This document shows positions 1-64,000 of a DNA stretch of 64,000 nt, piece after piece. Each line of letters begins with the position of its first letter. Within the stretch, counting starts at the first letter, position 1. Source of the stretch: Candidatus Izimoplasma sp. ZiA1 (GTDB taxonomy: Bacteria; Bacillota_I; Bacilli_A; Izemoplasmatales; Izemoplasmataceae); NCBI GenBank assembly GCA_002285055.1, contig NQYJ01000007.1, forward strand, positions 1 to 64,000. Direction: 5' to 3'. The notes under the pieces are model-generated. The model ran no database searches. It was given only the letters and a program-made list of their open reading frames with translations, and was not told the origin of the DNA. A program made the position numbers and the translations under genes.

Positions 1-2
1 AT

Positions 3-143
3 CTCACTGAAATCTATGAAAATAAGTGGTATTATGTTTTTGTTAAAGACAATATAATAGCTGTTGTGCTTTACTCAGGAACAGTCTCAGAAGAATTATT
101 CATTCAGAAATTAGAAGATGGATTTAAAGAAAATAACATATAA
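3..143 (+). CDS. 3' end of an unidentified CDS (truncated at window edge)
   Basis: An open frame enters from the left edge and ends at a TAA at 141-143, giving 46 residues that end in a charged helix-like tail (EELFIQKLEDGFKENNI). No start is visible and no family can be assigned from this fragment. The next gene has its own extended -10 promoter 20 bases downstream, so the fragment is the end of a separate transcription unit. Confidence 0.55.
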   Translation, partial: LTEIYENKWYYVFVKDNIIAVVLYSGTVSEELFIQKLEDGFKENNI

Positions 144-159
144 AATGAAAACTAAATTA

Positions 160-168
160 TGGTATAAT
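160..168 (+). promoter_or_regulatory. Extended -10 promoter of the 201-614 gene
   Basis: TGGTATAAT is an extended -10 element (TG, one base, TATAAT). It lies about 30 bases upstream of the ATG at 201, which is preceded by a GCGGAGGA ribosome binding site. The same TGGTATAAT recurs upstream of the genes at 2163, 3218 and 37354. Confidence 0.6.
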
Positions 169-200
169 ATTACTGTAAAACATATGAGCGGAGGAAGAAT

Positions 201-614
201 ATGAACAAAAAGGTAGAGTATATTTTAAATGAAAAACACTTAAGTGAAGACAAGTTAATTCTCTTAGTTGTATCTGGTGATGCTTCTTGGTTACCAAAGA
301 AAAATTTTACACCATTTTCAGAGTATGTAGTATATGTAGAAGAAGAAATGTTAACTTTCTTTTATGTAAAAGCTAAAGGTGTATTTAAGAAAACATACGA
401 AATTGAAGAGGTAACAACACTTAAATATTCAGATGTAGAACATGCGGAATTTGGGATTGGATCAGGAAAAATGATTTTCTTACAATTAGTTGTAGATGGA
501 GAATTAAACGCAATCGTATCAAAGAAAGATGAACAGTATCAATTGCTGGTAAAATATTTTAATGCAAAAAGAGAAATAGATGGTCTTGATGTTTATAGTA
601 ATTTTATAAAGTGA
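201..614 (+). CDS. Hypothetical protein, possible PH-like beta-barrel fold
   Basis: This is a 137-residue soluble protein with no signal peptide or membrane segment. It shows alternating hydrophobic strands (residues about 40-60 and 85-105) and a C-terminal helix, a pattern compatible with small bacterial PH-like domains, but I see no diagnostic motif. The start is supported by GGAGGA 7 bases upstream of the ATG and by the extended -10 at 160-168. It is monocistronic and ends before a bidirectional terminator. Function unknown. Confidence 0.7.
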   Translation: MNKKVEYILNEKHLSEDKLILLVVSGDASWLPKKNFTPFSEYVVYVEEEMLTFFYVKAKGVFKKTYEIEEVTTLKYSDVEHAEFGIGSGKMIFLQLVVDGELNAIVSKKDEQYQLLVKYFNAKREIDGLDVYSNFIK

Positions 615-678
615 TTTTCAAGAAGCTTAATCAGCACATCTTAGAATGGTTAAAGAAATTATAGATATTAAGCTCAAC

Positions 679-710
679 AAAAAAAGTCCAATAGAGGACT
701 TTTTTATTTT
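679..710. terminator. Bidirectional terminator
   Basis: AAAAAGTCC and GGACTTTTT form a stem with a 6-base loop, flanked by A and T runs. It lies between the convergent genes ending at 614 (+) and 709 (-) and can serve both. Confidence 0.85.
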
Positions 711-1971
711 AAATAGAATTCTTTGTAGTTTCTTTTCTAAAGAGTAAATAAAAGATTGTTGTACCAATTATGTAAAATATGATTGTGAATATATAAGGAG
801 TATTGTAAGTATATCTACTCATTAAAATACCACTAACAAATATACCTAAAGCTCTTGATAGATTATTTACCATAGCTCTAAGAGCACTCATCATTGATCT
901 GTTTTGATGCTCTACTAGTTTCATTGAAATATTTCTTATAAGTGGCTGACTCATATTCATCAAAGAGCTTCTTAAAAAGAATGCAACTGCGACGATTATG
1001 ATACCTTGTGGGAGACCAATCATTATTAAAAGTGGGATACTTAATAATTGTGTTGCTATTATCGTTTTATAACTACCTATACGTTTACTTAGAAGGGGAA
1101 CACTAAGTCCACCAATCACTGTTCCAAGTTGAGCAATACTGAGGATTATACCTACAGTACCCTCAGTTGTATCTAACATATATTTTAGATATATCCCAAA
1201 GAAAGGAACAACTAAACCAGCACCTAATCCAATAAATCCTGAATAGATTAAGAACAATATTATTCTCTTATTTAAGATACCCTTAAAATCTGATAATTTT
1301 ATATCGTTTCTTGTTGTTATCGCTTTAAGCTTTAATCTACTTAAAGGAATAACTGCAAGTAAACTAATTGAACTAAGTACAATAAGCGCATATCTTATTG
1401 ATACAGCACTAGTAGTGGTGAAGGAAGAAAAATATTCTGCTAGTAACCCAGTTAATAATGAGCCTGTAACAAAAGCAGCATTTCTAGTCGCAAAAGCTAA
1501 ACTAAAAGCGTGTACCCTTTCTTCTTCTTTTGTTTGTGAGTAGATGAAAGGAGATTCTACAGTCATCATTGCTGCTTGTCCGAATCCAAACACAACAGCT
1601 AATATCTTCATTGTAAAGACGTCTTCAACTAGCACAATTAAGATACTACTAATACCTACAGTAAAAAGACCAATCAAAAGTGATTTCTTGTGGCCAATTC
1701 TCTCTGAAAGTATCGCAATAACAAATGCAAGTATACCTACAGATAGTCGTCTTAATGACAAAATCTCTCCAACAATGTGTTCAGAGTATCCTAACTCTTT
1801 TATATAAATTCCAAAAAAACCATTAAATGATGCTGAAGTAAGACCGTACAAAAATACGACAAAGATGAACTTTTTAATTATGGGGTTTAACTTTTTATAA
1901 CTCATAAAATTAATTGTATCACTAAACAAATGGAAAAACAATTTTATATTTCTAATTAAAATAAACATCAA
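709..1971 (-). CDS. MFS family transporter
   Basis: This is a polytopic protein of about 420 residues with roughly 12 hydrophobic segments and the cytoplasmic loop between TM2 and TM3 typical of the major facilitator superfamily (LSERIGHKKSLLIG, residues about 85-98, matching the MFS motif A pattern). It is probably a proton-coupled drug or small-solute exporter in the plasma membrane; the substrate cannot be read from sequence. The start is uncertain: the longest frame uses TTG at 1971 followed directly by ATG at 1968, neither with a clear ribosome binding site, and ATG at residue 23 (about 1905) is an alternative. It is transcribed divergently from the dehydrogenase gene, with a 12-bp inverted repeat between them. 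Confidence 0.85.
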   Translation of the reverse strand: MMFILIRNIKLFFHLFSDTINFMSYKKLNPIIKKFIFVVFLYGLTSASFNGFFGIYIKELGYSEHIVGEILSLRRLSVGILAFVIAILSERIGHKKSLLIGLFTVGISSILIVLVEDVFTMKILAVVFGFGQAAMMTVESPFIYSQTKEEERVHAFSLAFATRNAAFVTGSLLTGLLAEYFSSFTTTSAVSIRYALIVLSSISLLAVIPLSRLKLKAITTRNDIKLSDFKGILNKRIILFLIYSGFIGLGAGLVVPFFGIYLKYMLDTTEGTVGIILSIAQLGTVIGGLSVPLLSKRIGSYKTIIATQLLSIPLLIMIGLPQGIIIVAVAFFLRSSLMNMSQPLIRNISMKLVEHQNRSMMSALRAMVNNLSRALGIFVSGILMSRYTYNTPYIFTIIFYIIGTTIFYLLFRKETTKNSI

Positions 1972-2000
1972 AATAGGGATATTTATTCATGACATTAAGT

Positions 2001-2035
2001 ACCTTATAATAGTACTAAAGTATCTATTATAAGGT
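2001..2035. repeat. Perfect 12-bp inverted repeat between divergent genes
   Basis: ACCTTATAATAG (2001-2012) is repeated inverted as CTATTATAAGGT (2024-2035) with an 11-base centre. It sits between the MFS gene (minus) and the dehydrogenase (plus). It may be an operator or a transcribed hairpin; there is no strong T run after it. Confidence 0.6.
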
Positions 2036-2093
2036 TTTATAATGAGTTAAAATAATTATATAGAAATGATTATATAGTTAAAGTTATGTCATA

Positions 2094-2109
2094 TTAATCA
2101 TGGTATAAT
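2094..2109 (+). promoter_or_regulatory. Extended -10 promoter for the dehydrogenase gene
   Basis: The 16-mer TTAATCATGGTATAAT includes an extended -10 (TATAAT at 2104-2109). Transcription would start near 2116, which rules out an ATG at 2118 as the effective start and supports ATG 2163. The identical 16-mer occurs at 3165-3180. Confidence 0.65.
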
Positions 2110-2162
2110 AAATATAGATGTTTATATATATATATTCAAATTATAATCAGGGAGAAAAAAAT

Positions 2163-3086
2163 ATGAAAATTTACTTTGATAAAAGATTAGCCACAGATGC
2201 ACAATATGATAATTTAATTAAAAAGTATAAAGAAGTCGATTTTATTAGTGATCCATTAAGAGCAAAAGAGGCAGAAGTTATCGTACCATTGAAACCTAAT
2301 CTAGTAAGAGATATTAATTTAGTTGAATACCCTAATTTAAAATGGATTCAGTATTTTTCCGCAGGGTTTGATGATGTAAATATCAATCACATTAAAGAAC
2401 ATGGGGTAATGTTTAGCAATGCTCAAGATGTATATTCAAAAGCTATTGCTGAGGACGTTATTACAAAGATAATGTATTTTAATCGTTCAGTTGGACATTA
2501 TGTAGATGCAATGAGTAAAAAAATATGGAAAGCTGCAACTTTCCATCAAGAACTAACAAACTCTACAGTATTAATTATGGGTGTTGGTTCGATTGGTAGA
2601 GAACTTGCAAAAAGATTAAAAGCTTTTGAGATGAAAATTATTGGGTATAGAAAAACAAATAAACCAGAAAAGAATTTTGATAAGATTGTTACTACAAATG
2701 AAGATTTAAATGATGCAATTAAGATTGCTGATTATGTTGTTTTAGCATTACCATTAAATGACGAAACATTATATATGTTTGATAAATCAAAACTTGATTT
2801 AATGAAAAGTGATGCGCTACTAATTAATGTAGCTCGTGGTAAAGTTGTTAAACAAGATGACTTATATGATGCACTATTAAATAAAAGAATTAGAGGAGCA
2901 GGATTAGATGTGTTTGATCCTGAGCCATTGCCACAAGATAATAAATTATGGGATTTAGATAATGTGTTTATAACTCCGCATAACGCATCTTCTAGTAACT
3001 TAATGATGCAAAATCTTTTTAACATGATTGCATATAATCTTGATTTATATATAAGAGGCGAAACTGTAATTAACAGAATAGTTTAG
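2163..3086 (+). CDS. D-2-hydroxyacid dehydrogenase (NAD-dependent)
   Basis: This 307-residue cytosolic enzyme interconverts 2-oxo acids and D-2-hydroxy acids with NAD(P)H. The Rossmann glycine motif GVGSIGREL lies near residue 140. It is followed by the family's catalytic features: Arg in NVARGKVV, Glu in DVFDPEPLP and His in TPHNASSS. These mark the D-isomer specific 2-hydroxyacid dehydrogenase family. The start at 2163 has GGGAGA upstream; an in-frame ATG at 2118 lies at the transcription start and is rejected. It is monocistronic with its own terminator. The actual substrate (lactate, glycerate, 2-hydroxyisocaproate or other) is not determinable. Confidence 0.88.
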   Translation: MKIYFDKRLATDAQYDNLIKKYKEVDFISDPLRAKEAEVIVPLKPNLVRDINLVEYPNLKWIQYFSAGFDDVNINHIKEHGVMFSNAQDVYSKAIAEDVITKIMYFNRSVGHYVDAMSKKIWKAATFHQELTNSTVLIMGVGSIGRELAKRLKAFEMKIIGYRKTNKPEKNFDKIVTTNEDLNDAIKIADYVVLALPLNDETLYMFDKSKLDLMKSDALLINVARGKVVKQDDLYDALLNKRIRGAGLDVFDPEPLPQDNKLWDLDNVFITPHNASSSNLMMQNLFNMIAYNLDLYIRGETVINRIV

Positions 3087-3096
3087 AGATTTATAC

Positions 3097-3130
3097 AAAG
3101 CCTCAGTTCAGAAAGAATTGAGGCTTTTAG
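3097..3130 (+). terminator. Rho-independent terminator
   Basis: AAAGCCTCA (3097-3105) pairs with TGAGGCTTT (3119-3127), the stem being extended inward with one G-T pair. It lies directly downstream of the dehydrogenase stop codon. Confidence 0.85.
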
Positions 3131-3164
3131 ATTTTGATTGTTTTTGAAGCAATCTTAATATTAT

Positions 3165-3180
3165 TTAATCATGGTATAAT
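3165..3180 (+). promoter_or_regulatory. Extended -10 promoter of the MalT/LuxR regulator gene
   Basis: TTAATCATGGTATAAT carries an extended -10 (TATAAT 3175-3180) upstream of the ATG at 3218, which has a GGAGGTG ribosome binding site. It is identical over 16 bases to the promoter at 2094-2109. Confidence 0.65.
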
Positions 3181-3217
3181 ATTAGTAGTTAAACTTATAT
3201 GAATAAGGAGGTGTATT

Positions 3218-5899
3218 ATGAGAAGCGAACTAATTAAGACAAAAATTTCTATTCCAAATATTTGTGAAAATCACTTTAAAAGACCTCATTTAGTGGAGTT
3301 GTTAAACAGTTCAAGTCAAGGTAAATTGATATTACTTAATGCACCTGCTGGTTATGGTAAATCCACATTAATTGTTGAATGGATTCAAAATAACAAATGT
3401 AGTTTTGCTTGGTACTCATTAGCTGAAACAGATAATAATGTTAGAACATTTTTATTGTATTTAGTAGAAGCTTTAAAAGAAATTGAATCTTCAATTGGTA
3501 GTAAGTTGCTTGATGAGATTGAAATAATAGATACAATTGGGATAGAAGCAATTCTTATTTCATTAATTAATGATCTAAATAACTTTCAGGAGCAAGTAGT
3601 AATTGTTTTTGATGATTATCACTTTATTGAAGATATAGATATCCAAAAAGGAGTTGCTTTCCTCTTAGAACACATCCCTAACAATGTGTCTTTAGTTATA
3701 ACAACTAGAAATTCTTTACCTTTACCATTAACCAAAATGAGAGCTAAAAATAAATTGATTGAGATTACTGAGAATGAGTTAAGATTCAGTAAAGAAGAAA
3801 TTGGTTTTTTTGTTAATGATTATCTTCCATATAAACTTTCATCTAAAAAAATAGAAATCATTGAGGAAAAAACTGAGGGGTGGGTTACTAGTTTGTTATT
3901 GCTAATAATGTCAATGAAAAAAGACCAAAACATTGATGACTTTATTAACTCGATATCTGGAAACCACCTATTAGTCTATGATTACTTATTAGAAGAAGTA
4001 CTAAAGAACCAACCTTTAGTCATACAAGAATTCTTGATGACAACATCATTGCTTGATAGATTTAATCAATCAATTGGAAGTTATTTGTTAAGAATCACAA
4101 AAGAAAAAACTAAGGAAATAATCGAGACATTAAATGCTTCTAACCTATTTATGATTAATCTTGATAACCAGCGTGAGTGGTTTAGATACCACCATTTATT
4201 TAAAGACTTTTTACAAAAAAGATTTATTGAGTATTATAATCAAGAAGCAATTGACTTAAAAACATTCAAAAAAGCAAGTAATTGGTTTGTAGAACATGGA
4301 TTAACAGAAGAGGCCATTACCTATTCGTTAAAAGCAAAAGATTATGTTTTATCCGCTAAACTAATTGAGCTTAAATGGGTAGATATGGATCTGAATTTTA
4401 AATCAAGTATATGGTTAAACTGGGTTAAACAAGTTCCTGAAAATATAATTAATAAGCAGCCTGTTTTATTAGCAGGATATGCATGGGCACTTCTTGATAA
4501 CAGTATTACATTAGGAGTTAAAGAACTTCTTAATAAAACTATAAACTTATGTGAGGAAGAAAATACTTCAGCTATCATTTATGACAATGTAACATACCAG
4601 AAAATGCCTTCAATAATATACTCAGCCAAAGCATATTTATTTACAATGTCAAATGAATACGATAAAGCTCACGATTATATTCTTAAAGCAAAAAGATTTA
4701 AGAAAGAAAATGTATATGAGAAACGTGTTGTTGACTCAATTATGGGGTTAGCTTTGTGGTATAGGGGAGATTTAGATTCTGCATATAAATTATTTACTAA
4801 TAATATAACTAGTATAAAAATGAAAATAGGAGTTTCTTCTGCAGTTGGTAAACTCCTAGTTGAACAAGGAAAATTGTTTGAAGCAGAAGAGTATTATAAA
4901 GATGTTATTAACTTGATTGATAATGAAGAAGGTATTTGTAATCAATTACAACCAAGTTTACTTCTTGGACTTTCTAATATAAGTATGTTAAAGGGTAATA
5001 AACTACAAGCTTTAGATTACTTAGAATTAGCCAAGGAGATTGGAAAATATAATCATATACTTTCATTTAAATATGAGTATTATAAACAACTTTCATATAT
5101 TCAAAAGTATAACTTTAATTATACAGACTCATTGTCTAGTCTAAGTAAAGCTGAACACTATTATCATAATCAAGCTTCACCAGTTCTTCATAGTGTTGAG
5201 TATTTAAAATATGATATATATTTAGAACAAGGAAGAAACAATAAAACTAAAGATATTAATGAACTTATTAATATAGATGATTTATCGTATATGAATCAGC
5301 AAAAACTAGTCTTTAATTTAAGGCACTTATTACTCTTAATTGTTAAATTTAAAAAACATGAGTTGCTTAAAGAAACAATTAAGATTTCAGAAATTTTACT
5401 TAAATTATTTGATAGTGAAGACAGAGTATTAAAAAGAATTGAAGTAAATATTATTCTATCCATTCTATATGAGTTAGACGATAAGGAAACCCAATCAATA
5501 AAATCAATCGATAAAGCATTACAAATAGCAAGTTATGAGGGATTTAAATTACCATTTATTGAATATGGGGAGTTCATTATTAATATGTTTTATGAGTATA
5601 AGAATAGTTTACCAAATACAAAATTTGTGTTTGAAGTAAGAACTCAAATTGAAAAAGTACTAAAGTACAAAGAAAATAAACTGTCTCCAGCAAGAATAGA
5701 ACTTCTAACACCTCTTAGTAAAAGAGAGTTAGAAGTACTTACATTAATCTCTAGGGGCTCGAGCAACGACGAGATAAGTAAAGAGCTGTTTTTAGCTGTA
5801 AGTACTGTGAAAAACTATAATCGTAATCTATTTGAGAAGTTACAAGTGAAGAATAGAACAGAAGCTGTTAATAAAGCAAAAGAGTACAATTTAATATAG
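3218..5899 (+). CDS. MalT-type (LAL/STAND) LuxR-family transcriptional activator
   Basis: This 893-residue regulator has an N-terminal STAND ATPase domain with Walker A (APAGYGKST, about residues 44-52) and Walker B (VIVFDDYHF, about residue 130). A long alpha-helical, TPR-like region covers roughly residues 330-800. At the C-terminus is a LuxR helix-turn-helix (LSKRELEVLTLISRGSSNDE onward, about residues 830-893). Length and layout match MalT and other large ATP-binding LuxR regulators, which multimerise on binding an inducer and ATP and then activate promoters. The inducer and targets are unknown; no sugar genes adjoin it. GGAGGTG precedes the ATG. Confidence 0.9.
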   Translation: MRSELIKTKISIPNICENHFKRPHLVELLNSSSQGKLILLNAPAGYGKSTLIVEWIQNNKCSFAWYSLAETDNNVRTFLLYLVEALKEIESSIGSKLLDEIEIIDTIGIEAILISLINDLNNFQEQVVIVFDDYHFIEDIDIQKGVAFLLEHIPNNVSLVITTRNSLPLPLTKMRAKNKLIEITENELRFSKEEIGFFVNDYLPYKLSSKKIEIIEEKTEGWVTSLLLLIMSMKKDQNIDDFINSISGNHLLVYDYLLEEVLKNQPLVIQEFLMTTSLLDRFNQSIGSYLLRITKEKTKEIIETLNASNLFMINLDNQREWFRYHHLFKDFLQKRFIEYYNQEAIDLKTFKKASNWFVEHGLTEEAITYSLKAKDYVLSAKLIELKWVDMDLNFKSSIWLNWVKQVPENIINKQPVLLAGYAWALLDNSITLGVKELLNKTINLCEEENTSAIIYDNVTYQKMPSIIYSAKAYLFTMSNEYDKAHDYILKAKRFKKENVYEKRVVDSIMGLALWYRGDLDSAYKLFTNNITSIKMKIGVSSAVGKLLVEQGKLFEAEEYYKDVINLIDNEEGICNQLQPSLLLGLSNISMLKGNKLQALDYLELAKEIGKYNHILSFKYEYYKQLSYIQKYNFNYTDSLSSLSKAEHYYHNQASPVLHSVEYLKYDIYLEQGRNNKTKDINELINIDDLSYMNQQKLVFNLRHLLLLIVKFKKHELLKETIKISEILLKLFDSEDRVLKRIEVNIILSILYELDDKETQSIKSIDKALQIASYEGFKLPFIEYGEFIINMFYEYKNSLPNTKFVFEVRTQIEKVLKYKENKLSPARIELLTPLSKRELEVLTLISRGSSNDEISKELFLAVSTVKNYNRNLFEKLQVKNRTEAVNKAKEYNLI

Positions 5900-5927
5900 A
5901 CGTATCCAATCTGGATACGTTTTTTTA
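5900..5927 (+). terminator. Rho-independent terminator
   Basis: ACGTATCC and GGATACGT form a stem with a 4-base loop followed by a run of T, directly after the stop of the MalT-type regulator. Confidence 0.88.
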
Positions 5928-5934
5928 GTACTTT

Positions 5935-5985
5935 GATAAGTACTTTAGTGTCTAATGATATTAGTGTGCTTAAAGTATACTTATC
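5935..5985. repeat. Long imperfect inverted repeat
   Basis: GATAAGTACTTTA at the left is answered by TAAAGTATACTTATC at the right, with a nested CTAAT-GAT-ATTAG hairpin in the centre. The whole could fold as one 50-base hairpin in the leader of the 6043 gene or act as an operator. No T run follows, so it is not a standard terminator. Confidence 0.5.
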
Positions 5986-6042
5986 ATATAAGAGTGATGA
6001 GAAAATCCTCTAAAAAGTTATGCGTTCATAAAGGAGATTATT

Positions 6043-6324
6043 ATGGAATTAAAAATTTTATTAAAAGTGTTTTCAGAAAACAATAGTGGAATTGTATTTG
6101 AAAAAAGCAGTCATGCTATTCAAGTACCTAATGTTGGTGACAAGGTTTATGATCCCTTGTTTCCAGAGTTAAAAGAAGTAAAACAAATAATTTATAATTA
6201 TAACTGTAAGTATATCTTTATTATTCTAGATAAAAAAGAAGTAGAAGATAAAGAGTTAGAAGGACCTATTCAAGAAAAAGCTAAAGAAACAAATTGGGAA
6301 GTAAGTAAATCCGTAATTAAGTGA
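6043..6324 (+). CDS. Small hypothetical protein
   Basis: This 93-residue soluble protein opens with predicted beta strands (ELKILLKVF) and ends in a charged helix. I recognise no family. The start is supported by AAAGGAG 6-7 bases upstream. The gene is isolated between the MalT regulator and the convergent two-component operon. Its leader holds a long inverted repeat, so its expression may be controlled. Confidence 0.6.
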   Translation: MELKILLKVFSENNSGIVFEKSSHAIQVPNVGDKVYDPLFPELKEVKQIIYNYNCKYIFIILDKKEVEDKELEGPIQEKAKETNWEVSKSVIK

Positions 6325-6478
6325 TATTTTGAGTTGAGGTGTACCCAAACACACCTATAAACCACGATATATGTTTAACCATTTTACCCTGATAGAAACT
6401 CGAGTACAGTCAAATGTATTTGGGTTTTTATTGGTTAGTGAAAAACCCTTAAGTGTTTTGTGATTAAAGTTTTATGCG

Positions 6479-6515
6479 AAAAAAAAGACAAAGTTCTAAA
6501 CTTTGTCTTTTTTAT
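6479..6515. terminator. Bidirectional terminator
   Basis: AAAGACAAAGTT and AACTTTGTCTTT form a perfect stem around CTA with A and T runs on both sides. It ends the minus-strand kinase operon and could stop plus-strand transcription. The preceding gap from 6325 also has a weak AGGTGT/ACACCT hairpin near 6335-6356. Confidence 0.85.
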
Positions 6516-6516
6516 T

Positions 6517-7533
6517 TTATAGTGGTAATAATACTTCTGTAACAAAAACACCTGGTTCATTTTTTCTGTTTAGATAACCATCATATTTATTAACTATTAA
6601 GTTAATTCTTTTTAACCCGTGTCCGTGATTTCCGCGTTTTGTACTTATATATTCCTCATCCATTTTTTTAACTACTTCATTAGTTGCATTTGATACAGAA
6701 ATATATAGTTGTTTTTTAAAGATACCAATATATACTCTAATAAATTTTGGTATGTCTTTTATCTTTTCATTTGCTTCTACAGCGTTATCAATTAAGTTAC
6801 CAATTAATACACATAAATCAATATCACTAACAGTTAATTTTTTTGGAACAACAGCTTTATAGTTAACTTCTATATCGTTTTTTATAGCTAGTGATATTTT
6901 AGAATTTAAGATGGCATCAAGATTTACATTTCCTGATTCTACTAATTGATTAACGTTATCTAAATCTACTTCAAGATCATTTAAGTAAGTACTAGCTTCC
7001 TTAATTTTACCCATTGAGATTTGAGCTTTTAGAGATTGAAGATGATTATGGTAATCATGTCGCCATCCTCTCATTGTTAAATAAATATTTTGAACTTCAC
7101 TAACCTGTTTATCTAGTATTTTATTTTGAAATTTTGTGGCAGCTTCTTCATATGAGTTCTTCATAAATAATTGATTATCTTCAGCAATAAAAAATATCAT
7201 CGCTGAGATATATAATAAGTAAAAAGCAACATCGCTAAAATTTATTCCAAGGATTAAAATGCTTATTGATAAAGATATATAGAAACCCATAAAAACAAAA
7301 GAAACTTTATTTTTTATATGTAATACAATAAAGATTAATATTGATTCTATTGTAAAAATGTATAAGATAACTACACTTGTAATGTTATAGTTATTAGTTA
7401 TAAAGTATGTTAATGTCATTAGGACTATGATTATTAAGGCTAGCCAATATGTATGGTTCCCGTAATTTCTTGATATTAAGTATGCTCCATAAACACCAAT
7501 AAGTATTAACGGTAGTAAAGATAGATACAACAT
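6517..7533 (-). CDS. AgrC/NatK-like sensor histidine kinase (GHKL)
   Basis: This 338-residue protein has an N-terminal block of about five or six membrane segments (residues 1-125). A dimerisation/phosphoacceptor helix with His in GWRHDYHNHLQ lies near residue 160, and a C-terminal GHKL ATPase has N-box NAVEAN and the G box RGNHGHGL. This is the layout of AgrC/ComD-type kinases that sense peptides or membrane signals and phosphorylate a LytTR regulator. Its ATG overlaps the stop codon of the regulator gene by one base (TAATG), so the two are translationally coupled. No obvious signal-peptide gene is visible beside it. Confidence 0.88.
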   Translation of the reverse strand: MLYLSLLPLILIGVYGAYLISRNYGNHTYWLALIIIVLMTLTYFITNNYNITSVVILYIFTIESILIFIVLHIKNKVSFVFMGFYISLSISILILGINFSDVAFYLLYISAMIFFIAEDNQLFMKNSYEEAATKFQNKILDKQVSEVQNIYLTMRGWRHDYHNHLQSLKAQISMGKIKEASTYLNDLEVDLDNVNQLVESGNVNLDAILNSKISLAIKNDIEVNYKAVVPKKLTVSDIDLCVLIGNLIDNAVEANEKIKDIPKFIRVYIGIFKKQLYISVSNATNEVVKKMDEEYISTKRGNHGHGLKRINLIVNKYDGYLNRKNEPGVFVTEVLLPL

Positions 7534-8252
7534 TATAAAGGACCTGCTTTGTAGTACTTAATAAAAGCACTATTTACATCTTTGTATGAGTTTCTACTTA
7601 TTGGAATTTCTACTTTATTGGATAATACACATTTATCCTTAGATATTTCTTCTAGGTGTTTTAAGTTTACTAAGTAACTTCTATGTGTTGATATAAATCC
7701 ATGTTTGCTTAAATCAACAAAGATATCTTTTAGATTATTCTTCCATATAATTGATTCATTCTCTAAATAGACAGTAACATAATGACCTACTGATTCAATA
7801 TAATAAATATCGTCATAGTTAACTTTCTTTTTTTCTCCAGACACGCTAATTATTAAATGTTTATGTTCTTTGAATGTTATGTCTTTGGCTAAATTAAGAA
7901 GTTTTATTAGTTTTGATTCATCTAGGGGTTTAAGTAAATACTGGATGGCTTGAACTTCATAACCCTCAAACACATGATCTGATATTCCTGATAAAAAGGC
8001 AATAATCACAGATTTATCAACTTCTCTAATTTTTTTTGCTAGCTGGATTCCATTAATTTTATTCATTTGGATATCTAATATCATTAAATCAAAAGGATAT
8101 GAACCTGGATTTTCAAACAAAATCTCTTCTGCACTGTGATAAATTTCTAGATTAACTACTGTATTAGTATTACTAGACCACTTTTCAATTAAAGTTTTTA
8201 AGTAATCAAGTTGTATTGAATCATCATCTACTAAACAAATTCTCAAATTCAT
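7533..8252 (-). CDS. LytTR-family response regulator
   Basis: This protein of about 239 residues has an N-terminal receiver domain: acidic pocket VDDD near the start, phosphoacceptor Asp in DLMILDIQM, and Lys in YLLKPLD. The C-terminal LytTR DNA-binding domain contains YIESVGHYVTVY and ISTHRSYLVNL. It is the cognate partner of the AgrC-like kinase encoded immediately downstream. GGAGGTG precedes ATG 8252 with unusually short spacing; a TTG at 8246 has more normal spacing and may be the true start. A TTG further upstream at 8261 is rejected because it abuts the ribosome binding site. Confidence 0.88.
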   Translation of the reverse strand: MNLRICLVDDDSIQLDYLKTLIEKWSSNTNTVVNLEIYHSAEEILFENPGSYPFDLMILDIQMNKINGIQLAKKIREVDKSVIIAFLSGISDHVFEGYEVQAIQYLLKPLDESKLIKLLNLAKDITFKEHKHLIISVSGEKKKVNYDDIYYIESVGHYVTVYLENESIIWKNNLKDIFVDLSKHGFISTHRSYLVNLKHLEEISKDKCVLSNKVEIPISRNSYKDVNSAFIKYYKAGPL

Positions 8253-8465
8253 CACCTCCAAGTTATTTTTTTATAAATATACTTTAGAATTTTTTTAAAG
8301 TATCCTTGTCTTTATAATATCATTCATACATAAATATATCTAGTTGTTTTCTTATATTTTATAAGCTAAAATAGTTTTCTTTTTTAGATTCAATTTAGGA
8401 ATGAGTAAACTTCTTTTTAGTAATCTCAACACTTTTTGATATAGCTATTAATAAATCAGAAAATA

Positions 8466-8504
8466 AAAAAAGAATAATAACGTTTAGTTATTATTCTTTT
8501 TATT
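8466..8504. terminator. Bidirectional terminator
   Basis: GAATAATAAC and GTTATTATTC form a stem around GTTTA with flanking A and T runs, downstream of the CPBP protease gene on the minus strand. The 243-base gap upstream of the response regulator holds nothing else that I can identify. Confidence 0.8.
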
Positions 8505-9317
8505 TTAAATCATAAAAACAAACAAAAGTGATGTAGTTATAAATAAAATTAATATAGTGATAATAGAGGATTCAATCCCAAAAACTCCACCAGTTAAAGC
8601 GTTTGAACCTTGTAACTCGCTTTTATAAGAAGACGGCATCGTATCTCCACCAGATACGTCTAACCCTAAGTAACCTTGAACTAGGTTCCAAAAGATATGA
8701 AAACCAATAGGAGCAATAATATCACCACTATACTCCCTTAGTAATCCTAAGATAATCCCTCCTAGTAAAATACTGATTACAGAGTAAGGTGTTATTCCTT
8801 TGTTCGTGAGATGAGGTAATATAAAAACTGTTGAAGTTAAAAGAATAACAGGAATAGCAGTATAGTCTGCTCTTAATATTCCATAAAGAATACCTCTAAA
8901 TAATACTTCTTCAAAAACAGCCATTACTGTAAAAAACATTAAGAGATTAAAAATGATAATCACACTTGTTTTGGATGTTTTTGTTATCTTTAGAACTTTT
9001 AGTTTAGATAACAATACGGAACTAAATAGGATTACAAATAATCCAGTTAAAGCACCAAATATAAATTTTAGAAGGTGATTACCATGTGCGATAAAAACAA
9101 TTGAACTATTTTGTCTTGTGATTAAGTAAAAGACTAATAATTGAAATGTTATTAGAATAATTGCCTGAACAGCCTTTGAATATTTTTTAGATATTAAACG
9201 ATTTAAGATAGGTTTTATAACTATTTTTTTAGTACCAATAACAATAATAGTAAAAGTTGATAAAGTAATAATTATAATTAGTATTTGTTTTAAAATTACT
9301 AAGATATTATCTACCAT
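8505..9317 (-). CDS. CPBP family intramembrane metalloprotease
   Basis: This membrane protein of about 270 residues has roughly eight hydrophobic segments. The CAAX protease/bacteriocin-processing (CPBP, Abi) motifs are present: FEEVLFRG (EExxxR, about residue 140), an H in LPHLTNKG and an H in FHIFWNLVQG. Members are glutamic-type intramembrane proteases involved in peptide processing or immunity; the substrate here is unknown. ATG 9317 overlaps the tetR reading frame by 11 bases, so the two genes form an operon. A TTG at 9329 is a less likely start. Confidence 0.85.
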   Translation of the reverse strand: MVDNILVILKQILIIIITLSTFTIIVIGTKKIVIKPILNRLISKKYSKAVQAIILITFQLLVFYLITRQNSSIVFIAHGNHLLKFIFGALTGLFVILFSSVLLSKLKVLKITKTSKTSVIIIFNLLMFFTVMAVFEEVLFRGILYGILRADYTAIPVILLTSTVFILPHLTNKGITPYSVISILLGGIILGLLREYSGDIIAPIGFHIFWNLVQGYLGLDVSGGDTMPSSYKSELQGSNALTGGVFGIESSIITILILFITTSLLFVFMI

Positions 9318-9840
9318 GAGTATAACCAATTATAAAACAAGATGTTACTTGTTTTAAGACTTCCTGATATTCTTTTATATCAATAACATCTTTAAACTCA
9401 GCTGTACTTTTTTCAACTAATCCTGTGATATATATCATTAAATCAAAATGTAATGATTCTAATTCTTTTTCTGTAAATGATTTTAGAGGATCTTCTAGTT
9501 TCATTAACTTAATAGTATCATCATATAACTTATCAAAGGATTTAAACTTATTTGATAGTTTCCTTATGTCTAGATATAGATTTGGATAAGTAAGACCATA
9601 AACTAGTACGTTGTTATTTCTTTCAAAATAACTTCCTTGATTGTTTTGTCTTGCGATGATAGTTTCAAACATTGCCTTTTCAAGATCATCTCTAGAATCA
9701 TAGGCATCATATATTGGTGAAACTGAACAACCTAGTTTTCTAGCAATCATCCTGATGCTTACTTTTTTTATCCCAATTTCCTTAGCTAATTCGATAGCTG
9801 TTTCTAAAACCATATTTTTTCCATATATTTTAGCAGACAT
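9307..9840 (-). CDS. TetR-family transcriptional regulator
   Basis: This 177-residue repressor has an N-terminal helix-turn-helix (KKVSIRMIARKLGCSVSPIY, about residues 25-45) and a C-terminal helical ligand domain. AAAGGAG lies 9 bases upstream of ATG 9840, so an upstream TTG at 9861 is rejected. The first gene of its operon, it is followed by an overlapping CPBP protease gene. It is divergent from the osmC-lpd-lplA operon, and the shared intergenic region holds a TetR-like palindrome (10005-10020) at a promoter, so it may control that operon, itself or both. Confidence 0.87.
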   Translation of the reverse strand: MSAKIYGKNMVLETAIELAKEIGIKKVSIRMIARKLGCSVSPIYDAYDSRDDLEKAMFETIIARQNNQGSYFERNNNVLVYGLTYPNLYLDIRKLSNKFKSFDKLYDDTIKLMKLEDPLKSFTEKELESLHFDLMIYITGLVEKSTAEFKDVIDIKEYQEVLKQVTSCFIIGYTHGR

Positions 9841-9975
9841 TGATATCACTCCTTTCTTCAATAATAACGGGTGTAACCAATATTTTCAATAGAGCTTTTT
9901 TAAGATTGTTACCAATGTATTAAAATAAAGCTTTAAGAAATCTTTTATTAAAATATTTTCATAAAATAAAAGTAT

Positions 9976-10004
9976 TTGACAAAATATAATTATAAAAAAT
10001 ATTT
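9976..10004 (+). promoter_or_regulatory. Candidate plus-strand promoter upstream of osmC
   Basis: TTGACA (9976-9981) is followed 17-18 bases later by an AT-rich -10-like segment (ATATTT/TATTTT). The TetR-like palindrome at 10005-10020 lies immediately downstream, where it could block initiation. The -10 match is weak. Confidence 0.4.
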
Positions 10005-10020
10005 TACTAACTTGTTAGTA
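10005..10020. promoter_or_regulatory. Palindromic candidate TetR operator
   Basis: TACTAACTTGTTAGTA has perfect 7-base arms (TACTAAC/GTTAGTA) around TT, the size and symmetry usual for TetR-family operators. It lies between the divergent tetR and osmC genes, just after a candidate promoter. Assignment to the adjacent TetR is an inference from position. Confidence 0.5.
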
Positions 10021-10048
10021 CACGATTAATACAAAACATAATTTTTGT

Positions 10049-10092
10049 CAACCAATGGGTAACTAGACAGGTGTGTGATTACCCATTGGTTG
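10049..10092. repeat. Perfect 14-bp inverted repeat in the osmC promoter region
   Basis: CAACCAATGGGTAA (10049-10062) and TTACCCATTGGTTG (10079-10092) are perfectly inverted with a 16-base spacer, about 70 bases upstream of the strong osmC promoter. Partial versions (GTAACCAAT near 9872, GTTACCAATG near 9907) occur closer to tetR. The repeats may be binding sites for an unidentified regulator or form a transcribed hairpin. Confidence 0.6.
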
Positions 10093-10163
10093 AGTGATTA
10101 GTCAGTTCAGTCTACCTTTGTATACGAAACATTTTCTCCTCGAAAAATAGCTTTATTAAGGGG

Positions 10164-10192
10164 TTGACAAACATATTTTAGAGGAGTATTAT
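10164..10192 (+). promoter_or_regulatory. Strong sigma-A type promoter of the osmC operon
   Basis: TTGACA (10164-10169), a 17-base spacer and TATTAT (10187-10192) form a near-consensus promoter. Initiation near 10199 would give a 50-base leader before the ATG at 10250. A GAGGAG inside the spacer is not a ribosome binding site. Confidence 0.75.
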
Positions 10193-10249
10193 TTGTGTGG
10201 ATTTAGAATATTAATTAACAAAAATATATATAACACGGAGGAAAAATAC

Positions 10250-10693
10250 ATGATTACAACATTTAAAGCAGTAGCTACAAAATTACCAGAAGGTATGCAA
10301 GTTGAAACAAAATCAAGAAATTTCACTTATCTTTTAGATGAACCTGAAGAATTAGGTGGAACAGACAAAGCAATGAATCCAGTAGAAGCATTATTAAGTG
10401 CACTTGGAGGATGTCAAGCAATCGTTGCGGCTGCATTCGCAGAAGCTAACGATATTAAATTTGAAGAATTTCATGTTGAATTAGAAGGTGACATCGATTT
10501 AGACGGTTTTATGGGATTATCAGATGTTCGTCCTGGTTTCCAAGAAATTCGTTTCGTTATGCATTTTAAATCAAATGAACCAAAAGAAAAATTAGATAAA
10601 TTTGTTGAGTTTATTGAAAAAACATGTCCAGTTGGAGACACATTATCAAAAGGTGTTAAACTAGTTAACGCTGGAGTAGTAATTAACAATTAA
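10250..10693 (+). CDS. OsmC/YhfA-type thiol peroxidase-like protein
   Basis: This 147-residue OsmC-fold protein has both redox cysteines of the family: the first in LGGCQAIVAAA (about residue 52) and the second in KTCPVGDTL (about residue 126). The DEPEELGGTDKAMNPVEALL segment is typical of the YhfA/OsmC subgroup. Members reduce organic hydroperoxides or related sulfur/thiol species, and Ohr/OsmC proteins can take electrons from dihydrolipoyl groups. The ATG at 10250 has CGGAGG upstream; an in-frame TTG at 10193 overlaps the promoter and is rejected. The next two genes encode a lipoyl-domain Lpd and a lipoate ligase, suggesting its electron donors. Confidence 0.88.
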   Translation: MITTFKAVATKLPEGMQVETKSRNFTYLLDEPEELGGTDKAMNPVEALLSALGGCQAIVAAAFAEANDIKFEEFHVELEGDIDLDGFMGLSDVRPGFQEIRFVMHFKSNEPKEKLDKFVEFIEKTCPVGDTLSKGVKLVNAGVVINN

Positions 10694-10722
10694 TTTAGGC
10701 TTTTAGCTTTTATAATTGAAAT

Positions 10723-10750
10723 TAAAAGTGGCCGTAAGAAGCCACTTTTA
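10723..10750 (+). terminator. Intercistronic hairpin (partial terminator)
   Basis: TAAAAGTGGC and GCCACTTTTA form a perfect 10-bp stem between osmC and lpd, but the T run is only four bases. It probably attenuates rather than ends transcription, so osmC would be made in excess of lpd and lplA. Confidence 0.65.
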
Positions 10751-10768
10751 ACATATAAGGAGAGTACT

Positions 10769-12706
10769 ATGAATATTAAAATGGGTGTTATCGTAGGTGC
10801 AACTGAAGCTAAGATTGGGAAAGTCTTAGTATCAGTAGGAGATAATATAAGTAAAGATCAAGCATTACTTAATTATGAAACTAAAAAAGGGAACTACACA
10901 TTAAAATCACCTTTAGAGGGTGTAATCATCAAAATGCATTTTGATGACGGAGACATTATCAAAAAAGAAGATATTATTTTTACTATTGAAGAAGAAAAAG
11001 AGGTTATTGTCGCTAGTGGTACTAATATCACTAGTATAAAAATGGGAGTTATCCCAGGCGCAAAAGAAGCAATTGTTGGAAAAATTAATATAACTTGTGG
11101 AGAAACAGTAAATAATGGAGATGAATTATTCCAATTTGAAACTAAAAAAGGTAGTCGCGCTTATAAATCTACATTAACAGGACAAGTAGTAAAGATATTA
11201 ATTGAAGAAGGACAACAAATCGAAAAAGACACTCATGTCTTAGACATTATTCAAAGTAAAGTTGAAGATGTAAAGGATAGTGAAATAACATTTGATAAGC
11301 AAACTAATCTAGAAACAGATCTATTAATAATTGGAGCTGGGCCTGGAGGTTATGTTGCTGCTCTTTATGCAGCTAAACATGGAAAAAAAGTTATCTTAAT
11401 TGAAAAAGAATCACTAGGTGGGACTTGTTTAAATGTTGGGTGTATTCCCACTAAAGCTTTAGTTAAGTCTTCAGAAGTACATCATTCTGCTTTGAACGCT
11501 GAGGAGTTTGGAATTATTATTGATAAATCAGCAATCAAACCTGATATGGATAAAATAATTGAACATAAAAATAGTGTTGTTAAAAGACTTGTAGGCGGTA
11601 TTGAAGGTTTAATGAACAATAACAACGTGCAAGTTATAAGTGGTTCAGCAATGTTTATATCTGATAAAGAAGTTGAAGTAGTAAGTAACAACATAAAAAA
11701 TATCATTAGTGCAAAAGACATAATTATAGCAACTGGTTCAAAAATTTCATCTGTTCCTATCAAAGGATTAGATTTACCTTTTGTTCTTAATAGTACACAA
11801 GCATTAAGTCATAGAACATTACCAAAATCTATTGCTATTATTGGTGGTGGTGTAATTGGTATGGAATTTGCTTTTTTATATAATAATCTTGGTGTAGAAG
11901 TTACAGTTATTGAGTACATGGATAGATTACTAACAATGCTTGATGAAGATGAATCAGCTGAAATTAAACGTATGGCTATTGATAAAGGCATTAAAGTATA
12001 CAATAATTCAAAAGTACTAGAAGTAGGTTGTGACGTTTATAATAAAGCTATAGTTACATTTGAAAATAGAGAAGTGAAAAAAATGCTTGTAACAGATAAT
12101 GTCCTTGTAGCAATCGGGAGACAACCAAACTTAGAAGGATTAAATCTTGAAGCCTCAGGAGTTATTATGGATCCTAAACGTAGAGGGATTAAAGTAGACA
12201 GTTTCATGCAAACAAATAAATCCAATATTTACGCGATAGGTGATGTTACAAATATTATCCAACTTGCACATGTGGCAAGTCATCAGGGAATAATTGCTGT
12301 TGATAACATCTTAGGAAATAAAAAAGAAATGAAATATAATGCAGTTCCTAATGTGATCTTTACTTCACCAGAAATAGCTACTGTTGGTATGAGTGAAGCA
12401 TGTTGTAAAAATGAAAACATCGAGTTTAAAACTAGTCGTTTTTATTATTCAGGTAATGGTAAAGCCATTACTATGGAGGAAACTGAGGGTTATATTAAAT
12501 TAATTGAAGAAGTAAAAACAAAAAGATTATTGGGTGCAGCTATTATCGGTGTTGATGCTTCTAATCTAATTAGCATTATAACTGTAGCGATTCAAAATAA
12601 CTTAAGTGCAGAACATTTAAGAGAAACAATCTTCCCCCATCCAACAACTTCTGAAATTGTACATGAAGCTGCAATGGGTCTTGGAATCGGGACTTTACAT
12701 CAATAA
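10769..12706 (+). CDS. lpdA: Dihydrolipoamide dehydrogenase with two N-terminal lipoyl domains
   Basis: This 645-residue flavoprotein oxidises dihydrolipoamide and passes electrons to NAD+, or runs in reverse. Two lipoyl-type domains (about residues 1-75 and 90-167) each carry the lysine turn ETKKG, where most lipoyl domains have ETDKA. Then follow the FAD site LIIGAGPGGYVAALYAAK (about 188-205), the redox disulfide CLNVGC (about 220), the NAD site IIGGGVIGMEF and the C-terminal active-site HPTTSE. Duplicated lipoyl domains on E3 are uncommon. No E1 or E2 genes are adjacent; its neighbours are osmC and lplA, so it more likely serves a thiol/peroxide reductase system than an oxoacid dehydrogenase complex. 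AAGGAGAG precedes the ATG, and its stop overlaps the lplA start. Confidence 0.93.
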   Translation: MNIKMGVIVGATEAKIGKVLVSVGDNISKDQALLNYETKKGNYTLKSPLEGVIIKMHFDDGDIIKKEDIIFTIEEEKEVIVASGTNITSIKMGVIPGAKEAIVGKINITCGETVNNGDELFQFETKKGSRAYKSTLTGQVVKILIEEGQQIEKDTHVLDIIQSKVEDVKDSEITFDKQTNLETDLLIIGAGPGGYVAALYAAKHGKKVILIEKESLGGTCLNVGCIPTKALVKSSEVHHSALNAEEFGIIIDKSAIKPDMDKIIEHKNSVVKRLVGGIEGLMNNNNVQVISGSAMFISDKEVEVVSNNIKNIISAKDIIIATGSKISSVPIKGLDLPFVLNSTQALSHRTLPKSIAIIGGGVIGMEFAFLYNNLGVEVTVIEYMDRLLTMLDEDESAEIKRMAIDKGIKVYNNSKVLEVGCDVYNKAIVTFENREVKKMLVTDNVLVAIGRQPNLEGLNLEASGVIMDPKRRGIKVDSFMQTNKSNIYAIGDVTNIIQLAHVASHQGIIAVDNILGNKKEMKYNAVPNVIFTSPEIATVGMSEACCKNENIEFKTSRFYYSGNGKAITMEETEGYIKLIEEVKTKRLLGAAIIGVDASNLISIITVAIQNNLSAEHLRETIFPHPTTSEIVHEAAMGLGIGTLHQ

Positions 12707-13626
12707 TGAATAATGTATATATATCTACATTAAATAACCCATTTTTAAATATTGCATTTGAAAGACAATTATCTGAGACATTTACAGATGAGGTTAGTTT
12801 ATTCTTATGGCAAAATGAGGATTGTGTTGTTATTGGTAGAAATCAAAATCCATTAGCTGAGTGTAATCTTGATTACTTGAAAAACAACAGTATTCATTTA
12901 GCTAGAAGATATTCAGGTGGAGGTGCAGTCTTTCACGATTTAGGAAATATAAATTATACACTTGTGATTAAGGAAAAAGATTACGACCTAGAAAAAGCTA
13001 AATACTTTTTGTTAAAAGTATTTGAGTATTTAAAATTAGAAGTTGAATTTTCAGGACGAAACGACATGACAATTGATGGCTGTAAATTTTCTGGACAAGC
13101 GTATTACTCTCATAAAAACATGTATGTCCTGCATGGGACATTGTTAGTAGATTTAAAGTTATCCACTTTATCTAAATGTCTCACACCTTCAAAAATAAAG
13201 TTAGATTCAAAGGGTATTAAATCAGTTAAATCACGAGTAATTAATTTAAAGGAAGTAAAACCTGAAATTGCTATTAATGAAATTAGTTTATTTATGATTA
13301 AAGCTTTTAATGAAGTTTATGGAGATTCAAAACCAACAATTGAGGTTAATGAATCACATATAAATAAAGAGCTATCAGATTTTATTCAAACAGATGATTG
13401 GATTTTTTCACAATCACCTAAATTTAATATTGAGCTTGAAAAAAGATTTCCTTTTGGAATAGTATCTCTACAATTATTAATTAAGAACAATAAGATTATA
13501 GAAGCTAAAATTTTTACAGATAGCTTAAATACAAAATGGGATGATCTAAGTGCTAAACTTATCAACGTTTCATTTGATGAGGAACATATCTGGTCTATCA
13601 TCAAAGATTATTCTATAAGTATGTGA
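12706..13626 (+). CDS. lplA: Lipoate-protein ligase A
   Basis: This 306-residue enzyme activates free lipoate with ATP and attaches it to a lipoyl-domain lysine. It contains the family signatures RRYSGGGAVFHD (about residues 67-78) and the Lys-rich substrate loop around SKIKLDSKGIKSVKSRV, and a C-terminal accessory domain. The ATG shares a base with the lpdA stop (TAATG), so the genes are translationally coupled. That makes the adjacent double-lipoyl LpdA its most likely substrate. No lipoate biosynthesis gene (lipA/lipB) is present in the window, consistent with scavenging. Confidence 0.93.
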   Translation: MNNVYISTLNNPFLNIAFERQLSETFTDEVSLFLWQNEDCVVIGRNQNPLAECNLDYLKNNSIHLARRYSGGGAVFHDLGNINYTLVIKEKDYDLEKAKYFLLKVFEYLKLEVEFSGRNDMTIDGCKFSGQAYYSHKNMYVLHGTLLVDLKLSTLSKCLTPSKIKLDSKGIKSVKSRVINLKEVKPEIAINEISLFMIKAFNEVYGDSKPTIEVNESHINKELSDFIQTDDWIFSQSPKFNIELEKRFPFGIVSLQLLIKNNKIIEAKIFTDSLNTKWDDLSAKLINVSFDEEHIWSIIKDYSISM

Positions 13627-13640
13627 TATATTTATTAGTC

Positions 13641-13679
13641 AAACTGAATGTAAAGTCTAAAATTTACATTCAGTTTTTA
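13641..13679 (+). terminator. Rho-independent terminator of the osmC-lpdA-lplA operon
   Basis: AAACTGAATGTAAA and TTTACATTCAGTTT form a perfect 14-bp stem followed by T residues. Confidence 0.88.
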
Positions 13680-13722
13680 TATATTTTTATTAGAAGACTA
13701 CATTCTTGAATTTGTATTATCT

Positions 13723-13751
13723 TTGACAGTAATAAGGACATTGATTATTAT
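13723..13751 (+). promoter_or_regulatory. Consensus promoter of the YCII-like gene
   Basis: TTGACA (13723-13728) and TATTAT (13746-13751) are separated by 17 bases, followed by AGAGGTG and the ATG at 13770. Confidence 0.75.
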
Positions 13752-13769
13752 AAAAGTAGAGGTGATACT

Positions 13770-14099
13770 ATGAAAAAATACATAGTTTTTGGTTATACAA
13801 ATATAAATTTGCACGATAATTTAAATGAACCAACATCAGAAGAAAGACAAAATATATATAAAGAATGGGAAAATTGGCAAAAAGATATAGGAGAGTTATT
13901 AGTCAGTATTGGTTCTCCACTTCATAAAGGAAAGGTTATTAACAGTGAAGGGATAGTTGATGAAAAGGCAAGTGATTTATCTGGTTATATGATTATTAAA
14001 GCTAATGATTTTAACCACGCCATTGAACTACTAAATAAATCTCCATTATTTGGTAAAGGGCACGGACAAAAATATGAGATGTTTGAGTGTTTGATGTGA
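13770..14099 (+). CDS. YCII-like (DGPF) domain protein
   Basis: This 109-residue protein begins with a strand MKKYIVFGYTN, has a central LVSIGSPLHKGKVI segment and ends SGYMIIKANDFNHAIELLNK, the alpha/beta ferredoxin-like pattern of YCII/DGPF proteins. The biochemical role of most members is unknown. It is expressed alone from a consensus promoter and ends at a strong terminator. Family assignment is by fold pattern and moderate. Confidence 0.65.
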   Translation: MKKYIVFGYTNINLHDNLNEPTSEERQNIYKEWENWQKDIGELLVSIGSPLHKGKVINSEGIVDEKASDLSGYMIIKANDFNHAIELLNKSPLFGKGHGQKYEMFECLM

Positions 14100-14116
14100 C
14101 TTAGTAAAATTGAGAC

Positions 14117-14155
14117 TAACAGAAATAAAGGATTTCTTTATTTCTGTTTTTTTTA
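14117..14155 (+). terminator. Rho-independent terminator
   Basis: AACAGAAATAAAG and CTTTATTTCTGTT form a long stem with a GATTT loop followed by eight T, directly downstream of the YCII-like gene. Confidence 0.88.
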
Positions 14156-14229
14156 TAAATAAGTCTTGAGACATGTTATAATTACTTGGAATGTAATTAT
14201 TACATATTCTTGATAAGTGGGGTAAACAA

Positions 14230-15276
14230 ATGAAAATAATTAGAAAAATTAAAAAAGGGATAAAGGCAGTAATTTTTACTGTGTTATTATTGTTGATTGC
14301 TATTAATCTACCTATTATTTCGCTTAAGAATGAAGAATCCACAAATGATTTTAGTAACTGGATGAGTGAAAGCCTTTCTTCTGAAACCAAAGTTAAAGAA
14401 GTAAAAATGATAGGAGCACATGATGCATTTTCAAAAGACATAAACCTGTTTAGTAAGGTTGATGAATTATCTGCCCCATCAATAATGACAGGAATTCCAG
14501 GAACTTTAATTAAGGGGTTTTTAGTTAGACAATCTGTTACACAAATTGCAGAAACTAATAAACTACTAAGTAGTGGTGTTAGATACTTAGATATTAGATT
14601 AACAAAGACTGGTGATGTATGGAAAACAAAACACAACTTTATTGCTAGTGATTTTAAACCTATTGTAGAAGACATAGCTTTATTTTTAGATGAAAACCCA
14701 GGAGAATTTTTAGTGTTAGATTTTCAACATATTCATGGTGTTAATTATGATAGTGCAAGTGACTATACTAGTTTTTATTTGATGTTAGAGGATTACGGAC
14801 TAATAGATTATTCATATTATGATGATTCAAGTATTGAGAATTTAACATATGGTGAAGTTACAAGTGACAAAACATTATCAAGAGTATTAATTGTTGATAA
14901 GTTTGAGGTTAATGGTAAATCTACTTATAACTATGATGAAACAATAAGATCGAGCTGGGCTAATAGTGACAGTTTTGAAGATGTCGTTGAGTTTTTAGAA
15001 GCAGAAAGGTTAATCATTGAAGGAAGTAGTAATAATAATGGATTTAACGTTATGCAGGCAGTAACCACAATGAGTATGAGTCCTAATGGAATTATAAACT
15101 CATTTAAAACTTGGTCTTTAGTTGAACGTGCTGAACGATTTAATGAGTATTTATTAGATTGTGACAACCTTGAATTACTAATGGAGAGTATGCCTATAGT
15201 CATGGTTGATTACGCCACTGATAAAGAATTTGTTGATGAAATAATGGAGTTAATAATTGATTTAAACCAAGGATAG
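14230..15276 (+). CDS. PI-PLC-like phosphodiesterase, membrane anchored
   Basis: This 348-residue protein has one N-terminal hydrophobic segment (residues about 12-30) that would anchor or export it. The remainder resembles the PLC X-domain TIM barrel: KMIGAHDAFS (first catalytic His, about residue 63), GVRYLDIRLTKTGD and KTKHNF (second His, about residue 138), then GEFLVLDFQHIHG. These match the bacterial phosphatidylinositol-specific phospholipase C-like group, which acts on phosphodiesters of lipids or glycolipids outside the membrane. The exact substrate is unknown; the organism also encodes LTA-type and glycolipid enzymes in this window. Confidence 0.75.
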   Translation: MKIIRKIKKGIKAVIFTVLLLLIAINLPIISLKNEESTNDFSNWMSESLSSETKVKEVKMIGAHDAFSKDINLFSKVDELSAPSIMTGIPGTLIKGFLVRQSVTQIAETNKLLSSGVRYLDIRLTKTGDVWKTKHNFIASDFKPIVEDIALFLDENPGEFLVLDFQHIHGVNYDSASDYTSFYLMLEDYGLIDYSYYDDSSIENLTYGEVTSDKTLSRVLIVDKFEVNGKSTYNYDETIRSSWANSDSFEDVVEFLEAERLIIEGSSNNNGFNVMQAVTTMSMSPNGIINSFKTWSLVERAERFNEYLLDCDNLELLMESMPIVMVDYATDKEFVDEIMELIIDLNQG

Positions 15277-15284
15277 GAAATATA

Positions 15285-15315
15285 AAAAAGCCTCTTTATA
15301 AGAGGCTTTTATTTT
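15285..15315. terminator. Bidirectional terminator
   Basis: AAAAGCCTCTT and AAGAGGCTTTT form a stem around a short TATA-like loop between the convergent PI-PLC-like and oligopeptidase genes. Confidence 0.88.
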
Positions 15316-15321
15316 TTCTAT

Positions 15322-17013
15322 TTATAATTCAGAATCATTAATACTATTTAAGTATTTAATTAGTGGCTTCATAGTTTTGCTTATTACACCATCATTAAAT
15401 GGATTCTCAAGTTTTGCAGTTTTTAATAAATTAAGGAAACTTTTTGAACCACCAAGTTTACATAATGCTAAATATTGGTTAAAAGCTTCGCTATGATTAG
15501 ATTGAGATTTAATCCAATATTGGAAAGCAACTACTTGAGCTAAAGTATAATCAATGTAGTAAAAAGGCGCTGTAAAGATATGACTTTGGCGATACCAGAA
15601 TGTTCCTTTTTCCAAGAAAGCATCATCATCATAATCTTTGAATGGTAAGTATTTCTTTTCAATTGATCTCCATAACTCTTTTCTTTCTTCTTTTGAAAGA
15701 TTAGGGTTTTCATATATACCATGTTGGAATTCATCAACTGTAACGCCATATGGTAAGAAAGATAAAGCTCCAGCAAGATGATCAAATTTGTATTTATCTG
15801 TATCTTCTACAAAGAATTTATTTATCCAAGGCCAAGCTAGGAATTCCATACTCATAGAGTGAATTTCAGCACCTTCATATCCTGGCCAACGGTAATCAGG
15901 GATATAATTTTGTGATTGATATACTTGGAAGGCGTGTCCAGCCTCATGAGTTAATACATCGACATCACCACTAGTACCATTAAAGTTAGCAAAGATAAAT
16001 GGACTTTCATATTTAGGAATAAAAGTACAGTACCCTCCACCTTGTTTTCCTGGTTTTGAATCTAGATTTAGTAAGTCTTTATCAATCATAAAATTAATAA
16101 ACTCACCAGTCTCTTTACTCATTTCTTCATACATTGTTTTAGCATGATTTAATTGCCATTTACTATCACCTTTTGGTGTAGGATTACCACTTAAGAATGA
16201 TAAAGCTAAATCATATGATTTTAAGTCTTCAATATTTAATCTTTTTCCTTTTCTTTCAACTAACTCTTTAACAAAAGGAACAACTGATTCAAATACTTGT
16301 TTACGGTAACCTTTTACTTCTTCTGATGTGTAATCAGTTCTACCAAGACGATCATATCCTAGTTGCACATAATTTTTATAACCTAATTTCTTAGCGATAG
16401 TAGTTCTTAATTTAACCATTTCATCATAAATACGGTCGATAGCTTCTTCGTTTTCATTAAACCATTTGGATACAGTTAATTGTGCTTGATGTCTTACTTC
16501 ACGATCCTTATTTTGTGTAAATGGACGCATTTGACTTAAATTATAAACTCCACCTTGGAATTCAATTTTAGCACTAGCTAATAATTTACCATACTCAGTA
16601 TTTAATTTGTTTTCCTCTTGTAGTTCAGGAATGATTTCCTTACTAAATGTTTTTTTTGCTATTTCATATTTCTCAAAAATGTATGAACCAAATTCTTTTA
16701 CTAAATCATCACGCTTTGATGATTCTAATAATTTATTGATGAATTTTTGATTATATTCTTGAATATAAGGACTATTTTCATCAAAAAATTCTTGTTCCTG
16801 CTCATAGAATTTATCAGTCGTATCTACACTGTTTCTAATACCCACAAGTTGATTCATTGAATCAATTTCATCGATAATTTTAAACACATTATAAATCGCT
16901 TTGATTTCCTCATTTACTGGTTTTTCTTGTGAAATATTTTGTAGCTGTTCATCCATATCTTTTTTAAATTGCTCGATATCTGGACGTTGATACTTATAAT
17001 CATTAAATTTCAT
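15322..17013 (-). CDS. M3 family oligoendopeptidase (PepF-like)
   Basis: This 563-residue cytosolic zinc metallopeptidase has the HEXXH motif in VLTHEAGHAFQVYQ (about residues 354-358), with the third ligand region GYEGAEIHSMSMEF about 30 residues on. Length and motif spacing match the M3 oligoendopeptidase group that degrades short peptides. GGAGG lies upstream of the ATG. It is monocistronic on the minus strand, divergent from a diguanylate cyclase gene. Confidence 0.93.
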   Translation of the reverse strand: MKFNDYKYQRPDIEQFKKDMDEQLQNISQEKPVNEEIKAIYNVFKIIDEIDSMNQLVGIRNSVDTTDKFYEQEQEFFDENSPYIQEYNQKFINKLLESSKRDDLVKEFGSYIFEKYEIAKKTFSKEIIPELQEENKLNTEYGKLLASAKIEFQGGVYNLSQMRPFTQNKDREVRHQAQLTVSKWFNENEEAIDRIYDEMVKLRTTIAKKLGYKNYVQLGYDRLGRTDYTSEEVKGYRKQVFESVVPFVKELVERKGKRLNIEDLKSYDLALSFLSGNPTPKGDSKWQLNHAKTMYEEMSKETGEFINFMIDKDLLNLDSKPGKQGGGYCTFIPKYESPFIFANFNGTSGDVDVLTHEAGHAFQVYQSQNYIPDYRWPGYEGAEIHSMSMEFLAWPWINKFFVEDTDKYKFDHLAGALSFLPYGVTVDEFQHGIYENPNLSKEERKELWRSIEKKYLPFKDYDDDAFLEKGTFWYRQSHIFTAPFYYIDYTLAQVVAFQYWIKSQSNHSEAFNQYLALCKLGGSKSFLNLLKTAKLENPFNDGVISKTMKPLIKYLNSINDSEL

Positions 17014-17144
17014 ATAATACCTCCATGTTTTTTTATCTATGTATATTATAACTTATAATTATGTTAATTATTAAAGTTTTTCATTTTTGTTTTTTTCCTT
17101 ATTTTATAGTAAAATAAGTTATACACAAACTTAAGAGGTCGATT

Positions 17145-18749
17145 ATGAGAAGAATACTGAGTATTAAGGAAGGTAAAGTGTTTGTAAGGTCTTTTCTTTA
17201 TGGATTCCTTTTTTTATTTTTTGTTCTTGTTATATTTCTTATTAGTGAATATAAAGGAGTTGTTTCTAGAATTCATCAAGTAATCCAAAGTGATATATAC
17301 ACTTACTCTTTTGATTTTGATGATGAGATTGTTTCAATATCTTCAGATTTATTTTTATTAGAGGAATTAACACTCAATTACTATGCTCTTTATTTTGAAG
17401 ATGACAAGACATTGTTTACTGACGAAAATTCTAAAATGGATTTAAAGGAGTTTTATGTTAGCTGGATGAATAATAAAACAATATATGATCAAATAAGGAT
17501 AATCGATAACGATGGAATGGAATTATTAAGAGTTAATTACAATGAAGGAGTTTCTTCACCAGTAGAAGAAGATTCTCTTCAAGATAAATCAAGTAGATAT
17601 TATTTTTATAATTCTATCATTCTTGATGACAATTTTTTGTATATTAGCAAGTTAGATCTTAATGTTGAAAATGATGAAATTGAACTAGTAGATGGTAAAC
17701 CAAAACCAATGTTAAGGATTGCTAGTACATTTTTTGATGAGAATGGAAATAAGATGGGGTTAATTCTTGTTAATTATTTAGCAAGTAATTTACTTCATAC
17801 AGTTGATGAACTTGAACACTCAAGTTATGCGGATTTTGAAGTTCTAAATAAAGATGGTTATTACTTACACTCTAATAATGAGGGAATTGAGTTTGGTTTT
17901 ATGTATGATGATTTAAACGATGAAGTATTTAGTAAGTATCACGATTATAAGTATTATGAGTACGATAATAATTATGTTAATAGTGATCGTGAGTTAAAAG
18001 AACTTTATACATCTATCGTTATTTCTGAGGAGTCATTGTCACAAAAGATATCACAACAACTAGGTGTTCAAACTGAGGTGGTTTCTGATAATGGTGATAT
18101 ATATATTGTGGGAGAAGTTGTTTTGTTTGAAAATAGCGAAGTGAAAGATTTGATTGTTCGTTATAGTTTTGGTTTTCTTGTGGTAGTGGTACTTGCATTA
18201 GGTATAGGTAAGATATTTGATGAATATATGGCTAACAGAAAACAAATAATAAGAACATTAGAATTTTCATCATCTCATGATATTTTGACTGGATTACCTA
18301 ACCGTAAAAGTATATTTGATAAAATAGAATATCGGTTATCAAGAAAAATTCAAATGGCAATTCTATTTATTGATTTTGATAGATTTAAAAATGTAAATGA
18401 TACTCATGGACACGAAATTGGTGACAAAGTTTTAATTGAAGGATCAAAAAGAATTAAAGATTGTTTGAGAAACGACGATTTTATTGGTCGAATCGGTGGA
18501 GATGAGTTTGTTGCTATTTTGAACGATGTTGATAATAATAAAGTTATTGATGATGTCTGCATAAGAATAATTAAAGCAATAAATGATATTAATCTTATAG
18601 ATGGTAAAAAAATAGATATCGGAGTATCAATTGGTGTATCCTTGAGCAAAGATTTTAAAGACGTTGAGGATTTAGTTAACTACGCTGACATGGCAATGTA
18701 TGAAGTTAAAAAGAAAAGTAAAAATAATTATATAATTTTCAAAAAGTAA
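17145..18749 (+). CDS. Membrane diguanylate cyclase with extracytoplasmic sensor
   Basis: This 534-residue protein has TM1 at about residues 14-34, an extracytoplasmic region of about 300 residues (PAS/Cache-like, not clearly assignable), TM2 at about 340-360 and a cytoplasmic GGDEF domain. The domain has the canonical active site RIGGDEF, the metal-binding FIDFDRFKNVNDTHGH, and an inhibitory RxxD site (RNDD) five residues upstream of GGDEF. It should make c-di-GMP from two GTP with product inhibition, in response to an external signal. It is monocistronic with its own terminator. Confidence 0.92.
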   Translation: MRRILSIKEGKVFVRSFLYGFLFLFFVLVIFLISEYKGVVSRIHQVIQSDIYTYSFDFDDEIVSISSDLFLLEELTLNYYALYFEDDKTLFTDENSKMDLKEFYVSWMNNKTIYDQIRIIDNDGMELLRVNYNEGVSSPVEEDSLQDKSSRYYFYNSIILDDNFLYISKLDLNVENDEIELVDGKPKPMLRIASTFFDENGNKMGLILVNYLASNLLHTVDELEHSSYADFEVLNKDGYYLHSNNEGIEFGFMYDDLNDEVFSKYHDYKYYEYDNNYVNSDRELKELYTSIVISEESLSQKISQQLGVQTEVVSDNGDIYIVGEVVLFENSEVKDLIVRYSFGFLVVVVLALGIGKIFDEYMANRKQIIRTLEFSSSHDILTGLPNRKSIFDKIEYRLSRKIQMAILFIDFDRFKNVNDTHGHEIGDKVLIEGSKRIKDCLRNDDFIGRIGGDEFVAILNDVDNNKVIDDVCIRIIKAINDINLIDGKKIDIGVSIGVSLSKDFKDVEDLVNYADMAMYEVKKKSKNNYIIFKK

Positions 18750-18780
18750 AAAGAAAGTATTTAAAATACTTTCTTTTTTT
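18748..18780 (+). terminator. Rho-independent terminator
   Basis: AAAGAAAGTATTT pairs with AATACTTTCTTT, followed by a T run, after the diguanylate cyclase gene. Confidence 0.85.
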
Positions 18781-18881
18781 GTTAATTGTAATTTTATATC
18801 TTAATTATATTAAAATGCATCTATTTAGAACAATTATATATATGATGGTAAACTATGAATATCAAGATAGGAGGCAATAAA

Positions 18882-19202
18882 ATGAAAAAAGTATTATTTA
18901 TGTTCGCTTTAGTTATGAGTGTCTTTTTACTAAGTGCTTGTAGTACAGATAGCAATATGGAGACAGATACAACAATGAAGTTAACTATTGAGGAACTTGC
19001 AGATTATGATGGAATGGATGGAAATAAAGCATATATAGCAGTAGACGGTATCATTTATGATGTAACAGGAAACGAAGCTTGGACTGGTGGTTCACACGCT
19101 GGTAGTATGGCTGGAACTGACGTTAGTAGTGTTGTAGATGCTGCACCACATGGTAGAGATGTTTTAGACGATTTAGAAATTGTAGGGGAAATTAAAGACT
19201 AA
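18882..19202 (+). CDS. Cytochrome b5-like heme-binding lipoprotein
   Basis: This 106-residue protein has a lipoprotein signal (MKKVLFMFALVMSVFLLSAC, lipobox LSAC with Cys at residue 20) followed by a short linker and a cytochrome b5-like fold (LTIEELADYDGMDGNKAYIA through IVGEIKD). Candidate heme ligands are His in GGSHAGS and His in AAPHGRD. It would be tethered to the outer face of the membrane as an electron carrier or heme/ligand binder. GGAGG lies before ATG 18882; an ATG at 18855 is rejected. The nqrF/rnf electron-transfer cluster is about 700 bases downstream on the opposite strand, a suggestive but unproven link. Confidence 0.85.
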   Translation: MKKVLFMFALVMSVFLLSACSTDSNMETDTTMKLTIEELADYDGMDGNKAYIAVDGIIYDVTGNEAWTGGSHAGSMAGTDVSSVVDAAPHGRDVLDDLEIVGEIKD

Positions 19203-19229
19203 ATCATTGTATTTTTTGTTTAGTAACTA

Positions 19230-19264
19230 GAAAAAAAGACCTAGATTGATTCTAGGTCTTTTTA
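19230..19264. terminator. Bidirectional terminator
   Basis: AAAGACCTAGA and TCTAGGTCTTT form a stem between the convergent b5-like lipoprotein and membrane protein genes, with A and T runs on the two sides. Confidence 0.87.
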
Positions 19265-19272
19265 ATGTTGTT

Positions 19273-19770
19273 TTATAGTCCAAGTGCTTTTGCTTCAAAA
19301 TATATTAATCCAAACATAATTCCGTAAAGAAGCACTGAATAGATAATTATTTTAATCAATCCTGATTTTCTTCGCATTGCTCTATTGGCGATTATTAAAG
19401 ATAATAAAGCTGCGATTCCGGGATAAAGGAGATAACCCGATTCTTGAATGTAAGTAATAAGTGAAGTGTTAAATGTGTCTATTGGTAAATCTATTGATAC
19501 CATTTGTAAGTGTAAAGATATAATGATTGTTATTGAAGATATGTAGATTAGCGCTTTTTGAATTAGACCTTTTTTATAAAGAAAAAATATTACAAATGAT
19601 CCAATCGCATAACCTTGCGCAATTAAGTATAATCTCGGGAGTGTCTGCATGTTTGTAAGAAAACCAAATGATAAAAAGTTTTCATTTATTACATTTGAGT
19701 TTACATAAGTAACTTCTATAACTACTAATAAAAACATAATGATTAAAAAAGTATTAAATATTCTTCTCAT
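19273..19770 (-). CDS. Polytopic membrane protein of unknown function
   Basis: This 165-residue protein has about five hydrophobic segments (residues around 5-25, 47-65, 72-92, 108-128 and 138-160) and short basic loops. I recognise no family signature. AGGAGG lies upstream of the ATG. It is transcribed alone, downstream of but separated by a terminator from nqrF. Confidence 0.7.
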   Translation of the reverse strand: MRRIFNTFLIIMFLLVVIEVTYVNSNVINENFLSFGFLTNMQTLPRLYLIAQGYAIGSFVIFFLYKKGLIQKALIYISSITIIISLHLQMVSIDLPIDTFNTSLITYIQESGYLLYPGIAALLSLIIANRAMRRKSGLIKIIIYSVLLYGIMFGLIYFEAKALGL

Positions 19771-19852
19771 ATTTTCCTCCTATTAATTGTTCTCGTATCT
19801 TAATTATAACATATATACTTATCTGAAAAAACAAGGACTGATTTATAAAGAA

Positions 19853-19878
19853 AAGTAACTACTAAATAGTAGTTACTT
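19853..19878 (-). terminator. Terminator of the rnf/nqrF operon
   Basis: AAGTAACTAC and GTAGTTACTT form a perfect 10-bp stem; on the minus strand it is followed by a T-rich run. It overlaps the end of nqrF. Confidence 0.8.
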
Positions 19879-20956
19879 AAAATTTATCAAAATAAATGAA
19901 ATCCTTATTTATTTTATTGTTTTCTAAGACATTGCAACATGCATCAATCATCCCTGGTGAACCACAAAGATAGGCTTCACTATTTGTTAAATCAGGACAG
20001 TGTTTGTTTACCACATCAGTGATTAATCCAACTTCACCATCCCAGTTATCTTCTTTTAATGGTTCAGATAATGCAGGGATGTATTTAAAATTTGGGAACT
20101 GCTTTTCTAGAGCTCTAAATTCTTCTGTATAGTACAAATCTTTTTTTGTTTTTGCTCCAAAGAAGTACTTGACTTTTCTTGGCATTCCTTGGTCTTTTAA
20201 ATAAGAAAGAATTGATCTGATTGGTGCTTTTCCACTTCCCCCAGCGATACATATAATTTCTTTATCGGATTCTTCTTGTAAAAAGAAGTCGCCGTATGGT
20301 CCAGTTAAGATTAATTTATCACCAATATCAAGAGCTTTATGAACAAAAGAAGTAGCTTTACCTTTTGGAACCATTCTTATGATAAATTCTAGATGACTTT
20401 TATCTTTTGGGTTAGACGCTATTGAATATGCTCTAATTACTTCAATACCTGGAACTCTAAGTTGTGCATATTGTCCGGGTTTAAAATCCATATGATCTGG
20501 TTCAATAAGTTCTACTTTAAGAAGTTTAATGTCATGAGTTAAATCATCAAGACCAACTACTTTTGAGTGATATTCTTTTGCATTCATCATTTCTTCTGGT
20601 ATCTCAATTTGTAAGTCCCCACGAACTTTTACTTGGCAAGATAGTCTTACTCCATCTTTTTTCTCTTGTTCGCTCATAAATGGTTCCTCTGTAGGTTTTA
20701 AATCACCACCACCACCAATTAACTTAAACTTACAAAAACCACATGTAGCTTTTCCTCCACATGCAGAAGGAATAAATATTTTTTCTTTGTTTAATGTATT
20801 TAAAACTGTTTCATCACCTTGAACAGGTATTTTAACGTTATTGTTTATTGTAACTGATTTTTCGGCGTTTCCACCTATTATTTGTTCAAAGAAAATTAGT
20901 AGAATTGTTATTATAACTAATAATCCGATTATAATGATAGGTACAAAAAAGTCCAT
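19877..20956 (-). CDS. nqrF: NqrF-like NADH:acceptor oxidoreductase (2Fe-2S/FAD)
   Basis: This 359-residue protein is built like NqrF of the sodium-pumping NADH:quinone reductase. It has one N-terminal membrane helix (residues about 4-24), a plant-type 2Fe-2S ferredoxin domain (CGGKATCGFC and a later Cys in LSCQVKV), an FAD-binding barrel (GQYAQLRVPG, RAYSIAS) and an NADH-binding domain (IAGGSGKAPIRS, YLCGSPGMIDAC). It would take electrons from NADH and feed them into the membrane subunits encoded just upstream. In true Rnf complexes this place is taken by RnfB/RnfC, so the NqrF here makes the cluster a hybrid. AGGAGG precedes the ATG; it is the last gene of the operon. Confidence 0.88.
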   Translation of the reverse strand: MDFFVPIIIIGLLVIITILLIFFEQIIGGNAEKSVTINNNVKIPVQGDETVLNTLNKEKIFIPSACGGKATCGFCKFKLIGGGGDLKPTEEPFMSEQEKKDGVRLSCQVKVRGDLQIEIPEEMMNAKEYHSKVVGLDDLTHDIKLLKVELIEPDHMDFKPGQYAQLRVPGIEVIRAYSIASNPKDKSHLEFIIRMVPKGKATSFVHKALDIGDKLILTGPYGDFFLQEESDKEIICIAGGSGKAPIRSILSYLKDQGMPRKVKYFFGAKTKKDLYYTEEFRALEKQFPNFKYIPALSEPLKEDNWDGEVGLITDVVNKHCPDLTNSEAYLCGSPGMIDACCNVLENNKINKDFIYFDKF

Positions 20957-20966
20957 AATTTACCTC

Positions 20967-21548
20967 CTAAATACTAGCTAGACCAGTAAATCCAATAAAT
21001 GCAAGTGATAAAATTCCAAGAATTATAAATGTAATTCCTTTACCTGCTAGACCACGTGGTACATCGCTTTTCTTTGCCATTTTCTCTCTAATAGCTGCTA
21101 ATAACACAATAGCAATTAACCATCCTACTGATGATCCTACTGAAAATGACACTGTTTCTATAAATGAATATTCTCTATTAACAAAGAATAATGATACTGC
21201 AAGAACAACACAATTAACTGTAATTAAAGGTAGATAAATACCAAAAGTATTATATAGTTTTGGTAAATATTTTTCTAAAAACATTTCTAAAAATTGAACT
21301 GTAGCTGCGATTGTGATAATGAATACTAATAAAGATATTTGTGTAGTACCAGTTGTTTTTAATAAATGATATATAGGGTAATTAATGATTGCAGTTATTG
21401 TTACAACAAAAATAACCGCAAGTCCCATACCTTTTGCATTTTTAATACTTGTTGATATCGCAATTAATGGACACATACCAAGAATATATATTAAAGCAAT
21501 ATTGTTGTTTGTCATTGATGAGATAAATATTTCTATTGAATTACCCAT
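20967..21548 (-). CDS. rnfA: RnfA/NqrE-type membrane subunit
   Basis: This 193-residue protein has six predicted membrane helices. It has the two intramembrane cysteines (LGMCPLIA, residue about 25, and TVNCVVLA, about 113) which, with those of the partner subunit, hold a 2Fe-2S cluster in the membrane centre in Rnf and Nqr. It carries electrons across the membrane and takes part in ion pumping. Its ATG overlaps the rnfE stop by one base; nqrF follows 10 bases downstream. Confidence 0.92.
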   Translation of the reverse strand: MGNSIEIFISSMTNNNIALIYILGMCPLIAISTSIKNAKGMGLAVIFVVTITAIINYPIYHLLKTTGTTQISLLVFIITIAATVQFLEMFLEKYLPKLYNTFGIYLPLITVNCVVLAVSLFFVNREYSFIETVSFSVGSSVGWLIAIVLLAAIREKMAKKSDVPRGLAGKGITFIILGILSLAFIGFTGLASI

Positions 21549-22174
21549 TAGTTAACCACCTCATAATTCTTAGTTAATTCTCTTATTAGCCAAATGAACA
21601 TTCCAAGAATAAAGAAACCACCTGGAGCCATTGCCATTACTACCCAGTTTTCCCATGTATCAGGAAGCACTTGATAATTTAATATTGTTCCAAAGGCTAA
21701 CATTTCTCTGATTATAGCCACAACTACTAATACATATGTGTAACCAAGTCCATTAGCTAAACCATCAATAATTGAATAATGTACAGGGTTTTTAACAGCA
21801 TATGCTTCTGCTCTACCCATTACAATACAATTTGTTATAATTAATCCAACATATGCTCCAAGAGCAGTTGCTATATCTGAATAAAATGCTTCTAAGAACA
21901 TTTGGACTGCGATAACGTATGTTGAAATTACTACCATATATGTAACCATTCTAACTTTAGAAGGTATAAAATTTCTCATCAGTGAAATCGTTGCTGAACT
22001 AGCAATAATAACAAAAGTTACACCTAGCCCCATTGCAATTGCGTTTTCAACACGGTTTGTAACAGCAAGTGCAGAACAAATACCAAGAACAGCAATGGCG
22101 ATTGGATTAGATTCTGATAATCCTTGTTTCATGATGTTATACCATTTTGTATATTTTAATTTAATTAATCTCAT
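21548..22174 (-). CDS. rnfE: RnfE/NqrD-type membrane subunit
   Basis: This 208-residue protein has six predicted membrane helices and is homologous to RnfA in the usual pseudo-symmetric pair. The cluster cysteines are in LGICSALAV (about residue 33) and ITNCIVMGRAEAYA (about 112); GRAEAYA is a typical NqrD/RnfE segment. It sits in the middle of the operon, with a 1-base overlap into rnfA and a 10-base gap from rnfG. Confidence 0.92.
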   Translation of the reverse strand: MRLIKLKYTKWYNIMKQGLSESNPIAIAVLGICSALAVTNRVENAIAMGLGVTFVIIASSATISLMRNFIPSKVRMVTYMVVISTYVIAVQMFLEAFYSDIATALGAYVGLIITNCIVMGRAEAYAVKNPVHYSIIDGLANGLGYTYVLVVVAIIREMLAFGTILNYQVLPDTWENWVVMAMAPGGFFILGMFIWLIRELTKNYEVVN

Positions 22175-22184
22175 ATTGTCCTCC

Positions 22185-22763
22185 TTACTGGTTATCCCAT
22201 ATAGTTTTGTAAGTACTATATGTTGTGTTTAATATTGTTTCAAAAGCATCACTTGTTTTTGTTGCTCCAGTAATTGAATCTACTTGATTGTTTTCAAGAG
22301 TGATTGCATCCTTTATAATATCAATTGAAGGAAGCATTGATTTACCAACAAATGTTTCCAAATATTGATCCTCAGCCACAATACCACCAAGACCAGGAGT
22401 TTCCTCTTGAACTAAAACGATAATGTTTACTATTAATTCAAAATTACTATCTAGTGTTATAATTCCAGAAATAGGTCCCCAGACACCACCACCAGAAAAC
22501 TCAAAAGTAATATTACCCGTTGTATTTGATACATAAAATGTTACGTCCTCTAGATCTAATTCTGTAATTTCTGCTTCATAAATATCATTAACATTGTTTT
22601 GTGTATAAGATAATGAATGAGCTTCTAATACAGATTGTTTAAAACGAGCAGCTATAACAGCCTCTATTTTTTTATTTGTTATATATTCCATTCCTAATAA
22701 TATAGTTGATGTAAATAAACCTAAAATAACAACAAATCTAATTGTTTCAAAGTATTTTCTCAT
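22185..22763 (-). CDS. rnfG: RnfG/NqrC-type FMN-binding subunit
   Basis: This 192-residue protein has one N-terminal membrane helix (residues about 9-27) and an extracytoplasmic FMN-binding domain. The covalent flavinylation motif is intact: DSITGATKTS (about residues 164-173), with the Thr of GAT expected to carry FMN through a phosphoester bond made by the flavin transferase ApbE. ApbE is not encoded in this window. The length fits RnfG better than the longer NqrC. Its start shares a base with the rnfD stop. Confidence 0.92.
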   Translation of the reverse strand: MRKYFETIRFVVILGLFTSTILLGMEYITNKKIEAVIAARFKQSVLEAHSLSYTQNNVNDIYEAEITELDLEDVTFYVSNTTGNITFEFSGGGVWGPISGIITLDSNFELIVNIIVLVQEETPGLGGIVAEDQYLETFVGKSMLPSIDIIKDAITLENNQVDSITGATKTSDAFETILNTTYSTYKTIWDNQ

Positions 22764-23680
22764 TAAATCACCTCTTTAGTTTTAGGTTTAAAAATATCAT
22801 CTAATAAAGGTGAAACAGCGCTCATAATAATAATTGCAAATATTACACCCTCTGGGTAAGCCGAGAAATGTCTTAATATAACTGTAAAGAAACCAAGACC
22901 TACTCCAAAACTAATTTTTCCTAAAACTGAGAGTGGGGCAACATTATTATCAGATGCAATAAAAAATGCAACAAATAATACTGATCCGGTAAACAAAGAA
23001 TATATAGGTTCTCTAAATGTGTCAGGAGCAACCATGTTTACTACAAAAGTAAATAATAAAAAGGATGCTATAAAGCTTAAAGTAACTTTGTAATCAATTA
23101 TTCTTAATATAAGTAATATTAACCCGATTAAAATGATTGGTAATCTAAATGTAACTCCAAGTGGTCCTGGAGTTTGTCCAAATAGTAAATCCATAAATGT
23201 ATATCCAGAGTTAGCGAAGTCACCAAGATAATTAATTGGAGTTCTAGTAACTGTTTCTAAAGTTCCAGGATCTAACCACATTGTGTTTAGAAATGCTGGA
23301 AACGATATAGTAATAAATAAAACTCCAGCTACACTTGGTGGAAAAATATATTTATCCCCACCACCAAATAAACCTTTAGCAAAAAATGTACCAAAGAATG
23401 CACCAACACCAACAATCCATAATGGTAAAGTAGGGGGTAACAATAAAGTAAATACAATTGGAGTAAGTAAATAACTATGTCCAAGTTCTGTTTTTCTGAT
23501 TTTAGCGAATAGGTATTCTACTAATATTGAAACAATATAAGCAGTAACACCAATAAAAAACACATGAAAACTATAAGTAAACATTGCTAAAACAAGAATA
23601 ATAGCAAGCAATGCAGAATAGATAATTGTGTTCTTTTTAGATAAACCTGTTTGTAAATATAGATTAGAATTCGCTTCCAT
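22763..23680 (-). CDS. rnfD: RnfD/NqrB-type membrane subunit with altered flavin site
   Basis: This 305-residue protein has about nine or ten membrane helices and is the first gene of the operon. It keeps the family segment LLFGQTPGPLGVTFRL, which corresponds to the GxxPGxxGET region. However, the usual SGATPLA flavinylation site a little upstream reads TVTRTPINYL here: the Thr-Pro is kept but Ser-Gly-Ala is lost. The subunit may therefore lack covalent FMN or be modified at a degenerate site. Its size matches RnfD rather than the longer NqrB. No RnfC or NqrA gene precedes it. Confidence 0.88.
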   Translation of the reverse strand: MEANSNLYLQTGLSKKNTIIYSALLAIILVLAMFTYSFHVFFIGVTAYIVSILVEYLFAKIRKTELGHSYLLTPIVFTLLLPPTLPLWIVGVGAFFGTFFAKGLFGGGDKYIFPPSVAGVLFITISFPAFLNTMWLDPGTLETVTRTPINYLGDFANSGYTFMDLLFGQTPGPLGVTFRLPIILIGLILLILRIIDYKVTLSFIASFLLFTFVVNMVAPDTFREPIYSLFTGSVLFVAFFIASDNNVAPLSVLGKISFGVGLGFFTVILRHFSAYPEGVIFAIIIMSAVSPLLDDIFKPKTKEVI

Positions 23681-23837
23681 ATTTTCACCCTTTCAAATAA
23701 TTATAAAATTAACTAGTACTATTTATAAAAATTATAAATGATTATTGTAATTATTTAAAGTAAAACAATAATAATATTATTTAAGTTGATAAAATTTTAA
23801 TTAAGAAATAAAAATAGTATTTTTTTACTTTTTTAAG

Positions 23838-23866
23838 TTTACATAAAATAAAAATAGTGATAGTAT
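23838..23866 (+). promoter_or_regulatory. Promoter of a candidate small RNA
   Basis: TTTACA (23838-23843), a 17-base spacer and TAGTAT (23861-23866) form a plausible promoter directed away from rnfD. Transcription starting near 23873 would end at the terminator at 23996-24026. Confidence 0.5.
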
Positions 23867-23872
23867 ATATAA

Positions 23873-24026
23873 GTTATATTTTATAACACGTTGAAATAGC
23901 TTTAATATAAGACTAACCTACTTGTTAAGAGTAGATTACAAATTTATGTTCTATTATCAACGATACTCGTAACTAGTTTTTCTACTATGTATATAAAACC
24001 GCTTCCCAGTCGAAGCGGTTTTTGCA
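23873..24026 (+). ncRNA. Candidate structured small RNA (about 154 nt)
   Basis: The 470-base gap between rnfD (minus) and the YbjQ gene (plus) has no ORF but holds a promoter-terminator pair about 150 bases apart. The segment between can fold: a 5' hairpin GTTATA-TTT-TATAAC (about 23874-23888), a closing stem CGTTGA/TCAACG extended by AATAG/CTATT, and an inner hairpin CTACT/AGTAG. The YbjQ gene has its own promoter further downstream, so this looks like an independent transcript. I could not match it to 6S RNA, SRP RNA, tmRNA or a known riboswitch. Confidence 0.45.
23996..24026 (+). terminator. Orphan rho-independent terminator
   Basis: AAACCGCTTC and GAAGCGGTTT form a strong GC-containing stem with a 6-base loop and T run. 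No ORF on either strand ends here, which is the main evidence for a non-coding transcript. Confidence 0.85.
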
Positions 24027-24150
24027 TATTTATATTTAATTTTTAAATTAATACTGGTAATTAAAAATAATATTTAATAATTTTTATTGCAATGCAAGGT
24101 TATTAGTATTATAATATAAGTATATTTTGGTATGAGAGGAGATATAAGTT

Positions 24151-24477
24151 ATGATAACAAGAAAAGATTTATTAACAATTAATGATTTCCCAGGAAAAAA
24201 AATCGTTGAGGTTTTAGGTTATGTTAAAGGATCAACAGTTCAAACTAAAAATGTTGGTAAAGATATAATGGCTGGATTTAAATCGTTGGTTGGTGGCGAA
24301 ATTCATTCTTATTCAGAAATGATGAATGATGCTCGTAAAGTTGCTACTGAAAGATTAATTAAAGATGCTGAAGCGTTAGGTGCAAATGCTGTAATTGGTT
24401 TTAGATTACAAACATCTGCAGTTATGGGTGGAGCAGCTGAAATTATTGCTTATGGTACTGCAATAATAGTTGAATAG
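24151..24477 (+). CDS. YbjQ/UPF0145 family protein
   Basis: This 108-residue protein has the conserved features of UPF0145: N-terminal strand KIVEVLGYVKGSTV, the ARKVATERLIKDAEALGANA helix and C-terminal VIGFRLQTSAVMGGAAEIIA. The family forms pentameric rings and has been annotated as heavy-metal binding, but its function is unsettled. AGAGGAG precedes the ATG. It is followed 11 bases later by a membrane protein gene, probably an operon. A promoter TTGCAA-17-TATAAT lies upstream at about 24087-24115. Confidence 0.88.
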   Translation: MITRKDLLTINDFPGKKIVEVLGYVKGSTVQTKNVGKDIMAGFKSLVGGEIHSYSEMMNDARKVATERLIKDAEALGANAVIGFRLQTSAVMGGAAEIIAYGTAIIVE

Positions 24478-24488
24478 TTAGAGGTGAG

Positions 24489-24944
24489 ATGATGAACCAC
24501 ATAATGGATAGAACACCTAGAATAGTTACAATAATCGGTTTAGTATTTGAAGGCATATCTGTGGTTGTAATGGGCTTTATTGCATTCTTATTTAAGTTTT
24601 ATTTAAATGCTGATAATGAATCTTTAGTAAATTTACTTACTGAAGATGGAGCAAGTACAGCTGACATTGATTTTGTTTTTGAGATTTATGGTTTTATTGG
24701 AAACTTACTAATTGGATTAGCAATAGTTATAGGGATATTTTTTATAGTGAACCTAGTATTATTTACTAAACTCATTAAAGGTAAATATTCAGAGGAAACT
24801 GCAAAAAAAGTATATTTATATCAAGCTATCTATGGTGGTGTTAACATACTATTTAATACTTTTGTTGGTATTCTTTACTTAATTTCTGGTGTAATGGGAC
24901 GTCAAGGGAGACGCGATGAAATTAACGTAAGAGAAGGTATATAA
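24489..24944 (+). CDS. Small tetraspan-like membrane protein (DUF4064-like)
   Basis: This 151-residue protein has about three to four hydrophobic segments (residues about 15-38, 70-95 and 115-138) and a charged C-terminus. The layout resembles DUF4064-type proteins of Bacillota, but no specific motif is clear. Two ATG codons stand in tandem at 24489 and 24492; the second has better spacing from GAGGTG. It is in an operon with the YbjQ gene. Confidence 0.65.
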   Translation: MMNHIMDRTPRIVTIIGLVFEGISVVVMGFIAFLFKFYLNADNESLVNLLTEDGASTADIDFVFEIYGFIGNLLIGLAIVIGIFFIVNLVLFTKLIKGKYSEETAKKVYLYQAIYGGVNILFNTFVGILYLISGVMGRQGRRDEINVREGI

Positions 24945-24949
24945 AAAAA

Positions 24950-24975
24950 TAAAAGTCCAATTTGGACTTTTTTTT
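24950..24975. terminator. Bidirectional terminator
   Basis: AAAAGTCCAA and TTGGACTTTT form a stem with A and T runs, between the convergent membrane-protein and mgsA genes. Confidence 0.85.
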
Positions 24976-25336
24976 ATTTTAAAGTTTTAAAGAATAACTC
25001 TGCAGTATTTACATTTGATGCAAGAGGGATTTTATACACATCACTTAATCTAAATAATGCTGAAACATCTGGTTCATGTGGTTGTGCAGTCAGTGGATCT
25101 CTGAAGAAAATAATTAAATCAACTTCACCGTTTGCAACCTTAGCTCCAATCTCCTGATCACCACCAAGTGGACCTGATTTAAAGCAATGAATAATTAAAT
25201 CTGTGTTTTCCATTATTTGATGACCTGTTGTTCCTGTTGCAAGTAATTGATGTTTTTTTAATGTGCTTTCGTGTCTAGAACAAAAATCTAACATTTCTTT
25301 TTTCTTTTTGTTATGTGCTATTAGTGCTATCTTCAT
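24974..25336 (-). CDS. mgsA: Methylglyoxal synthase
   Basis: This 120-residue enzyme converts dihydroxyacetone phosphate to methylglyoxal and phosphate, a bypass of lower glycolysis. Diagnostic segments are [12 protein letters not shown], the phosphate-binding [19 protein letters not shown] with the catalytic Asp, and [23 protein letters not shown] 25336 follows GAGGTG; an upstream GTG at 25345 lies within the ribosome binding site and is rejected. Monocistronic. Confidence 0.95.
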
Positions 25337-25428
25337 AATATTCACCTCACCTAATTATACCAAAACCAGACATTAATTAATACAAATTTAGGATAAGAAG
25401 TGTTATAATTCCAAATAGGGGTGATATT

Positions 25429-26127
25429 ATGTACTCAAAAAAATATAAAATTAGTAAAGCCGAATGTAATCAAAATCATACATTGACTATTTCAAATTTA
25501 TTTAATTATCTTCAGGATATTATGTCAAGAAACGTTAATTATCTAGGTGCGGGTAGTGAGTATCACCATCAAAGAAACTTGGCTTGGGTGTTTGTTGATT
25601 ACGAAGTTAATATAATAAATTTACCAAAACAAGGAGATATCATTAATGTTGGAACTATCCCTTTTTCCTTTAAAAGATTTTATGCTTTTCGTAAGTATGA
25701 GATTACTGATAACGAAGGGAATATTTTAGTTACTGCTATTGGGAAATTTGTTTTGATTAACTTTATAACAAAAGAAATAGTTTCACCAAGTAGCGAGGTA
25801 ATCGAACAGTTTAAAATGCTAAATAAAGATCAGTTAGCATTAAAAATAAGTAAACAGGAAAAAGTTGATGAATTATTACTTGTAAAAGAAATAGTGGTTA
25901 AAGAAAAAGATATAGATGAAAACAATCATGTTAATAATGCTGTTTATTTAGAATATGTTGAAGATGATTTACATAACATTGAGACTATTAATCATATTAG
26001 AGTAACATATAAGAAGGAAGCAGTTTTAGGAGATTTATTACATATATTTAAGTCTGTTGATCCGAAATCAAATATTTATGTTATTAAAAGAAAAGAAGAA
26101 GTGCTTACGCAAATTAGTTTTGCTTAA
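25429..26127 (+). CDS. Acyl-ACP thioesterase (FatA-like)
   Basis: This 232-residue enzyme has two tandem hotdog domains, as in bacterial and plant acyl-ACP thioesterases. The first domain contains DIMSRNVNYLG and LAWVFVDYEV. The second carries the catalytic-region DIDENNHVNNAVYLEYVED (Asn-His pair, about residue 170). It would release free fatty acids from acyl carrier protein, or hydrolyse short acyl chains. Its last codons form part of the bidirectional terminator shared with the next gene. Confidence 0.9.
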   Translation: MYSKKYKISKAECNQNHTLTISNLFNYLQDIMSRNVNYLGAGSEYHHQRNLAWVFVDYEVNIINLPKQGDIINVGTIPFSFKRFYAFRKYEITDNEGNILVTAIGKFVLINFITKEIVSPSSEVIEQFKMLNKDQLALKISKQEKVDELLLVKEIVVKEKDIDENNHVNNAVYLEYVEDDLHNIETINHIRVTYKKEAVLGDLLHIFKSVDPKSNIYVIKRKEEVLTQISFA

Positions 26128-26137
26128 GCACTTCTTT
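26097..26137. terminator. Bidirectional terminator overlapping a gene end
   Basis: AAGAAGTGCTT and AAGCACTTCTT form the base of a long hairpin spanning the last codons and stop of the thioesterase gene and abutting the end of the thioredoxin-like gene. Confidence 0.8.
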
Positions 26138-26451
26138 TAATTTTTATATAAATCAATTAAACGTGATATTTTTGAGTAATTAATATATCTTGATTCTCGT
26201 AATAGTTCTTTCCCTTCAGAAAAAATCAATACGGTAGGAACACTAAAAATTAAATGTTCACCTCTAAATTCATCCATATCATCAATATAGATATTGTACT
26301 TCTCAATTTTTTCTAAACCAACCACGTTATTGTTAAGCATATCACCAATAGTTTGACACGCACTGCATGTATGTGATTTAGCAATAATCATTACAAAATC
26401 TTTATTAATTATGTTTTTAACATCCTTATAATTACTTATTGTGTTATTCAT
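26137..26451 (-). CDS. Thioredoxin-like protein with CSAC motif
   Basis: This 104-residue thioredoxin-fold protein has the active-site motif CSAC in KSHTCSACQTIGDML (about residue 27) and the cis-proline segment FSVPTVLIFSEGKELLRE. It is a small cytosolic thiol-disulfide protein; its redox partner is not evident. ATG 26451 follows AGGTGA; a longer frame starting at 26511 is rejected. It is divergent from the arsR-copA operon. Confidence 0.87.
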   Translation of the reverse strand: MNNTISNYKDVKNIINKDFVMIIAKSHTCSACQTIGDMLNNNVVGLEKIEKYNIYIDDMDEFRGEHLIFSVPTVLIFSEGKELLRESRYINYSKISRLIDLYKN

Positions 26452-26516
26452 TATTTCACCTATTTTCTTATTAATCCACTTTATTATATAGCTTTGTATA
26501 TATACAGTCAATTAGT

Positions 26517-26546
26517 TTGACTAAGAACTTGTAGCTTATTTATAAT
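26517..26546 (+). promoter_or_regulatory. Promoter of the arsR-copA operon
   Basis: TTGACT (26517-26522) and TATAAT (26541-26546) are separated by 18 bases. The inverted repeat at 26553-26574 covers the expected start of transcription. Confidence 0.7.
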
Positions 26547-26552
26547 TTTTCG

Positions 26553-26574
26553 TATATTCCTTGTACGGAATATA
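26553..26574. promoter_or_regulatory. Candidate ArsR-family operator
   Basis: TATATTCC and GGAATATA are perfect inverted 8-base arms around a 6-base centre, placed over the start of transcription just before arsR. Size and position fit autoregulation by the ArsR/SmtB protein. Confidence 0.65.
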
Positions 26575-26610
26575 AAGATGGTGTACTATATAGGCATCAG
26601 AGGTGATTGT

Positions 26611-26982
26611 ATGAAAAGTATGAAAATATTAAAAGCGATAAGTAATAATACAAAACTCAGGTTAATCAGTTTATTGCTAGATGCTGAGTTATGTGTTTGT
26701 GAACTTGAGGAAATTTTAGAAATTAGACAGGCAAATATTTCTAAGAATCTAATTAGTTTAAAAGAAGCAGGTATTGTTGATGTTAGAAGAAATGCACAAA
26801 GGGGTTTTTATTTTTTGACAAATGACTTTCTTTCAAATACAAATTTGGTTGCTTATATTAAGGATGTTAAGAAAAAAGAAGATATGTTAGTTAATGATTA
26901 TTCAGTTTTCATTGAACATGAGTCTAATAAAGATACAAAAGTTTATGTTTGTAATGCATTTAAAAAGGAGAGTAAATTATGA
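26611..26982 (+). CDS. ArsR/SmtB-family metal-responsive repressor
   Basis: This 123-residue winged-helix regulator has the metal-site motif [11 protein letters not shown] (about residues 25-35) followed by recognition helix [21 protein letters not shown] in this helix is the classic ArsR/CadC thiol sensor. It is coupled to a copper-type P-ATPase (overlap of 4 bases, ATGA), so it likely derepresses the operon on metal stress; Cu(I)-sensing ArsR proteins are less usual than CsoR or CopY. ATG 26611 has AGAGGTG upstream; ATG 26578 is rejected as it lies near the transcription start. Confidence 0.88.
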
Positions 26983-29369
26983 TAAAAAAATCGATGAGAG
27001 TAGATGGAATGACTTGTGCGATGTGTGCTAAAACTATTGAAAATACTTTTGCAAGTTATGATAATATATCAGCCAAAGTAAATGTCGGTGCAGGAAAAGT
27101 CTTGTTTACTTACGATGATAAAGAATATAGTCTTGTTCAAATAGCTGATATGGTTAAAGAAGTAGGGTATTCCCCTGTTTTAGAAGAAACATTAGAAGAT
27201 AATAAATTATTAAGAATCAAAATGAGAAAAGAAATTTACATAAGTGTATTTTTTAGTATTCCTCTTTTATGGGCAATGTTTTCCCATTTAAAAGGTTTTG
27301 ATTTCTTATATGTACCAGAACTATTTAAAAATGGTATTTTCCAGTTAGTTATAGCGGGAATTGTTCAAATATATATTGGTAGAAGATTTTACATTGGAGC
27401 TTATCACGGTATTAGAAAAAATAGTTTAGGGATGGATATATTAGTTGTTATTGGAACAACAAGTGCTTATTTATATAGCATGTATTTACTATACATCCAG
27501 CTATTCACAAGTAACCCACCAATGCATGCTGAGTATTATTTTGAAATTAGTGCATTAATAATAACTATGGTCTTAATTGGTAATTATATTGAACATATAG
27601 CAAAAGAAAGAACTACAGATGCTTTAGTTGAATTACTAAACTTAGGTGCTAAAGAAGCAAGAGTTATCAAAGATGGTATTGAACAAATGGTTAATATTGA
27701 GGATGTTGTTTTAGATGATCATATAATCGTTTTGGCTAACGAAAAAATACCAGTTGATGGAAAAATTGTTAGTGGAAAAAGTTATGTTGATGAATCAATG
27801 ATAACAGGAGAAAGTATCCCTGTTGAAAAAACAGTTGATTCCAAAGTTATTGGAGCAACATTAAACTTAAGAGAAAAAATTGTTGTTAGAGCTACTAAAA
27901 TTGGTAGTGATACAATGCTAAGTCAGATAGTTAGTCATGTTGAAGAGGCTAGTAGTGAGAAACCTCCGATTCAAAGAACAGCTGATAAAATAGCTGCCTA
28001 TTTTGTTCCTGTAGTTGTTGGTATAGCTATTCTCAATTTTATTGTTCAGTTTGCGTTTTTAGATGTAGGTTTCACAGATTCATTTACTAGAACGATAGCT
28101 ATTTTAGTTATTAGTTGTCCATGTGCACTTGGACTTGCAACACCAACATCAATATTAGTTGGTAACGGAAAAGCTGCAAAAAATCATATCTTATATAAAG
28201 GTGGAGAGTTCTTTGAACTTGCTAATAAGATTGAAGCAATAGCATTTGATAAAACAGGAACATTAACAATTGGTAAACCTATTGTTACAGATTACTTTGG
28301 TGATGATAATGTACTTGATCTTTTATATAGTATAGAAAAAGAATCAACTCACCCAATCAGTAATGCAGTAAAAGAGTATTGTAATGAAAAAGAAGCTCAA
28401 CTACTTATCATAAAGGATTTTGAGACAATAGAAGGAAAAGGTATCAAAGCTTTTATTGATAATAAAGAAGTATATGTAGGTTCTGTAAAAATAGTTAATG
28501 ATCTAGAATTAGATTTATCAGATTTTGAAGATAAATATAATAAATATTTAAAAGAAGCAAAAACAGTTAACTTTGTAATTGTGGATAAAAAAATAAGAAG
28601 CATATACGCTGTAAGAGACGAAATTAAAGATACATCATTAAAAGTAATAACAGAAATGAAAAAAAGAGGATTAATTCCTTATATGATTACTGGTGATAAT
28701 AGCGTTGTGGCAAACGCAATTGCAAATGAACTTGGAATAAAAAACGTGTATAGTGAAGTATTACCTCACGAAAAAGCAAAAATTATTGAAGAAATAATGG
28801 CAAGTGGTAAAATAACAGCATTTGTTGGAGATGGGATTAATGACGCCCCAGCATTAAAACTTGCAGATGTGGGAATAGCCATGGGACATGGTACAGACAT
28901 AGCGATTGACTCGAGTGATGTTACATTAATGAGTTATGATTTAGGGCTTGTGATAAAAGCAATTGATATGAGTAAAGCTACACTTAGAAATATACATCAA
29001 AATTTCTTCTGGGCGTTCTCATATAATCTAGTCGCTATTCCACTAGCAGCTACAGGTAGACTATCAATGGTAGTAGCAGCTGCAGCAATGGCGTTCTCAT
29101 CAATTATGGTGGTACTAAATGCCTTAAGACTTAAAACATACAAATTACCAGAATTTAAAAGCTTAGGAGGTGAAAAAATGAAAGTTGAAGTTACTAATAT
29201 GACATGTGGACACTGCAAAATGACAATTGAAAAAGCATTAAATAAAAATGGTTTTGAAGGTGTGAACATTGATTTACTTGCTAGAACTGTAGAAGTGGAT
29301 TTAAAAGACAGAAAAGAACAAGAAGTTATAGAGATTATTGAGACTGCTGGTTATGATGTAAAAAAATAG
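26979..29369 (+). CDS. copA: Cu(I) P1B-type ATPase CopA with fused C-terminal CopZ domain
   Basis: This 796-residue copper-exporting ATPase has an N-terminal heavy-metal-associated domain (MTCAMC, about residues 10-15), membrane helices, TGES actuator motif, transmembrane CPC ([12 protein letters not shown], about residue 385), DKTGTLT phosphorylation site, STHPIS and [11 protein letters not shown]. After the last helices it continues into a second metal-binding domain (MTCGHC) of 63 residues beginning at Met734. That Met, at 29178, is preceded by a strong AGGAGGTGA ribosome binding site, so the chaperone CopZ can probably also be made alone from the same reading frame. It ends at a terminator. 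Confidence 0.94.
29165..29180 (+). promoter_or_regulatory. Internal ribosome binding site and start within copA (CopZ)
   Basis: AGGAGGTGA (29165-29173) lies 7 bases upstream (from the GGAGG core) of an in-frame ATG at 29178. It is one of the best ribosome binding sites in the window and sits exactly at the junction between CopA and the CopZ-like domain. A product of 63 residues would have normal CopZ size. Confidence 0.65.
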
Positions 29370-29378
29370 ATTAATATA

Positions 29379-29409
29379 AAAAAGAAGTTTCTAATTGAAA
29401 CTTCTTTTG
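29379..29409 (+). terminator. Terminator of the arsR-copA operon
   Basis: AAAAGAAGTTTC and GAAACTTCTTTT form a perfect 12-bp stem with a 5-base loop just after the copA stop codon. Confidence 0.87.
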
Positions 29410-29441
29410 TCTCTTTACTACAATAAAAAACGATTTATTTA

Positions 29442-29470
29442 TTGATTTTTAAAAATGGGTTTGCTATAAT
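29442..29470 (+). promoter_or_regulatory. Promoter of tRNA-Tyr and tRNA-Trp
   Basis: TTGATT (29442-29447), a 17-base spacer and TATAAT (29465-29470) precede the tRNA pair by about 30 bases. Confidence 0.75.
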
Positions 29471-29500
29471 GAAATAGCACAAATTTATTTCGTGCTCGGT

Positions 29501-29584
29501 GGGCGGGTAGCGAAGAGGCTAAACGCGACAGACTGTAACTCTGTTCCTTAGGGTTCGGCGGTTCGAATCCGTCCCCTCCCACCA
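29501..29584 (+). tRNA. tRNA-Tyr (anticodon GTA)
   Basis: This 84-nt tRNA has an anticodon loop CTGTAAC on the stem CAGA/TCTG, a long variable arm, T-loop TTCGAAT and an encoded CCA end. The acceptor stem GGGCGGG/CCCTCCC has a C-U mismatch at position 4-69. It is the first of the Tyr-Trp pair, 8 bases before tRNA-Trp. Confidence 0.93.
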
Positions 29585-29592
29585 TTTTTTTT

Positions 29593-29666
29593 AGGGGCGT
29601 AGCAAAATGGTTATGCAGCGGTCTCCAACACCGTCTACGGGAGTTCGATCCTCTCCGCCCCTGCCA
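29593..29666 (+). tRNA. tRNA-Trp (anticodon CCA)
   Basis: This 74-nt tRNA has a perfectly paired acceptor stem (AGGGGCG/CGCCCCT), anticodon loop CTCCAAC on GCGGT/ACCGT, T-loop TTCGATC and an encoded CCA. Its 3' half (29620-29666) is repeated three more times downstream at 30571, 31124 and 31822, making it the apparent insertion site of a cassette array. Confidence 0.96.
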
Positions 29667-29679
29667 TTATAAATATATT

Positions 29680-29716
29680 GCAACTTAAACATTTAGAGGT
29701 TTTAGTTGCTTTTTTA
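29680..29716 (+). terminator. Terminator of the tRNA-Tyr/Trp unit (type A)
   Basis: GCAACTTAAAC pairs with GTTTTAGTTGC (one mismatch), followed by a T run. It resembles the hairpin after the third tRNA copy (31185-31217) but not the one after the second. Confidence 0.82.
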
Positions 29717-29816
29717 TTACCTAAAAGCATGTACAGCGGTCTTTTTCACTTTTGTTTATAAGCCATTTACTGCCTTATTTTTATATGATAGAATGATAAT
29801 TAAGGGAGTTGATGTT

Positions 29817-30479
29817 ATGATAAGAAAATTTATGATTTTATTTCTTTTTGTAGTCTTATTAACTGCATGTAACAGAAATGATGATTATTTTTTAAGTAAT
29901 CCTAGCTTTAATAGTTCTGCTGAGTTAGAAACCATATGGTATAAAATTGTTGATGAAAATGGACATAGTAAGAATACAACCGTCCCATATGAAAAGATAA
30001 GTGTGTTATTGCACTTTGATTCAGGGAGTTTTTCTGTAGGTGCTATAGTCTATAGCTTACATACAGGAGGTAAAGTAGGAGATTATAAGTTTGATATTTT
30101 TACTTGTTTTGACCGTGGTTCGACCTTAGAATGTAGCAATGGTAAAATTTCTAGTGAAGTAGAGGAATTGCCTGAAGAAATCATGATAGAGGATGTTATG
30201 GATATATTGTCAGAAGTTGACTTGGATCAACTCCTAACGTACTTGCGTGATGAGTACAATATCTTAAATGTAGAGGATACAATTGTATCTATCAGTTATA
30301 GGTCATACAATAATGAAATGATAAATAATTTAGATAATGATGAGTATATTAATGTGTTATACAGTGATGGATATTACCATATTGGAGAAAGTTTTGCTCT
30401 AAATGGAATCAAAGTTGAGATATCAGTAGGTTTTCGCATGGGAGAGCAAGAACAGAATTTTAAGGTATATTTTGACTAA
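29817..30479 (+). CDS. Cassette 1: putative lipoprotein of unknown function
   Basis: This 220-residue protein has a lipoprotein signal (MIRKFMILFLFVVLLTAC, lipobox LTAC with Cys at residue 18) and a mature part rich in Asp, Glu and Ser without recognisable family motifs. ATG 29817 is preceded by AAGGGAG; an upstream TTG at 29706 lies inside the terminator hairpin and is rejected. The promoter TTTACT-17-TAGAAT lies at about 29766-29794. It is the only gene of cassette 1. Confidence 0.75.
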   Translation: MIRKFMILFLFVVLLTACNRNDDYFLSNPSFNSSAELETIWYKIVDENGHSKNTTVPYEKISVLLHFDSGSFSVGAIVYSLHTGGKVGDYKFDIFTCFDRGSTLECSNGKISSEVEELPEEIMIEDVMDILSEVDLDQLLTYLRDEYNILNVEDTIVSISYRSYNNEMINNLDNDEYINVLYSDGYYHIGESFALNGIKVEISVGFRMGEQEQNFKVYFD

Positions 30480-30570
30480 AAGTAAGGTTGGAAAATCTCG
30501 TAAAGCCCTTTTTTGATACGCTTTCGTATTCAGTAATCGACTTAAAATCTATTTGTCTAAGCGCATTTTA

Positions 30571-30617
30571 GGTCTCCAACACCGTCTACGGGAGTTCGAT
30601 CCTCTCCGCCCCTGCCA
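30571..30617 (+). repeat. tRNA-Trp 3'-half copy R1 (47/47 identical)
   Basis: All 47 bases match 29620-29666, from the anticodon stem to CCA. The sequence to the left (GCGCATTTTA) does not match the tRNA 5' half but resembles the left flanks of the other two copies. It lacks D arm and 5' acceptor strand and cannot form a tRNA. Confidence 0.92.
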
Positions 30618-30629
30618 TTAAGATATATA

Positions 30630-30665
30630 ATAACTAAACTATTTAAAGGTTTAGTTATTTTTTTT
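30630..30665 (+). terminator. Terminator after tRNA copy R1 (type B)
   Basis: ATAACTAAAC and GTTTAGTTAT form a perfect 10-bp stem followed by eight T. Bases 30623-30664 are identical to 31874-31915 after copy R3. Confidence 0.85.
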
Positions 30666-30758
30666 GTTTACATTGAAATTGCACAACGGTAAATCGAATA
30701 TATATGAGTCATTTACAGCCTCCTTTTTTTATAGTAAAATAAACTGGGAGTTGGTTTT

Positions 30759-31103
30759 ATGATTGAAGAAGAATTTATTGCAAGGAATTTTGCTATCTCA
30801 GAAGAAACAGTTATTGGTAAGTACAAATTCGTAATCTATGACATATCCGATTGGCCTAAGGGGGCAAAAATGTATAATTATTGTCCAGGTAATATGGATG
30901 TATATTATGAAAATGAGTTTCTATTCAATAGTAATACACTGATTAAGATGTTTCTAAATCAAAAAAATCCCAAATGGAAATCAGATTATTTTTATGATAT
31001 ATCTTATTTTGAAGATAGTATAGTGAAGTTTAATGGTAACTTGTTTACTTGGGACTTTGACATGCAAACTAAAAGAATAGTGTCAAGGACAATTAATAAA
31101 TAG
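30759..31103 (+). CDS. Cassette 2: hypothetical protein
   Basis: This 114-residue soluble protein is rich in Tyr, Phe and Asn with no signal or membrane segment and no motif that I recognise. GGGAG precedes the ATG, and the promoter at 30712-30740 is nearly consensus. It lies alone between tRNA-Trp fragments R1 and R2. Confidence 0.65.
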   Translation: MIEEEFIARNFAISEETVIGKYKFVIYDISDWPKGAKMYNYCPGNMDVYYENEFLFNSNTLIKMFLNQKNPKWKSDYFYDISYFEDSIVKFNGNLFTWDFDMQTKRIVSRTINK

Positions 31104-31123
31104 CTATGAAATTTTGCATTTTA

Positions 31124-31170
31124 GGTCTGAAAGACCATCTACGGGAGTTCGATCCTCTCCGCCCCTGTCA
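31124..31170 (+). repeat. tRNA-Trp 3'-half copy R2 (42/47 identical)
   Basis: It differs from the tRNA at five positions. Four are clustered in the former anticodon loop region, where GGTCT-GAA-AGACC now makes a perfect hairpin; the fifth changes CCA to TCA. Left flank TTGCATTTTA resembles that of R1. Confidence 0.88.
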
Positions 31171-31184
31171 TTATAAATATATTG

Positions 31185-31217
31185 CAACTAAACCATTTTG
31201 AGGTTTTAGTTGTTTTT
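31185..31217 (+). terminator. Terminator after tRNA copy R2 (type A)
   Basis: CAACTAAACC pairs with GGTTTTAGTTG with one bulge, followed by six T. The 21 bases at 31169-31189 are identical to 29665-29685 after the intact tRNA. Confidence 0.78.
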
Positions 31218-31303
31218 TATTTCCAAAAAATAATGAGCAACTGAGTTTACACCTATTATATCTAATAACTATTTGATATAATAAATGGGAGGAGATGATT
31301 AAA

Positions 31304-31768
31304 ATGATTGACAACAAAATAGTAGTATTGAAGAAATTAGCAACACTCTTTAACAAACATTCAATAACATGGAATGTAGGAGCATCATGCATGCTATATT
31401 TAAGAAATATAATTGATGATTTTAATGATATAGATATTATGATAAGTTTAGAAGACGTATCATTGGTAAAAGAGCTTTTAAAGGAATTTCACTTAGAGGA
31501 AAAACAACCAACAACGAAATATAAAACAAAAGTATTTTTAGAGTATGTTATTGATTCTGTTGAGATTGATATAATGGCAGGATTTCTAATAGTAAAAGAT
31601 GATAATGAGTTCTATTTTCCACTACAAAAAGGATTAGAAATGGAACAGATAAATATAGATAACTGTCCTGTAAATCTAGAATCAACTCATAACTGGTTGA
31701 AGTATTATGACCTTATGGGTAGAGATGATAAAGTTGCGATTATTAAAGAACATATGAAGAAAATTTAA
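31304..31768 (+). CDS. Cassette 3: nucleotidyltransferase-fold protein
   Basis: This 154-residue protein has the minimal nucleotidyltransferase signature: WNVGASCMLYL (the hG[GAS]S motif) followed by FNDIDIMIS (DxD) and a third acidic strand VEIDIMAG. This pattern occurs in AbiEii/MNT-type toxin or antitoxin enzymes and in aminoglycoside or lincosamide nucleotidyltransferases; which of these applies is not clear. GGGAGGAG lies 9 bases before ATG 31304; the ATG at 31295 directly abuts it and is less likely. It is the sole gene of cassette 3. Confidence 0.72.
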   Translation: MIDNKIVVLKKLATLFNKHSITWNVGASCMLYLRNIIDDFNDIDIMISLEDVSLVKELLKEFHLEEKQPTTKYKTKVFLEYVIDSVEIDIMAGFLIVKDDNEFYFPLQKGLEMEQINIDNCPVNLESTHNWLKYYDLMGRDDKVAIIKEHMKKI

Positions 31769-31821
31769 CACTTTTAATGTTTGAAATAAGTTAATAATTT
31801 ATGTAATGAAGGTACACTTTA

Positions 31822-31868
31822 GGTCTCCAACACCTTATACTGGAGTTCAATCCTCGCCGCACCTGCCA
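31822..31868 (+). repeat. tRNA-Trp 3'-half copy R3 (41/47 identical)
   Basis: Six scattered substitutions relative to the tRNA, including two that break the T stem and acceptor strand (TTCAATC loop, GCACCT). It is the most diverged and most distal copy. Left flank GTACACTTTA resembles those of R1 and R2. Confidence 0.87.
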
Positions 31869-31880
31869 TTATAATATATA

Positions 31881-31916
31881 ATAACTAAACTATTTAAAGG
31901 TTTAGTTATTTTTTTA
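31881..31916 (+). terminator. Terminator after tRNA copy R3 (type B)
   Basis: ATAACTAAAC and GTTTAGTTAT with a T run, identical to the hairpin after R1 over 42 bases. Confidence 0.85.
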
Positions 31917-32018
31917 TGATTTATGAAGCTGGGTTATAGCGCATCTAATCATATTCAAAAGTTATTTACTGGATTTTTTAATTATGATAAAATATAGATA
32001 AAGAAGGTGGTGTTCAAA

Positions 32019-32594
32019 ATGAAGAAAATTATAACTGTATTGATTTTGTTTGTTGTAATGATATTACTTACTGCTTGTTCATATGAAGGTAAATCAATAG
32101 ATGATTGTAAGAATCATGGTGGCAAATGTTATTACAACAATGAAAGTGTAAAAAATGATGATTCAGAGCTATCAAAAGGATTGTTAAATCTGCTTTTAAA
32201 TTCTGATCATGATATAAGTTTTTACTATGATATATATCCAGGAGAAGATATATTGTGGATTAAGTATCAAACTGATGAAGAAATATCACATAACAGTTTT
32301 ACAGAAATGATTTCTTTACATGATGAAATTATTGCCTTTGTTAATAGCCTTTATGATATTGCAGTTATTGAGTTTACTGTCTCATATATGGAAGATATAA
32401 ATATGGACATATTGTACGATACTGATAGTGAACTTGCAGTTCTATTTAGTTTTGATGAGTTTGTCATTGAAAACTCAAGTGATTTGGATGATGATGAGTT
32501 ATTTAATGTAGCTTCTAATTACATTGATGAGTTTTCTGATCCAATTAAGATATGTCTTGATTACGATAAAACTATTTTGGTTTCCATTATCTAG
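32019..32594 (+). CDS. Putative lipoprotein downstream of R3, possibly frameshifted
   Basis: This 191-residue protein has a lipoprotein signal (MKKIITVLILFVVMILLTAC, Cys at residue 20) and an acidic mature part without known motifs. ATG 32019 follows GAAGGTGGTG, and promoter TTTACT-17-TAAAAT lies at about 31965-31993, the same arrangement as in cassettes 1 and 2. After the stop at 32594 a good coding stretch continues in the -1 frame to 32710, so the gene may once have been about 230 residues long. It is the distal member of the tRNA-Trp array; no further tRNA fragment was found after it. Confidence 0.65.
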   Translation: MKKIITVLILFVVMILLTACSYEGKSIDDCKNHGGKCYYNNESVKNDDSELSKGLLNLLLNSDHDISFYYDIYPGEDILWIKYQTDEEISHNSFTEMISLHDEIIAFVNSLYDIAVIEFTVSYMEDINMDILYDTDSELAVLFSFDEFVIENSSDLDDDELFNVASNYIDEFSDPIKICLDYDKTILVSII

Positions 32595-32710
32595 AAGTTG
32601 AAAATGATGTTATTACATATAGACTCCCAACTAGATTGGATACTGAATCATTTGAAAGTAAACTTCTAGAAGTGTTTGGCGAATATAACTTTGTAAAATA
32701 TATAGATTAG
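32585..32710 (+). pseudogene. Out-of-frame C-terminal tail of the 32019 lipoprotein
   Basis: In the -1 frame the sequence reads FHYLEVENDVITYRLPTRLD and on through LLEVFGEYNFVKYID to a stop at 32708-32710, with no ATG start of its own. It most simply represents the original C-terminus separated by a one-base indel near TATTTTGGTTTCC (about 32572-32584). Confidence 0.5.
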
Positions 32711-32740
32711 GATTTTTTTTTATTAAGAAAGGGGACTTTA

Positions 32741-33085
32741 ATGAATAATAAGAAATACATAGTTAAGCTTAAGTTAAAAGAAACTAAAGATAGAATCATC
32801 GATCTTTTATTGCAGTATGATTACTATAATTACGAAAGATTTGTTACAGATATAAATGATAACTCAAACTTAATAGTTTTGGAGTATCGAAGTGCTTTTC
32901 AAAACGTCTATCAATCCATTACTATTGTTGTAACTAGTGATAATGATGAATGTGATGTTCTTATTTATGAGAGTAAAACTACTTTATCAATCAGTAACAT
33001 GTTAAATAGTAAAAAAGAAGTAGAAAGAATAATTCAGTTTTTACTTAAACAAAATGTAGAAATTTTATACAAGGAATATATCTAA
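32741..33085 (+). CDS. Hypothetical protein
   Basis: This 114-residue soluble protein has alternating strands and helices (KYIVKLKLKETKDRIIDLLL at the start, ERIIQFLLKQNVEILYKEYI at the end). No known family. AAAGGGG precedes the ATG. It follows the frameshifted lipoprotein in the same direction with no terminator between, so it may be co-transcribed. Confidence 0.6.
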   Translation: MNNKKYIVKLKLKETKDRIIDLLLQYDYYNYERFVTDINDNSNLIVLEYRSAFQNVYQSITIVVTSDNDECDVLIYESKTTLSISNMLNSKKEVERIIQFLLKQNVEILYKEYI

Positions 33086-33089
33086 TATA

Positions 33090-33185
33090 ATGGCTGCATT
33101 TGAACATAATAATGATCCGTCAACTTCTTTGTTAGAAAAGTTAGAGTTTAAGTATTTAGAGGAAAAGGATGAAGAAGCATTATAA
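33090..33185 (+). pseudogene. Short remnant resembling the end of a GNAT acetyltransferase
   Basis: A 31-codon ORF (MAAFEHNNDPSTSLLEKLEF and 11 more residues) resembles the Asn-x-x-Ser-x-x-LLEKLGF segment near the C-terminus of GNAT acetyltransferases. It has no ribosome binding site and lacks the acetyl-CoA binding region, so it is probably a decayed fragment. The match is short and uncertain. Confidence 0.3.
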
Positions 33186-33259
33186 ATATATAAGAGAATT
33201 AAAAGTGATGTTTTTTGATGTAATTAGATATGATATAATGATAAGAGGATGGTGATTAA

Positions 33260-33454
33260 ATGAAAAAAATTAACAAGTTTAGAGTGATAGGGATAATCTA
33301 TAGTTTCTTTTTCTTTTTATCAGCAATAGTTTTGACACATGATTATTTTGATGACTATAAAAACAGAGATAATATCTTGATGTTTTTATTGATTATTCAA
33401 CTGTGCTTGATAATATATACTATAATTGCTCGAGGCAAAAGAAGGACAGAGTAA
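33260..33454 (+). CDS. Small membrane protein with two helices
   Basis: This 64-residue protein has two hydrophobic segments (residues about 8-27 and 39-57) and a basic tail GKRRTE. GAGGATGGTG lies before the ATG, and a TATAAT-like -10 lies about 25 bases upstream. No known family. Confidence 0.55.
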   Translation: MKKINKFRVIGIIYSFFFFLSAIVLTHDYFDDYKNRDNILMFLLIIQLCLIIYTIIARGKRRTE

Positions 33455-33473
33455 ATTTGATTAATATAACTAA

Positions 33474-33507
33474 AAAAGATAAACCATTAAGGTTTATCTT
33501 TCTTTTT
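33474..33507. terminator. Bidirectional terminator
   Basis: AAAGATAAACC and GGTTTATCTTT form a stem around ATTAA between the convergent small membrane protein and plsY genes. Confidence 0.85.
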
Positions 33508-34101
33508 TTTGAATGCTGCTTTCAATCCTAATTCTTCTTTTAAGTAAATTCTCTTATAATTTGGATAGTGTTTATAAAAGGAAATTGATGAGTAAAGTAA
33601 CACTAGTATGATTGAAATATAACTAAAATCTAAGAAGAACATAACTATAGGAACAACTATTATTACAAAAAGTGTTGCTAACGCTATAAAGTCTGATATG
33701 AATAATACAACGAAGAACAGCATTAATAGAATCAGTGCATGTATTGGCATTATTCCAAGAACAAGACCCCCAAAAGTTGCAGTACCTTTTCCACCTTTAA
33801 ACCCAAGGTAAAATGGATATAAATGACCCATAATTGCACTTAGTCCTCCTAAAATCCATAATACATCATTGTCTGGGAAAATGAATCTAAGAATGAATAC
33901 CGGTAGAAATCCTTTTAAAATATCTAGGATACCAACTAAAACCCCCCACTTTAAACCAAATGTTATTGCCATGTTTGATGTTCCAGCATTTTTGCTGTTT
34001 ACATCTCTAATATCTATTTTATTTTTGTGCTTACTTATTAAATAAGCGGGATTGATAGTTCCTAATAAATAACCAAGAACAACTACTATAATGTAATTCA
34101 T
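33487..34101 (-). CDS. plsY: Glycerol-3-phosphate acyltransferase PlsY
   Basis: This 204-residue polytopic membrane enzyme transfers the acyl group from acyl-phosphate to glycerol-3-phosphate, the first committed step of phospholipid synthesis. The three PlsY motifs are visible: GTINPAYLISK with SKNAGTSNM (about residues 14-45), GFKGGKGTATFGG (about 103-115) and a later cytoplasmic HYPNYKRI region. It is monocistronic; a short C-terminal Lys-rich tail ends at the terminator. Confidence 0.95.
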   Translation of the reverse strand: MNYIIVVVLGYLLGTINPAYLISKHKNKIDIRDVNSKNAGTSNMAITFGLKWGVLVGILDILKGFLPVFILRFIFPDNDVLWILGGLSAIMGHLYPFYLGFKGGKGTATFGGLVLGIMPIHALILLMLFFVVLFISDFIALATLFVIIVVPIVMFFLDFSYISIILVLLYSSISFYKHYPNYKRIYLKEELGLKAAFKKKKDKP

Positions 34102-34190
34102 GTAATTTCTCCTTTTATGAATCTCTGAAAATGCATATAAAAAAATGAGATATTGATTTTACCCCATTTTAATATTTAACTTTTTAAGTT

Positions 34191-34463
34191 CTATTTCATT
34201 ATTTTTTTGAGTAGACCATATATCAATAAACCAGTAATAACTACAACAAAAAATAAATTATATGTATTAAAATAATGCTCAGGAACAGATGTACCTAATG
34301 ATCCTGAAAGTTGATAAGTATAGTCGATTGTGAAAAGTCGATTAGTGAACTCGTACTCCCCTAATGCTTGAAAAAAACCAGATAATGCCATATTGTAAAA
34401 AACAAAATACATTATTGTGGTAACCAAAATAAATCTGTATCTAAATTTTGCCTCTTTGTCCAT
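34191..34463 (-). CDS. Small membrane protein
   Basis: This 90-residue protein has two hydrophobic segments (residues about 9-27 and 68-86) separated by a hydrophilic loop of some 40 residues. AAAGGAGGAG precedes the ATG, an excellent ribosome binding site that argues it is a real gene. No family recognised. Confidence 0.6.
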   Translation of the reverse strand: MDKEAKFRYRFILVTTIMYFVFYNMALSGFFQALGEYEFTNRLFTIDYTYQLSGSLGTSVPEHYFNTYNLFFVVVITGLLIYGLLKKIMK

Positions 34464-34622
34464 GAATATCTCCTCCTTTATTAAATATTATACACTAAAA
34501 CAAAAAAAAAATAATAGTAAAAATCTAAAGCTTAAAAAATGAAATAAATATCGTGTGCAAACCATTAGACAAGAGCCACAACTTATAGGATAATATGTAT
34601 AGATAAATAAGGAGTGATAATA

Positions 34623-35327
34623 ATGATAAAAATAGAAGTATGGAGTGATTTTGCCTGTCCTTTTTGTTACATTGGTAAAAAACGTTTTGATGCAGCATTA
34701 AGTAAATTCGAGCATAAAGACCAAGTAGAGGTAAGTTTTAAGGCGTATCAGTTAAACCCTAATGCCCCGAAGTTAATGACAGAAAGTGCAGAAGCAACAT
34801 TTGCTAAAGGTCATAGAATAACAGTTGAGCAAGCCAAACAAAAGTTTGATATGTTTGTTACAAATGCAAAAACAGTTGGACTTGATTATAACTATGATAT
34901 TATTCAAATGACAAATTCTTTTGATGCTCATAGAGTCGCAAAATGGGCAAGACAATTTGGTAAGGAAGAAGAGGTTACAAATAGATTTATGAAAGCCTAT
35001 TTCACAGATGGATTGAATATTGCAGATCATGAGACGTTAATAAAACTAACAAAAGAATTAGATATTAATACGACTGATTTAGATAATATTTTAGTTAGTG
35101 ATGCTTATAAAGATATTGTAAATAGCGAGATTACTGAAGCAAGAGAAGTTGGAGTAAGAGGAGTACCATTTTTTGTACTTAATAGAAAGTATGGAGTTTC
35201 AGGTGCTCAACCTGAAGAGTATTTTACTGAAGTTCTAAATACATTGTGGAAAGAAGAAAAAGAAGTAAAACCTTTAAAAAGCACTGTGAAAGGTCACACT
35301 TGTGATGATGAAGGTTGTAGTATTTAA
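34623..35327 (+). CDS. DsbA/FrnE-family oxidoreductase
   Basis: This 234-residue thioredoxin-fold protein has the active-site CPFC in VWSDFACPFCYIGKKRF (about residue 15), a long helical insertion and the cis-proline loop VRGVPFFVLNRKYGVSGAQ. This matches FrnE-type DsbA-like proteins of the cytosol, linked to oxidative stress or polyketide metabolism. The C-terminal extension ends CDDEGCSI with two further cysteines. ATG 34623 follows AAGGAG; GTG 34614 is rejected. Confidence 0.9.
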   Translation: MIKIEVWSDFACPFCYIGKKRFDAALSKFEHKDQVEVSFKAYQLNPNAPKLMTESAEATFAKGHRITVEQAKQKFDMFVTNAKTVGLDYNYDIIQMTNSFDAHRVAKWARQFGKEEEVTNRFMKAYFTDGLNIADHETLIKLTKELDINTTDLDNILVSDAYKDIVNSEITEAREVGVRGVPFFVLNRKYGVSGAQPEEYFTEVLNTLWKEEKEVKPLKSTVKGHTCDDEGCSI

Positions 35328-35352
35328 GAAAGAAGCGTAGGCTTCTTTTTTT
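35327..35352 (+). terminator. Rho-independent terminator
   Basis: AGAAGC and GCTTCT, extended by A and T runs, form a hairpin with loop GTAG after the FrnE-like gene. Confidence 0.8.
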
Positions 35353-35421
35353 ATATTTACTTTAGATAAAATCAAAGTATAATATAAGAGAAAGATACTT
35401 ATTATTTATATGGAGGGGAAT

Positions 35422-35697
35422 ATGGGAACTGATGAACATTTAAGATTTGCAGATAACGCTTTTTATTTTGCAAACAGTTATTTTAATCGATTAGACGAAA
35501 TTACAGAGAAAGAAAAAATTAGTGCTTTAAATTATGCTCATACTGCAAGGATCCATTATGATTTTGCTAGTAATGACACAAATGAGGATATCCTAAAAGA
35601 GTTGATTGAGAAGTGTGATCACTTAATTATTTCTTTTTACCAGAAGTTAAATTTTGAAGAAATTGCTGATTGGTATAAACATACTACACATTATTAA
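35422..35697 (+). CDS. Hypothetical protein
   Basis: This 91-residue, mostly helical soluble protein (HLRFADNAFYFANSYFNRLD start) has no family that I recognise. The ribosome binding site GGAGGGG lies between an in-frame ATG at 35410 and ATG 35422; the latter is chosen. Monocistronic, with a terminator at 35695-35725. Confidence 0.6.
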   Translation: MGTDEHLRFADNAFYFANSYFNRLDEITEKEKISALNYAHTARIHYDFASNDTNEDILKELIEKCDHLIISFYQKLNFEEIADWYKHTTHY

Positions 35698-35725
35698 ACA
35701 ATGGCTTAGTCATTGTTTTTTTATT
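35695..35725 (+). terminator. Rho-independent terminator
   Basis: AAACAATG and CATTGTTT flank a 7-base loop and are followed by T residues. Confidence 0.82.
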
Positions 35726-35779
35726 TATAGAGAATTTTTATAAGGTACCTTTGTATGCAAAGTATTTTTGTCAAAAATA

Positions 35780-35793
35780 AAAAAGCGCTTGCA
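35780..35793. promoter_or_regulatory. Candidate CcpA (cre) site upstream of the GntP gene
   Basis: AAAAAGCGCTTGCA differs from the cre consensus (TGWAANCGNTNWCA) mainly at its first two bases. It lies about 70 bases before the permease gene and suggests carbon catabolite control of threonate/erythronate use. No CcpA gene is in the window. Confidence 0.45.
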
Positions 35794-35859
35794 TAATGTT
35801 TGAATTTGTTATAACATATTCACAAAGAAACAAAAACGCACATTAAGAGGAGATTGATT

Positions 35860-37245
35860 ATGAACTATTTATTAGCTTTAGATTTAACGCAGATTGATCC
35901 GCAAAGAATGTTAATTGGTTTATTAGTTGGTGTTGTTTTATTAATAACATTAGTTACTATGACTAAAGTACATGCATTCCTAGCAATATTACTTTCTGCA
36001 ATGACAGTTGCATTAGTTGGTGGAGTTCCGGGTGGAGAAATTCCTGGTATCATCACTAGTGGTTTTGGAGGGACTCTTGGTTCTATTGGGATAATTATTG
36101 GACTTGGGGTTATTATGGGGAAAATTTTCGAAGTTTCTGGAGCTGCTGAAACTATGGCTCGTACATTTATCAAGTTATTTGGTAAAGGTCGCGAAGAAAT
36201 AGCATTAGCTGTTACAGGATTTATTGTTTCTATTCCTATTTTCTGTGATTCTGCTTTCGTTATATTATTTCCGATTGCAAAAGCTTTATCACAAAAAACT
36301 AGAAGAAACTTATTAGTATTATCTGGTGCCTTAGCAATTGGTCTTGGAGTTACTCACACTTTAGTACCACCAACACCTGGTCCGTTATTTGTTGCTGAAG
36401 CATTTGGTGTTAGCATCGGTTCTATGATTGTTTGGGGTATTATTGTAGGTATTCCAATGACAATTACTTCAGTTTTATACATCAGATGGGTTGGGAAAGA
36501 TATTATCTTAATTCCAAATGAAGATGGTGTAATTGAAGAAGTAGATGTTGTAAATGTTAATTTAGCTGACTTAAAATTAGATGAGTCTAAAAAAGATTTG
36601 CCTAGTGCTTTAATGTCATTCGCACCAATTTTATTCCCACTTGTTTTAATACTTATGAAACAAATTTGGGGACAATTTGGAGATGTACCTGGTTTCGTTC
36701 AATTCATCGGTCATCCGGTTGTTGCTGTAAGTTTTGGTACTTTAATTGCTATTTATGGATTAGCACATAAAACAGAAAAAACAACTTTATTAAACTATAT
36801 GGATGCTGGAATTAAATCAGCAGGGATTATCTTACTTGTTACTGGAGCTGGTGGAGCTTTAGGAAATGTAATTAAAACTACTGGTGTTGGAAACTATATC
36901 GCTGAGGGTATTACTGATTGGGGAATTCCTGCAATCTTATTACCATTTATCATTGCAACATTAGTTAGATTTATTCAAGGTAGTGGTACTGTATCATTAA
37001 TCACTGCAGCATCAATCAGTGCACCAATTTTAGCTACGCTTGATGTAAATCCAGTTTTAGCTGCATTATCAGCAATGGTTGGGGGAATGTTCTTTAGTTA
37101 CTTTAATGATTCATACTTCCATGTAATTAACAGATCTTTGACTTTAACTGATTCCAAAAAACAACTTAAATTCTGGAGTGGAGCTACTACGGTAGCGTGG
37201 GCCACTGGGATAGTGGTTGTATTAATACTTAATATCTTTATGTAA
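35860..37245 (+). CDS. GntP-family organic acid permease
   Basis: This 461-residue membrane protein of about 12-14 helices belongs to the gluconate:H+ symporter (GntP) family, shown by segments such as SIGIIIGLGVIMGKIFEVSG, IPIFCDSAFVIL, HTLVPPTPGPL and GSGTVSLITAASI. Given the kinase and PdxA2 genes just downstream it probably imports D-threonate, D-erythronate or a related four-carbon acid. ATG 35860 follows AGAGGAG; TTG 35854 is rejected. Confidence 0.9.
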   Translation: MNYLLALDLTQIDPQRMLIGLLVGVVLLITLVTMTKVHAFLAILLSAMTVALVGGVPGGEIPGIITSGFGGTLGSIGIIIGLGVIMGKIFEVSGAAETMARTFIKLFGKGREEIALAVTGFIVSIPIFCDSAFVILFPIAKALSQKTRRNLLVLSGALAIGLGVTHTLVPPTPGPLFVAEAFGVSIGSMIVWGIIVGIPMTITSVLYIRWVGKDIILIPNEDGVIEEVDVVNVNLADLKLDESKKDLPSALMSFAPILFPLVLILMKQIWGQFGDVPGFVQFIGHPVVAVSFGTLIAIYGLAHKTEKTTLLNYMDAGIKSAGIILLVTGAGGALGNVIKTTGVGNYIAEGITDWGIPAILLPFIIATLVRFIQGSGTVSLITAASISAPILATLDVNPVLAALSAMVGGMFFSYFNDSYFHVINRSLTLTDSKKQLKFWSGATTVAWATGIVVVLILNIFM

Positions 37246-37253
37246 ATATAGCT

Positions 37254-37283
37254 CTTGAGACTACATGAAAATGTAGTCTCAAG
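37254..37283 (+). terminator. Strong hairpin without T run between permease and regulator genes
   Basis: CTTGAGACTACAT and ATGTAGTCTCAAG form a perfect 13-bp stem with loop GAAA. Only a mixed AT stretch follows, so it may act as a weak terminator or protect the upstream mRNA end. Confidence 0.6.
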
Positions 37284-37353
37284 ATAAATTTTAGACAAGT
37301 TAATAGTTGATAATAATGGTATAATGTATTTATAACTATGAGGAGGAATAAAT

Positions 37354-38061
37354 ATGTTTGATAATGATAGACAACAAAAAATAATTGAGGTTTTATCTGA
37401 AAAAGGGAGTATTACTGTTGATGAATTAAAAGACTTGTTTAGAGTTTCTAATATGACAATAAGAAGAGATTTAGATCGTTTGCAAGAAATGGATTATATA
37501 ACTAGATTTCATGGTGGAGCAATGTTAACTGATTTTATGTCAAAAGAAATGACATACTTTGAAAAACAATGTGAACATGTAGAGGAAAAAAGAGAATTAG
37601 CTAAAGAAGCAGTAAATTATATTAGAGAAAATAGTGTAGTTTATCTTGATGCAGGAACAACAACTTTAGAAATTGCTAAATTGTTGTCTGGCAGACAGGA
37701 CTTAAATATAGTGACTAATGATTTACGAATCGCGATTCAACTTAGCAGTTCTGGTAATAAAGTATTCTTACCTGGTGGACTAGTTAGTAATGACACTGGA
37801 AGTGTATATAGTCCTGATGCAATCCAGTACTTAAAGAAACTTAATATTGATATTGCCTTTTTGGCAGCATCAAGTATTGATAAGGATTATAATGTTTGCA
37901 CACCAGACGAGGAAAAAATGCATCTTAAGAAGTTTATTATTAACAATGTACCATTTAAAGTATTAGTTGTTGATAAACACAAATATAGTAGAAAATCATT
38001 ACACAAAATATTTAGTTTAAATGATGTTGATATGGTAATAACAAATTACGAAAAAAATTAG
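37354..38061 (+). CDS. DeoR-family transcriptional regulator
   Basis: This 235-residue regulator has an N-terminal DeoR winged helix (RQQKIIEVLSEKGSITVDEL with NMTIRRDLDRL, residues 6-50) and a C-terminal sugar-phosphate sensing domain (VYLDAGTTTLEIAK, VTNDLRIAIQL, ASSIDKDYNVCTPDEEKMHLK). It likely senses a phosphorylated intermediate and represses the threonate genes around it. It has its own extended -10 promoter (TGGTATAAT, TATAAT at 37320-37325) and is followed 21 bases later by the kinase gene. Confidence 0.92.
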   Translation: MFDNDRQQKIIEVLSEKGSITVDELKDLFRVSNMTIRRDLDRLQEMDYITRFHGGAMLTDFMSKEMTYFEKQCEHVEEKRELAKEAVNYIRENSVVYLDAGTTTLEIAKLLSGRQDLNIVTNDLRIAIQLSSSGNKVFLPGGLVSNDTGSVYSPDAIQYLKKLNIDIAFLAASSIDKDYNVCTPDEEKMHLKKFIINNVPFKVLVVDKHKYSRKSLHKIFSLNDVDMVITNYEKN

Positions 38062-38082
38062 AATTTATAAGCAGGTGATTTA

Positions 38083-39333
38083 ATGAAGAGTATATATATC
38101 ATTGCTGATGATACAACAGGAGCAAATTCAAGCGCTATCTTGTTAAATAAGTTAGGGTATAATGCAATTTCACTTCATAAGGAGTATGAGGATTTTAATC
38201 CGGCTAGTGTTTATGCTTTAAGTACAAACAGTAGAGGTGTAGATAAAGACACAGCATATAACCGTGTTTTTGATACATTAAAAAGAATTAATGATCAAAA
38301 AGCAATATTAAATAAAAGAGTAGATAGTACCTTAAGAGGAAACATTGGATATGAGTTAAATGCATTCTTAGATGTTTACCCTAATAAAAAAGCAGTAATT
38401 GTTCCTTGTTTTCCAAAATCAGGAAGAATATGTAAGGAAAACATATTATATGTTAATGGGGTTAAACTCCATGAAACAGATGTAGCAAAGGATCCAAAAT
38501 GTCCAATAAACACATCAAATGTTTACGATCTATTTAAATCTCAGATAGAAAAAGATATAACAGCTATTTCAATTAAAGATGTACATGGACAAAATCTAGC
38601 AAGAGTAATTAACGATAATTTATCTGTTAGTGACATCGTTATTATTGATGCTATTACTAATGAGGATATTGAAAAAATTGCGGATGTGATAACGAAATTA
38701 AAACTTGATATTATCACAGTAGATCCCGGACCATTCACATATTATTATGCAAAAAGTCAAAAGAAACATAGAAAAATATTATTAAATGGACTAGTATGTA
38801 GTACTACTCCATTATCATCATTACAAATGAAGTACATTGAAGAAAATGATGGGTATGTTTATGAAATTGATTTTAATAAAATAATAGGTCCAGAGTATTT
38901 AAAATATAAAGATGAAGTTTTAAACGTTTTAAAGAAGGTTGAAAATAATATTGTAATAATCACTTCAATTAGTATTAACGAAGATAAAGTTATTTCTTTA
39001 AAAGACGTGGGTCAAGATATTGGTTTAACTCAAGAAGAATTATCTGATTTATTGAATAACAGAATGAGTGAGCTATTTATTGAGTTTAGCAACTATCGTA
39101 CTCCCGATGTTTTTTATACAAGTGGAGGAGATACTACACTTGCTTTCTTAAATATGATTAATTCTTATGGATTAAAACTAAGTGAGGAAATAATCCCATT
39201 AACAGTATATAGTGAAATTTTAGGAGGTACTTTTAATGGTGTTCACCTAGTATCAAAAGGTGGACTAATTGGAGATGAATTTACAATTAATGACATATAT
39301 CAGTTTGTGAAAGAGGGAAAAAATAATGAATAG
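38083..39333 (+). CDS. Four-carbon acid sugar kinase (DtnK/OtnK type)
   Basis: This 416-residue ATP-dependent kinase is of the family formerly called DUF1537, shown by IADDTTGANSS at the N-terminus, KRVDSTLRGNIGYE (about residue 85), FYTSGGDTTLAF and LVSKGGLIGD at the C-terminus. Family members phosphorylate D-threonate, D-erythronate or related acids at the 4-hydroxyl. It overlaps the pdxA2 start by 8 bases, and this kinase/PdxA2 pair is the established route from threonate or erythronate to dihydroxyacetone phosphate. The exact acid cannot be told from sequence alone. Confidence 0.9.
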   Translation: MKSIYIIADDTTGANSSAILLNKLGYNAISLHKEYEDFNPASVYALSTNSRGVDKDTAYNRVFDTLKRINDQKAILNKRVDSTLRGNIGYELNAFLDVYPNKKAVIVPCFPKSGRICKENILYVNGVKLHETDVAKDPKCPINTSNVYDLFKSQIEKDITAISIKDVHGQNLARVINDNLSVSDIVIIDAITNEDIEKIADVITKLKLDIITVDPGPFTYYYAKSQKKHRKILLNGLVCSTTPLSSLQMKYIEENDGYVYEIDFNKIIGPEYLKYKDEVLNVLKKVENNIVIITSISINEDKVISLKDVGQDIGLTQEELSDLLNNRMSELFIEFSNYRTPDVFYTSGGDTTLAFLNMINSYGLKLSEEIIPLTVYSEILGGTFNGVHLVSKGGLIGDEFTINDIYQFVKEGKNNE

Positions 39334-40321
39334 AGAGTATATTGCAATAACTTTAGGGGATCCATCAGGAGTTGGGCCAGAAATAATATTAAAATCATTA
39401 GCAGATGATGATTCAATATATAAAGTATGTAAACCAATCTTAGTTGGTGATTTAGGTGTAGTAACAAAAGCAATTAAAGATTTTAATATTGATGTAAAAA
39501 TAAATACAATTAACCATTCAGAAAATGGAGTTTACACATATAAAACAATCGATTTGTTTGATTTAGGAAATATTGATATGAGCACATTTAAATATGGTGA
39601 AATTAGTGCACAATGTGGAAAAGCCGCTTGGGATTATATAGAAAAGTGTGTTGAACTATACAAACATGAAGGAATAAAGGCTATCGCAACATCACCAATA
39701 AATAAAGAAGCATTAAAAGCAGGTAATATTACTTTCATTGGACATACAGAAATGTTTGGACATTTAACTAATATTGAAGATCCTCTAACAATGTTTGAAG
39801 TAGATAGTTTAAGAGTATTCTTTTTATCAAGACATCTAAGTTTAAGAGATAGTATTGATATGGTAAAAAAAGACAGATTAATTGATTATATTACTAGAAC
39901 AATCGAAGAACTTAAAAAACTTGGTGTAAAAGGTTCTTTATATGTATCAGGTTTAAATCCACATAATGGAGAACATGGTTTATTTGGAACTGAGGAAATG
40001 GATGAAATTGAACCAGCAGTTAAACATTGTCAAGAACTAGGGATGGACGTAATAGGTCCGATCCCTGCAGATAGTGTATTCTATAAAGGTTTTAGTGAAA
40101 AATGTGGTGCTGTATTAAGCCTTTATCATGACCAAGGACACATTGCTACAAAAACTTATGATTTCCATAGAACTATTTCCTTAACTTTAGGGATGCCTGT
40201 TTTAAGAACATCAGTAGATCACGGAACAGCATTTGATATTGCAGGAAAAAATATCGCCGATCCTGTTAGTATGAAGGAATCTATTTTGTTAGCCGCTAAA
40301 TATTCAGGTTACACACTATAA
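39326..40321 (+). CDS. pdxA2: PdxA2-type 4-phospho-threonate/erythronate dehydrogenase
   Basis: This 331-residue enzyme is homologous to 4-hydroxythreonine-4-phosphate dehydrogenase. The motifs are TLGDPSGVGPEI (residues 8-19), SPINKEAL, GHTEMFG (metal His), LNPHNGEHGLFG and the second metal region YHDQGHIATK. The kinase/PdxA2 context marks it as the catabolic PdxA2 that oxidises the phosphorylated acid at C3 with NAD+, followed by decarboxylation to dihydroxyacetone phosphate, rather than the vitamin B6 enzyme. No other B6 gene is nearby. Confidence 0.9.
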   Translation: MNREYIAITLGDPSGVGPEIILKSLADDDSIYKVCKPILVGDLGVVTKAIKDFNIDVKINTINHSENGVYTYKTIDLFDLGNIDMSTFKYGEISAQCGKAAWDYIEKCVELYKHEGIKAIATSPINKEALKAGNITFIGHTEMFGHLTNIEDPLTMFEVDSLRVFFLSRHLSLRDSIDMVKKDRLIDYITRTIEELKKLGVKGSLYVSGLNPHNGEHGLFGTEEMDEIEPAVKHCQELGMDVIGPIPADSVFYKGFSEKCGAVLSLYHDQGHIATKTYDFHRTISLTLGMPVLRTSVDHGTAFDIAGKNIADPVSMKESILLAAKYSGYTL

Positions 40322-40352
40322 ATCCATCGTATTTCCAGAATATAATGTTTGA

Positions 40353-40387
40353 GAAAAAACCTTCCCTCAAAAGGTTTTTTCTTTTAT
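40353..40387 (+). terminator. Terminator of the threonate operon
   Basis: AAAAAACCTT and AAGGTTTTTT flank a short loop and are followed by T residues. Confidence 0.82.
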
Positions 40388-40425
40388 TTATAAAAATGTT
40401 ATAATTAAGAAAAAGGAGGAATGAC

Positions 40426-40848
40426 ATGAAACTTAATATTTTAAAAGTAGCAAGATATGATTATTTAAGTACTTTTATTACAGTAATCGGAATTATCGTT
40501 TTTATTTTCTTTGTTTTAGTACTATTAATTATGCCATCGATGTTTTTGCCGTTCCTATTAATTTTACTTGTGCTAGGTGTTTTATTTTACTTACGATATC
40601 GCTTTTTACAAGGTGAAATTAATAGGTTAAAAGATAATGTAGCAATAGCCAAACTAAAAAATATCGGCGGTGAAAGAGCTAATATATTTATTAATTTATC
40701 ATTTACACATGAGGAAGTAGATTATCATAAAAGAATTATGCTTCTAGGTAGTGTTTTATTTAGAAAAAAACTAGAAAAAATTGACGAGTTTAAAGTAGTT
40801 TTTGACAAAGAAAATAAAAAACGTATTTACTTAACACATTTCTATTAA
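40426..40848 (+). CDS. Membrane protein of unknown function
   Basis: This 140-residue protein has two adjacent hydrophobic helices (about residues 15-40 and 43-62) and a cytoplasmic C-terminal half with strands (ANIFINLSFTHEEVDYHKRI). No family signature. AAGGAGG precedes the ATG. Monocistronic, ending at a hairpin AGCACC/GGGTGCT with T run at about 40855-40880. Confidence 0.65.
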   Translation: MKLNILKVARYDYLSTFITVIGIIVFIFFVLVLLIMPSMFLPFLLILLVLGVLFYLRYRFLQGEINRLKDNVAIAKLKNIGGERANIFINLSFTHEEVDYHKRIMLLGSVLFRKKLEKIDEFKVVFDKENKKRIYLTHFY

Positions 40849-40854
40849 AAGATT

Positions 40855-40880
40855 AGCACCTTATGGGTGCTTTTTTTATT
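40855..40880 (+). terminator. Rho-independent terminator
   Basis: AGCACC pairs with GGGTGCT (loop TTAT) and is followed by seven T. Confidence 0.8.
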
Positions 40881-40935
40881 AGTTTCACTTCATCACTATA
40901 TCGCTCTAAAGCGCTCTAAATAGCCGTTTTCTTAT

Positions 40936-40949
40936 TGAAAACGCTTTAT
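40936..40949. promoter_or_regulatory. Candidate CcpA (cre) site at the hut promoter
   Basis: TGAAAACGCTTTAT matches the cre core TGWAANCGNTNW and departs only at the last two bases. It overlaps the presumed -35 region of the hut operon (TATAAT at 40968-40973), a position suited to catabolite repression. Confidence 0.5.
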
Positions 40950-41003
40950 TTATTTAACTATTTAAGTTATAATAGTGGCAAGATATATTTTGGAGGTAAT
41001 AAA

Positions 41004-42518
41004 ATGATTAGAATTGATGGAAATAACCTTACTTTAAGCGATTTTGTTAAGGTTGCAAGATTTAAGGAAAAAATTGAATTAACTGAGGAAAGCAAAGTTT
41101 TAATTCATGAATCTAGAAAAATGGTTGATGAGATTGTTAATAATGGGAAAGTAGTTTATGGAATAACTACTGGATTCGGGAAGCTTTCAGATGTTTTTGT
41201 TAAAAAGGAACAAGTTGGTGATCTCCAAAAGAACCTATTAATGTCGCATGCATGTGGTGTAGGAAAAGAGTTATCTGATGAAGTAGTAAGAGGTATGATG
41301 GTTTTAAGAGTTAATGCACTAGCTAAAGGTGTTAGTGGTGTAAGACTTGAAACTTTAGAAAAATTAATTGAACTTTTAAATAAAGATATTATTCCAGTAA
41401 TCTTTGAAAAAGGATCTTTAGGAGCAAGTGGTGATTTAGCACCACTAGCACATATGAGTTTACCTTTGATTGGATTAGGTGAAGTTTTTTATGATAATAA
41501 ACGTTATCCAACAATGGAGATTTTTAATGAATTGGGTATTAAACCGATTGAAGCACTTGGTGCTAAAGAAGGTTTAAGTCTAATTAATGGTACACAGGCA
41601 ATGACAAGTATTGGGGGATTAACATTATATGATGCATTAAGATTATCAAAACTTTCAGATATTGCAGTTGCATTAACAATGGAAGCTTTGAACGGAATTA
41701 CTAATGCTTATGACCCTCGAGTTCATCAAGTACGCGGGCAAATAGGACAAATCGAAACAGCTAAAAAAGTATTAGAATATTTAGAGGGTAGTGAAAACAC
41801 TACTAAACAAGGTGAGTTGAGAGTTCAAGATGCTTATTCAATTAGATGTGCACCACAAGTTCATGGAGCAACAAAAGATGCACTTAGTTTTATTTTAGAC
41901 AAAGTTAACATTGAATTAAATGCTGCAACTGATAACCCTGTATTATTTACAGACACATTTGAAGCAATTAGTGCTGGAAACTTCCATGGACAACCAATGG
42001 CTTTACCTTTTGATTTTATGGGTATTGCACTTAGTGAGTTAGCTAATATTAGTGAAAGAAGATTAGAAAGAATGGTAAATCCACAATTATCTAATGGGTT
42101 ACCAGCATTCTTAGTAAATAAACCAGGGATTAATAGTGGTTTTATGATTGTTCAATATAGCGCAGCTTCACTAGTTAGTGAAAACAAAGTTTTTGCGCAT
42201 CCTGCTAGTGTAGATTCAATTCCTTCAAGTGCTAATCAAGAAGACCACGTTTCGATGGGAACTATTGGAGCTAGAAAAGCTAGAGGAATACTAGACAACG
42301 CAGAAAAAGTTATTGCAATGGAAATAATGACTGCTTGCCAAGCAATTGATTTAAGAAATGGTGGTAAGTTAGGAAGCTATACACAAAAAGCATATGACAC
42401 GGTTAGAAAACACATCCCATTTATTGAGAATGATGAAGTAATGTATAATCATCTTCATAAAATGGATGATCTAATTAAATCTGATTTATTATATAACGCA
42501 ATATTCAAGGAGGATTAA
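41004..42518 (+). CDS. hutH: Histidine ammonia-lyase
   Basis: This 504-residue enzyme deaminates L-histidine to trans-urocanate. The Ala-Ser-Gly triad that cyclises to the MIO cofactor lies in GSLGASGDLAPLAHMSLP (about residue 142). Other family segments are YGITTGFGKLSD, NALNGITNAYD-type helix and RCAPQVHGA. GGAGG lies 8 bases before ATG 41004; a longer frame from 40935 starts upstream of the promoter and is rejected. It is the first gene of a five-gene operon converting histidine to glutamate and a one-carbon folate. Confidence 0.97.
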   Translation: MIRIDGNNLTLSDFVKVARFKEKIELTEESKVLIHESRKMVDEIVNNGKVVYGITTGFGKLSDVFVKKEQVGDLQKNLLMSHACGVGKELSDEVVRGMMVLRVNALAKGVSGVRLETLEKLIELLNKDIIPVIFEKGSLGASGDLAPLAHMSLPLIGLGEVFYDNKRYPTMEIFNELGIKPIEALGAKEGLSLINGTQAMTSIGGLTLYDALRLSKLSDIAVALTMEALNGITNAYDPRVHQVRGQIGQIETAKKVLEYLEGSENTTKQGELRVQDAYSIRCAPQVHGATKDALSFILDKVNIELNAATDNPVLFTDTFEAISAGNFHGQPMALPFDFMGIALSELANISERRLERMVNPQLSNGLPAFLVNKPGINSGFMIVQYSAASLVSENKVFAHPASVDSIPSSANQEDHVSMGTIGARKARGILDNAEKVIAMEIMTACQAIDLRNGGKLGSYTQKAYDTVRKHIPFIENDEVMYNHLHKMDDLIKSDLLYNAIFKED

Positions 42519-42519
42519 T

Positions 42520-44562
42520 ATGATTGATAATAATTTTATTAAAGCTCACTCAACGTTTTCATTAGAAGATATTTATAGTGAACTACCTGAGTATCCAAAG
42601 TTTGTAGAAGGAATAAGAAGAGCTCCAAAAAGAGAATTTGTTTTAACAAAAGAAGAAACAAGTTTAGCCCTGAAAAACGCATTAAGATATGTACCTGAAA
42701 AATGGCACAGTGTTTTAGCTGAAGAATTCTTAAATGAACTTTTAACAAAAGGAAGAATATATGGTTATCGATTTAGACCTAATAGATTAATTAAAGGTTT
42801 AAGTGTTGATGAGTATAAAGGTAATATTTTAGAAGGAAAATCATTCCAGGTAATGATTGATAACAACCTTGATTTTGACATCGCATTATATCCATATGAG
42901 TTAGTTACTTATGGAGAAACTGGTAGAGTTTTTCAAAACTGGATGCAATATCAATTAGTTAAAAAATATTTAGAAGAAATGAACGATACACAAACATTAG
43001 TATTACAATCAGGACATCCAGTTGGATTATTTAAATCACAATTAAATGCTCCTCGTGTAATTTTAACTAATGGTTTGATGATAGGACAGTTTAATGATGT
43101 GGATAACTGGAATCGTGCTGCTCAACTTGGGGTAGCTAGTTATGGTCAAATGACTGCTGGAGGATGGATGTATATTGGTCCTCAAGGAATTGTACATGGG
43201 ACATATTCAACATTATTAAATGCAGGAAGAAGTAAATTAGGAATACCTGAAAATGAAGATTTAAAAGGTAAACTGTTTGTAAGTAGTGGACTTGGTGGTA
43301 TGAGTGGTGCTCAAGGAAAAGCAGCTGTAATTAGTGGAGCTGTTGGAGTTGTAGCAGAAGTAGACTTATCTCGTATTGAAACAAGACATTCACAAGGGTG
43401 GGTTTCAAAGGTAACTGATAATTTGGAAGAATTATTTGTAATGGTAAAAGAATCAATAGAAAATAAAGAAGCAATTGCAATTGCTTATCATGGTAATATT
43501 GTTGATGTTATAGAGTATGCAAATGAATTTGATATCCATATTGATTTATTAAGTGATCAAACAAGTTGTCATGCTGTTTATGAAGGCGGATACTGTCCAA
43601 AAGGTTTAAGCTTTGATGAACGTACAAGATTGCTAAATGAAGATAAAAACCAATTTAAAAAACTTGTAGATAGAGGTTTAGTTGCTCATTATGAAGCAAT
43701 CAAAATTGCTGTTTCACGTGGAACATACTTCTTTGATTATGGGAATAGTTTTATGAAAAGTGTTTTTGATGCTGGCGTAATTGATATATGTAAAAACGGT
43801 AGAAATGACCTTGATGGATTCATTTGGCCAAGTTATGTTGAAGACATTATGGGTCCGGTTTTATTTGATTATGGATATGGTCCATTTAGATGGGTATGCT
43901 TAAGTGGTTTAGAAAGCGATCTAGATAAAACTGATAAAGCTGCTATGGATTCAATTGATAAAGATCGTAGATTCCAAGATTTAGATAATTATAACTGGAT
44001 TAAAGATGCTAAAAAGAATAAATTAGTAGTTGGAACAAAGGCTAGAATTTTATATCAAGACGCATATGGAAGATTAAAAATTGCCTTAAAATTTAATGAT
44101 ATGGTTAGAAAAAATGAAGTTGGACCAATCATGTTAGGTAGAGATCATCATGATACAGGTGGTACTGATTCACCATTTAGAGAAACATCAAATATCAAAG
44201 ATGGTTCAAATGTAATGAGTGAAATGGCAACACATATCTTTGCTGGAAATGCTGCAAGAGGAATGAGTTTAATCGCTCTTCATAACGGTGGCGGAGTAGG
44301 TATTTCAAAAGCAGTTAATGGTGGATATGGTATGGTTTTAGACGGTAGTAAAAGAGTTGATGAAATCCTTGAAAATGCAATGCTATGGGATGTAATGGGT
44401 GGAGTATCAAGACGTGCATGGGCACGTAATGAGAACGCGATTACAACATCAGCAGCTTATAATAAAGATGATAATAACTCACATATAACACTTCCATATT
44501 TGACTGATGAAGTTAAAATTGAAGATTTAGTTGAAAAAATGTATAAAAAAGGTGGATACTAA
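42520..44562 (+). CDS. hutU: Urocanate hydratase (long form)
   Basis: This 680-residue enzyme adds water to urocanate to give 4-imidazolone-5-propionate, using tightly bound NAD+. Recognisable segments are SGLGGMSGAQGKAAVISGAV (NAD site), GRDHHDTGGTDSPFRETSNI and HNGGGVGISKAVNGGYGMVL. It is about 120 residues longer than the common bacterial enzyme of about 555 residues and is similar in length to the long form found in some Bacillota and animals. It follows hutH by one base, behind AAGGAGG. Confidence 0.95.
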   Translation: MIDNNFIKAHSTFSLEDIYSELPEYPKFVEGIRRAPKREFVLTKEETSLALKNALRYVPEKWHSVLAEEFLNELLTKGRIYGYRFRPNRLIKGLSVDEYKGNILEGKSFQVMIDNNLDFDIALYPYELVTYGETGRVFQNWMQYQLVKKYLEEMNDTQTLVLQSGHPVGLFKSQLNAPRVILTNGLMIGQFNDVDNWNRAAQLGVASYGQMTAGGWMYIGPQGIVHGTYSTLLNAGRSKLGIPENEDLKGKLFVSSGLGGMSGAQGKAAVISGAVGVVAEVDLSRIETRHSQGWVSKVTDNLEELFVMVKESIENKEAIAIAYHGNIVDVIEYANEFDIHIDLLSDQTSCHAVYEGGYCPKGLSFDERTRLLNEDKNQFKKLVDRGLVAHYEAIKIAVSRGTYFFDYGNSFMKSVFDAGVIDICKNGRNDLDGFIWPSYVEDIMGPVLFDYGYGPFRWVCLSGLESDLDKTDKAAMDSIDKDRRFQDLDNYNWIKDAKKNKLVVGTKARILYQDAYGRLKIALKFNDMVRKNEVGPIMLGRDHHDTGGTDSPFRETSNIKDGSNVMSEMATHIFAGNAARGMSLIALHNGGGVGISKAVNGGYGMVLDGSKRVDEILENAMLWDVMGGVSRRAWARNENAITTSAAYNKDDNNSHITLPYLTDEVKIEDLVEKMYKKGGY

Positions 44563-44564
44563 AA

Positions 44565-45527
44565 ATGAATAAAATTGTACAATGTGTTCCTAACTTTTCT
44601 GAAGGTAGAGATTTAGAAAAAGTTGAAAGAATTGTAAGTGGATTAAAAAATCAAGAAGGATTTAACTTAGTTAGTTACGAACCAGATGGTGATTATAATC
44701 GTACTGTAGTAACTTTACTTGGAAACCCTGAAAAAATTATTGATGCTCTTGTGGATTTTACAAAAGTTGTAATTGATGAGATTGATATGAATGTTCAATC
44801 TGGAGAGCACCCTCGTATGGGAGCAATTGACGTAATTCCATTTATTCCAATCGAAAATGTTACAATGGATGAATGTGTAGTTTATGCAAACACAGTTGCT
44901 AAAAAAATTAACGAAGCTTATAACATTCCGATTTTTATGTATGCAGAAGCTGCAAACCAAAAAATCAGAGTAAAATTACCTAATATTCGTAAAGGTGAAT
45001 TTGAAGGAATGAAAACTAAAATTAAAGAAGATAAATGGGCTCCTGATTATGGAACTCAAGAAATCCACCCAACATTTGGTGTTATCGGGGTTGGAGCTAG
45101 AATTCCTTTAGTCGCATATAATATAGACTTAAATACTACAGATATTGACGTTGCTAAAAATATCGCAAAAGCGATTAGAAATAGTAGTGGTGGGTTTACT
45201 TATATTCAAGCTGGGCCTGCAATGTTAAATGAAAGAGGACATGTTCAAGTAACAATGAATATCTTAGATTATAAAAAGAACCCAATTTATAGAATCTTTG
45301 AAACAGTAAAAATGGAAGCAAAAAGATATCATGTAGAAGTAACAAATAGTGAACTTGTTGGACTTGCTCCAAAAGATGCACTTAAAAGATCAATAAAATA
45401 TTATCTTCAAGTTAATAATATCGAGTATAATAAAGATATGACTTTAGATGAAATAACGAAATATTCAATTGAATATTTAAAATTTAGAGATTTTGACAGA
45501 TTAAAAATCATTGAGTCAAATATTTAA
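44565..45527 (+). CDS. ftcD: Glutamate formimidoyltransferase
   Basis: This 320-residue enzyme moves the formimino group from N-formimino-L-glutamate to tetrahydrofolate, giving glutamate. N-terminal IVQCVPNFSEGRDLEKVE, SGEHPRMGAIDVIPFIP and GVIGVGARIPLVAYN are characteristic of the formiminotransferase domain. In animals this domain is fused to a cyclodeaminase; here the cyclodeaminase is a separate gene, fchA, at the end of the operon. Two bases separate it from hutU. Confidence 0.95.
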   Translation: MNKIVQCVPNFSEGRDLEKVERIVSGLKNQEGFNLVSYEPDGDYNRTVVTLLGNPEKIIDALVDFTKVVIDEIDMNVQSGEHPRMGAIDVIPFIPIENVTMDECVVYANTVAKKINEAYNIPIFMYAEAANQKIRVKLPNIRKGEFEGMKTKIKEDKWAPDYGTQEIHPTFGVIGVGARIPLVAYNIDLNTTDIDVAKNIAKAIRNSSGGFTYIQAGPAMLNERGHVQVTMNILDYKKNPIYRIFETVKMEAKRYHVEVTNSELVGLAPKDALKRSIKYYLQVNNIEYNKDMTLDEITKYSIEYLKFRDFDRLKIIESNI

Positions 45528-45544
45528 AAAAAAGGAGTGGTATT

Positions 45545-46810
45545 ATGCAAGCCGATTTGATAATATATAATATCGGAACATTAATAACACCTAAGACAAA
45601 AACTTTACCTGTTAGAGGTAAAAAAATGTCAGATGTAAAAATAATTAAACACGCTTTTATAGCTATTAAAGACGGTAAAATTAAAGACTTTGGTGGCTAT
45701 GATTATCAAAATTTGGTTGGACCAAATACAATAATGCATAACGCTGAAGGTAATTTAGTATTGCCAGGATTAGTTGATTCACACACCCATTTAGTATATG
45801 GAGGGAGCAGGGAAGACGAGTTCATCGATAAGATTGAAGGAGTACCTTACTTAGATATATTAAAACGTGGTGGTGGAATTTTAAGTACTGTTGAAAAAAC
45901 TAGAAAAGCATCATTTGACGAACTATATGACAAAGCGTTTAACTCTCTAAACGAGATGTTATTACTAGGGGTTACTACAGTTGAGGCAAAGAGCGGTTAT
46001 GGATTAAATGAAGAAACAGAATTAAAACAATTAGAAGTTGCAAAAAAACTAAATAAAAATCATCCAATTGATATTGTATCAACTTATTTAGGAGCACATG
46101 CCGTACCAAAAGAATTTAAAAAGAATACACGCGGATATGTTGATGAAGTTATTAGAATAATGGAAATAGTTAAGGAAAAAGAATTAGCAGATTTTGTTGA
46201 TGTGTTTCTTGAAGACTCAGTTTTTAATAAGGAAGAAACTGCTCGTATTTTAATAAATGCAGAACGTTTAGAATTTAAATTAAAACTTCATGCAGATGAG
46301 ATTGTTCCCTTAGGCGGAGCAACACTTGCAGCTAAACTAAATGCAGCAAGTGCAGATCACCTTATGGCAATAGATGAAGAGGGAATATTGTCTTTATCAA
46401 AAGTTAATACAGTAGCTAACTTATTACCTTCAACATCTTTCTATTTGAATAAAGACTTTGCACCAGCTAGAAAAATGATTGAAAATAATGTAAGTATTTC
46501 AATATCAAGTGACTACAACCCTGGTTCTAGTCCTAGTGAAAATTTCCAGTTTTCAATGCAACTAGCTGCTAATAAACTTAAAATGTATCCAAATGAAATT
46601 GTAACAGCATCAACAATTAATGCAGCTTATAATTTAAGAAAAAGCGATTTAATCGGTTCAATTGAAGTTGGAAAAAATGCAGATATAGTAATATTTAACA
46701 GTAAAAATCTAAATTACCTTTTATATCATTTTGGTGTAAATCATACAAAAGATGTATTTAAGAATGGTGTAATAGTTGTTAAAGACAGAAAATTAGTGGA
46801 GGAAAAATAA
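45545..46810 (+). CDS. hutI: Imidazolonepropionase
   Basis: This 421-residue amidohydrolase opens the ring of imidazolone propionate to give N-formimino-L-glutamate. Metal-site segments are LPGLVDSHTHLVYGGSR (HxH, about residues 77-93), GAHAVPKEF, LHADEIVPLGGA and SSDYNPGSSPSEN (Asp ligand). AAGGAG precedes the ATG, and its stop codon shares a base with the fchA start (TAATG). Confidence 0.96.
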   Translation: MQADLIIYNIGTLITPKTKTLPVRGKKMSDVKIIKHAFIAIKDGKIKDFGGYDYQNLVGPNTIMHNAEGNLVLPGLVDSHTHLVYGGSREDEFIDKIEGVPYLDILKRGGGILSTVEKTRKASFDELYDKAFNSLNEMLLLGVTTVEAKSGYGLNEETELKQLEVAKKLNKNHPIDIVSTYLGAHAVPKEFKKNTRGYVDEVIRIMEIVKEKELADFVDVFLEDSVFNKEETARILINAERLEFKLKLHADEIVPLGGATLAAKLNAASADHLMAIDEEGILSLSKVNTVANLLPSTSFYLNKDFAPARKMIENNVSISISSDYNPGSSPSENFQFSMQLAANKLKMYPNEIVTASTINAAYNLRKSDLIGSIEVGKNADIVIFNSKNLNYLLYHFGVNHTKDVFKNGVIVVKDRKLVEEK

Positions 46811-47445
46811 TGTTAAAGGATTTAAAAACTTTCGAGTTTGTAAATACAGTAGATAGTAAAAGTCCAGCACCTGGTGGTGGAAGTGTCAGTGCTCTAGCAA
46901 GTTCATTAGGAGCAGCATTGTTAAGAATGGTTGGACATTTATCAATTTCAAAGAAAAAGTTTAGAGAACTTGATGAAACAGTTCAAGCTGAGTTTATTTC
47001 TAGGTTTGATAATTTATTACCATTAAAAGAAAAACTTATCGATTTAATTGATAAAGATACAATGGCATTTAACGAGATTATGGCAGCATTTAAATTACCA
47101 AAAGAAACAGATGAAGAAAAGAAAGAAAGATCAAAAGCGATCCAAGAAGCAACTTTGTTCGCTACAAAAGTACCCTTTACAGTTGTAGAAATTTCTATTG
47201 AGGCACTAGAAAATATTGAATTCATATTACAATATGGGAATAAAAATACCATTTCCGATATTGGAGTAGGAGCATTAATGCTATACTCAGGAATCGAAGG
47301 AGCTATCTTAAATGTTAAGATTAATCTATCAGGTTTAAAAGATGAAGATATTAAAAATGATTTTACCAAGAAAATCAACAGTGCTCTTGAAGAAGCGACT
47401 ATACTTAAAGATAGAATTTTAGAAGAAATTCACAACGCGTTATAA
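46810..47445 (+). CDS. fchA: Formimidotetrahydrofolate cyclodeaminase
   Basis: This 211-residue helical enzyme releases ammonia from 5-formimino-tetrahydrofolate and yields 5,10-methenyl-tetrahydrofolate. It has the characteristic APGGGSVSALASSLGAALLRM (about residues 21-41) and the later DIGVGALMLYSGIEGA. As the last gene of the hut operon it completes the route that recovers the one-carbon unit. GGAGG is placed inside the end of hutI, and a terminator follows. Confidence 0.95.
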   Translation: MLKDLKTFEFVNTVDSKSPAPGGGSVSALASSLGAALLRMVGHLSISKKKFRELDETVQAEFISRFDNLLPLKEKLIDLIDKDTMAFNEIMAAFKLPKETDEEKKERSKAIQEATLFATKVPFTVVEISIEALENIEFILQYGNKNTISDIGVGALMLYSGIEGAILNVKINLSGLKDEDIKNDFTKKINSALEEATILKDRILEEIHNAL

Positions 47446-47470
47446 AAAAATGCCATATGGCATTTTTTTA
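47445..47470 (+). terminator. Terminator of the hut operon
   Basis: AAAATGCCAT and ATGGCATTTT form a palindromic stem flanked by A and T runs. Confidence 0.85.
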
Positions 47471-47515
47471 TACCCAAATTGTGATAGAATGATACTATAA
47501 AAGTGGAGGTGGACC

Positions 47516-48631
47516 ATGGAGGAAAGAATGTATAAAAATTACGATTCTTTTACTGGGATTGTTTGCTTTTTTGATAATCAGGATGTTATTACTTACTCTA
47601 ATGATTTCTTTGCTAAAATGCTTGGTTACAATAAATTTGAAATGGTAGGTTTAAAGATTACCGATTTAATTGTGCCCGATGAAAAGGCCTCTTTTTTTGA
47701 TATGGTTTATCTTGATAACATTACCCATAATATAACTGTGAAGTTTTATCATAAAACCGGAGCCTTTAGATTTTTCTCGATAAGGATTTATAATTTAGAT
47801 AATCAAAAGCAAATATTAGGGCATTTGATAAAAAGAAAATACTCAGGTTTTGATTTTGAGTCAATAAAAGATTTGCTTGTTGATGATCAATTACTTCAAA
47901 AAATCGAATCAGATAATCTTGAAGATTTTATTAAACATGATTCAATACAACTTAAACTAGTCTTAGATTCTTTACCGATTGACGTATGGATAAAAGATAA
48001 ATATTATAGATATATTTTTATGAATAATTCATTAAGAGCTCATACAGGTATTAAATCAGATGAGTATTACTTAAAAACTGATTTTGATTTATATGAAAAA
48101 GATGTTGCTAATGAGTTTGTAACTAGTGATCAATCTGCTGTTGATGCAAAAAGAAAAATATATTTTACATTCGAATCCAAAACAACAAGACTCGTTCAAT
48201 GGACTGAAGTTGCTAAGATTCCTTTATTTAACAAACATTCAAAGCATCTTGGATTGATTGGATGTGCAATTGATATTAGTGAGCAAAAGAGAATTGAAGT
48301 TCAACTAGCTGATGAAAAAAGAAGATTGGAAAACATAGTAGAAAATATTCATGGTATGGTTATTGAGTTAAACCAAGATGGGACAATAATTTACCAAGCT
48401 GGCCCACTAATAAAAGATTATAATATGATTAATAATAATATATATGAATATTTTACAAAAATAGAAAAAAACTCTGAGTTAATTGAAAAAGTTAAATTAG
48501 CTTTTAGTGGTTTTGAAACATCTTTAGTTACAACAATCCACGGTGTAAAATTCGAGATAAAGTTTAAACAAGTGATATCTGAACAAGATCAAGTAACAGT
48601 CATTGGTTTTGGAAACGAAATCAATGAGTAA
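47516..48631 (+). CDS. Multi-PAS sensor protein without output domain
   Basis: This 371-residue soluble protein has three PAS-like units. The first, at about residues 8-115, contains VITYSNDFFAKMLGYNKFEM. The second, at about 140-262, contains VWIKDKYYRYIFMNNSLR and ends in GLIGCAIDISEQKRIE. The third, at about 272-365, contains IVENIHGMVIELNQDG. There is no kinase, GGDEF or HTH domain. Its 3' end overlaps the start of the next gene by 8 bases, and that gene has one or two PAS units plus GGDEF and HD-GYP. The two probably work together, or derive from one split sensor. Confidence 0.82.
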   Translation: MEERMYKNYDSFTGIVCFFDNQDVITYSNDFFAKMLGYNKFEMVGLKITDLIVPDEKASFFDMVYLDNITHNITVKFYHKTGAFRFFSIRIYNLDNQKQILGHLIKRKYSGFDFESIKDLLVDDQLLQKIESDNLEDFIKHDSIQLKLVLDSLPIDVWIKDKYYRYIFMNNSLRAHTGIKSDEYYLKTDFDLYEKDVANEFVTSDQSAVDAKRKIYFTFESKTTRLVQWTEVAKIPLFNKHSKHLGLIGCAIDISEQKRIEVQLADEKRRLENIVENIHGMVIELNQDGTIIYQAGPLIKDYNMINNNIYEYFTKIEKNSELIEKVKLAFSGFETSLVTTIHGVKFEIKFKQVISEQDQVTVIGFGNEINE

Positions 48632-50384
48632 TATATTAGATAATGTTTTAAACCTTATTGAATCTTACACAGGTGGAGTAGCAATAATAAAAAACAAAAA
48701 AGTTTTACATAGAAATAATGTGTTAATTAATATGTTGGAAATCGATAATACACAGAAATATGATCAACCTTGGAATTATGTGAATGCTGAATCCAAAGAA
48801 ATTGTTTTGGGATTGATAACTGACAAGTTATCGGGCACTCAAGAGGTTTTATTAGACTTTAATAAAGATAACCCAAAATGGATGTTAATTAATAAGTCAG
48901 TTTTTTATACTGAAAACAAAGAAAAATATCTTATGATTATTTTTCATGATATAACTAAAAGGAAACTAGAAGAAATTGCATCTAAAAAAAGAAAAGAGCT
49001 CCTAGAATACACTTTTGAGTCTATAAATGAAGCGGTTATTGGCTTTGATAATGAAAAAAACATAATTTTGTTTAATGATGAATCTGAAAAAATAACCGGA
49101 TATTCAAAAAAAGAAGTAATGAATAAAAACATAAATAATTTTGTTTCATTTTATGATAAAAATGAAAAAAGACTTTATTTTGATGAGTATGATAATTATA
49201 GAAATGAAGACTTAATTCTTGAATCAAAGGATTTACTTTATCGTGAGGTTGTTTTTAAGATTGCAAAAATCAAAGATGAAATAGGTAATGAATATGGAAG
49301 TGTTTTAAGTATTGTCGATATTAGTGAAAACAAAAGAAGAGAGAAAGAAATATTGTTTTTAAGCTATCATGATATACTTACAGGACTTTATAATAGAACA
49401 TTCTTTGAAGAGGAAATCAAAATCCTTGATAATAACAGACAGTACCCTTTATCAATTATTATGGGAGATGTTAATGGGCTTAAGTTGACGAATGATGTTT
49501 TTGGACATAGTGAAGGCGACAGATTACTAAGAGATGTTTCAAAAGTTTTAAAAAATACTTGTAGGCAAATAGATGTAATCGCAAGATGGGGTGGAGATGA
49601 GTTTATAATCTTATTACCAAAAACCACCGAACAACAAGCGACACTAATAATGAATAGAATACTTATTAATATTGATAGAATGTATAAAAATAGAGATGTA
49701 ACTACAATAATCCCGAGTTTAGCTCTAGGACTAAGTGTTAAAAATAGCGAAAGTGATGATCTATATAATGTTATAAAAATTGCTGAAACTAATATGTATA
49801 AAAGAAAAATGCTTACAAGTTCAAGCGTTTTTAGCTCAATAATCAATTCAATGAAGAATGCACTTTATGAGAAAAGTAACGAAACTGAGGAACATGCTGA
49901 ACGACTTTATGAGACATGTAAAAAAGTCGCTTATAAATATGACCTCAACGAAAATCTTTTAAATGATTTGGAGTTATTTTGTATGCTCCATGATATTGGA
50001 AAAATTGGAATAAGTGATGATATCCTTAATAAAAATGGCCCCTTAACAGACAGTGAATGGGACGAAATGAAAAAACATCCTGAGGTTGGATATAGAATCG
50101 CCAACTCATCAAAAGAGTTAAAAAGTATAGGGAATTATATTTTATCTCATCATGAGAAATTTGATGGTACAGGATATCCTAGAAATATTAAAGGGTATAA
50201 TATTCCTTTATTATCAAGGATTTTGAGTGTTGCAGATGCGTATGATGCTATGACTCATGATCGGAGTTATCGAAAAAAACTTTCGACAGAGGAAGCTATA
50301 GAAGAGTTAAAAAGAAATGCAGGAACACAATTTGATCCAGAAGTTGTTAGTGTGTTTATCGATGAGAACATATTAAAAGCCTAA
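48624..50384 (+). CDS. PAS-GGDEF-HD-GYP bifunctional c-di-GMP protein
   Basis: This 586-residue cytosolic protein has PAS-like units (about residues 5-115 and 125-240), a GGDEF domain with intact RWGGDEFIIL (about residue 322) and GDVNGLKLTND, and a C-terminal HD-GYP domain with HDIGKIG (about residue 455) and HHEKFDGTGYP (about residue 508). Both c-di-GMP synthase and phosphodiesterase sites look intact. ATG 48624 overlaps the previous PAS gene by 8 bases, so the two are co-translated; a TTG at 48603 is rejected. A terminator follows the stop. Confidence 0.92.
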   Translation: MSNILDNVLNLIESYTGGVAIIKNKKVLHRNNVLINMLEIDNTQKYDQPWNYVNAESKEIVLGLITDKLSGTQEVLLDFNKDNPKWMLINKSVFYTENKEKYLMIIFHDITKRKLEEIASKKRKELLEYTFESINEAVIGFDNEKNIILFNDESEKITGYSKKEVMNKNINNFVSFYDKNEKRLYFDEYDNYRNEDLILESKDLLYREVVFKIAKIKDEIGNEYGSVLSIVDISENKRREKEILFLSYHDILTGLYNRTFFEEEIKILDNNRQYPLSIIMGDVNGLKLTNDVFGHSEGDRLLRDVSKVLKNTCRQIDVIARWGGDEFIILLPKTTEQQATLIMNRILINIDRMYKNRDVTTIIPSLALGLSVKNSESDDLYNVIKIAETNMYKRKMLTSSSVFSSIINSMKNALYEKSNETEEHAERLYETCKKVAYKYDLNENLLNDLELFCMLHDIGKIGISDDILNKNGPLTDSEWDEMKKHPEVGYRIANSSKELKSIGNYILSHHEKFDGTGYPRNIKGYNIPLLSRILSVADAYDAMTHDRSYRKKLSTEEAIEELKRNAGTQFDPEVVSVFIDENILKA

Positions 50385-50407
50385 ATATTTTATTTAGGCT
50401 TTTTTTA
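50376..50407. terminator. Bidirectional terminator
   Basis: AAGCCTAAATA and TATTTAGGCTT form a stem between the convergent HD-GYP and Bfd-like genes with A and T runs. Confidence 0.85.
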
Positions 50408-50618
50408 ATTCGTCATTCATAATATCTTCAACAAGAGGTCGACAAAGACCACAACCGCTAGCGGCTTCTGTTTCTCTTTTTACACTAATAAATCTTTTAG
50501 CACCGCCTTTAACAGCTTTTCTAATTTTTCTTTCAGTAACTTGTTTGCAAACACAAATTACTCCATCTTTTATTGCTTGTTCTCTTTTTATATTGTTGTA
50601 TGCTTCGTATTTATCCAT
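50394..50618 (-). CDS. Bfd-like [2Fe-2S]-binding protein
   Basis: This 74-residue protein has the four-cysteine pattern of Bfd/NirB-type ferredoxin domains: GVICVCKQVTE (CxC) and ASGCGLCRPLVEDIM (CxxC). Such small proteins pass electrons, for example in release of iron from bacterioferritin or in assimilation enzymes. ATG 50618 follows AGGATG; a longer frame from 50654 is rejected. Stands alone, convergent with the HD-GYP gene. Confidence 0.88.
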   Translation of the reverse strand: MDKYEAYNNIKREQAIKDGVICVCKQVTERKIRKAVKGGAKRFISVKRETEAASGCGLCRPLVEDIMNDELKKA

Positions 50619-50716
50619 GTTATCACATCCTAAATATAATATATCACATTTCATATTTTTTTAATATTGTTTAAGCTTTCATTATGATATAATACATTAG
50701 GAAAAGGACTGATTAT

Positions 50717-51733
50717 ATGAAAGAAAAAAAAGCTTGGGTCACTTTTATTATTAGAAATGACTCATATATACCAGGAGCACTAATTTTTGCTTATGCTTTA
50801 AAACTTCAAAACACTGATGCAGATTTAATCTGTATCGTTTCTAGTAATATGCCTGATTCTGCTATTAAAGCCTTAAAAGTTATATATACAGATGTTATTG
50901 CAATTGATGATTTATTTGTGCCCCATGATAGAAGACATGAACGCCAAGATCGCCCGTTTTTATTTTCAAGATTTCATGCACTTAGACTTGGTAAAGATGG
51001 AGATTTAGGGAAAGATTATGATAAAATATTAATTGCTGATTGTGATTTATTACCTCTTACAAAGTATGATTTGTTATTTGATCTGGAGGCACCTGCAGGT
51101 GTGATTAACGAAAAAAAAGAAAACTGTTTAGAGTATGTAGATCAAAAATATATTATTCCTGACTCAGTGTACGAAAAGAACGAGTGGATATGGCATGATG
51201 TTTATAAAGATTTTCCTCATGGATCTAAAATACCAAAAGAAGTAACAGACAGAGTAATTCATGAAAAAGATAATATGGGTGTTAATGCAGCACTATACTT
51301 GTTCAAACCATCAATGAAAATGTATAACTCAATATTAGATGATATAAACAATCCTGAAATACAAAAAGAAATAAGTACATATAACTGGCCTGAAATGCAA
51401 TATATTACTTTGAAAATGTCTGGTAAATGGACAAATATGGATTTGAGATATAGTTCGTTTAATGGTTATCCAAATGTTGATAGCTTATATGGGATTCATT
51501 TTGCAGGACTAAAACCTTGGAGTATTAAAAATAAATCAGTTAAGAGTTTTTCAAAGTTTGAGGATTATCAATTATGGAACCATACTTACATAAAAATGTG
51601 TAAGGATTATCCAGACCTACTTGAAAACGGAAAAATAAGAAGATTAAATAATCATCTTGTGGATTTATTAAAGGATCCAAAGTATCAATTTAATAAAAAA
51701 TACCTACCTCAATTAAACCACTTTTTTAATTAA
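50717..51733 (+). CDS. Glycogenin-like GT8 glycosyltransferase
   Basis: This 338-residue enzyme is of glycosyltransferase family 8, with sugar-nucleotide binding start AWVTFIIRNDSYIPGALIFA, metal-binding DxD in KILIADCDLLPL (about residue 109), and C-terminal GIHFAGLKPW with the second metal His. It would transfer a sugar, often glucose, galactose or glucuronate, to a glycan or protein acceptor in the cytosol. The acceptor is unknown. Monocistronic with a terminator. Confidence 0.88.
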   Translation: MKEKKAWVTFIIRNDSYIPGALIFAYALKLQNTDADLICIVSSNMPDSAIKALKVIYTDVIAIDDLFVPHDRRHERQDRPFLFSRFHALRLGKDGDLGKDYDKILIADCDLLPLTKYDLLFDLEAPAGVINEKKENCLEYVDQKYIIPDSVYEKNEWIWHDVYKDFPHGSKIPKEVTDRVIHEKDNMGVNAALYLFKPSMKMYNSILDDINNPEIQKEISTYNWPEMQYITLKMSGKWTNMDLRYSSFNGYPNVDSLYGIHFAGLKPWSIKNKSVKSFSKFEDYQLWNHTYIKMCKDYPDLLENGKIRRLNNHLVDLLKDPKYQFNKKYLPQLNHFFN

Positions 51734-51762
51734 AACCACTTTTAATTAAAGTGGTTTTTTTA
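51734..51762 (+). terminator. Rho-independent terminator
   Basis: AAACCACTTT and AAAGTGGTTT flank TAATT and are followed by T residues. Confidence 0.87.
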
Positions 51763-51822
51763 ATAATTATTAACGATTATGAGTAACTTTTTTATGATAT
51801 TATTACTTATGTTTCAATTACC

Positions 51823-51871
51823 TTGACAGATAGAGTAATGTTTGGTAAATTATTATGTGAGATAGAGTAAT
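51823..51871 (+). promoter_or_regulatory. Promoter with an 11-base direct repeat upstream of the hemolysin III gene
   Basis: TTGACA (51823-51828) is followed after 17 bases by TAAATT (51846-51851). GATAGAGTAAT occurs twice, at 51829-51839 within the spacer and at 51861-51871 just before the ribosome binding site. The repeats are 32 bases apart, about three helical turns, as expected for a protein that binds both on one DNA face. Confidence 0.5.
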
Positions 51872-51889
51872 TTGTATGGAGGGAAAAAT

Positions 51890-52513
51890 ATGAAAAAAAC
51901 GACATCTTTAGGCGAATTAATAGCTAATGCAATATCCCATGGGATAGGTGTATTATTAAGTATTACAGCATTAATTTTATTACTTGTAAAAGCAAATACA
52001 ACATTAGAAGTTATAAGTGGATTGATATTTGGGATATCTTTAATTGTCCTATATCTAAGTAGCACACTATTTCATTCTTTTCCTGAGAAATTAAAAACTG
52101 TCTATACAGTTTTTCAAAGATTTGATCATTCAAGTATCTTTATTTTAATTGCGGGAACATATACACCATTTTTACTTTTATTAGTTAATAATACACAAGG
52201 GTATATAATGTTAGCATTATTATGGTCTTTTACATTAATAGGTATCATAATGAAATCAATTTGGATTTCAAAGTTTCAACTTATTCATCTTGCAATATAT
52301 TTGATAATGGGTTGGAGTGTATTAGCGGTTTTTAATGAAGTCTACAACGGTCTTAATCAGTATTTTTATTTCTTGTTGTTTGGTGGAATTAGTTATACGA
52401 TTGGGGTAGCCTTTTATTTAGCTAGATTTAAATACTCGCATTTCGTATGGCATATATTTGTTTTGGGTGGATCAGTGTTCCACTTTCTATGTATCTATTT
52501 GAGTTTATATTAG
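51890..52513 (+). CDS. Hemolysin III/PAQR family membrane protein
   Basis: This 207-residue protein has seven predicted helices and the family's metal-binding motifs: ISHGIGVLLS near the start, SSTLFHSF with FDHSSIFILIAGTYTPF in the middle and FVWHIFVLGGSVFHF at the end. The true role of bacterial members is not settled (membrane stress, possible ceramidase-like activity). ATG 51890 follows TATGGAGGG. The next two genes, both degV, follow 12 bases later and probably share the transcript. Confidence 0.9.
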   Translation: MKKTTSLGELIANAISHGIGVLLSITALILLLVKANTTLEVISGLIFGISLIVLYLSSTLFHSFPEKLKTVYTVFQRFDHSSIFILIAGTYTPFLLLLVNNTQGYIMLALLWSFTLIGIIMKSIWISKFQLIHLAIYLIMGWSVLAVFNEVYNGLNQYFYFLLFGGISYTIGVAFYLARFKYSHFVWHIFVLGGSVFHFLCIYLSLY

Positions 52514-52525
52514 GAGGAAAAATTA

Positions 52526-53374
52526 ATGAAACAATACGGAATCATTATTGACAGCACAGTTTATCTAAGCCAAGAAGAAATTAAAAAGTATAATATCGAA
52601 CAAGTAAGTTTGAATATAATAGCTAAGGGTGAAACATTTAAAGAATTAGAAGTAGACAACGATTTTGTTTATGGAAAGCTTGATAACGGAATTAAACTTA
52701 CAACAAGTCAACCAGCTCCAGGAGAATTCTTAGATAAGTATGAGGAAATGTTAGCAAAGGGTTATGAGAAATTATTTGTTATTTGCTTTGGTGAAAAATT
52801 AAGCGGAACTTATCAAAGTGCAATTCTTGCAAAAAGTATGCTAGATAATTCAGATTTAGTACATGTTTTTAATACTAACTCTGCAGCTTATGGCTTAGAG
52901 TTATTGACTTTGGAACTTGCAGAATTAATTGAAAAAGGAAAACCAGCTAATGAAATAATTGAAAGATTAGATAAATTAATTCATAATAGCAACCTTTTGT
53001 TTACACTTGAAAACCTTATATCACTTTTAAGAAGTGGAAGACTAAGTAAAACTAAGGCTGCAATTGGTACAGTTTTACGTGTAAAACCTATTATCAGAAT
53101 GGTAGAAGGTAAATTAGAACTTGTTAAATCAACAAGAACTCATAAAAAAATTACTGATTATGTACTTGAACAAATGCGTGAGACGTTGGACGAATCAAAA
53201 GAAATCATTATTCGTGTTTTAAGCAAAAATTCAAGTGAACATACAAGAGAATTACTAGAAAAAATTAAAGAAGTTTATCCAAAAGCTAAAATTACATTTA
53301 ATGAATACTTAGGTCCACTATTCAGTTTACATCTAGGAAAAAAAGGTTACGGAGTAGCTTGGACTAACGCATAG
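52526..53374 (+). CDS. DegV family fatty-acid-binding protein (copy 1)
   Basis: This 282-residue protein is typical of DegV/FakB: N-terminal IIIDSTVYLS, TSQPAPGEFL (fatty-acid carboxylate site region), FGEKLSGTYQSAILAKSML and GRLSKTKAAIGTVLRVKPII. FakB proteins present fatty acids to the kinase FakA for conversion to acyl-phosphate, the substrate of PlsX/PlsY; plsY is in this window, FakA is not. AGGAGG precedes the ATG. Followed by a close paralogue. Confidence 0.93.
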   Translation: MKQYGIIIDSTVYLSQEEIKKYNIEQVSLNIIAKGETFKELEVDNDFVYGKLDNGIKLTTSQPAPGEFLDKYEEMLAKGYEKLFVICFGEKLSGTYQSAILAKSMLDNSDLVHVFNTNSAAYGLELLTLELAELIEKGKPANEIIERLDKLIHNSNLLFTLENLISLLRSGRLSKTKAAIGTVLRVKPIIRMVEGKLELVKSTRTHKKITDYVLEQMRETLDESKEIIIRVLSKNSSEHTRELLEKIKEVYPKAKITFNEYLGPLFSLHLGKKGYGVAWTNA

Positions 53375-53384
53375 GAGTAGAGTT

Positions 53385-54233
53385 ATGGAAAAATACGGAA
53401 TAGTAATAGATAGCACAGTATATTTATCAAAAGAAGTAGTTGAAAAAATTGAGGCAGAAGTCGTATCTTTAAATGTTGTATCAGGTACAGACTCATATAA
53501 AGAAACAGAAGTTAGTAATGAGTTTATATTTGATTTGCAAGATAAAGGACATCAATTAATGACTAGTCAACCAGCACCAGGTGAGTTCTTAGAAACTTAT
53601 GAGGGAATGTTAGCCAAAGGATATGAAAAAATATTTGTAGTTACCCTATCAGCTAACATCAGTGGAACTTATCAAAGTGCAAACCTAGCAAAAAATATGT
53701 TAGAAGATCCTAAAAAAGTGCATATTTTTAACACAATGTTATGTGCTTTTGGTAATGAGATGATTACTGTTGAACTTGCAGATATGATAAAGAATGGTAA
53801 TTCAGATAATGAAATTGAAGAAAGAATTACTAATTTAATCAAATCAAGTAATCAAATGTTTACAGTTGAAAATTTATTTAGCTTAACTAAGGGTGGCAGA
53901 CTGAGTAAAACTAAAGCAGCTATCGGAACAGTTTTACGTGTTAAACCAATTATTAGAGTTGTTGATGGTAAACTTAGTTTAGTTAATAGTGAACGTACAT
54001 ATAAAAAAGTGCATCAATATTTTATTGATAAGATAAGAGAAACAACAAAAGGGTTTAGTAAAATATCGTTCTATGTAACAAACACTAATTCTCTTGAAAG
54101 TGCAAAGGTTTTAGAGGAAGTTCTAAAAACTGAGTTTCCAAATTCGAAAATTATTTTTACAAGCGTATTAGGACCTGTATTCTCAATACATATAGGAAAA
54201 AAAGGGTATGGGTTAAGCTGGTTTGCAGAATAA
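53385..54233 (+). CDS. DegV family fatty-acid-binding protein (copy 2)
   Basis: This 282-residue tandem paralogue of the preceding gene has the same length and the same motif order (IVIDSTVYLS, TSQPAPGEFL, SANISGTYQSANLAKNML, GRLSKTKAAIGTVLRVKPII). The two differ widely in the ligand-pocket middle region, so they may bind different fatty acids, as FakB1 and FakB2 do elsewhere. TAGGAG precedes the ATG 10 bases after copy 1. Confidence 0.93.
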   Translation: MEKYGIVIDSTVYLSKEVVEKIEAEVVSLNVVSGTDSYKETEVSNEFIFDLQDKGHQLMTSQPAPGEFLETYEGMLAKGYEKIFVVTLSANISGTYQSANLAKNMLEDPKKVHIFNTMLCAFGNEMITVELADMIKNGNSDNEIEERITNLIKSSNQMFTVENLFSLTKGGRLSKTKAAIGTVLRVKPIIRVVDGKLSLVNSERTYKKVHQYFIDKIRETTKGFSKISFYVTNTNSLESAKVLEEVLKTEFPNSKIIFTSVLGPVFSIHIGKKGYGLSWFAE

Positions 54234-54238
54234 AAAAC

Positions 54239-54266
54239 AAGCACTTCCAATGAAGTGCTTATTATT
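54239..54266. terminator. Bidirectional terminator
   Basis: AAGCACTTC and GAAGTGCTT flank CAAT between the convergent degV and DUF362 genes. Confidence 0.82.
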
Positions 54267-55407
54267 TTAGCAATTTTAATCCATATATTATTTTACCAAT
54301 TATTGGGGTTTTTACATCAATAACTTCATATGGACACATTTCTTGGCAACAATAACATCGTATACATTTTAAATAGTCATAAACAGGAACAGTGGTTTTG
54401 TCGTTATTCTTAAATGATATTGCCTTATCATCTAGAGGACAAGCCTTAACACATATTCCACATTTTTTACACTCACTTTTTTTAATGTATGGACGTCTTA
54501 TTACATATTTAGCTAACAATTTTACTTTTGTCATGTCTTCAGTTCTTAGAGGTGTTTTGACAATATCGAAGTTTATGTTGATAAGGTCTTCAAGATTGTC
54601 ACCTAACAACTCAATGTCATGATAACTACCTACACCCATTCTTTCTCCATATGTGATTAGTGGTAAAAGTTCAGGGTCTAGATTAATTAATTTCGCAAAT
54701 ACTGCATCCATTGCAACTGGATCAGTGCTGATTAAAATAACATTCATTTTCACTGGATTTCCATTGCGGGGACCATTACCTTCCATCGCCATTATTCCAT
54801 CCATAATGTGCAAATCAGGGATAATTAATTTATTTAAGTCAATTATCATTTCAGCAAAATTAAAGGCGTTTGTATATTTTGCATGCATTGCTCCTTTGTT
54901 AAAACCAGTAACAACACCAAAAGTATTTTTAATAGCTCCAGTTGTTCTTTGAAGAGCGTGAGATTTCATTTTTGGTAGATTAATTATGGCATCACTTTTG
55001 ATTACTCCAAGAGCAATATCAAATTCTTTATTTATTAAAGCATTTTGTAATGATATTTTTTTTGAGTTAACAAAATCAGCCTCTTCAATATTTAGTCTTT
55101 GGGCTACACTTTTTAATCCACACTTTTCACTTACTTTTGTTGGGTTGCCAAAACCAGGACTATCACCATAATGAAATTTATATTTATGATCAATTAGAAT
55201 TTGACTTATCGCTTCAAATATAACTGGATGTGTAGTCGCTGCTTTTTCTGGAGCAGCTGCACTAACTAAGTTCGGTTTTAATAGCGTAAACTTTTCTAGA
55301 GGAATGATTGATTCTATTCCACCAAGTAAATTTAATCCTTCATTGATTTTATCTTTTACTTTTAATAAATTATATTCATCGCATTTTAAGACTACCACTT
55401 TGCTCAT
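54262..55407 (-). CDS. DUF362 domain protein with two 4Fe-4S clusters
   Basis: This 381-residue protein has an N-terminal DUF362 domain (VLKPNLVS-like KFTLLKPNLVSAA, DSPGFGNPTKVSEKCG, NLPKMKSHALQRTTGAIKN) and a C-terminal bacterial ferredoxin domain with CKKCGICVKACP and CIRCYCCQEMCP. Such proteins are thought to be electron carriers or redox enzymes, but the reaction is not established. AGGAGTG precedes the ATG. Monocistronic. Confidence 0.9.
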   Translation of the reverse strand: MSKVVVLKCDEYNLLKVKDKINEGLNLLGGIESIIPLEKFTLLKPNLVSAAAPEKAATTHPVIFEAISQILIDHKYKFHYGDSPGFGNPTKVSEKCGLKSVAQRLNIEEADFVNSKKISLQNALINKEFDIALGVIKSDAIINLPKMKSHALQRTTGAIKNTFGVVTGFNKGAMHAKYTNAFNFAEMIIDLNKLIIPDLHIMDGIMAMEGNGPRNGNPVKMNVILISTDPVAMDAVFAKLINLDPELLPLITYGERMGVGSYHDIELLGDNLEDLININFDIVKTPLRTEDMTKVKLLAKYVIRRPYIKKSECKKCGICVKACPLDDKAISFKNNDKTTVPVYDYLKCIRCYCCQEMCPYEVIDVKTPIIGKIIYGLKLLK

Positions 55408-55496
55408 TTATATCACTCCTAATATACTAATTATAACAAAATAATTTCTTATTCAATAATTAATATAAAAATGTTAAAATGGATATAGGTGATTTT

Positions 55497-56060
55497 ATGG
55501 AACTTAATAAAAAGATTGATGATTTACTAAAAAGAAAAGACAAGATATTTATTGCTATAGAAGGCTCGTGTGGTTCTGGAAAAACTACTTTAGCAGAATA
55601 TTTAAGTAAACACTATCCTGCAACTATTTTTAGAACCGATGATTATTTTTTACCATCAATCAGAAAAACAAAAGAACGATTAGAAGAACCAGGAGGGAAT
55701 ATTGATTATGAACGAATGAAAACAGAAGTTTTTAATCATTTGAAAAAGGATGAAATAAGTGTAAGAAAATTTGATTGTAAAACCAATGTTTTAGAGGAAT
55801 CTAGAATGGTACAATTACAAGCAGTAAACATTGTAGAAGGAGTGTATTCTGCGCACCCGTATTTTAAGTTTGAGTATGATTTAATCATATTTATTGATAT
55901 TGATAAGGAAAAGCAATTAAAACGCTTAGAAGCAAGAAATAAAGCGTTGTTGAGTAAGTTTGTTAATCAATGGATACCACTTGAAAATAAATATTTTAAA
56001 TATTTTAAAATTAGAAACAAAGCAAATATAATACTAACATTAGAAAGTAGTGATTTATAA
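55497..56060 (+). CDS. Uridine kinase-like P-loop kinase
   Basis: This 187-residue protein has Walker A EGSCGSGKTT (about residues 22-31), TDDYFL (acceptor-binding Asp pair, about 47), EEPGGNIDYERM and a lid region LKRLEARNKALLSKF. It resembles uridine kinase/phosphoribulokinase-type enzymes; the substrate is not certain because the family is broad. ATG 55497 follows AGGTGA; ATG 55479 is rejected. Its stop shares a base with the next start. Confidence 0.82.
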   Translation: MELNKKIDDLLKRKDKIFIAIEGSCGSGKTTLAEYLSKHYPATIFRTDDYFLPSIRKTKERLEEPGGNIDYERMKTEVFNHLKKDEISVRKFDCKTNVLEESRMVQLQAVNIVEGVYSAHPYFKFEYDLIIFIDIDKEKQLKRLEARNKALLSKFVNQWIPLENKYFKYFKIRNKANIILTLESSDL

Positions 56061-57214
56061 TGAGAATAGGTTTATTTTCTGATTCATACAGACCATCAAT
56101 TAGTGGGGTTGTTATTTCAGTAGATACGTTAGCAAAAGAATTTATGAAGCAAGGTCATGAGGTTATTGTTATAACTAACGAACATGACTATGCTGAAGAT
56201 GAAAAAAACGTTATTAGGTATAAGGGTGCAAGACTCCCAATGAAGGGTTTAAAAGAGTATAGAATTCATAAAGTAACAAAAAGAAAAGTACATGAAATTG
56301 GAAAGTTGGAACTTGACATCATTCATTGTCATACTGAGTTTACAATTGGTAGACTAGGTAGAAAAGTGGCAAGAATGTACAATATCCCTGTTGTTCATAC
56401 TTACCATACAATGTATGAAGATTATATTCATTTTGTTACTAAATTATTTTATTATCCACTTCGTTGGATCGCAAAAAAATATAGTAAAAAATTTGCTTCT
56501 AGTGTTGATGAAGTAATATTTCCAACCGTTAAAGTTAAAGATAAGTTTGATGAGTATGGATTTAGAAAAATATCGCATATTATTCCAACTGGTATTTATC
56601 TAGAAAGATTTAATATAGAAACTTATGATGATACAAAAATTTGTTCTTTTAAAGAAGAATATAGTATTGATGAGTCTAAGCTAAACTTATTATTCTTAGG
56701 AAGAATGTCACGTGAGAAAAGTGTTGATGTATTATTAAGAGAGTATAAAGAATTATCACTAAAACATGACGATGTACATTTATTATTAGTAGGTGGTGGA
56801 CCAGACTTAGAATATTTTAGAACACTAGCTACTAGTTTAGATTTAGATAATAGAGTTACGTTTACTGGCATGGTTAGTCCTGATGTGGTAGGGTGTTTTT
56901 ATCATCTTGGTGATATCTTTGTTAACTTTAGTACAACTGAAACTCAGGGGTTAACATATATTGAAGCTTTAGCTGCAAATCTTCCAATTGTTGTAAAATA
57001 TGATACAAATCTTGAAGGTGTAATTTTTGAAGGTGTTAACGGATTTAGTTTTATTGATGATAAAGAGTTTATCCCTTTAATTGAAAAACTTAAAGAAGAT
57101 AAAGAATTAGTCTCTAAACTTTCGTTAAATGCAAGAGCGACAGCTGATGATTTTAGTGCTTTAAATTATGCAAATAAAGTTTTAAATATATATGATGAAT
57201 TATTAAAAAAATAA
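56060..57214 (+). CDS. GT4 glycosyltransferase, diacylglycerol glucosyltransferase-like
   Basis: This 384-residue GT-B fold enzyme has the N-terminal glycine loop segment GLFSDSYRPSISGVVISVDT, the middle HTYHTMYEDYIHFV and a C-terminal nucleotide-sugar site LFLGRMSREKSVD with the E-x7-E motif in TETQGLTYIEALA (about residue 297). It is close in pattern to 1,2-diacylglycerol 3-alpha-glucosyltransferases such as the Acholeplasma monoglucosyl-diacylglycerol synthase, which make the glycolipid that supports LTA-like polymers. An LTA synthase gene lies immediately downstream in convergent orientation. Confidence 0.88.
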   Translation: MRIGLFSDSYRPSISGVVISVDTLAKEFMKQGHEVIVITNEHDYAEDEKNVIRYKGARLPMKGLKEYRIHKVTKRKVHEIGKLELDIIHCHTEFTIGRLGRKVARMYNIPVVHTYHTMYEDYIHFVTKLFYYPLRWIAKKYSKKFASSVDEVIFPTVKVKDKFDEYGFRKISHIIPTGIYLERFNIETYDDTKICSFKEEYSIDESKLNLLFLGRMSREKSVDVLLREYKELSLKHDDVHLLLVGGGPDLEYFRTLATSLDLDNRVTFTGMVSPDVVGCFYHLGDIFVNFSTTETQGLTYIEALAANLPIVVKYDTNLEGVIFEGVNGFSFIDDKEFIPLIEKLKEDKELVSKLSLNARATADDFSALNYANKVLNIYDELLKK

Positions 57215-57244
57215 AGCAAAGTTCTTTTGAACTTTGCTTTTCAT
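57212..57244. terminator. Bidirectional terminator
   Basis: AAAGCAAAGTTC and GAACTTTGCTTT form a perfect 12-bp stem around TTTT between convergent genes. Confidence 0.88.
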
Positions 57245-59221
57245 TTAATCGTCTTTTTTATTGAAATAATCGATGCTTAATATGTAATCATTAATAGTAT
57301 ACTCTTTTAGGTAACTATTATTTAATATCATTACTTCTTCTAAAGTAAAGCCTCCTGCTGTATTTATATCATAATCGTTTGTAGTTACACTAAATGAGAA
57401 ATTCTCACTTACAAAACTTCTTTCTGCAAATCTAACAACATTTTCAGTGCCATCAAATGCATCTTGTCCCATAACTGTGTTATAAATACCTCGATAATCA
57501 GTGCCATCTTCATTGATTGTTGCTAAGTTAAACATATTAGCTATTGTTGGCATGATATCAATCGAAGACATATAGTTATCAATGTTTTGTTGTTCTAATA
57601 ACGGGTTATAAATTAACATAGGCACATTATGAATGTCTGTTTGAGAATTATCATCTTTTACATCATCAATGTCCCAAATCGTTTCTTGATCAAGACCATA
57701 AGCATAATGATCACCATAAATCATAATAATAGTTTCGTCAGCTTTGTTGTTAACTAATAGTTGTTCTTGTAGGTATTCAACTGCTTTATCTAGTTCAATT
57801 TGGGCAGCCATATAATACATGTAATCTGTAGGCCAGTCTAAATTATTTTCTTCTACATAGTCTTCAACAACTTGAATATTTTTGGATGCTACTTCGTGTG
57901 TTGAACCATAATTTAAGTGACCGCTAACAGTCAATATATTCGCATAGAATTTTTCAGCTGTAATAAATTTTGGAATTGCCTGATGCATAAGTTCTAAATC
58001 ACTTTGCCATTCATGATCAAATAAAATACCTGTTGGTTCTTCTTGCATTCCGAGTTGAACTGAACCGTAATATTTATCAAAGCCAAGTGGGCCTTTTTTT
58101 ATTAGGTTTCCATACTCATCGTAAGTTCCATCATGGAATTGCTGACGAGGGTAGAAATAATCAGTGTAGTTATGGAATGAATAAGTGTTATATCCTTGAG
58201 AGTTAAACATTTTAGCCATTGTATATGGGAACTCGTTATCAATATATTCTGACATACTTAAGGCAACACTTTTATTTGGGAAGAAACTTGTTTGTGATAA
58301 AAACTCTGTATCAGCTGTGTTACGATAATATAGTGGAGAATAATAGTTTTCAAAGTTCCAATAACTTTGAGCTATATGATATAGTGTTGGAGTTAAAGTT
58401 TCATCTATTGCGTATGTATCAAAGCTTTCAGCAACTATAATTATTAAGTTTTTGTCTTCAAAGATCCCTGTGTAATCATTATCGTTATGAATTTCACTAG
58501 ATCTTTCTTCATAATAATCATCTATCATATCTATGATTTCTACCTCAGTTAGAGTATCAACTTTGAACATACTAAACATATCTCGTTGTGTGTAAGTAAA
58601 CAATCCAAATTTGTATATCGCTGAATCACTACTATAGAGATTTATATATAAGTCTCTATCTGTAAAAAATTCTTGATTATCAGTTCCATCAATAGGGCTT
58701 TTTGCACTTATAGATAAAACACCAGTAAAGTAAATCCCTAAACTAATCATAATAACAAATAAAGGTTGTTTGATTTGGAAATACTGAATATCATAATCTT
58801 GATGTTTTATATTTCTCATATATAAAGATAAAACAAGTAGAGGGAAGAAATATTGAACATGTTCTACTCGAATATTTTTAACAAAGTCATTAAAAAATGC
58901 AAGGGCCTTAAAAAAATCACTAGCTATTGAAAATGAATAGTATCCACTAACAATATCGTGATACATTTCTTGATTAAAGTAAACTACTGTTAATAATCCA
59001 GTAGAAATAAGCAATAAGGCTTTTACAGTCTTTGGAGTAAAGAACATTAAAATAAACATTGCTAGTAATGAGTAAGCTAAAGAAAATAGCAATATTCTTA
59101 TAAGATTAATATCAAGTACTAAGACAAACATCCTAGTTCTAAAGACTAGTTCTAAGTAAATAAATGTTAGAAAAATGAATAAAAACACTTTTCCAATTGT
59201 AAATAATTTATGTTTAAACAT
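57245..59221 (-). CDS. ltaS: LTA synthase family protein (LtaS-like sulfatase fold)
   Basis: This 658-residue protein has about five N-terminal membrane helices (residues 8-185) and a large extracytoplasmic sulfatase-fold domain: KNLIIIVAESFD (metal Glu, about residue 255), YRNTADTEFLS with the catalytic Thr (about residue 302) and IMIYGDHYAYG (Asp-His, about residue 510). LtaS polymerises glycerol phosphate from phosphatidylglycerol onto a glycolipid anchor. The presence of the glycolipid glucosyltransferase next to it supports lipoteichoic-acid-like polymer synthesis. Monocistronic. Confidence 0.9.
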   Translation of the reverse strand: MFKHKLFTIGKVFLFIFLTFIYLELVFRTRMFVLVLDINLIRILLFSLAYSLLAMFILMFFTPKTVKALLLISTGLLTVVYFNQEMYHDIVSGYYSFSIASDFFKALAFFNDFVKNIRVEHVQYFFPLLVLSLYMRNIKHQDYDIQYFQIKQPLFVIMISLGIYFTGVLSISAKSPIDGTDNQEFFTDRDLYINLYSSDSAIYKFGLFTYTQRDMFSMFKVDTLTEVEIIDMIDDYYEERSSEIHNDNDYTGIFEDKNLIIIVAESFDTYAIDETLTPTLYHIAQSYWNFENYYSPLYYRNTADTEFLSQTSFFPNKSVALSMSEYIDNEFPYTMAKMFNSQGYNTYSFHNYTDYFYPRQQFHDGTYDEYGNLIKKGPLGFDKYYGSVQLGMQEEPTGILFDHEWQSDLELMHQAIPKFITAEKFYANILTVSGHLNYGSTHEVASKNIQVVEDYVEENNLDWPTDYMYYMAAQIELDKAVEYLQEQLLVNNKADETIIMIYGDHYAYGLDQETIWDIDDVKDDNSQTDIHNVPMLIYNPLLEQQNIDNYMSSIDIMPTIANMFNLATINEDGTDYRGIYNTVMGQDAFDGTENVVRFAERSFVSENFSFSVTTNDYDINTAGGFTLEEVMILNNSYLKEYTINDYILSIDYFNKKDD

Positions 59222-59316
59222 ATAACCACGACCTTCTCAATTTATTATACAAAACTTAAGCTAAAAATAAAACCACAATACAAAAAAAATATGAAATTGT
59301 TTTGTAAATAATTTGC

Positions 59317-59345
59317 TTGACAAAAGGCTTGTAAAAGAATAAAAT
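59317..59345 (+). promoter_or_regulatory. Promoter of the His-Gln-Leu tRNA cluster
   Basis: TTGACA (59317-59322), a 17-base spacer and TAAAAT (59340-59345) lie 25 bases upstream of tRNA-His. Confidence 0.78.
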
Positions 59346-59370
59346 GTTAATAGTCTTAAATTTTAAGATG

Positions 59371-59446
59371 GCGATTGTGGCGAAGTGGTTAACGCACCGG
59401 ATTGTGGCTCCGGCATTCGTGAGTTCGATTCTCATCAGTCGCCCCA
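59371..59446 (+). tRNA. tRNA-His (anticodon GTG)
   Basis: Acceptor strands GCGATTG and CAGTCGC pair (one G-T), the anticodon GTG lies in loop TTGTGGC on CCGGA/TCCGG, and CCA is encoded. A G at 59370 opposite the discriminator C is the extra G-1 typical of tRNA-His. First of three tRNAs in one transcript. Confidence 0.95.
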
Positions 59447-59452
59447 TAATAA

Positions 59453-59527
59453 TGGGCTGTGGCCAAGTGGTTAAGGCACCGGACTTTGACTCCGGGATCG
59501 ATGGTTCGACTCCATCCAGCCCAGCCA
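59453..59527 (+). tRNA. tRNA-Gln (anticodon TTG)
   Basis: Acceptor strands TGGGCTG/CAGCCCA are fully paired, the anticodon TTG lies in loop CTTTGAC, with T-loop TTCGACT and encoded CCA. It starts 6 bases after tRNA-His. Confidence 0.95.
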
Positions 59528-59545
59528 TATTTATGTGTTTTATTT

Positions 59546-59629
59546 GCGGGTGTGGCGGAATTGGTAGACGCGCTAGATTTAGGCTCTAGTTCTTATGGAG
59601 TGCAGGTTCAACTCCTGTCACCCGCACCA
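59546..59629 (+). tRNA. tRNA-Leu (anticodon TAG)
   Basis: This 84-nt tRNA has a long variable arm. Acceptor strands GCGGGTG/CACCCGC are fully paired, the anticodon TAG lies in loop TTTAGGC on CTAGA/TCTAG, and CCA is encoded. Last tRNA of the cluster. Confidence 0.95.
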
Positions 59630-59642
59630 TACTAAAAAAATT

Positions 59643-59670
59643 AGGTTGCGTACGCAACCTTTTCTTTTTG
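59643..59670 (+). terminator. Terminator of the tRNA cluster
   Basis: AGGTTGCG and CGCAACCT form a stem with loop TA followed by T-rich sequence. Confidence 0.85.
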
Positions 59671-59736
59671 CTTATAATTGGATTGTATAATATAATGATA
59701 TGTATACAAATAATAAGATAAAAAAGAGGTGAGGAT

Positions 59737-61032
59737 ATGCAAAAAAATTACAATTTAGAAGAGATGGCTTTTTATGATCATTTAACTAAATTAAAAAATC
59801 TTAATAGTCTTTACAAAGATTGTGAAGGTAAGTCGTTAGATAATACCCATTTTATCTATGTTGATTTAGAAGGATTTAAAAAAATTAATGAAATTTTTGG
59901 ATATGATGCTGGTAATGATATATTAGTTGAGGTTTCTCAAAAGTTAGTTGATTATTGTGGAAAATCAGAAGTTTATCGAATTGGTGGAGATGAGTTTATC
60001 TTACTTACAGATAGTCACATTAAATGTGAGCCAAGTGAACTTGCAAAAATATTTGAGTCACCTGTAAAACTTGATAATATGCAATTTATGATAAAGGGAA
60101 AAATTAGTGTTTTAGATCATGATGATTTTCCAAAAAATGATTTGAAAGACGTTCTTAAGTTTTTAGATTTTTCAATTACTGATGCTAAAAAAAATAACCT
60201 TGGAAATTTAATTTATGCAACAGCAGATTTGAAAGACAAGTACAATGAAAAAAGAGAAATTGAAAAACATTTCTTTGAAGCGATTCAGGCTGATGAATTT
60301 TATCCAAAATTCACTCCTTTTGTGGATACTTTTACAGATGAGTTAGTTGGCTTCGAAACAGTATCAAGATGGAACTTTTATGGTGAAACATTAAGACCTA
60401 ATATGTTTTTACCAATTGCTATTTTCACTGGACTTATTTATGATATAGAATGTAAAATGTTTAGAGAAACAGTTAAGTTTATTAGTGAAATTAAAGGAAA
60501 CAAACATTGGAAACACGCAAAAGGATTTAAGGGGGCTGTAAACTTTACATGCCAGACTTTAAATCGTTTGGATATTAGTGATTTGGTTAAGGTTTTAAAA
60601 GAGTATGATGTACAACCATCTGAAGTTATTATTGAAATGAGTGAAAAGTCAATAAGCAATGATTGTGCTGTTGATAGGTTTAATGAGTTAAGAAAAGCTG
60701 GATTCTATATTATCCTTGATGAGTTTACTACTGAAAATTCATCAATCTGTTTTTTAGCTGATTCTGGAGTCAACGCAATAAAACTTGATGAGTCATTACT
60801 GAAGAAAATGGACGAGAATCAAGAGTTTAAAAGGATGCACAGTGTTTATAAATTTATGACTGAACTAGCTCAAAAAATTGATGTTAGAGTTATTGCTGAT
60901 GGTATATTAAATAAAAAACATATAAAGGTTGTTAAGGAGTTAGGAATTAATATTGGAATTGGACATTATTATTCAAGACCAATAATAAAAGATGAGTTCA
61001 TCGAAAAATTCTTTGAAAAGAAAGGTAAATAA
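59737..61032 (+). CDS. GGDEF-EAL protein with degenerate EAL domain
   Basis: This 431-residue cytosolic protein has an N-terminal GGDEF domain (residues about 10-165) with intact YRIGGDEFILL and FIYVDLEGFKKINEIFGYD. The C-terminal EAL-type domain (about 185-425) has changed catalytic motifs: EAL reads ETV, ELTE reads EMSE, DDFG reads DEFT, and the EGVE segment reads DGIL. Phosphodiesterase activity is therefore doubtful, and the domain may instead bind c-di-GMP. GGTGAGG precedes the ATG, and a cation antiporter gene starts two bases after its stop. Confidence 0.9.
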   Translation: MQKNYNLEEMAFYDHLTKLKNLNSLYKDCEGKSLDNTHFIYVDLEGFKKINEIFGYDAGNDILVEVSQKLVDYCGKSEVYRIGGDEFILLTDSHIKCEPSELAKIFESPVKLDNMQFMIKGKISVLDHDDFPKNDLKDVLKFLDFSITDAKKNNLGNLIYATADLKDKYNEKREIEKHFFEAIQADEFYPKFTPFVDTFTDELVGFETVSRWNFYGETLRPNMFLPIAIFTGLIYDIECKMFRETVKFISEIKGNKHWKHAKGFKGAVNFTCQTLNRLDISDLVKVLKEYDVQPSEVIIEMSEKSISNDCAVDRFNELRKAGFYIILDEFTTENSSICFLADSGVNAIKLDESLLKKMDENQEFKRMHSVYKFMTELAQKIDVRVIADGILNKKHIKVVKELGINIGIGHYYSRPIIKDEFIEKFFEKKGK

Positions 61033-61034
61033 AA

Positions 61035-62330
61035 ATGACATTTTTTAGCTTATTAAGTGCCGCAGGGGGAACAGATTTATCTTTTATGGAGAGATTTTCT
61101 GAGAATGTAACAGCTAATTTAGCAGTATTGCTAATTTTAGGTTTATTAGGGGGAAAGATTGTACACAAAATGGGATTACCTAAAGTTACAGGGTATATTA
61201 TTGCCGGAGTGATTATGGGTCCTAGTGTGTTAAACGTTATAAATGAACATATGGTAGAAGACTTTACAATTATCCGCGAAGTCGCTATTGGATTTATAGG
61301 GTATACAATTGGTTTAGAATTAAGATTTAAGAAGATGAAAGAGACAGGGAAAATGGTTTCAATCATCACTTTAACACAAGCAATATTTACAGCTGTATTT
61401 GTTTGTCTAGCTACTGCGTTTGTAGTAACAGAACATAACTGGACATATGGTTTAATTTTTGGTGCTATTGCAACAGCAACTGCACCAGCACCAATTATAG
61501 CTGTAGTAAAAGGATATCGTACTAAAGGTCCTGTTACCGATACATTGCTTCCTTTAGTTGCTTTAGATGACGCTATTGGGATAGTGCTATTCTCAATATT
61601 ATTGTCATTTGGTGTAAGTTTACTAGGAATTGAAGGACAACATGTTACTTTTTGGACAATGATGAGTGTACCTTTAAAAGAAATTGGTTATAGTATTTTC
61701 TTTGGTGGTGTGATAGGAATTGTTTTATCGAGAGTATTAATTGCACTTAACCGTGACGAAGATAATATGTTAATGATGGTTATCATTGCCTTTGTTTTAC
61801 TGGGAATCGGTGTTGGACATTTAGTTCATGCATCTCCAATTTTATTACCTTTAGTTATTGGGACTGTGTTAACTAATTCTGTTAATGAGAAATATGAACA
61901 CAGATTTACCAAGACAACAGATTTATTTACTGCCCCAATATTTTTAGCGTTTTTCACTATTGCTGGAGCAGAACTTGATTTGGCTATCATTCCAACAGTA
62001 GGTTTAGTTGGAATTGCATATATACTCGTTAGAGTTGTTGGTAAAGTTTCTGGGTCATATGTTAGTGCAAAAGCAGTTAAGGCACCACCAACTGTCGTAA
62101 AGTATTTAGGATGGACTTTAATACCACAAGCGGGAGTTGCCATAAATATGGCTATTACTACTGAATTAAGATTTGGTGGGTTACCTGGATATGAGACGAT
62201 TGGATCAACGATAATGACTGTAGTTTTGGCCGCCACGTTAGTATACGAAGTGTTCGGTTTGATTATTGTTAAAATTGCCCTTACAAAAGCTGGCGAAATT
62301 CATGCTGGTGAAAAGAGCTGGGATATGTAA
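61035..62330 (+). CDS. CPA2-type cation:proton antiporter (1)
   Basis: This 431-residue membrane protein has about 12 helices and the monovalent cation:proton antiporter 2 pattern: LPKVTGYIIAGVIMGPSVLN at helix 1-2, FGAIATATAPAPIIAVVKGY, and the acidic pair in LVALDDAIGIVLF (about residues 176-177). It should exchange Na+ or K+ for protons. No RCK/TrkA domain is attached. It follows the GGDEF/EAL gene by two bases and is probably co-translated. A hairpin terminator GGAGC/GCTCC follows. Confidence 0.9.
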   Translation: MTFFSLLSAAGGTDLSFMERFSENVTANLAVLLILGLLGGKIVHKMGLPKVTGYIIAGVIMGPSVLNVINEHMVEDFTIIREVAIGFIGYTIGLELRFKKMKETGKMVSIITLTQAIFTAVFVCLATAFVVTEHNWTYGLIFGAIATATAPAPIIAVVKGYRTKGPVTDTLLPLVALDDAIGIVLFSILLSFGVSLLGIEGQHVTFWTMMSVPLKEIGYSIFFGGVIGIVLSRVLIALNRDEDNMLMMVIIAFVLLGIGVGHLVHASPILLPLVIGTVLTNSVNEKYEHRFTKTTDLFTAPIFLAFFTIAGAELDLAIIPTVGLVGIAYILVRVVGKVSGSYVSAKAVKAPPTVVKYLGWTLIPQAGVAINMAITTELRFGGLPGYETIGSTIMTVVLAATLVYEVFGLIIVKIALTKAGEIHAGEKSWDM

Positions 62331-62331
62331 A

Positions 62332-62356
62332 AAGGAGCTTTTTGCTCCTTTTTTTT
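62332..62356 (+). terminator. Rho-independent terminator
   Basis: AAGGAGC and GCTCCTT with loop TTTTT, then a T run, separate the two antiporter genes. Confidence 0.82.
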
Positions 62357-62452
62357 GTGGTAATTGGAGTTTTTTATTTTTTTCTCTTGAAAAATGATAG
62401 TTTGAGGAGTAAAATATCACATGGTGAATTTATATTATATATATGAAAGAAG

Positions 62453-63730
62453 ATGACTGATTTGTTGAATATTTTATCAAGTAGTAATGTTGCGAACTAC
62501 GAAGCGTTACTTGTTATGGGTACTATCGTAGTTGTAGGAATGTTTGTGGGAAAACTTTTTGAAAGAATTAAAATCCCAAACATCACAGGTTATATTTTTG
62601 CAGGATTAATTTTAGGTTTTGTTTTATTCCAAATTGGTCTTGATGATATTGTACATATGTTAGAAATAGTTTCAAGTGTTGCATTAGGATTTATCGCTTA
62701 TGGAATTGGGAGAGAACTTATTTTCTCTAAGTTAAGAAAAAGTGGTAAGGAAGTCATCGTTATTACGATAATGCAAGCAGTATTTACAACTGCAATTGTT
62801 TCACTTGGATTAATTTTATTTAAAGTTCCAGTAGCTGTAGCATTAATTTTTGGTGCAATTGCAACTGCAACTGAACCAGCATCAATTATGTTGCTTACAA
62901 AGAGAATGAAGACTAAAGGACCTTTAACAGATACTTTAATACCTCTTGTAGGGTTAGACGATGCTGTAGGGATTGTTATCTTTGGTATTCTACTAAGTGT
63001 AGGTAAATCTCTTAATAGTGGAGCAGAGCTTCATATAAGTGAAATTATACTAGATCCAGCCTTAGAAGTAATCTTTAGTATTCTAATTGGTGTAGCTATT
63101 GGGTTATTCTGTGGATTTATTATTAAAAGTGTTAAAGCAAGAAATGATGATAAGTACGAAACATTTTTAAATGTTAGCATCTTTGGAGTTTTTGCTGCTG
63201 TAGCAATTTCTAAAATTGGATTTAATATTGGTGATTTACAAATACATTTATCACCTATCTTAACACCTATGGTTCTTGGGGTAACTGTTGCTAATATCGT
63301 TTCTAGAGTTAGATCTCACGAAATGGATTTAGCTGTGGATAAGTTTACACCTCCAATTTTAATAGCTTTCTTTACTCTAGCTGGTGCTGAGTTGATAAGT
63401 GCATTTTTAAATCAAAGCAATATTGCATACGGGGCAATGATAACTACTATTGTTTTATATATTACTTTAAGAATAGTTGGTAAGATATCTGGAGCATGGG
63501 TTGGTGCAAAAATGATGCATTCTGTGGACTCAGTTAGAAAATATCTTGGAATCAGTTTATTACCACAAGCAGGAGTTGCTCTTGGTATGGCTTATCAAGC
63601 GAGAACTGATTTTGCTGAACATGGTGTTACAATATTAATAGTTATTTTAGTAGCAACATTATTCTATGCATTAATTGGACCTATTGGGGTTAAATACTCA
63701 TTGATTAAAGCAAAAGAAACAAACGTATAA
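62453..63730 (+). CDS. CPA2-type cation:proton antiporter (2)
   Basis: This 425-residue paralogue of the preceding antiporter has the same motifs (IPNITGYIFAGLILGFVLF, FGAIATATEPASIMLLTKRM, LVGLDDAVGIVIF). The first copy has TAPAP where this one has TEPAS, so ion selectivity may differ. It has its own transcription unit after the terminator at 62332-62356. The start at ATG 62453 is supported by GAAAGAAG, a weak ribosome binding site. Confidence 0.9.
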   Translation: MTDLLNILSSSNVANYEALLVMGTIVVVGMFVGKLFERIKIPNITGYIFAGLILGFVLFQIGLDDIVHMLEIVSSVALGFIAYGIGRELIFSKLRKSGKEVIVITIMQAVFTTAIVSLGLILFKVPVAVALIFGAIATATEPASIMLLTKRMKTKGPLTDTLIPLVGLDDAVGIVIFGILLSVGKSLNSGAELHISEIILDPALEVIFSILIGVAIGLFCGFIIKSVKARNDDKYETFLNVSIFGVFAAVAISKIGFNIGDLQIHLSPILTPMVLGVTVANIVSRVRSHEMDLAVDKFTPPILIAFFTLAGAELISAFLNQSNIAYGAMITTIVLYITLRIVGKISGAWVGAKMMHSVDSVRKYLGISLLPQAGVALGMAYQARTDFAEHGVTILIVILVATLFYALIGPIGVKYSLIKAKETNV

Positions 63731-63736
63731 TAAATT

Positions 63737-63775
63737 AAAAGCAGTTCACAAATTAAGTGAACTGCTTTTTTTATA
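63737..63775. terminator. Bidirectional terminator
   Basis: AAAAGCAGTTCAC and GTGAACTGCTTTT form a perfect 13-bp stem between the antiporter gene and the convergent agmatinase-family gene. Confidence 0.88.
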
Positions 63776-63779
63776 GTTA

Positions 63780-64000
63780 TTAAATTATCATTAATAATTC
63801 TCTTATGACTTTAGTAGCGACTAAGTTAGAAGATTTAGAAGGGTCGTGTTCAGGAGATAATTCAACAACATCAGCTCCAACGATATTTAAACCTTTTAGT
63901 GATAAAATTGCATTGTGTAATTCTTTGAATGTTAATCCACCTGCTTCAGGCGTACCAGTTCCTGGCATAATAGATGGATCTAAAACATCTAAATCAATCG
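63780..64000 (-). CDS. Agmatinase/arginase (ureohydrolase) family, C-terminal part
   Basis: About 73 codons of a minus-strand gene cut by the right edge. The visible part starts in the metal-binding segment IDLDVLDPSIMPGTGTPEAG and continues with GLNIVGADVVELSPEHDPSK, typical of the manganese ureohydrolases. Agmatinase (SpeB) is the usual member with this ending, but formimidoylglutamase or arginase cannot be excluded without the N-terminal part. Confidence 0.88.
   Translation of the reverse strand, partial: IDLDVLDPSIMPGTGTPEAGGLTFKELHNAILSLKGLNIVGADVVELSPEHDPSKSSNLVATKVIRELLMII

Follow-up and report, generated by a model that had tools for sequence, protein, structure and literature searches.

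A tRNA-derived site bounds arrays of small, mostly single-gene cassettes in Izemoplasmataceae

Introduction

Behind an intact tRNA-Trp gene in Candidatus Izimoplasma sp. ZiA1, the 3' half of the tRNA recurs three times with a small gene in each interval, which raises the question of whether these genes were inserted one by one through site-specific recombination. The locus lies within a window of 64,000 nucleotides, the whole stretch of DNA analysed, and an original prediction had proposed tiny non-autonomous cassettes, the newest next to the tRNA, with the recombinase encoded elsewhere. The cassette system was found to extend beyond the window. We consider it probable that its cassettes, most of them with a single gene, are non-autonomous and were inserted by site-specific recombination; no excision, circular form or recombination was observed directly.

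Results

The tRNA-Trp array of the window

The array is anchored by tRNA-Trp (CCA) at 29593–29666, on the + strand as are all features described here. Its anticodon arm holds the core GGT-CTCCAAC-ACC (29620–29632, attB/attL-like), and copies of the tRNA 3' half at 30571, 31124 and 31822 (identities 47/47, 42/47 and 41/47) close units of 951, 553 and 698 bp, as predicted. The predicted end of the repeat at the CCA was wrong, as BLAST extends the repeat into the terminator, to 81 bp (first copy 89%, second 90%, third 83%). Immediately left of the copies the sequence is as originally noted and unlike the tRNA 5' half, giving site 2 (CGCATTTTA plus core, 30562–30583), site 3 (TGCATTTTA plus a changed core, GGTCTGAAAGACC, with the arms kept and the loop altered, 31115–31136) and site 4 (TACACTTTA plus core, 31813–31834).

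Divided from core to core, the array comprises cassette 1 (29620–30570, 951 bp), with the tRNA 3' half, terminator, leader, lipoprotein-like ORF and left arm, cassette 2 (30571–31123, 553 bp) and cassette 3 (31124–31821, 698 bp). In this model the 3' half of the anchoring tRNA would itself be part of cassette 1. A fourth unit (31822–32594) contains a 3'-half copy, hairpin, leader and lipoprotein-like ORF (32019–32594), and its right end is open, with no closing site above the score threshold. The terminator-like hairpin 3' of the tRNA (29680–29709, identified by folding) and those after the three copies all fold better than 200 of 200 shuffles (z −3.5 to −4.6), in agreement with the prediction; a terminator scan that requires G-C pairs listed none of the four. 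The expectation of one promoter per unit held only in part. A clear leader with a promoter-like pair is present at 29759–29794 in cassette 1 (30/36 match to a shared leader), at 30705–30740 in cassette 2 (29/36) and at 31958–31993 in unit 4. None is clear in the third unit, where the best match is 18/36.

The products of the window ORFs do not match one another, consistent with the claim that they are unrelated. Cassette 1 encodes a 220-aa lipoprotein-like protein (29817–30479; LPAM_1 match below cut-off), cassette 2 a 114-aa protein (30759–31103) with no Pfam match up to E 1, and cassette 3 a 154-aa protein (31304–31768) with a weak, below cut-off match to the nucleotidyltransferase-like PF14907 (E 0.016). 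Relatives of the cassette 1 protein follow a Trp site in G083 (28–29% identity) and, weakly, tRNA-Arg in G020 (20% over 101 aa); short peptide patterns found none in the contig collection. Its best relative, in G008 (33%), has no core beside the gene, which was counted against the cassette model. The unit 4 ORF has a relative on a G010 contig bearing a tRNA-Arg array (31%, E 9e-14).

Cassette arrays across the family

The conserved site was defined as TGCATTWTA plus GGT-CTCCAAC-ACC, that is, a left arm followed by arm, anticodon loop and arm. Unbiased counts come from pattern searches across genomes (16 nt in 90 genomes, 22 nt in 49). With up to three mismatches the 22-nt site gave 47 matches in 12 of 49 family genomes and its reversed control one; the reversed 16-nt pattern gave none in 90 genomes. 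One 16-nt match, in G070 (family f3), was judged by eye to be chance. A viral origin was considered, and a 20-nt site pattern had no exact match in IMG/VR.

A site matrix yielded 84 Trp-type matches and 45 matches of a sister set, with core CTTCTAA from tRNA-Arg(TCT), at 36 loci, and arrays mixing both types occur. These regions were picked for holding the pattern, so the counts are not unbiased. Overlapping loci (L111, L118, L129, L194 and several more) are excluded from them. The Trp-type matches include four tRNA genes and at least two that by eye seem to lie inside a coding gene (L115:3273, L181:6848); the Arg-type matches include five with a tRNA left flank and one site listed twice (L135:15704 and 15705). 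The site list from the contig collection is incomplete, missing exact sites present in G008.

All 79 neighbour pairs lying 100–3000 bp apart were observed on the same strand and none on opposite strands. Without a distance cut, same-strand neighbours have a median distance of 746 bp (n=89; 79 below 3 kb and 10 above), and 72 units within a range of 200–2600 bp, the analyst's cut, have a median of 726 bp; L123 and L132 are excluded from both counts. The units are mostly 0.3–1.7 kb with one main gene. Their longest ORF runs along the site in 64 cases, is reversed in seven, counted against the cassette model, and is lacking in one; no integrase was found among the longest ORFs listed. Cassette genes include those for Abi_2, AbiEi and Fic proteins.

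Units behind an intact tRNA-Trp and closed by 3'-part repeats are present in the window, G034, G027 and G083, and behind an intact tRNA-Arg in G027, G022, G008 and G029. Arrays also lie far from tRNAs, and some cassettes, both within arrays and elsewhere, lack a tRNA 3' half. Loci at tRNA-Thr, tRNA-Phe and one tRNA-Leu carry integrases and showed no second 3'-half copy; an apparent second copy at another tRNA-Leu locus (L136) proved to be a whole tRNA-Leu gene.

The content of equivalent loci was observed to differ between genomes, as the prediction required. At the tRNA-Trp locus of the congeners G027 and G083 the flanks are 94.4 and 94.6% identical and enclose different cassettes, unrelated except for one 119-bp tRNA-half stretch. 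The closed genome G008 has eight cassettes between mutS and msrB, a gap of less than 100 bp in its congeners G022 and G029. Homology bounded by the cores was likewise observed: a 1.2-kb Fic-gene cassette is shared, core to core, by G081, G082 and G025 in three contexts with different neighbours and in two genera. An HTH cassette (89% identity between G008 and G034) differs between two genomes by a whole tRNA 3'-half segment, so core-to-core exchange alone is an inadequate explanation there. The locus differences, the three contexts of the Fic cassette and the uniform orientation (79/79) together support small non-autonomous cassettes at a tRNA-derived site.

The alternative that survives best has ordinary integrative elements (IMEs, satellites) inserting at tRNA-Trp one after another and each shrinking by deletion to one gene, so that the units are what is left of them and no mobile cassette unit exists. 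Elements with an integrase and Rep do lie at the same tRNAs and are found at the front of tRNA-Arg arrays, accretion of elements without an integration module has been described in the part of the source available (PMC3146451), and the ten distances above 3 kb form a long tail. Against this, the uncut median distance is short and a common leader follows 27 of 83 Trp sites, compared with 4 of 600 random stretches. In addition, one and the same small unit is found in different genomes with its limits at the cores. Erosion of separate elements is thus thought unlikely.

Conservation of the core

A further possibility dispenses with a site-specific enzyme: the genes would be shuffled by homologous recombination or tandem duplication acting between dispersed repeats of tRNA origin. 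Some repeats, at 45–100 bp, are long enough for occasional homologous exchange, and in several genomes there is no intact integrase dedicated to the sites. The composition of the sites argues otherwise. Among the 84 Trp-type matches the tRNA 5' half is present only in the four tRNA genes, the other 80 agreeing with it at no more than 8 of 14 nt, which rules against the local tandem duplication including the 5' half that would have refuted the prediction. A non-tRNA left arm of the TGCATTWTA class was observed in 55 of 84, conservation is centred on the loop, and orientation is uniform. Duplicated units would also carry related genes, and the window ORF products are unmatched. We therefore give this explanation very little weight.

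The T-loop motif is present in only 20 of the 84 matches, with the core kept, so the constant part is the core rather than the tRNA half. An explanation of the repeats as RNA elements that spread between genes, whether as tRNA-like 3' ends or as signals for processing or regulation, can be set aside: they are intergenic and consist of tRNA sequence followed by terminator-like hairpins, but the T-loop motif is mostly absent, the acceptor strand of the third window copy is mutated, an Rfam scan of the window found two real tRNAs and no other RNA family, and homology extends over the cassette as a whole.

Candidate recombinases

The recombinases are likely tyrosine integrases of tRNA-inserted elements, an assignment that is inferred. 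Integrases lie beside tRNA-Arg in G022, G027 and G008 and beside tRNA-Trp in G079 and G022; no match was found near the window array. The observed clade (support 98/99, one misframed integrase having been removed before the tree) unites the intact copy beside tRNA-Trp in G079, a fragment from G010 on a contig with a Trp site, and a broken copy from the window genome with two stops, near Trp sites. This broken copy, on another contig, is the window genome's only relative of the tRNA-Trp-type integrase, which fits a recombinase encoded elsewhere. G079 had no Trp-type site in the pattern search, and its tRNA loop ends in A38 where cassette cores have C38; both were counted against the cassette model.

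Sites are also carried by G006 (99% complete), G034 and G036, whose integrase matches look like XerC/XerD, a class inferred from score and length, plus two partial matches in G006; a helper would therefore have to come from outside, a further point against the model. Two other candidates were rejected. The third Xer-like recombinase, G000:C11, considered as the shared enzyme, has best relatives in the 49 genomes that are only about 34–38% identical and look like XerC/XerD. The element in G082, considered for the Trp enzyme, has an att core in tRNA-Arg, with the Trp core starting 35 nt to the left, and was reassigned.

Discussion

Proposed mechanism and order of insertion

A cassette is envisaged to run from core to core. 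It would begin with the site's right half, which may or may not include a tRNA 3' half and terminator, continue, in many cases through a promoter leader, to the gene, and end in a left arm, most often TGCATTWTA. A tyrosine integrase would recombine core with core. Within the tRNA the crossover would fall in the anticodon loop, and the cassette would then bring a 3' half that restores the tRNA, the displaced 3' half becoming the next boundary. The most likely source of the enzyme would be integrative elements that carry Rep genes of the rolling-circle type and lie at the same tRNAs; circular intermediates, like the identity of the enzyme, are inferred.

The order of insertion is likewise inferred. 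That the newest cassette lies next to the tRNA is clearly supported in one tRNA-Arg array, in G022, where decay increases away from the tRNA (rho −0.98, p 8e-5), and more weakly in another, in G027 (rho −0.62, p 0.025). The tRNA-Trp array of G083 showed no distance gradient in site scores, and in the window the claim rests on three copies.

Complete elements, cassettes with tRNA halves, core-only cassettes and arrays off tRNAs can be arranged as a graded series. They suggest a route by which integron-like gene capture could arise from ordinary tRNA-targeting integrases, in which the cargo shrinks to one gene, the core is kept, the integrase is lost and the site is shared. The arrays also point to small genes, those for Abi_2, AbiEi and Fic proteins among them, that circulate as a pool among genera of little-cultured, free-living sediment bacteria. 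A bolder reading, offered tentatively and on balance not yet favoured, is of a second, independently evolved integron, in which one-gene cassettes would be captured, excised and reshuffled family-wide in Izemoplasmataceae, arrays off tRNAs included. The integrases of Rep-bearing integrative elements at tRNA-Trp and tRNA-Arg would do this through a dedicated attC-like site grown from the tRNA anticodon arm.

Comparison with known systems

No account of these arrays was found in the open-access literature searched; absence from print is not claimed. Tycheposons are tRNA-bordered cargo elements of 4–200 kb with a tyrosine recombinase, according to the portion available of a secondary source (PMC10872708). 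The present cassettes are several times smaller than 4 kb and have no recombinase among the longest ORFs listed for them, and so do not fit that definition. ICE/IME accretion with cis-mobilizable elements, as far as the available text of PMC3146451 describes it, likewise involves att-flanked cargo mobilised in trans by a neighbour's recombinase, but the present arrays differ in unit size, in array length and in occurring away from tRNAs too.

Chromosomal integrons and CALINs, in the accessible part of PMC8618304, resemble the present arrays in having small cassettes, mostly with a single ORF, in tandem and in one orientation, in the involvement of a tyrosine recombinase, in further clusters without an integrase at other places in the genome, and in cassettes common to several taxa. 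Here, in contrast, the anticodon arm of a tRNA is the origin of the site and a shared promoter leader follows about a third of Trp sites. The attC core pair RYYYAAC ... GTTRRRY was found in none of the 84 Trp-type matches (3 of 500 random stretches). Against the integron integrase model TIGR02249 (cut-off 265), in a scan covering only part of the integrases found, three element integrases scored 67, 53 and 80, and the XerD, XerC and Xer-like protein of the window genome also fell below cut-off (177, 143 and 97). Because the cassettes lie behind tRNA genes and are shared at different places between species, they nevertheless behave like an integron gene-capture system.

Additive islands anchored on tRNA or tmRNA are known from Dehalococcoides (ssrA; PMC3146451), from Methylophilaceae (fGI-2, with 20-nt tRNA-Lys repeats; PMC10872708) and from Actinomarinales and Alteromonas (PMC7771536, PMC4119200). 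On the portions of these sources available, they share tandem insertions behind a tRNA or tmRNA with 3'-end repeats at the boundaries. In Dehalococcoides, moreover, a conserved motif adjoins the repeat on its left, integration genes lie beside the anchor, and units lacking an integration module occur. For the fGI-2 islands, reported sizes are 330 bp to 42 kb and gene contents 1 to 63 CDS, which leaves room for small units in that system as well. By comparison, the units described here are mostly 0.3–1.7 kb with one main gene and often a shared leader, recur intact in different genera, form arrays away from tRNAs as well and mix Trp- and Arg-type cores. Given that islands built on tRNA repeats are already known, the arrays are best described as a miniaturised, integron-like variant of them.

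The tRNA-Trp array and its units

The tRNA-Trp gene (29593–29666), preceded by tRNA-Tyr (29501–29584), is followed by three copies of its own 3' half, at 30571, 31124 and 31822. As originally noted, these retain 47, 42 and 41 of 47 positions and define units of 951, 553 and 698 bp. The repeat had been thought to end at CCA, yet BLAST extends it into the terminator (81 bp; 89, 90 and 83% identity). A hairpin after the tRNA gene and after every copy was borne out, each outscoring 200 of 200 shuffles. The proposal of one promoter per unit held in part: a 36-nt leader with a promoter-like pair precedes ORFs 1, 2 and 4 (numbered by unit) but is not apparent before ORF 3. Because a general promoter scan of the array region was not above chance (31 against 27.0 expected, sd 4.6), the case for the leader rests on its conservation between genomes. 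Matches at 26 or more of 36 positions occurred at 27 of 83 Trp-type sites versus 4 of 600 random stretches, and at 2 of 45 tRNA-Arg sites.

The neighbouring copA ORF (26979–29369) has a C-terminal part that, by eye, resembles a fused CopZ-like metal-binding domain. It adjoins tRNA-Trp in many relatives, with a copA match at 22 of 36 loci, some of them overlapping and some matches partial or weak.

A proposed recombination core within the anticodon arm

The 3'-half copies begin at tRNA position 28 with GGT, the 7-nt anticodon loop CTCCAAC, and ACC. Such an arm–7 nt–arm layout is what a tyrosine-recombinase core would be expected to show. Across 84 Trp-type matches, conservation peaks in or beside the loop (T 0.99, A 1.00, C 0.98, A 0.98). 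A T-loop motif lies within 60 nt of the core in just 20 of these, indicating that a site can do without the tRNA half but not without the core. The non-tRNA sequence TGCATTWTA forms the left arm at 55 matches; three other classes account for 11, tRNA for 4, and 14 were unclassified. The claim that this flank is unlike the tRNA 5' half was upheld, with no more than 8 of 14 nucleotides agreeing left of the core outside four tRNA genes.

Cassettes as probable discrete units

All 79 neighbouring pairs 100–3000 bp apart, from 36 loci, share a strand; none are on opposite strands. The 72 units between 200 and 2600 bp have a median length of 726 bp, and their longest ORF runs along the site in 64, against it in 7, and reaches 40 aa in neither direction in one. 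Without the size cut, 89 same-strand distances gave a median of 746 bp, ten exceeding 3 kb.

Individual cassettes recur between genomes with boundaries at the core. One encoding a Fic protein is 78–85% identical among G081, G082 and G025, its homology beginning within 6 bp of the Arg-type core and stopping 11 nt inside the next, beyond which the sequence differs between genomes; in one pair, both retaining the tRNA-Arg half, homology stops instead at the end of that half. An HTH cassette shared by G008 and G034 is 89% identical as far as the core, but the tRNA-half segment is missing from the G008 copy. Both array types carry one protein family (37–52%) as a cassette: the Trp type in G008 and G083, the Arg type in G025. 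Relatives of ORF 1 were found in 5 other genomes of 49, one directly behind a Trp-type site in G083, and an ORF 4 relative lies on a G010 contig bearing a tRNA-Arg array; ORFs 2 and 3 have no relatives among the loci examined.

Arrays at tRNA-Arg(TCT)

Arrays of like architecture occur at tRNA-Arg(TCT), with repeats again beginning at the anticodon loop (CTTCTAA). Of 90 genomes of the order, 41 contain the 45-nt 3'-half pattern, all in the family of the window genome (reversed control, 0); 13 of the 41 have at least two copies. On G027 contig 28 an element encoding an integrase and a Viral_Rep-type Rep lies behind the intact tRNA, and beyond it come 13 more 3'-half copies, many separated by small genes. 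The island in G008 is about 35 kb long; it contains two integrase genes and 12 matches, the tRNA itself being one of them. In the window genome, 6.9 kb without an integrase match separates two tRNA-Arg 3' halves. Mixed arrays carrying both site types exist, and in four places the Trp core begins 33–35 nt left of the Arg core.

Three integrative elements at tRNA-Arg (L127, L129 and L120) each carry an integrase and a Rep; that of L129 matches Viral_Rep and the other two are related to it. Their attachment region contains a CAATATTAC-like nonamer, which presumably resembles CRESS origins.

Locus differences, decay and distribution

Comparison of the tRNA-Trp locus between G027 and G083, of one genus, met the expectation that content differs between relatives: between flanks of 94.4 and 94.6% identity lie interiors of 1.2 and 2.2 kb that are unrelated except for a 119-bp tRNA-half stretch. 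G008 holds eight cassettes between mutS and msrB; less than 100 bp separates these genes in its congeners G022 and G029, as it does in G027, G083 and G006. In the G022 tRNA-Arg array identity to the tRNA falls with distance (45, 45, 42, 38, 36, 33 and 33 of 45; rho −0.98, p 8e-5). The trend is weaker at tRNA-Arg in G027 (rho −0.62, p 0.025), and site scores of the G083 tRNA-Trp array show none. G008 and G022 are each assembled as a single contig, which makes an assembly artefact unlikely for the arrays there.

Across the 90 genomes of the order, a 16-nt site pattern matched 11 (reversed control, 0), one of which belongs to another family and looks like chance. Allowing up to 3 mismatches, a 22-nt pattern gave 47 matches in 12 of 49 family genomes (reversed control, 1). 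Among 84,980 species genomes at least ten stretches matched the site exactly, an incomplete set, as it lacks G008; those listed are all from MAGs under the labels Candidatus Izimaplasma, Tenericutes or Mycoplasmatota. No exact match was found in IMG/VR.

Loop position 38 is C in the tRNA-Trp of array-bearing G000 (the window genome), G008, G027, G034, G083 and G025, and also in the G025 relatives G032 and G016, without detected Trp sites; it is A in the remaining genes recovered, including G022 and G079. The gene was not recovered from G006, G010, G020, G036, G081 and G082, which the survey leaves out. We infer that C38 could mark a cassette-derived 3' half. The tRNA-Trp of G042 (L009/L041), from another family of the order, is of the window's 74-nt type (94%) but has A38; many closer relatives of the window genome have a 75-nt type, unlike both.

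Candidate recombinases

Five PF00589 matches were found in the window genome, two being XerC-like and XerD-like proteins. A third Xer-like recombinase (L075; G000:C11:9794–10714) lies at a contig end, is 37% identical to XerC and has no close relatives in the 49 family genomes. A tyrosine recombinase on contig 8 (L077) lies between what by eye are hsdS-like genes, an arrangement known from phase-variable type I restriction loci.

The fifth match, on contig 6, has two in-frame stops and lies 1.7–4.3 kb from three Trp-type matches. It clusters with relatives in G079 and G010 (support 98/99). The G079 enzyme (65% identical) is intact and directly behind tRNA-Trp, and the G010 fragment (74%) is on a contig carrying a Trp site. 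In G025 a C-terminal fragment lies behind tRNA-Trp; over 63 aa its best match, at 71%, is the G079 enzyme, with several other integrases near 70%. Related integrases occur at tRNA-Arg, -Thr and -Phe, whereas those at tRNA-Leu are more distant. These findings support, without proving, mobilisation of the cassettes by a helper integrase. No full-length integrase of this type is present in G006, G034 or G036, although sites are.

Near the broken integrase, a methyltransferase-like gene and an adjacent large ORF (L122, 3683–6361) were noted by eye alone, possibly a restriction-modification pair. In G008, two tandem integrase copies adjoin the tmRNA gene (L125, G008:C1:958000–972000, at 6367–9079), with equal score and length and one in-frame TAG each in the wider match.

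Comparison with known systems

The cassette arrays work similarly to those of chromosomal integrons. However, two defining features are lacking: the three element integrases scanned score far below the integron-integrase cut-off, and the attC core pair was found at none of 84 Trp-type sites. As a kind, the arrays belong with the additive islands anchored on tRNA or tmRNA genes, which, in the parts of the accounts available, are described from Dehalococcoides, where 20-bp repeats have a motif to their left (PMC3146451), from Methylophilaceae, with tRNA-Lys repeats (PMC10872708), and from Actinomarinales, where cassettes come with tRNA repeats (PMC7771536). Those same parts were not found to describe the combination seen here: cassettes that mostly hold one gene and share a leader, one cassette conserved core to core in two genera, mixing of two tRNA cores, and arrays distant from tRNAs. 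There is a fair chance that the arrays are more than a variant of additive islands.
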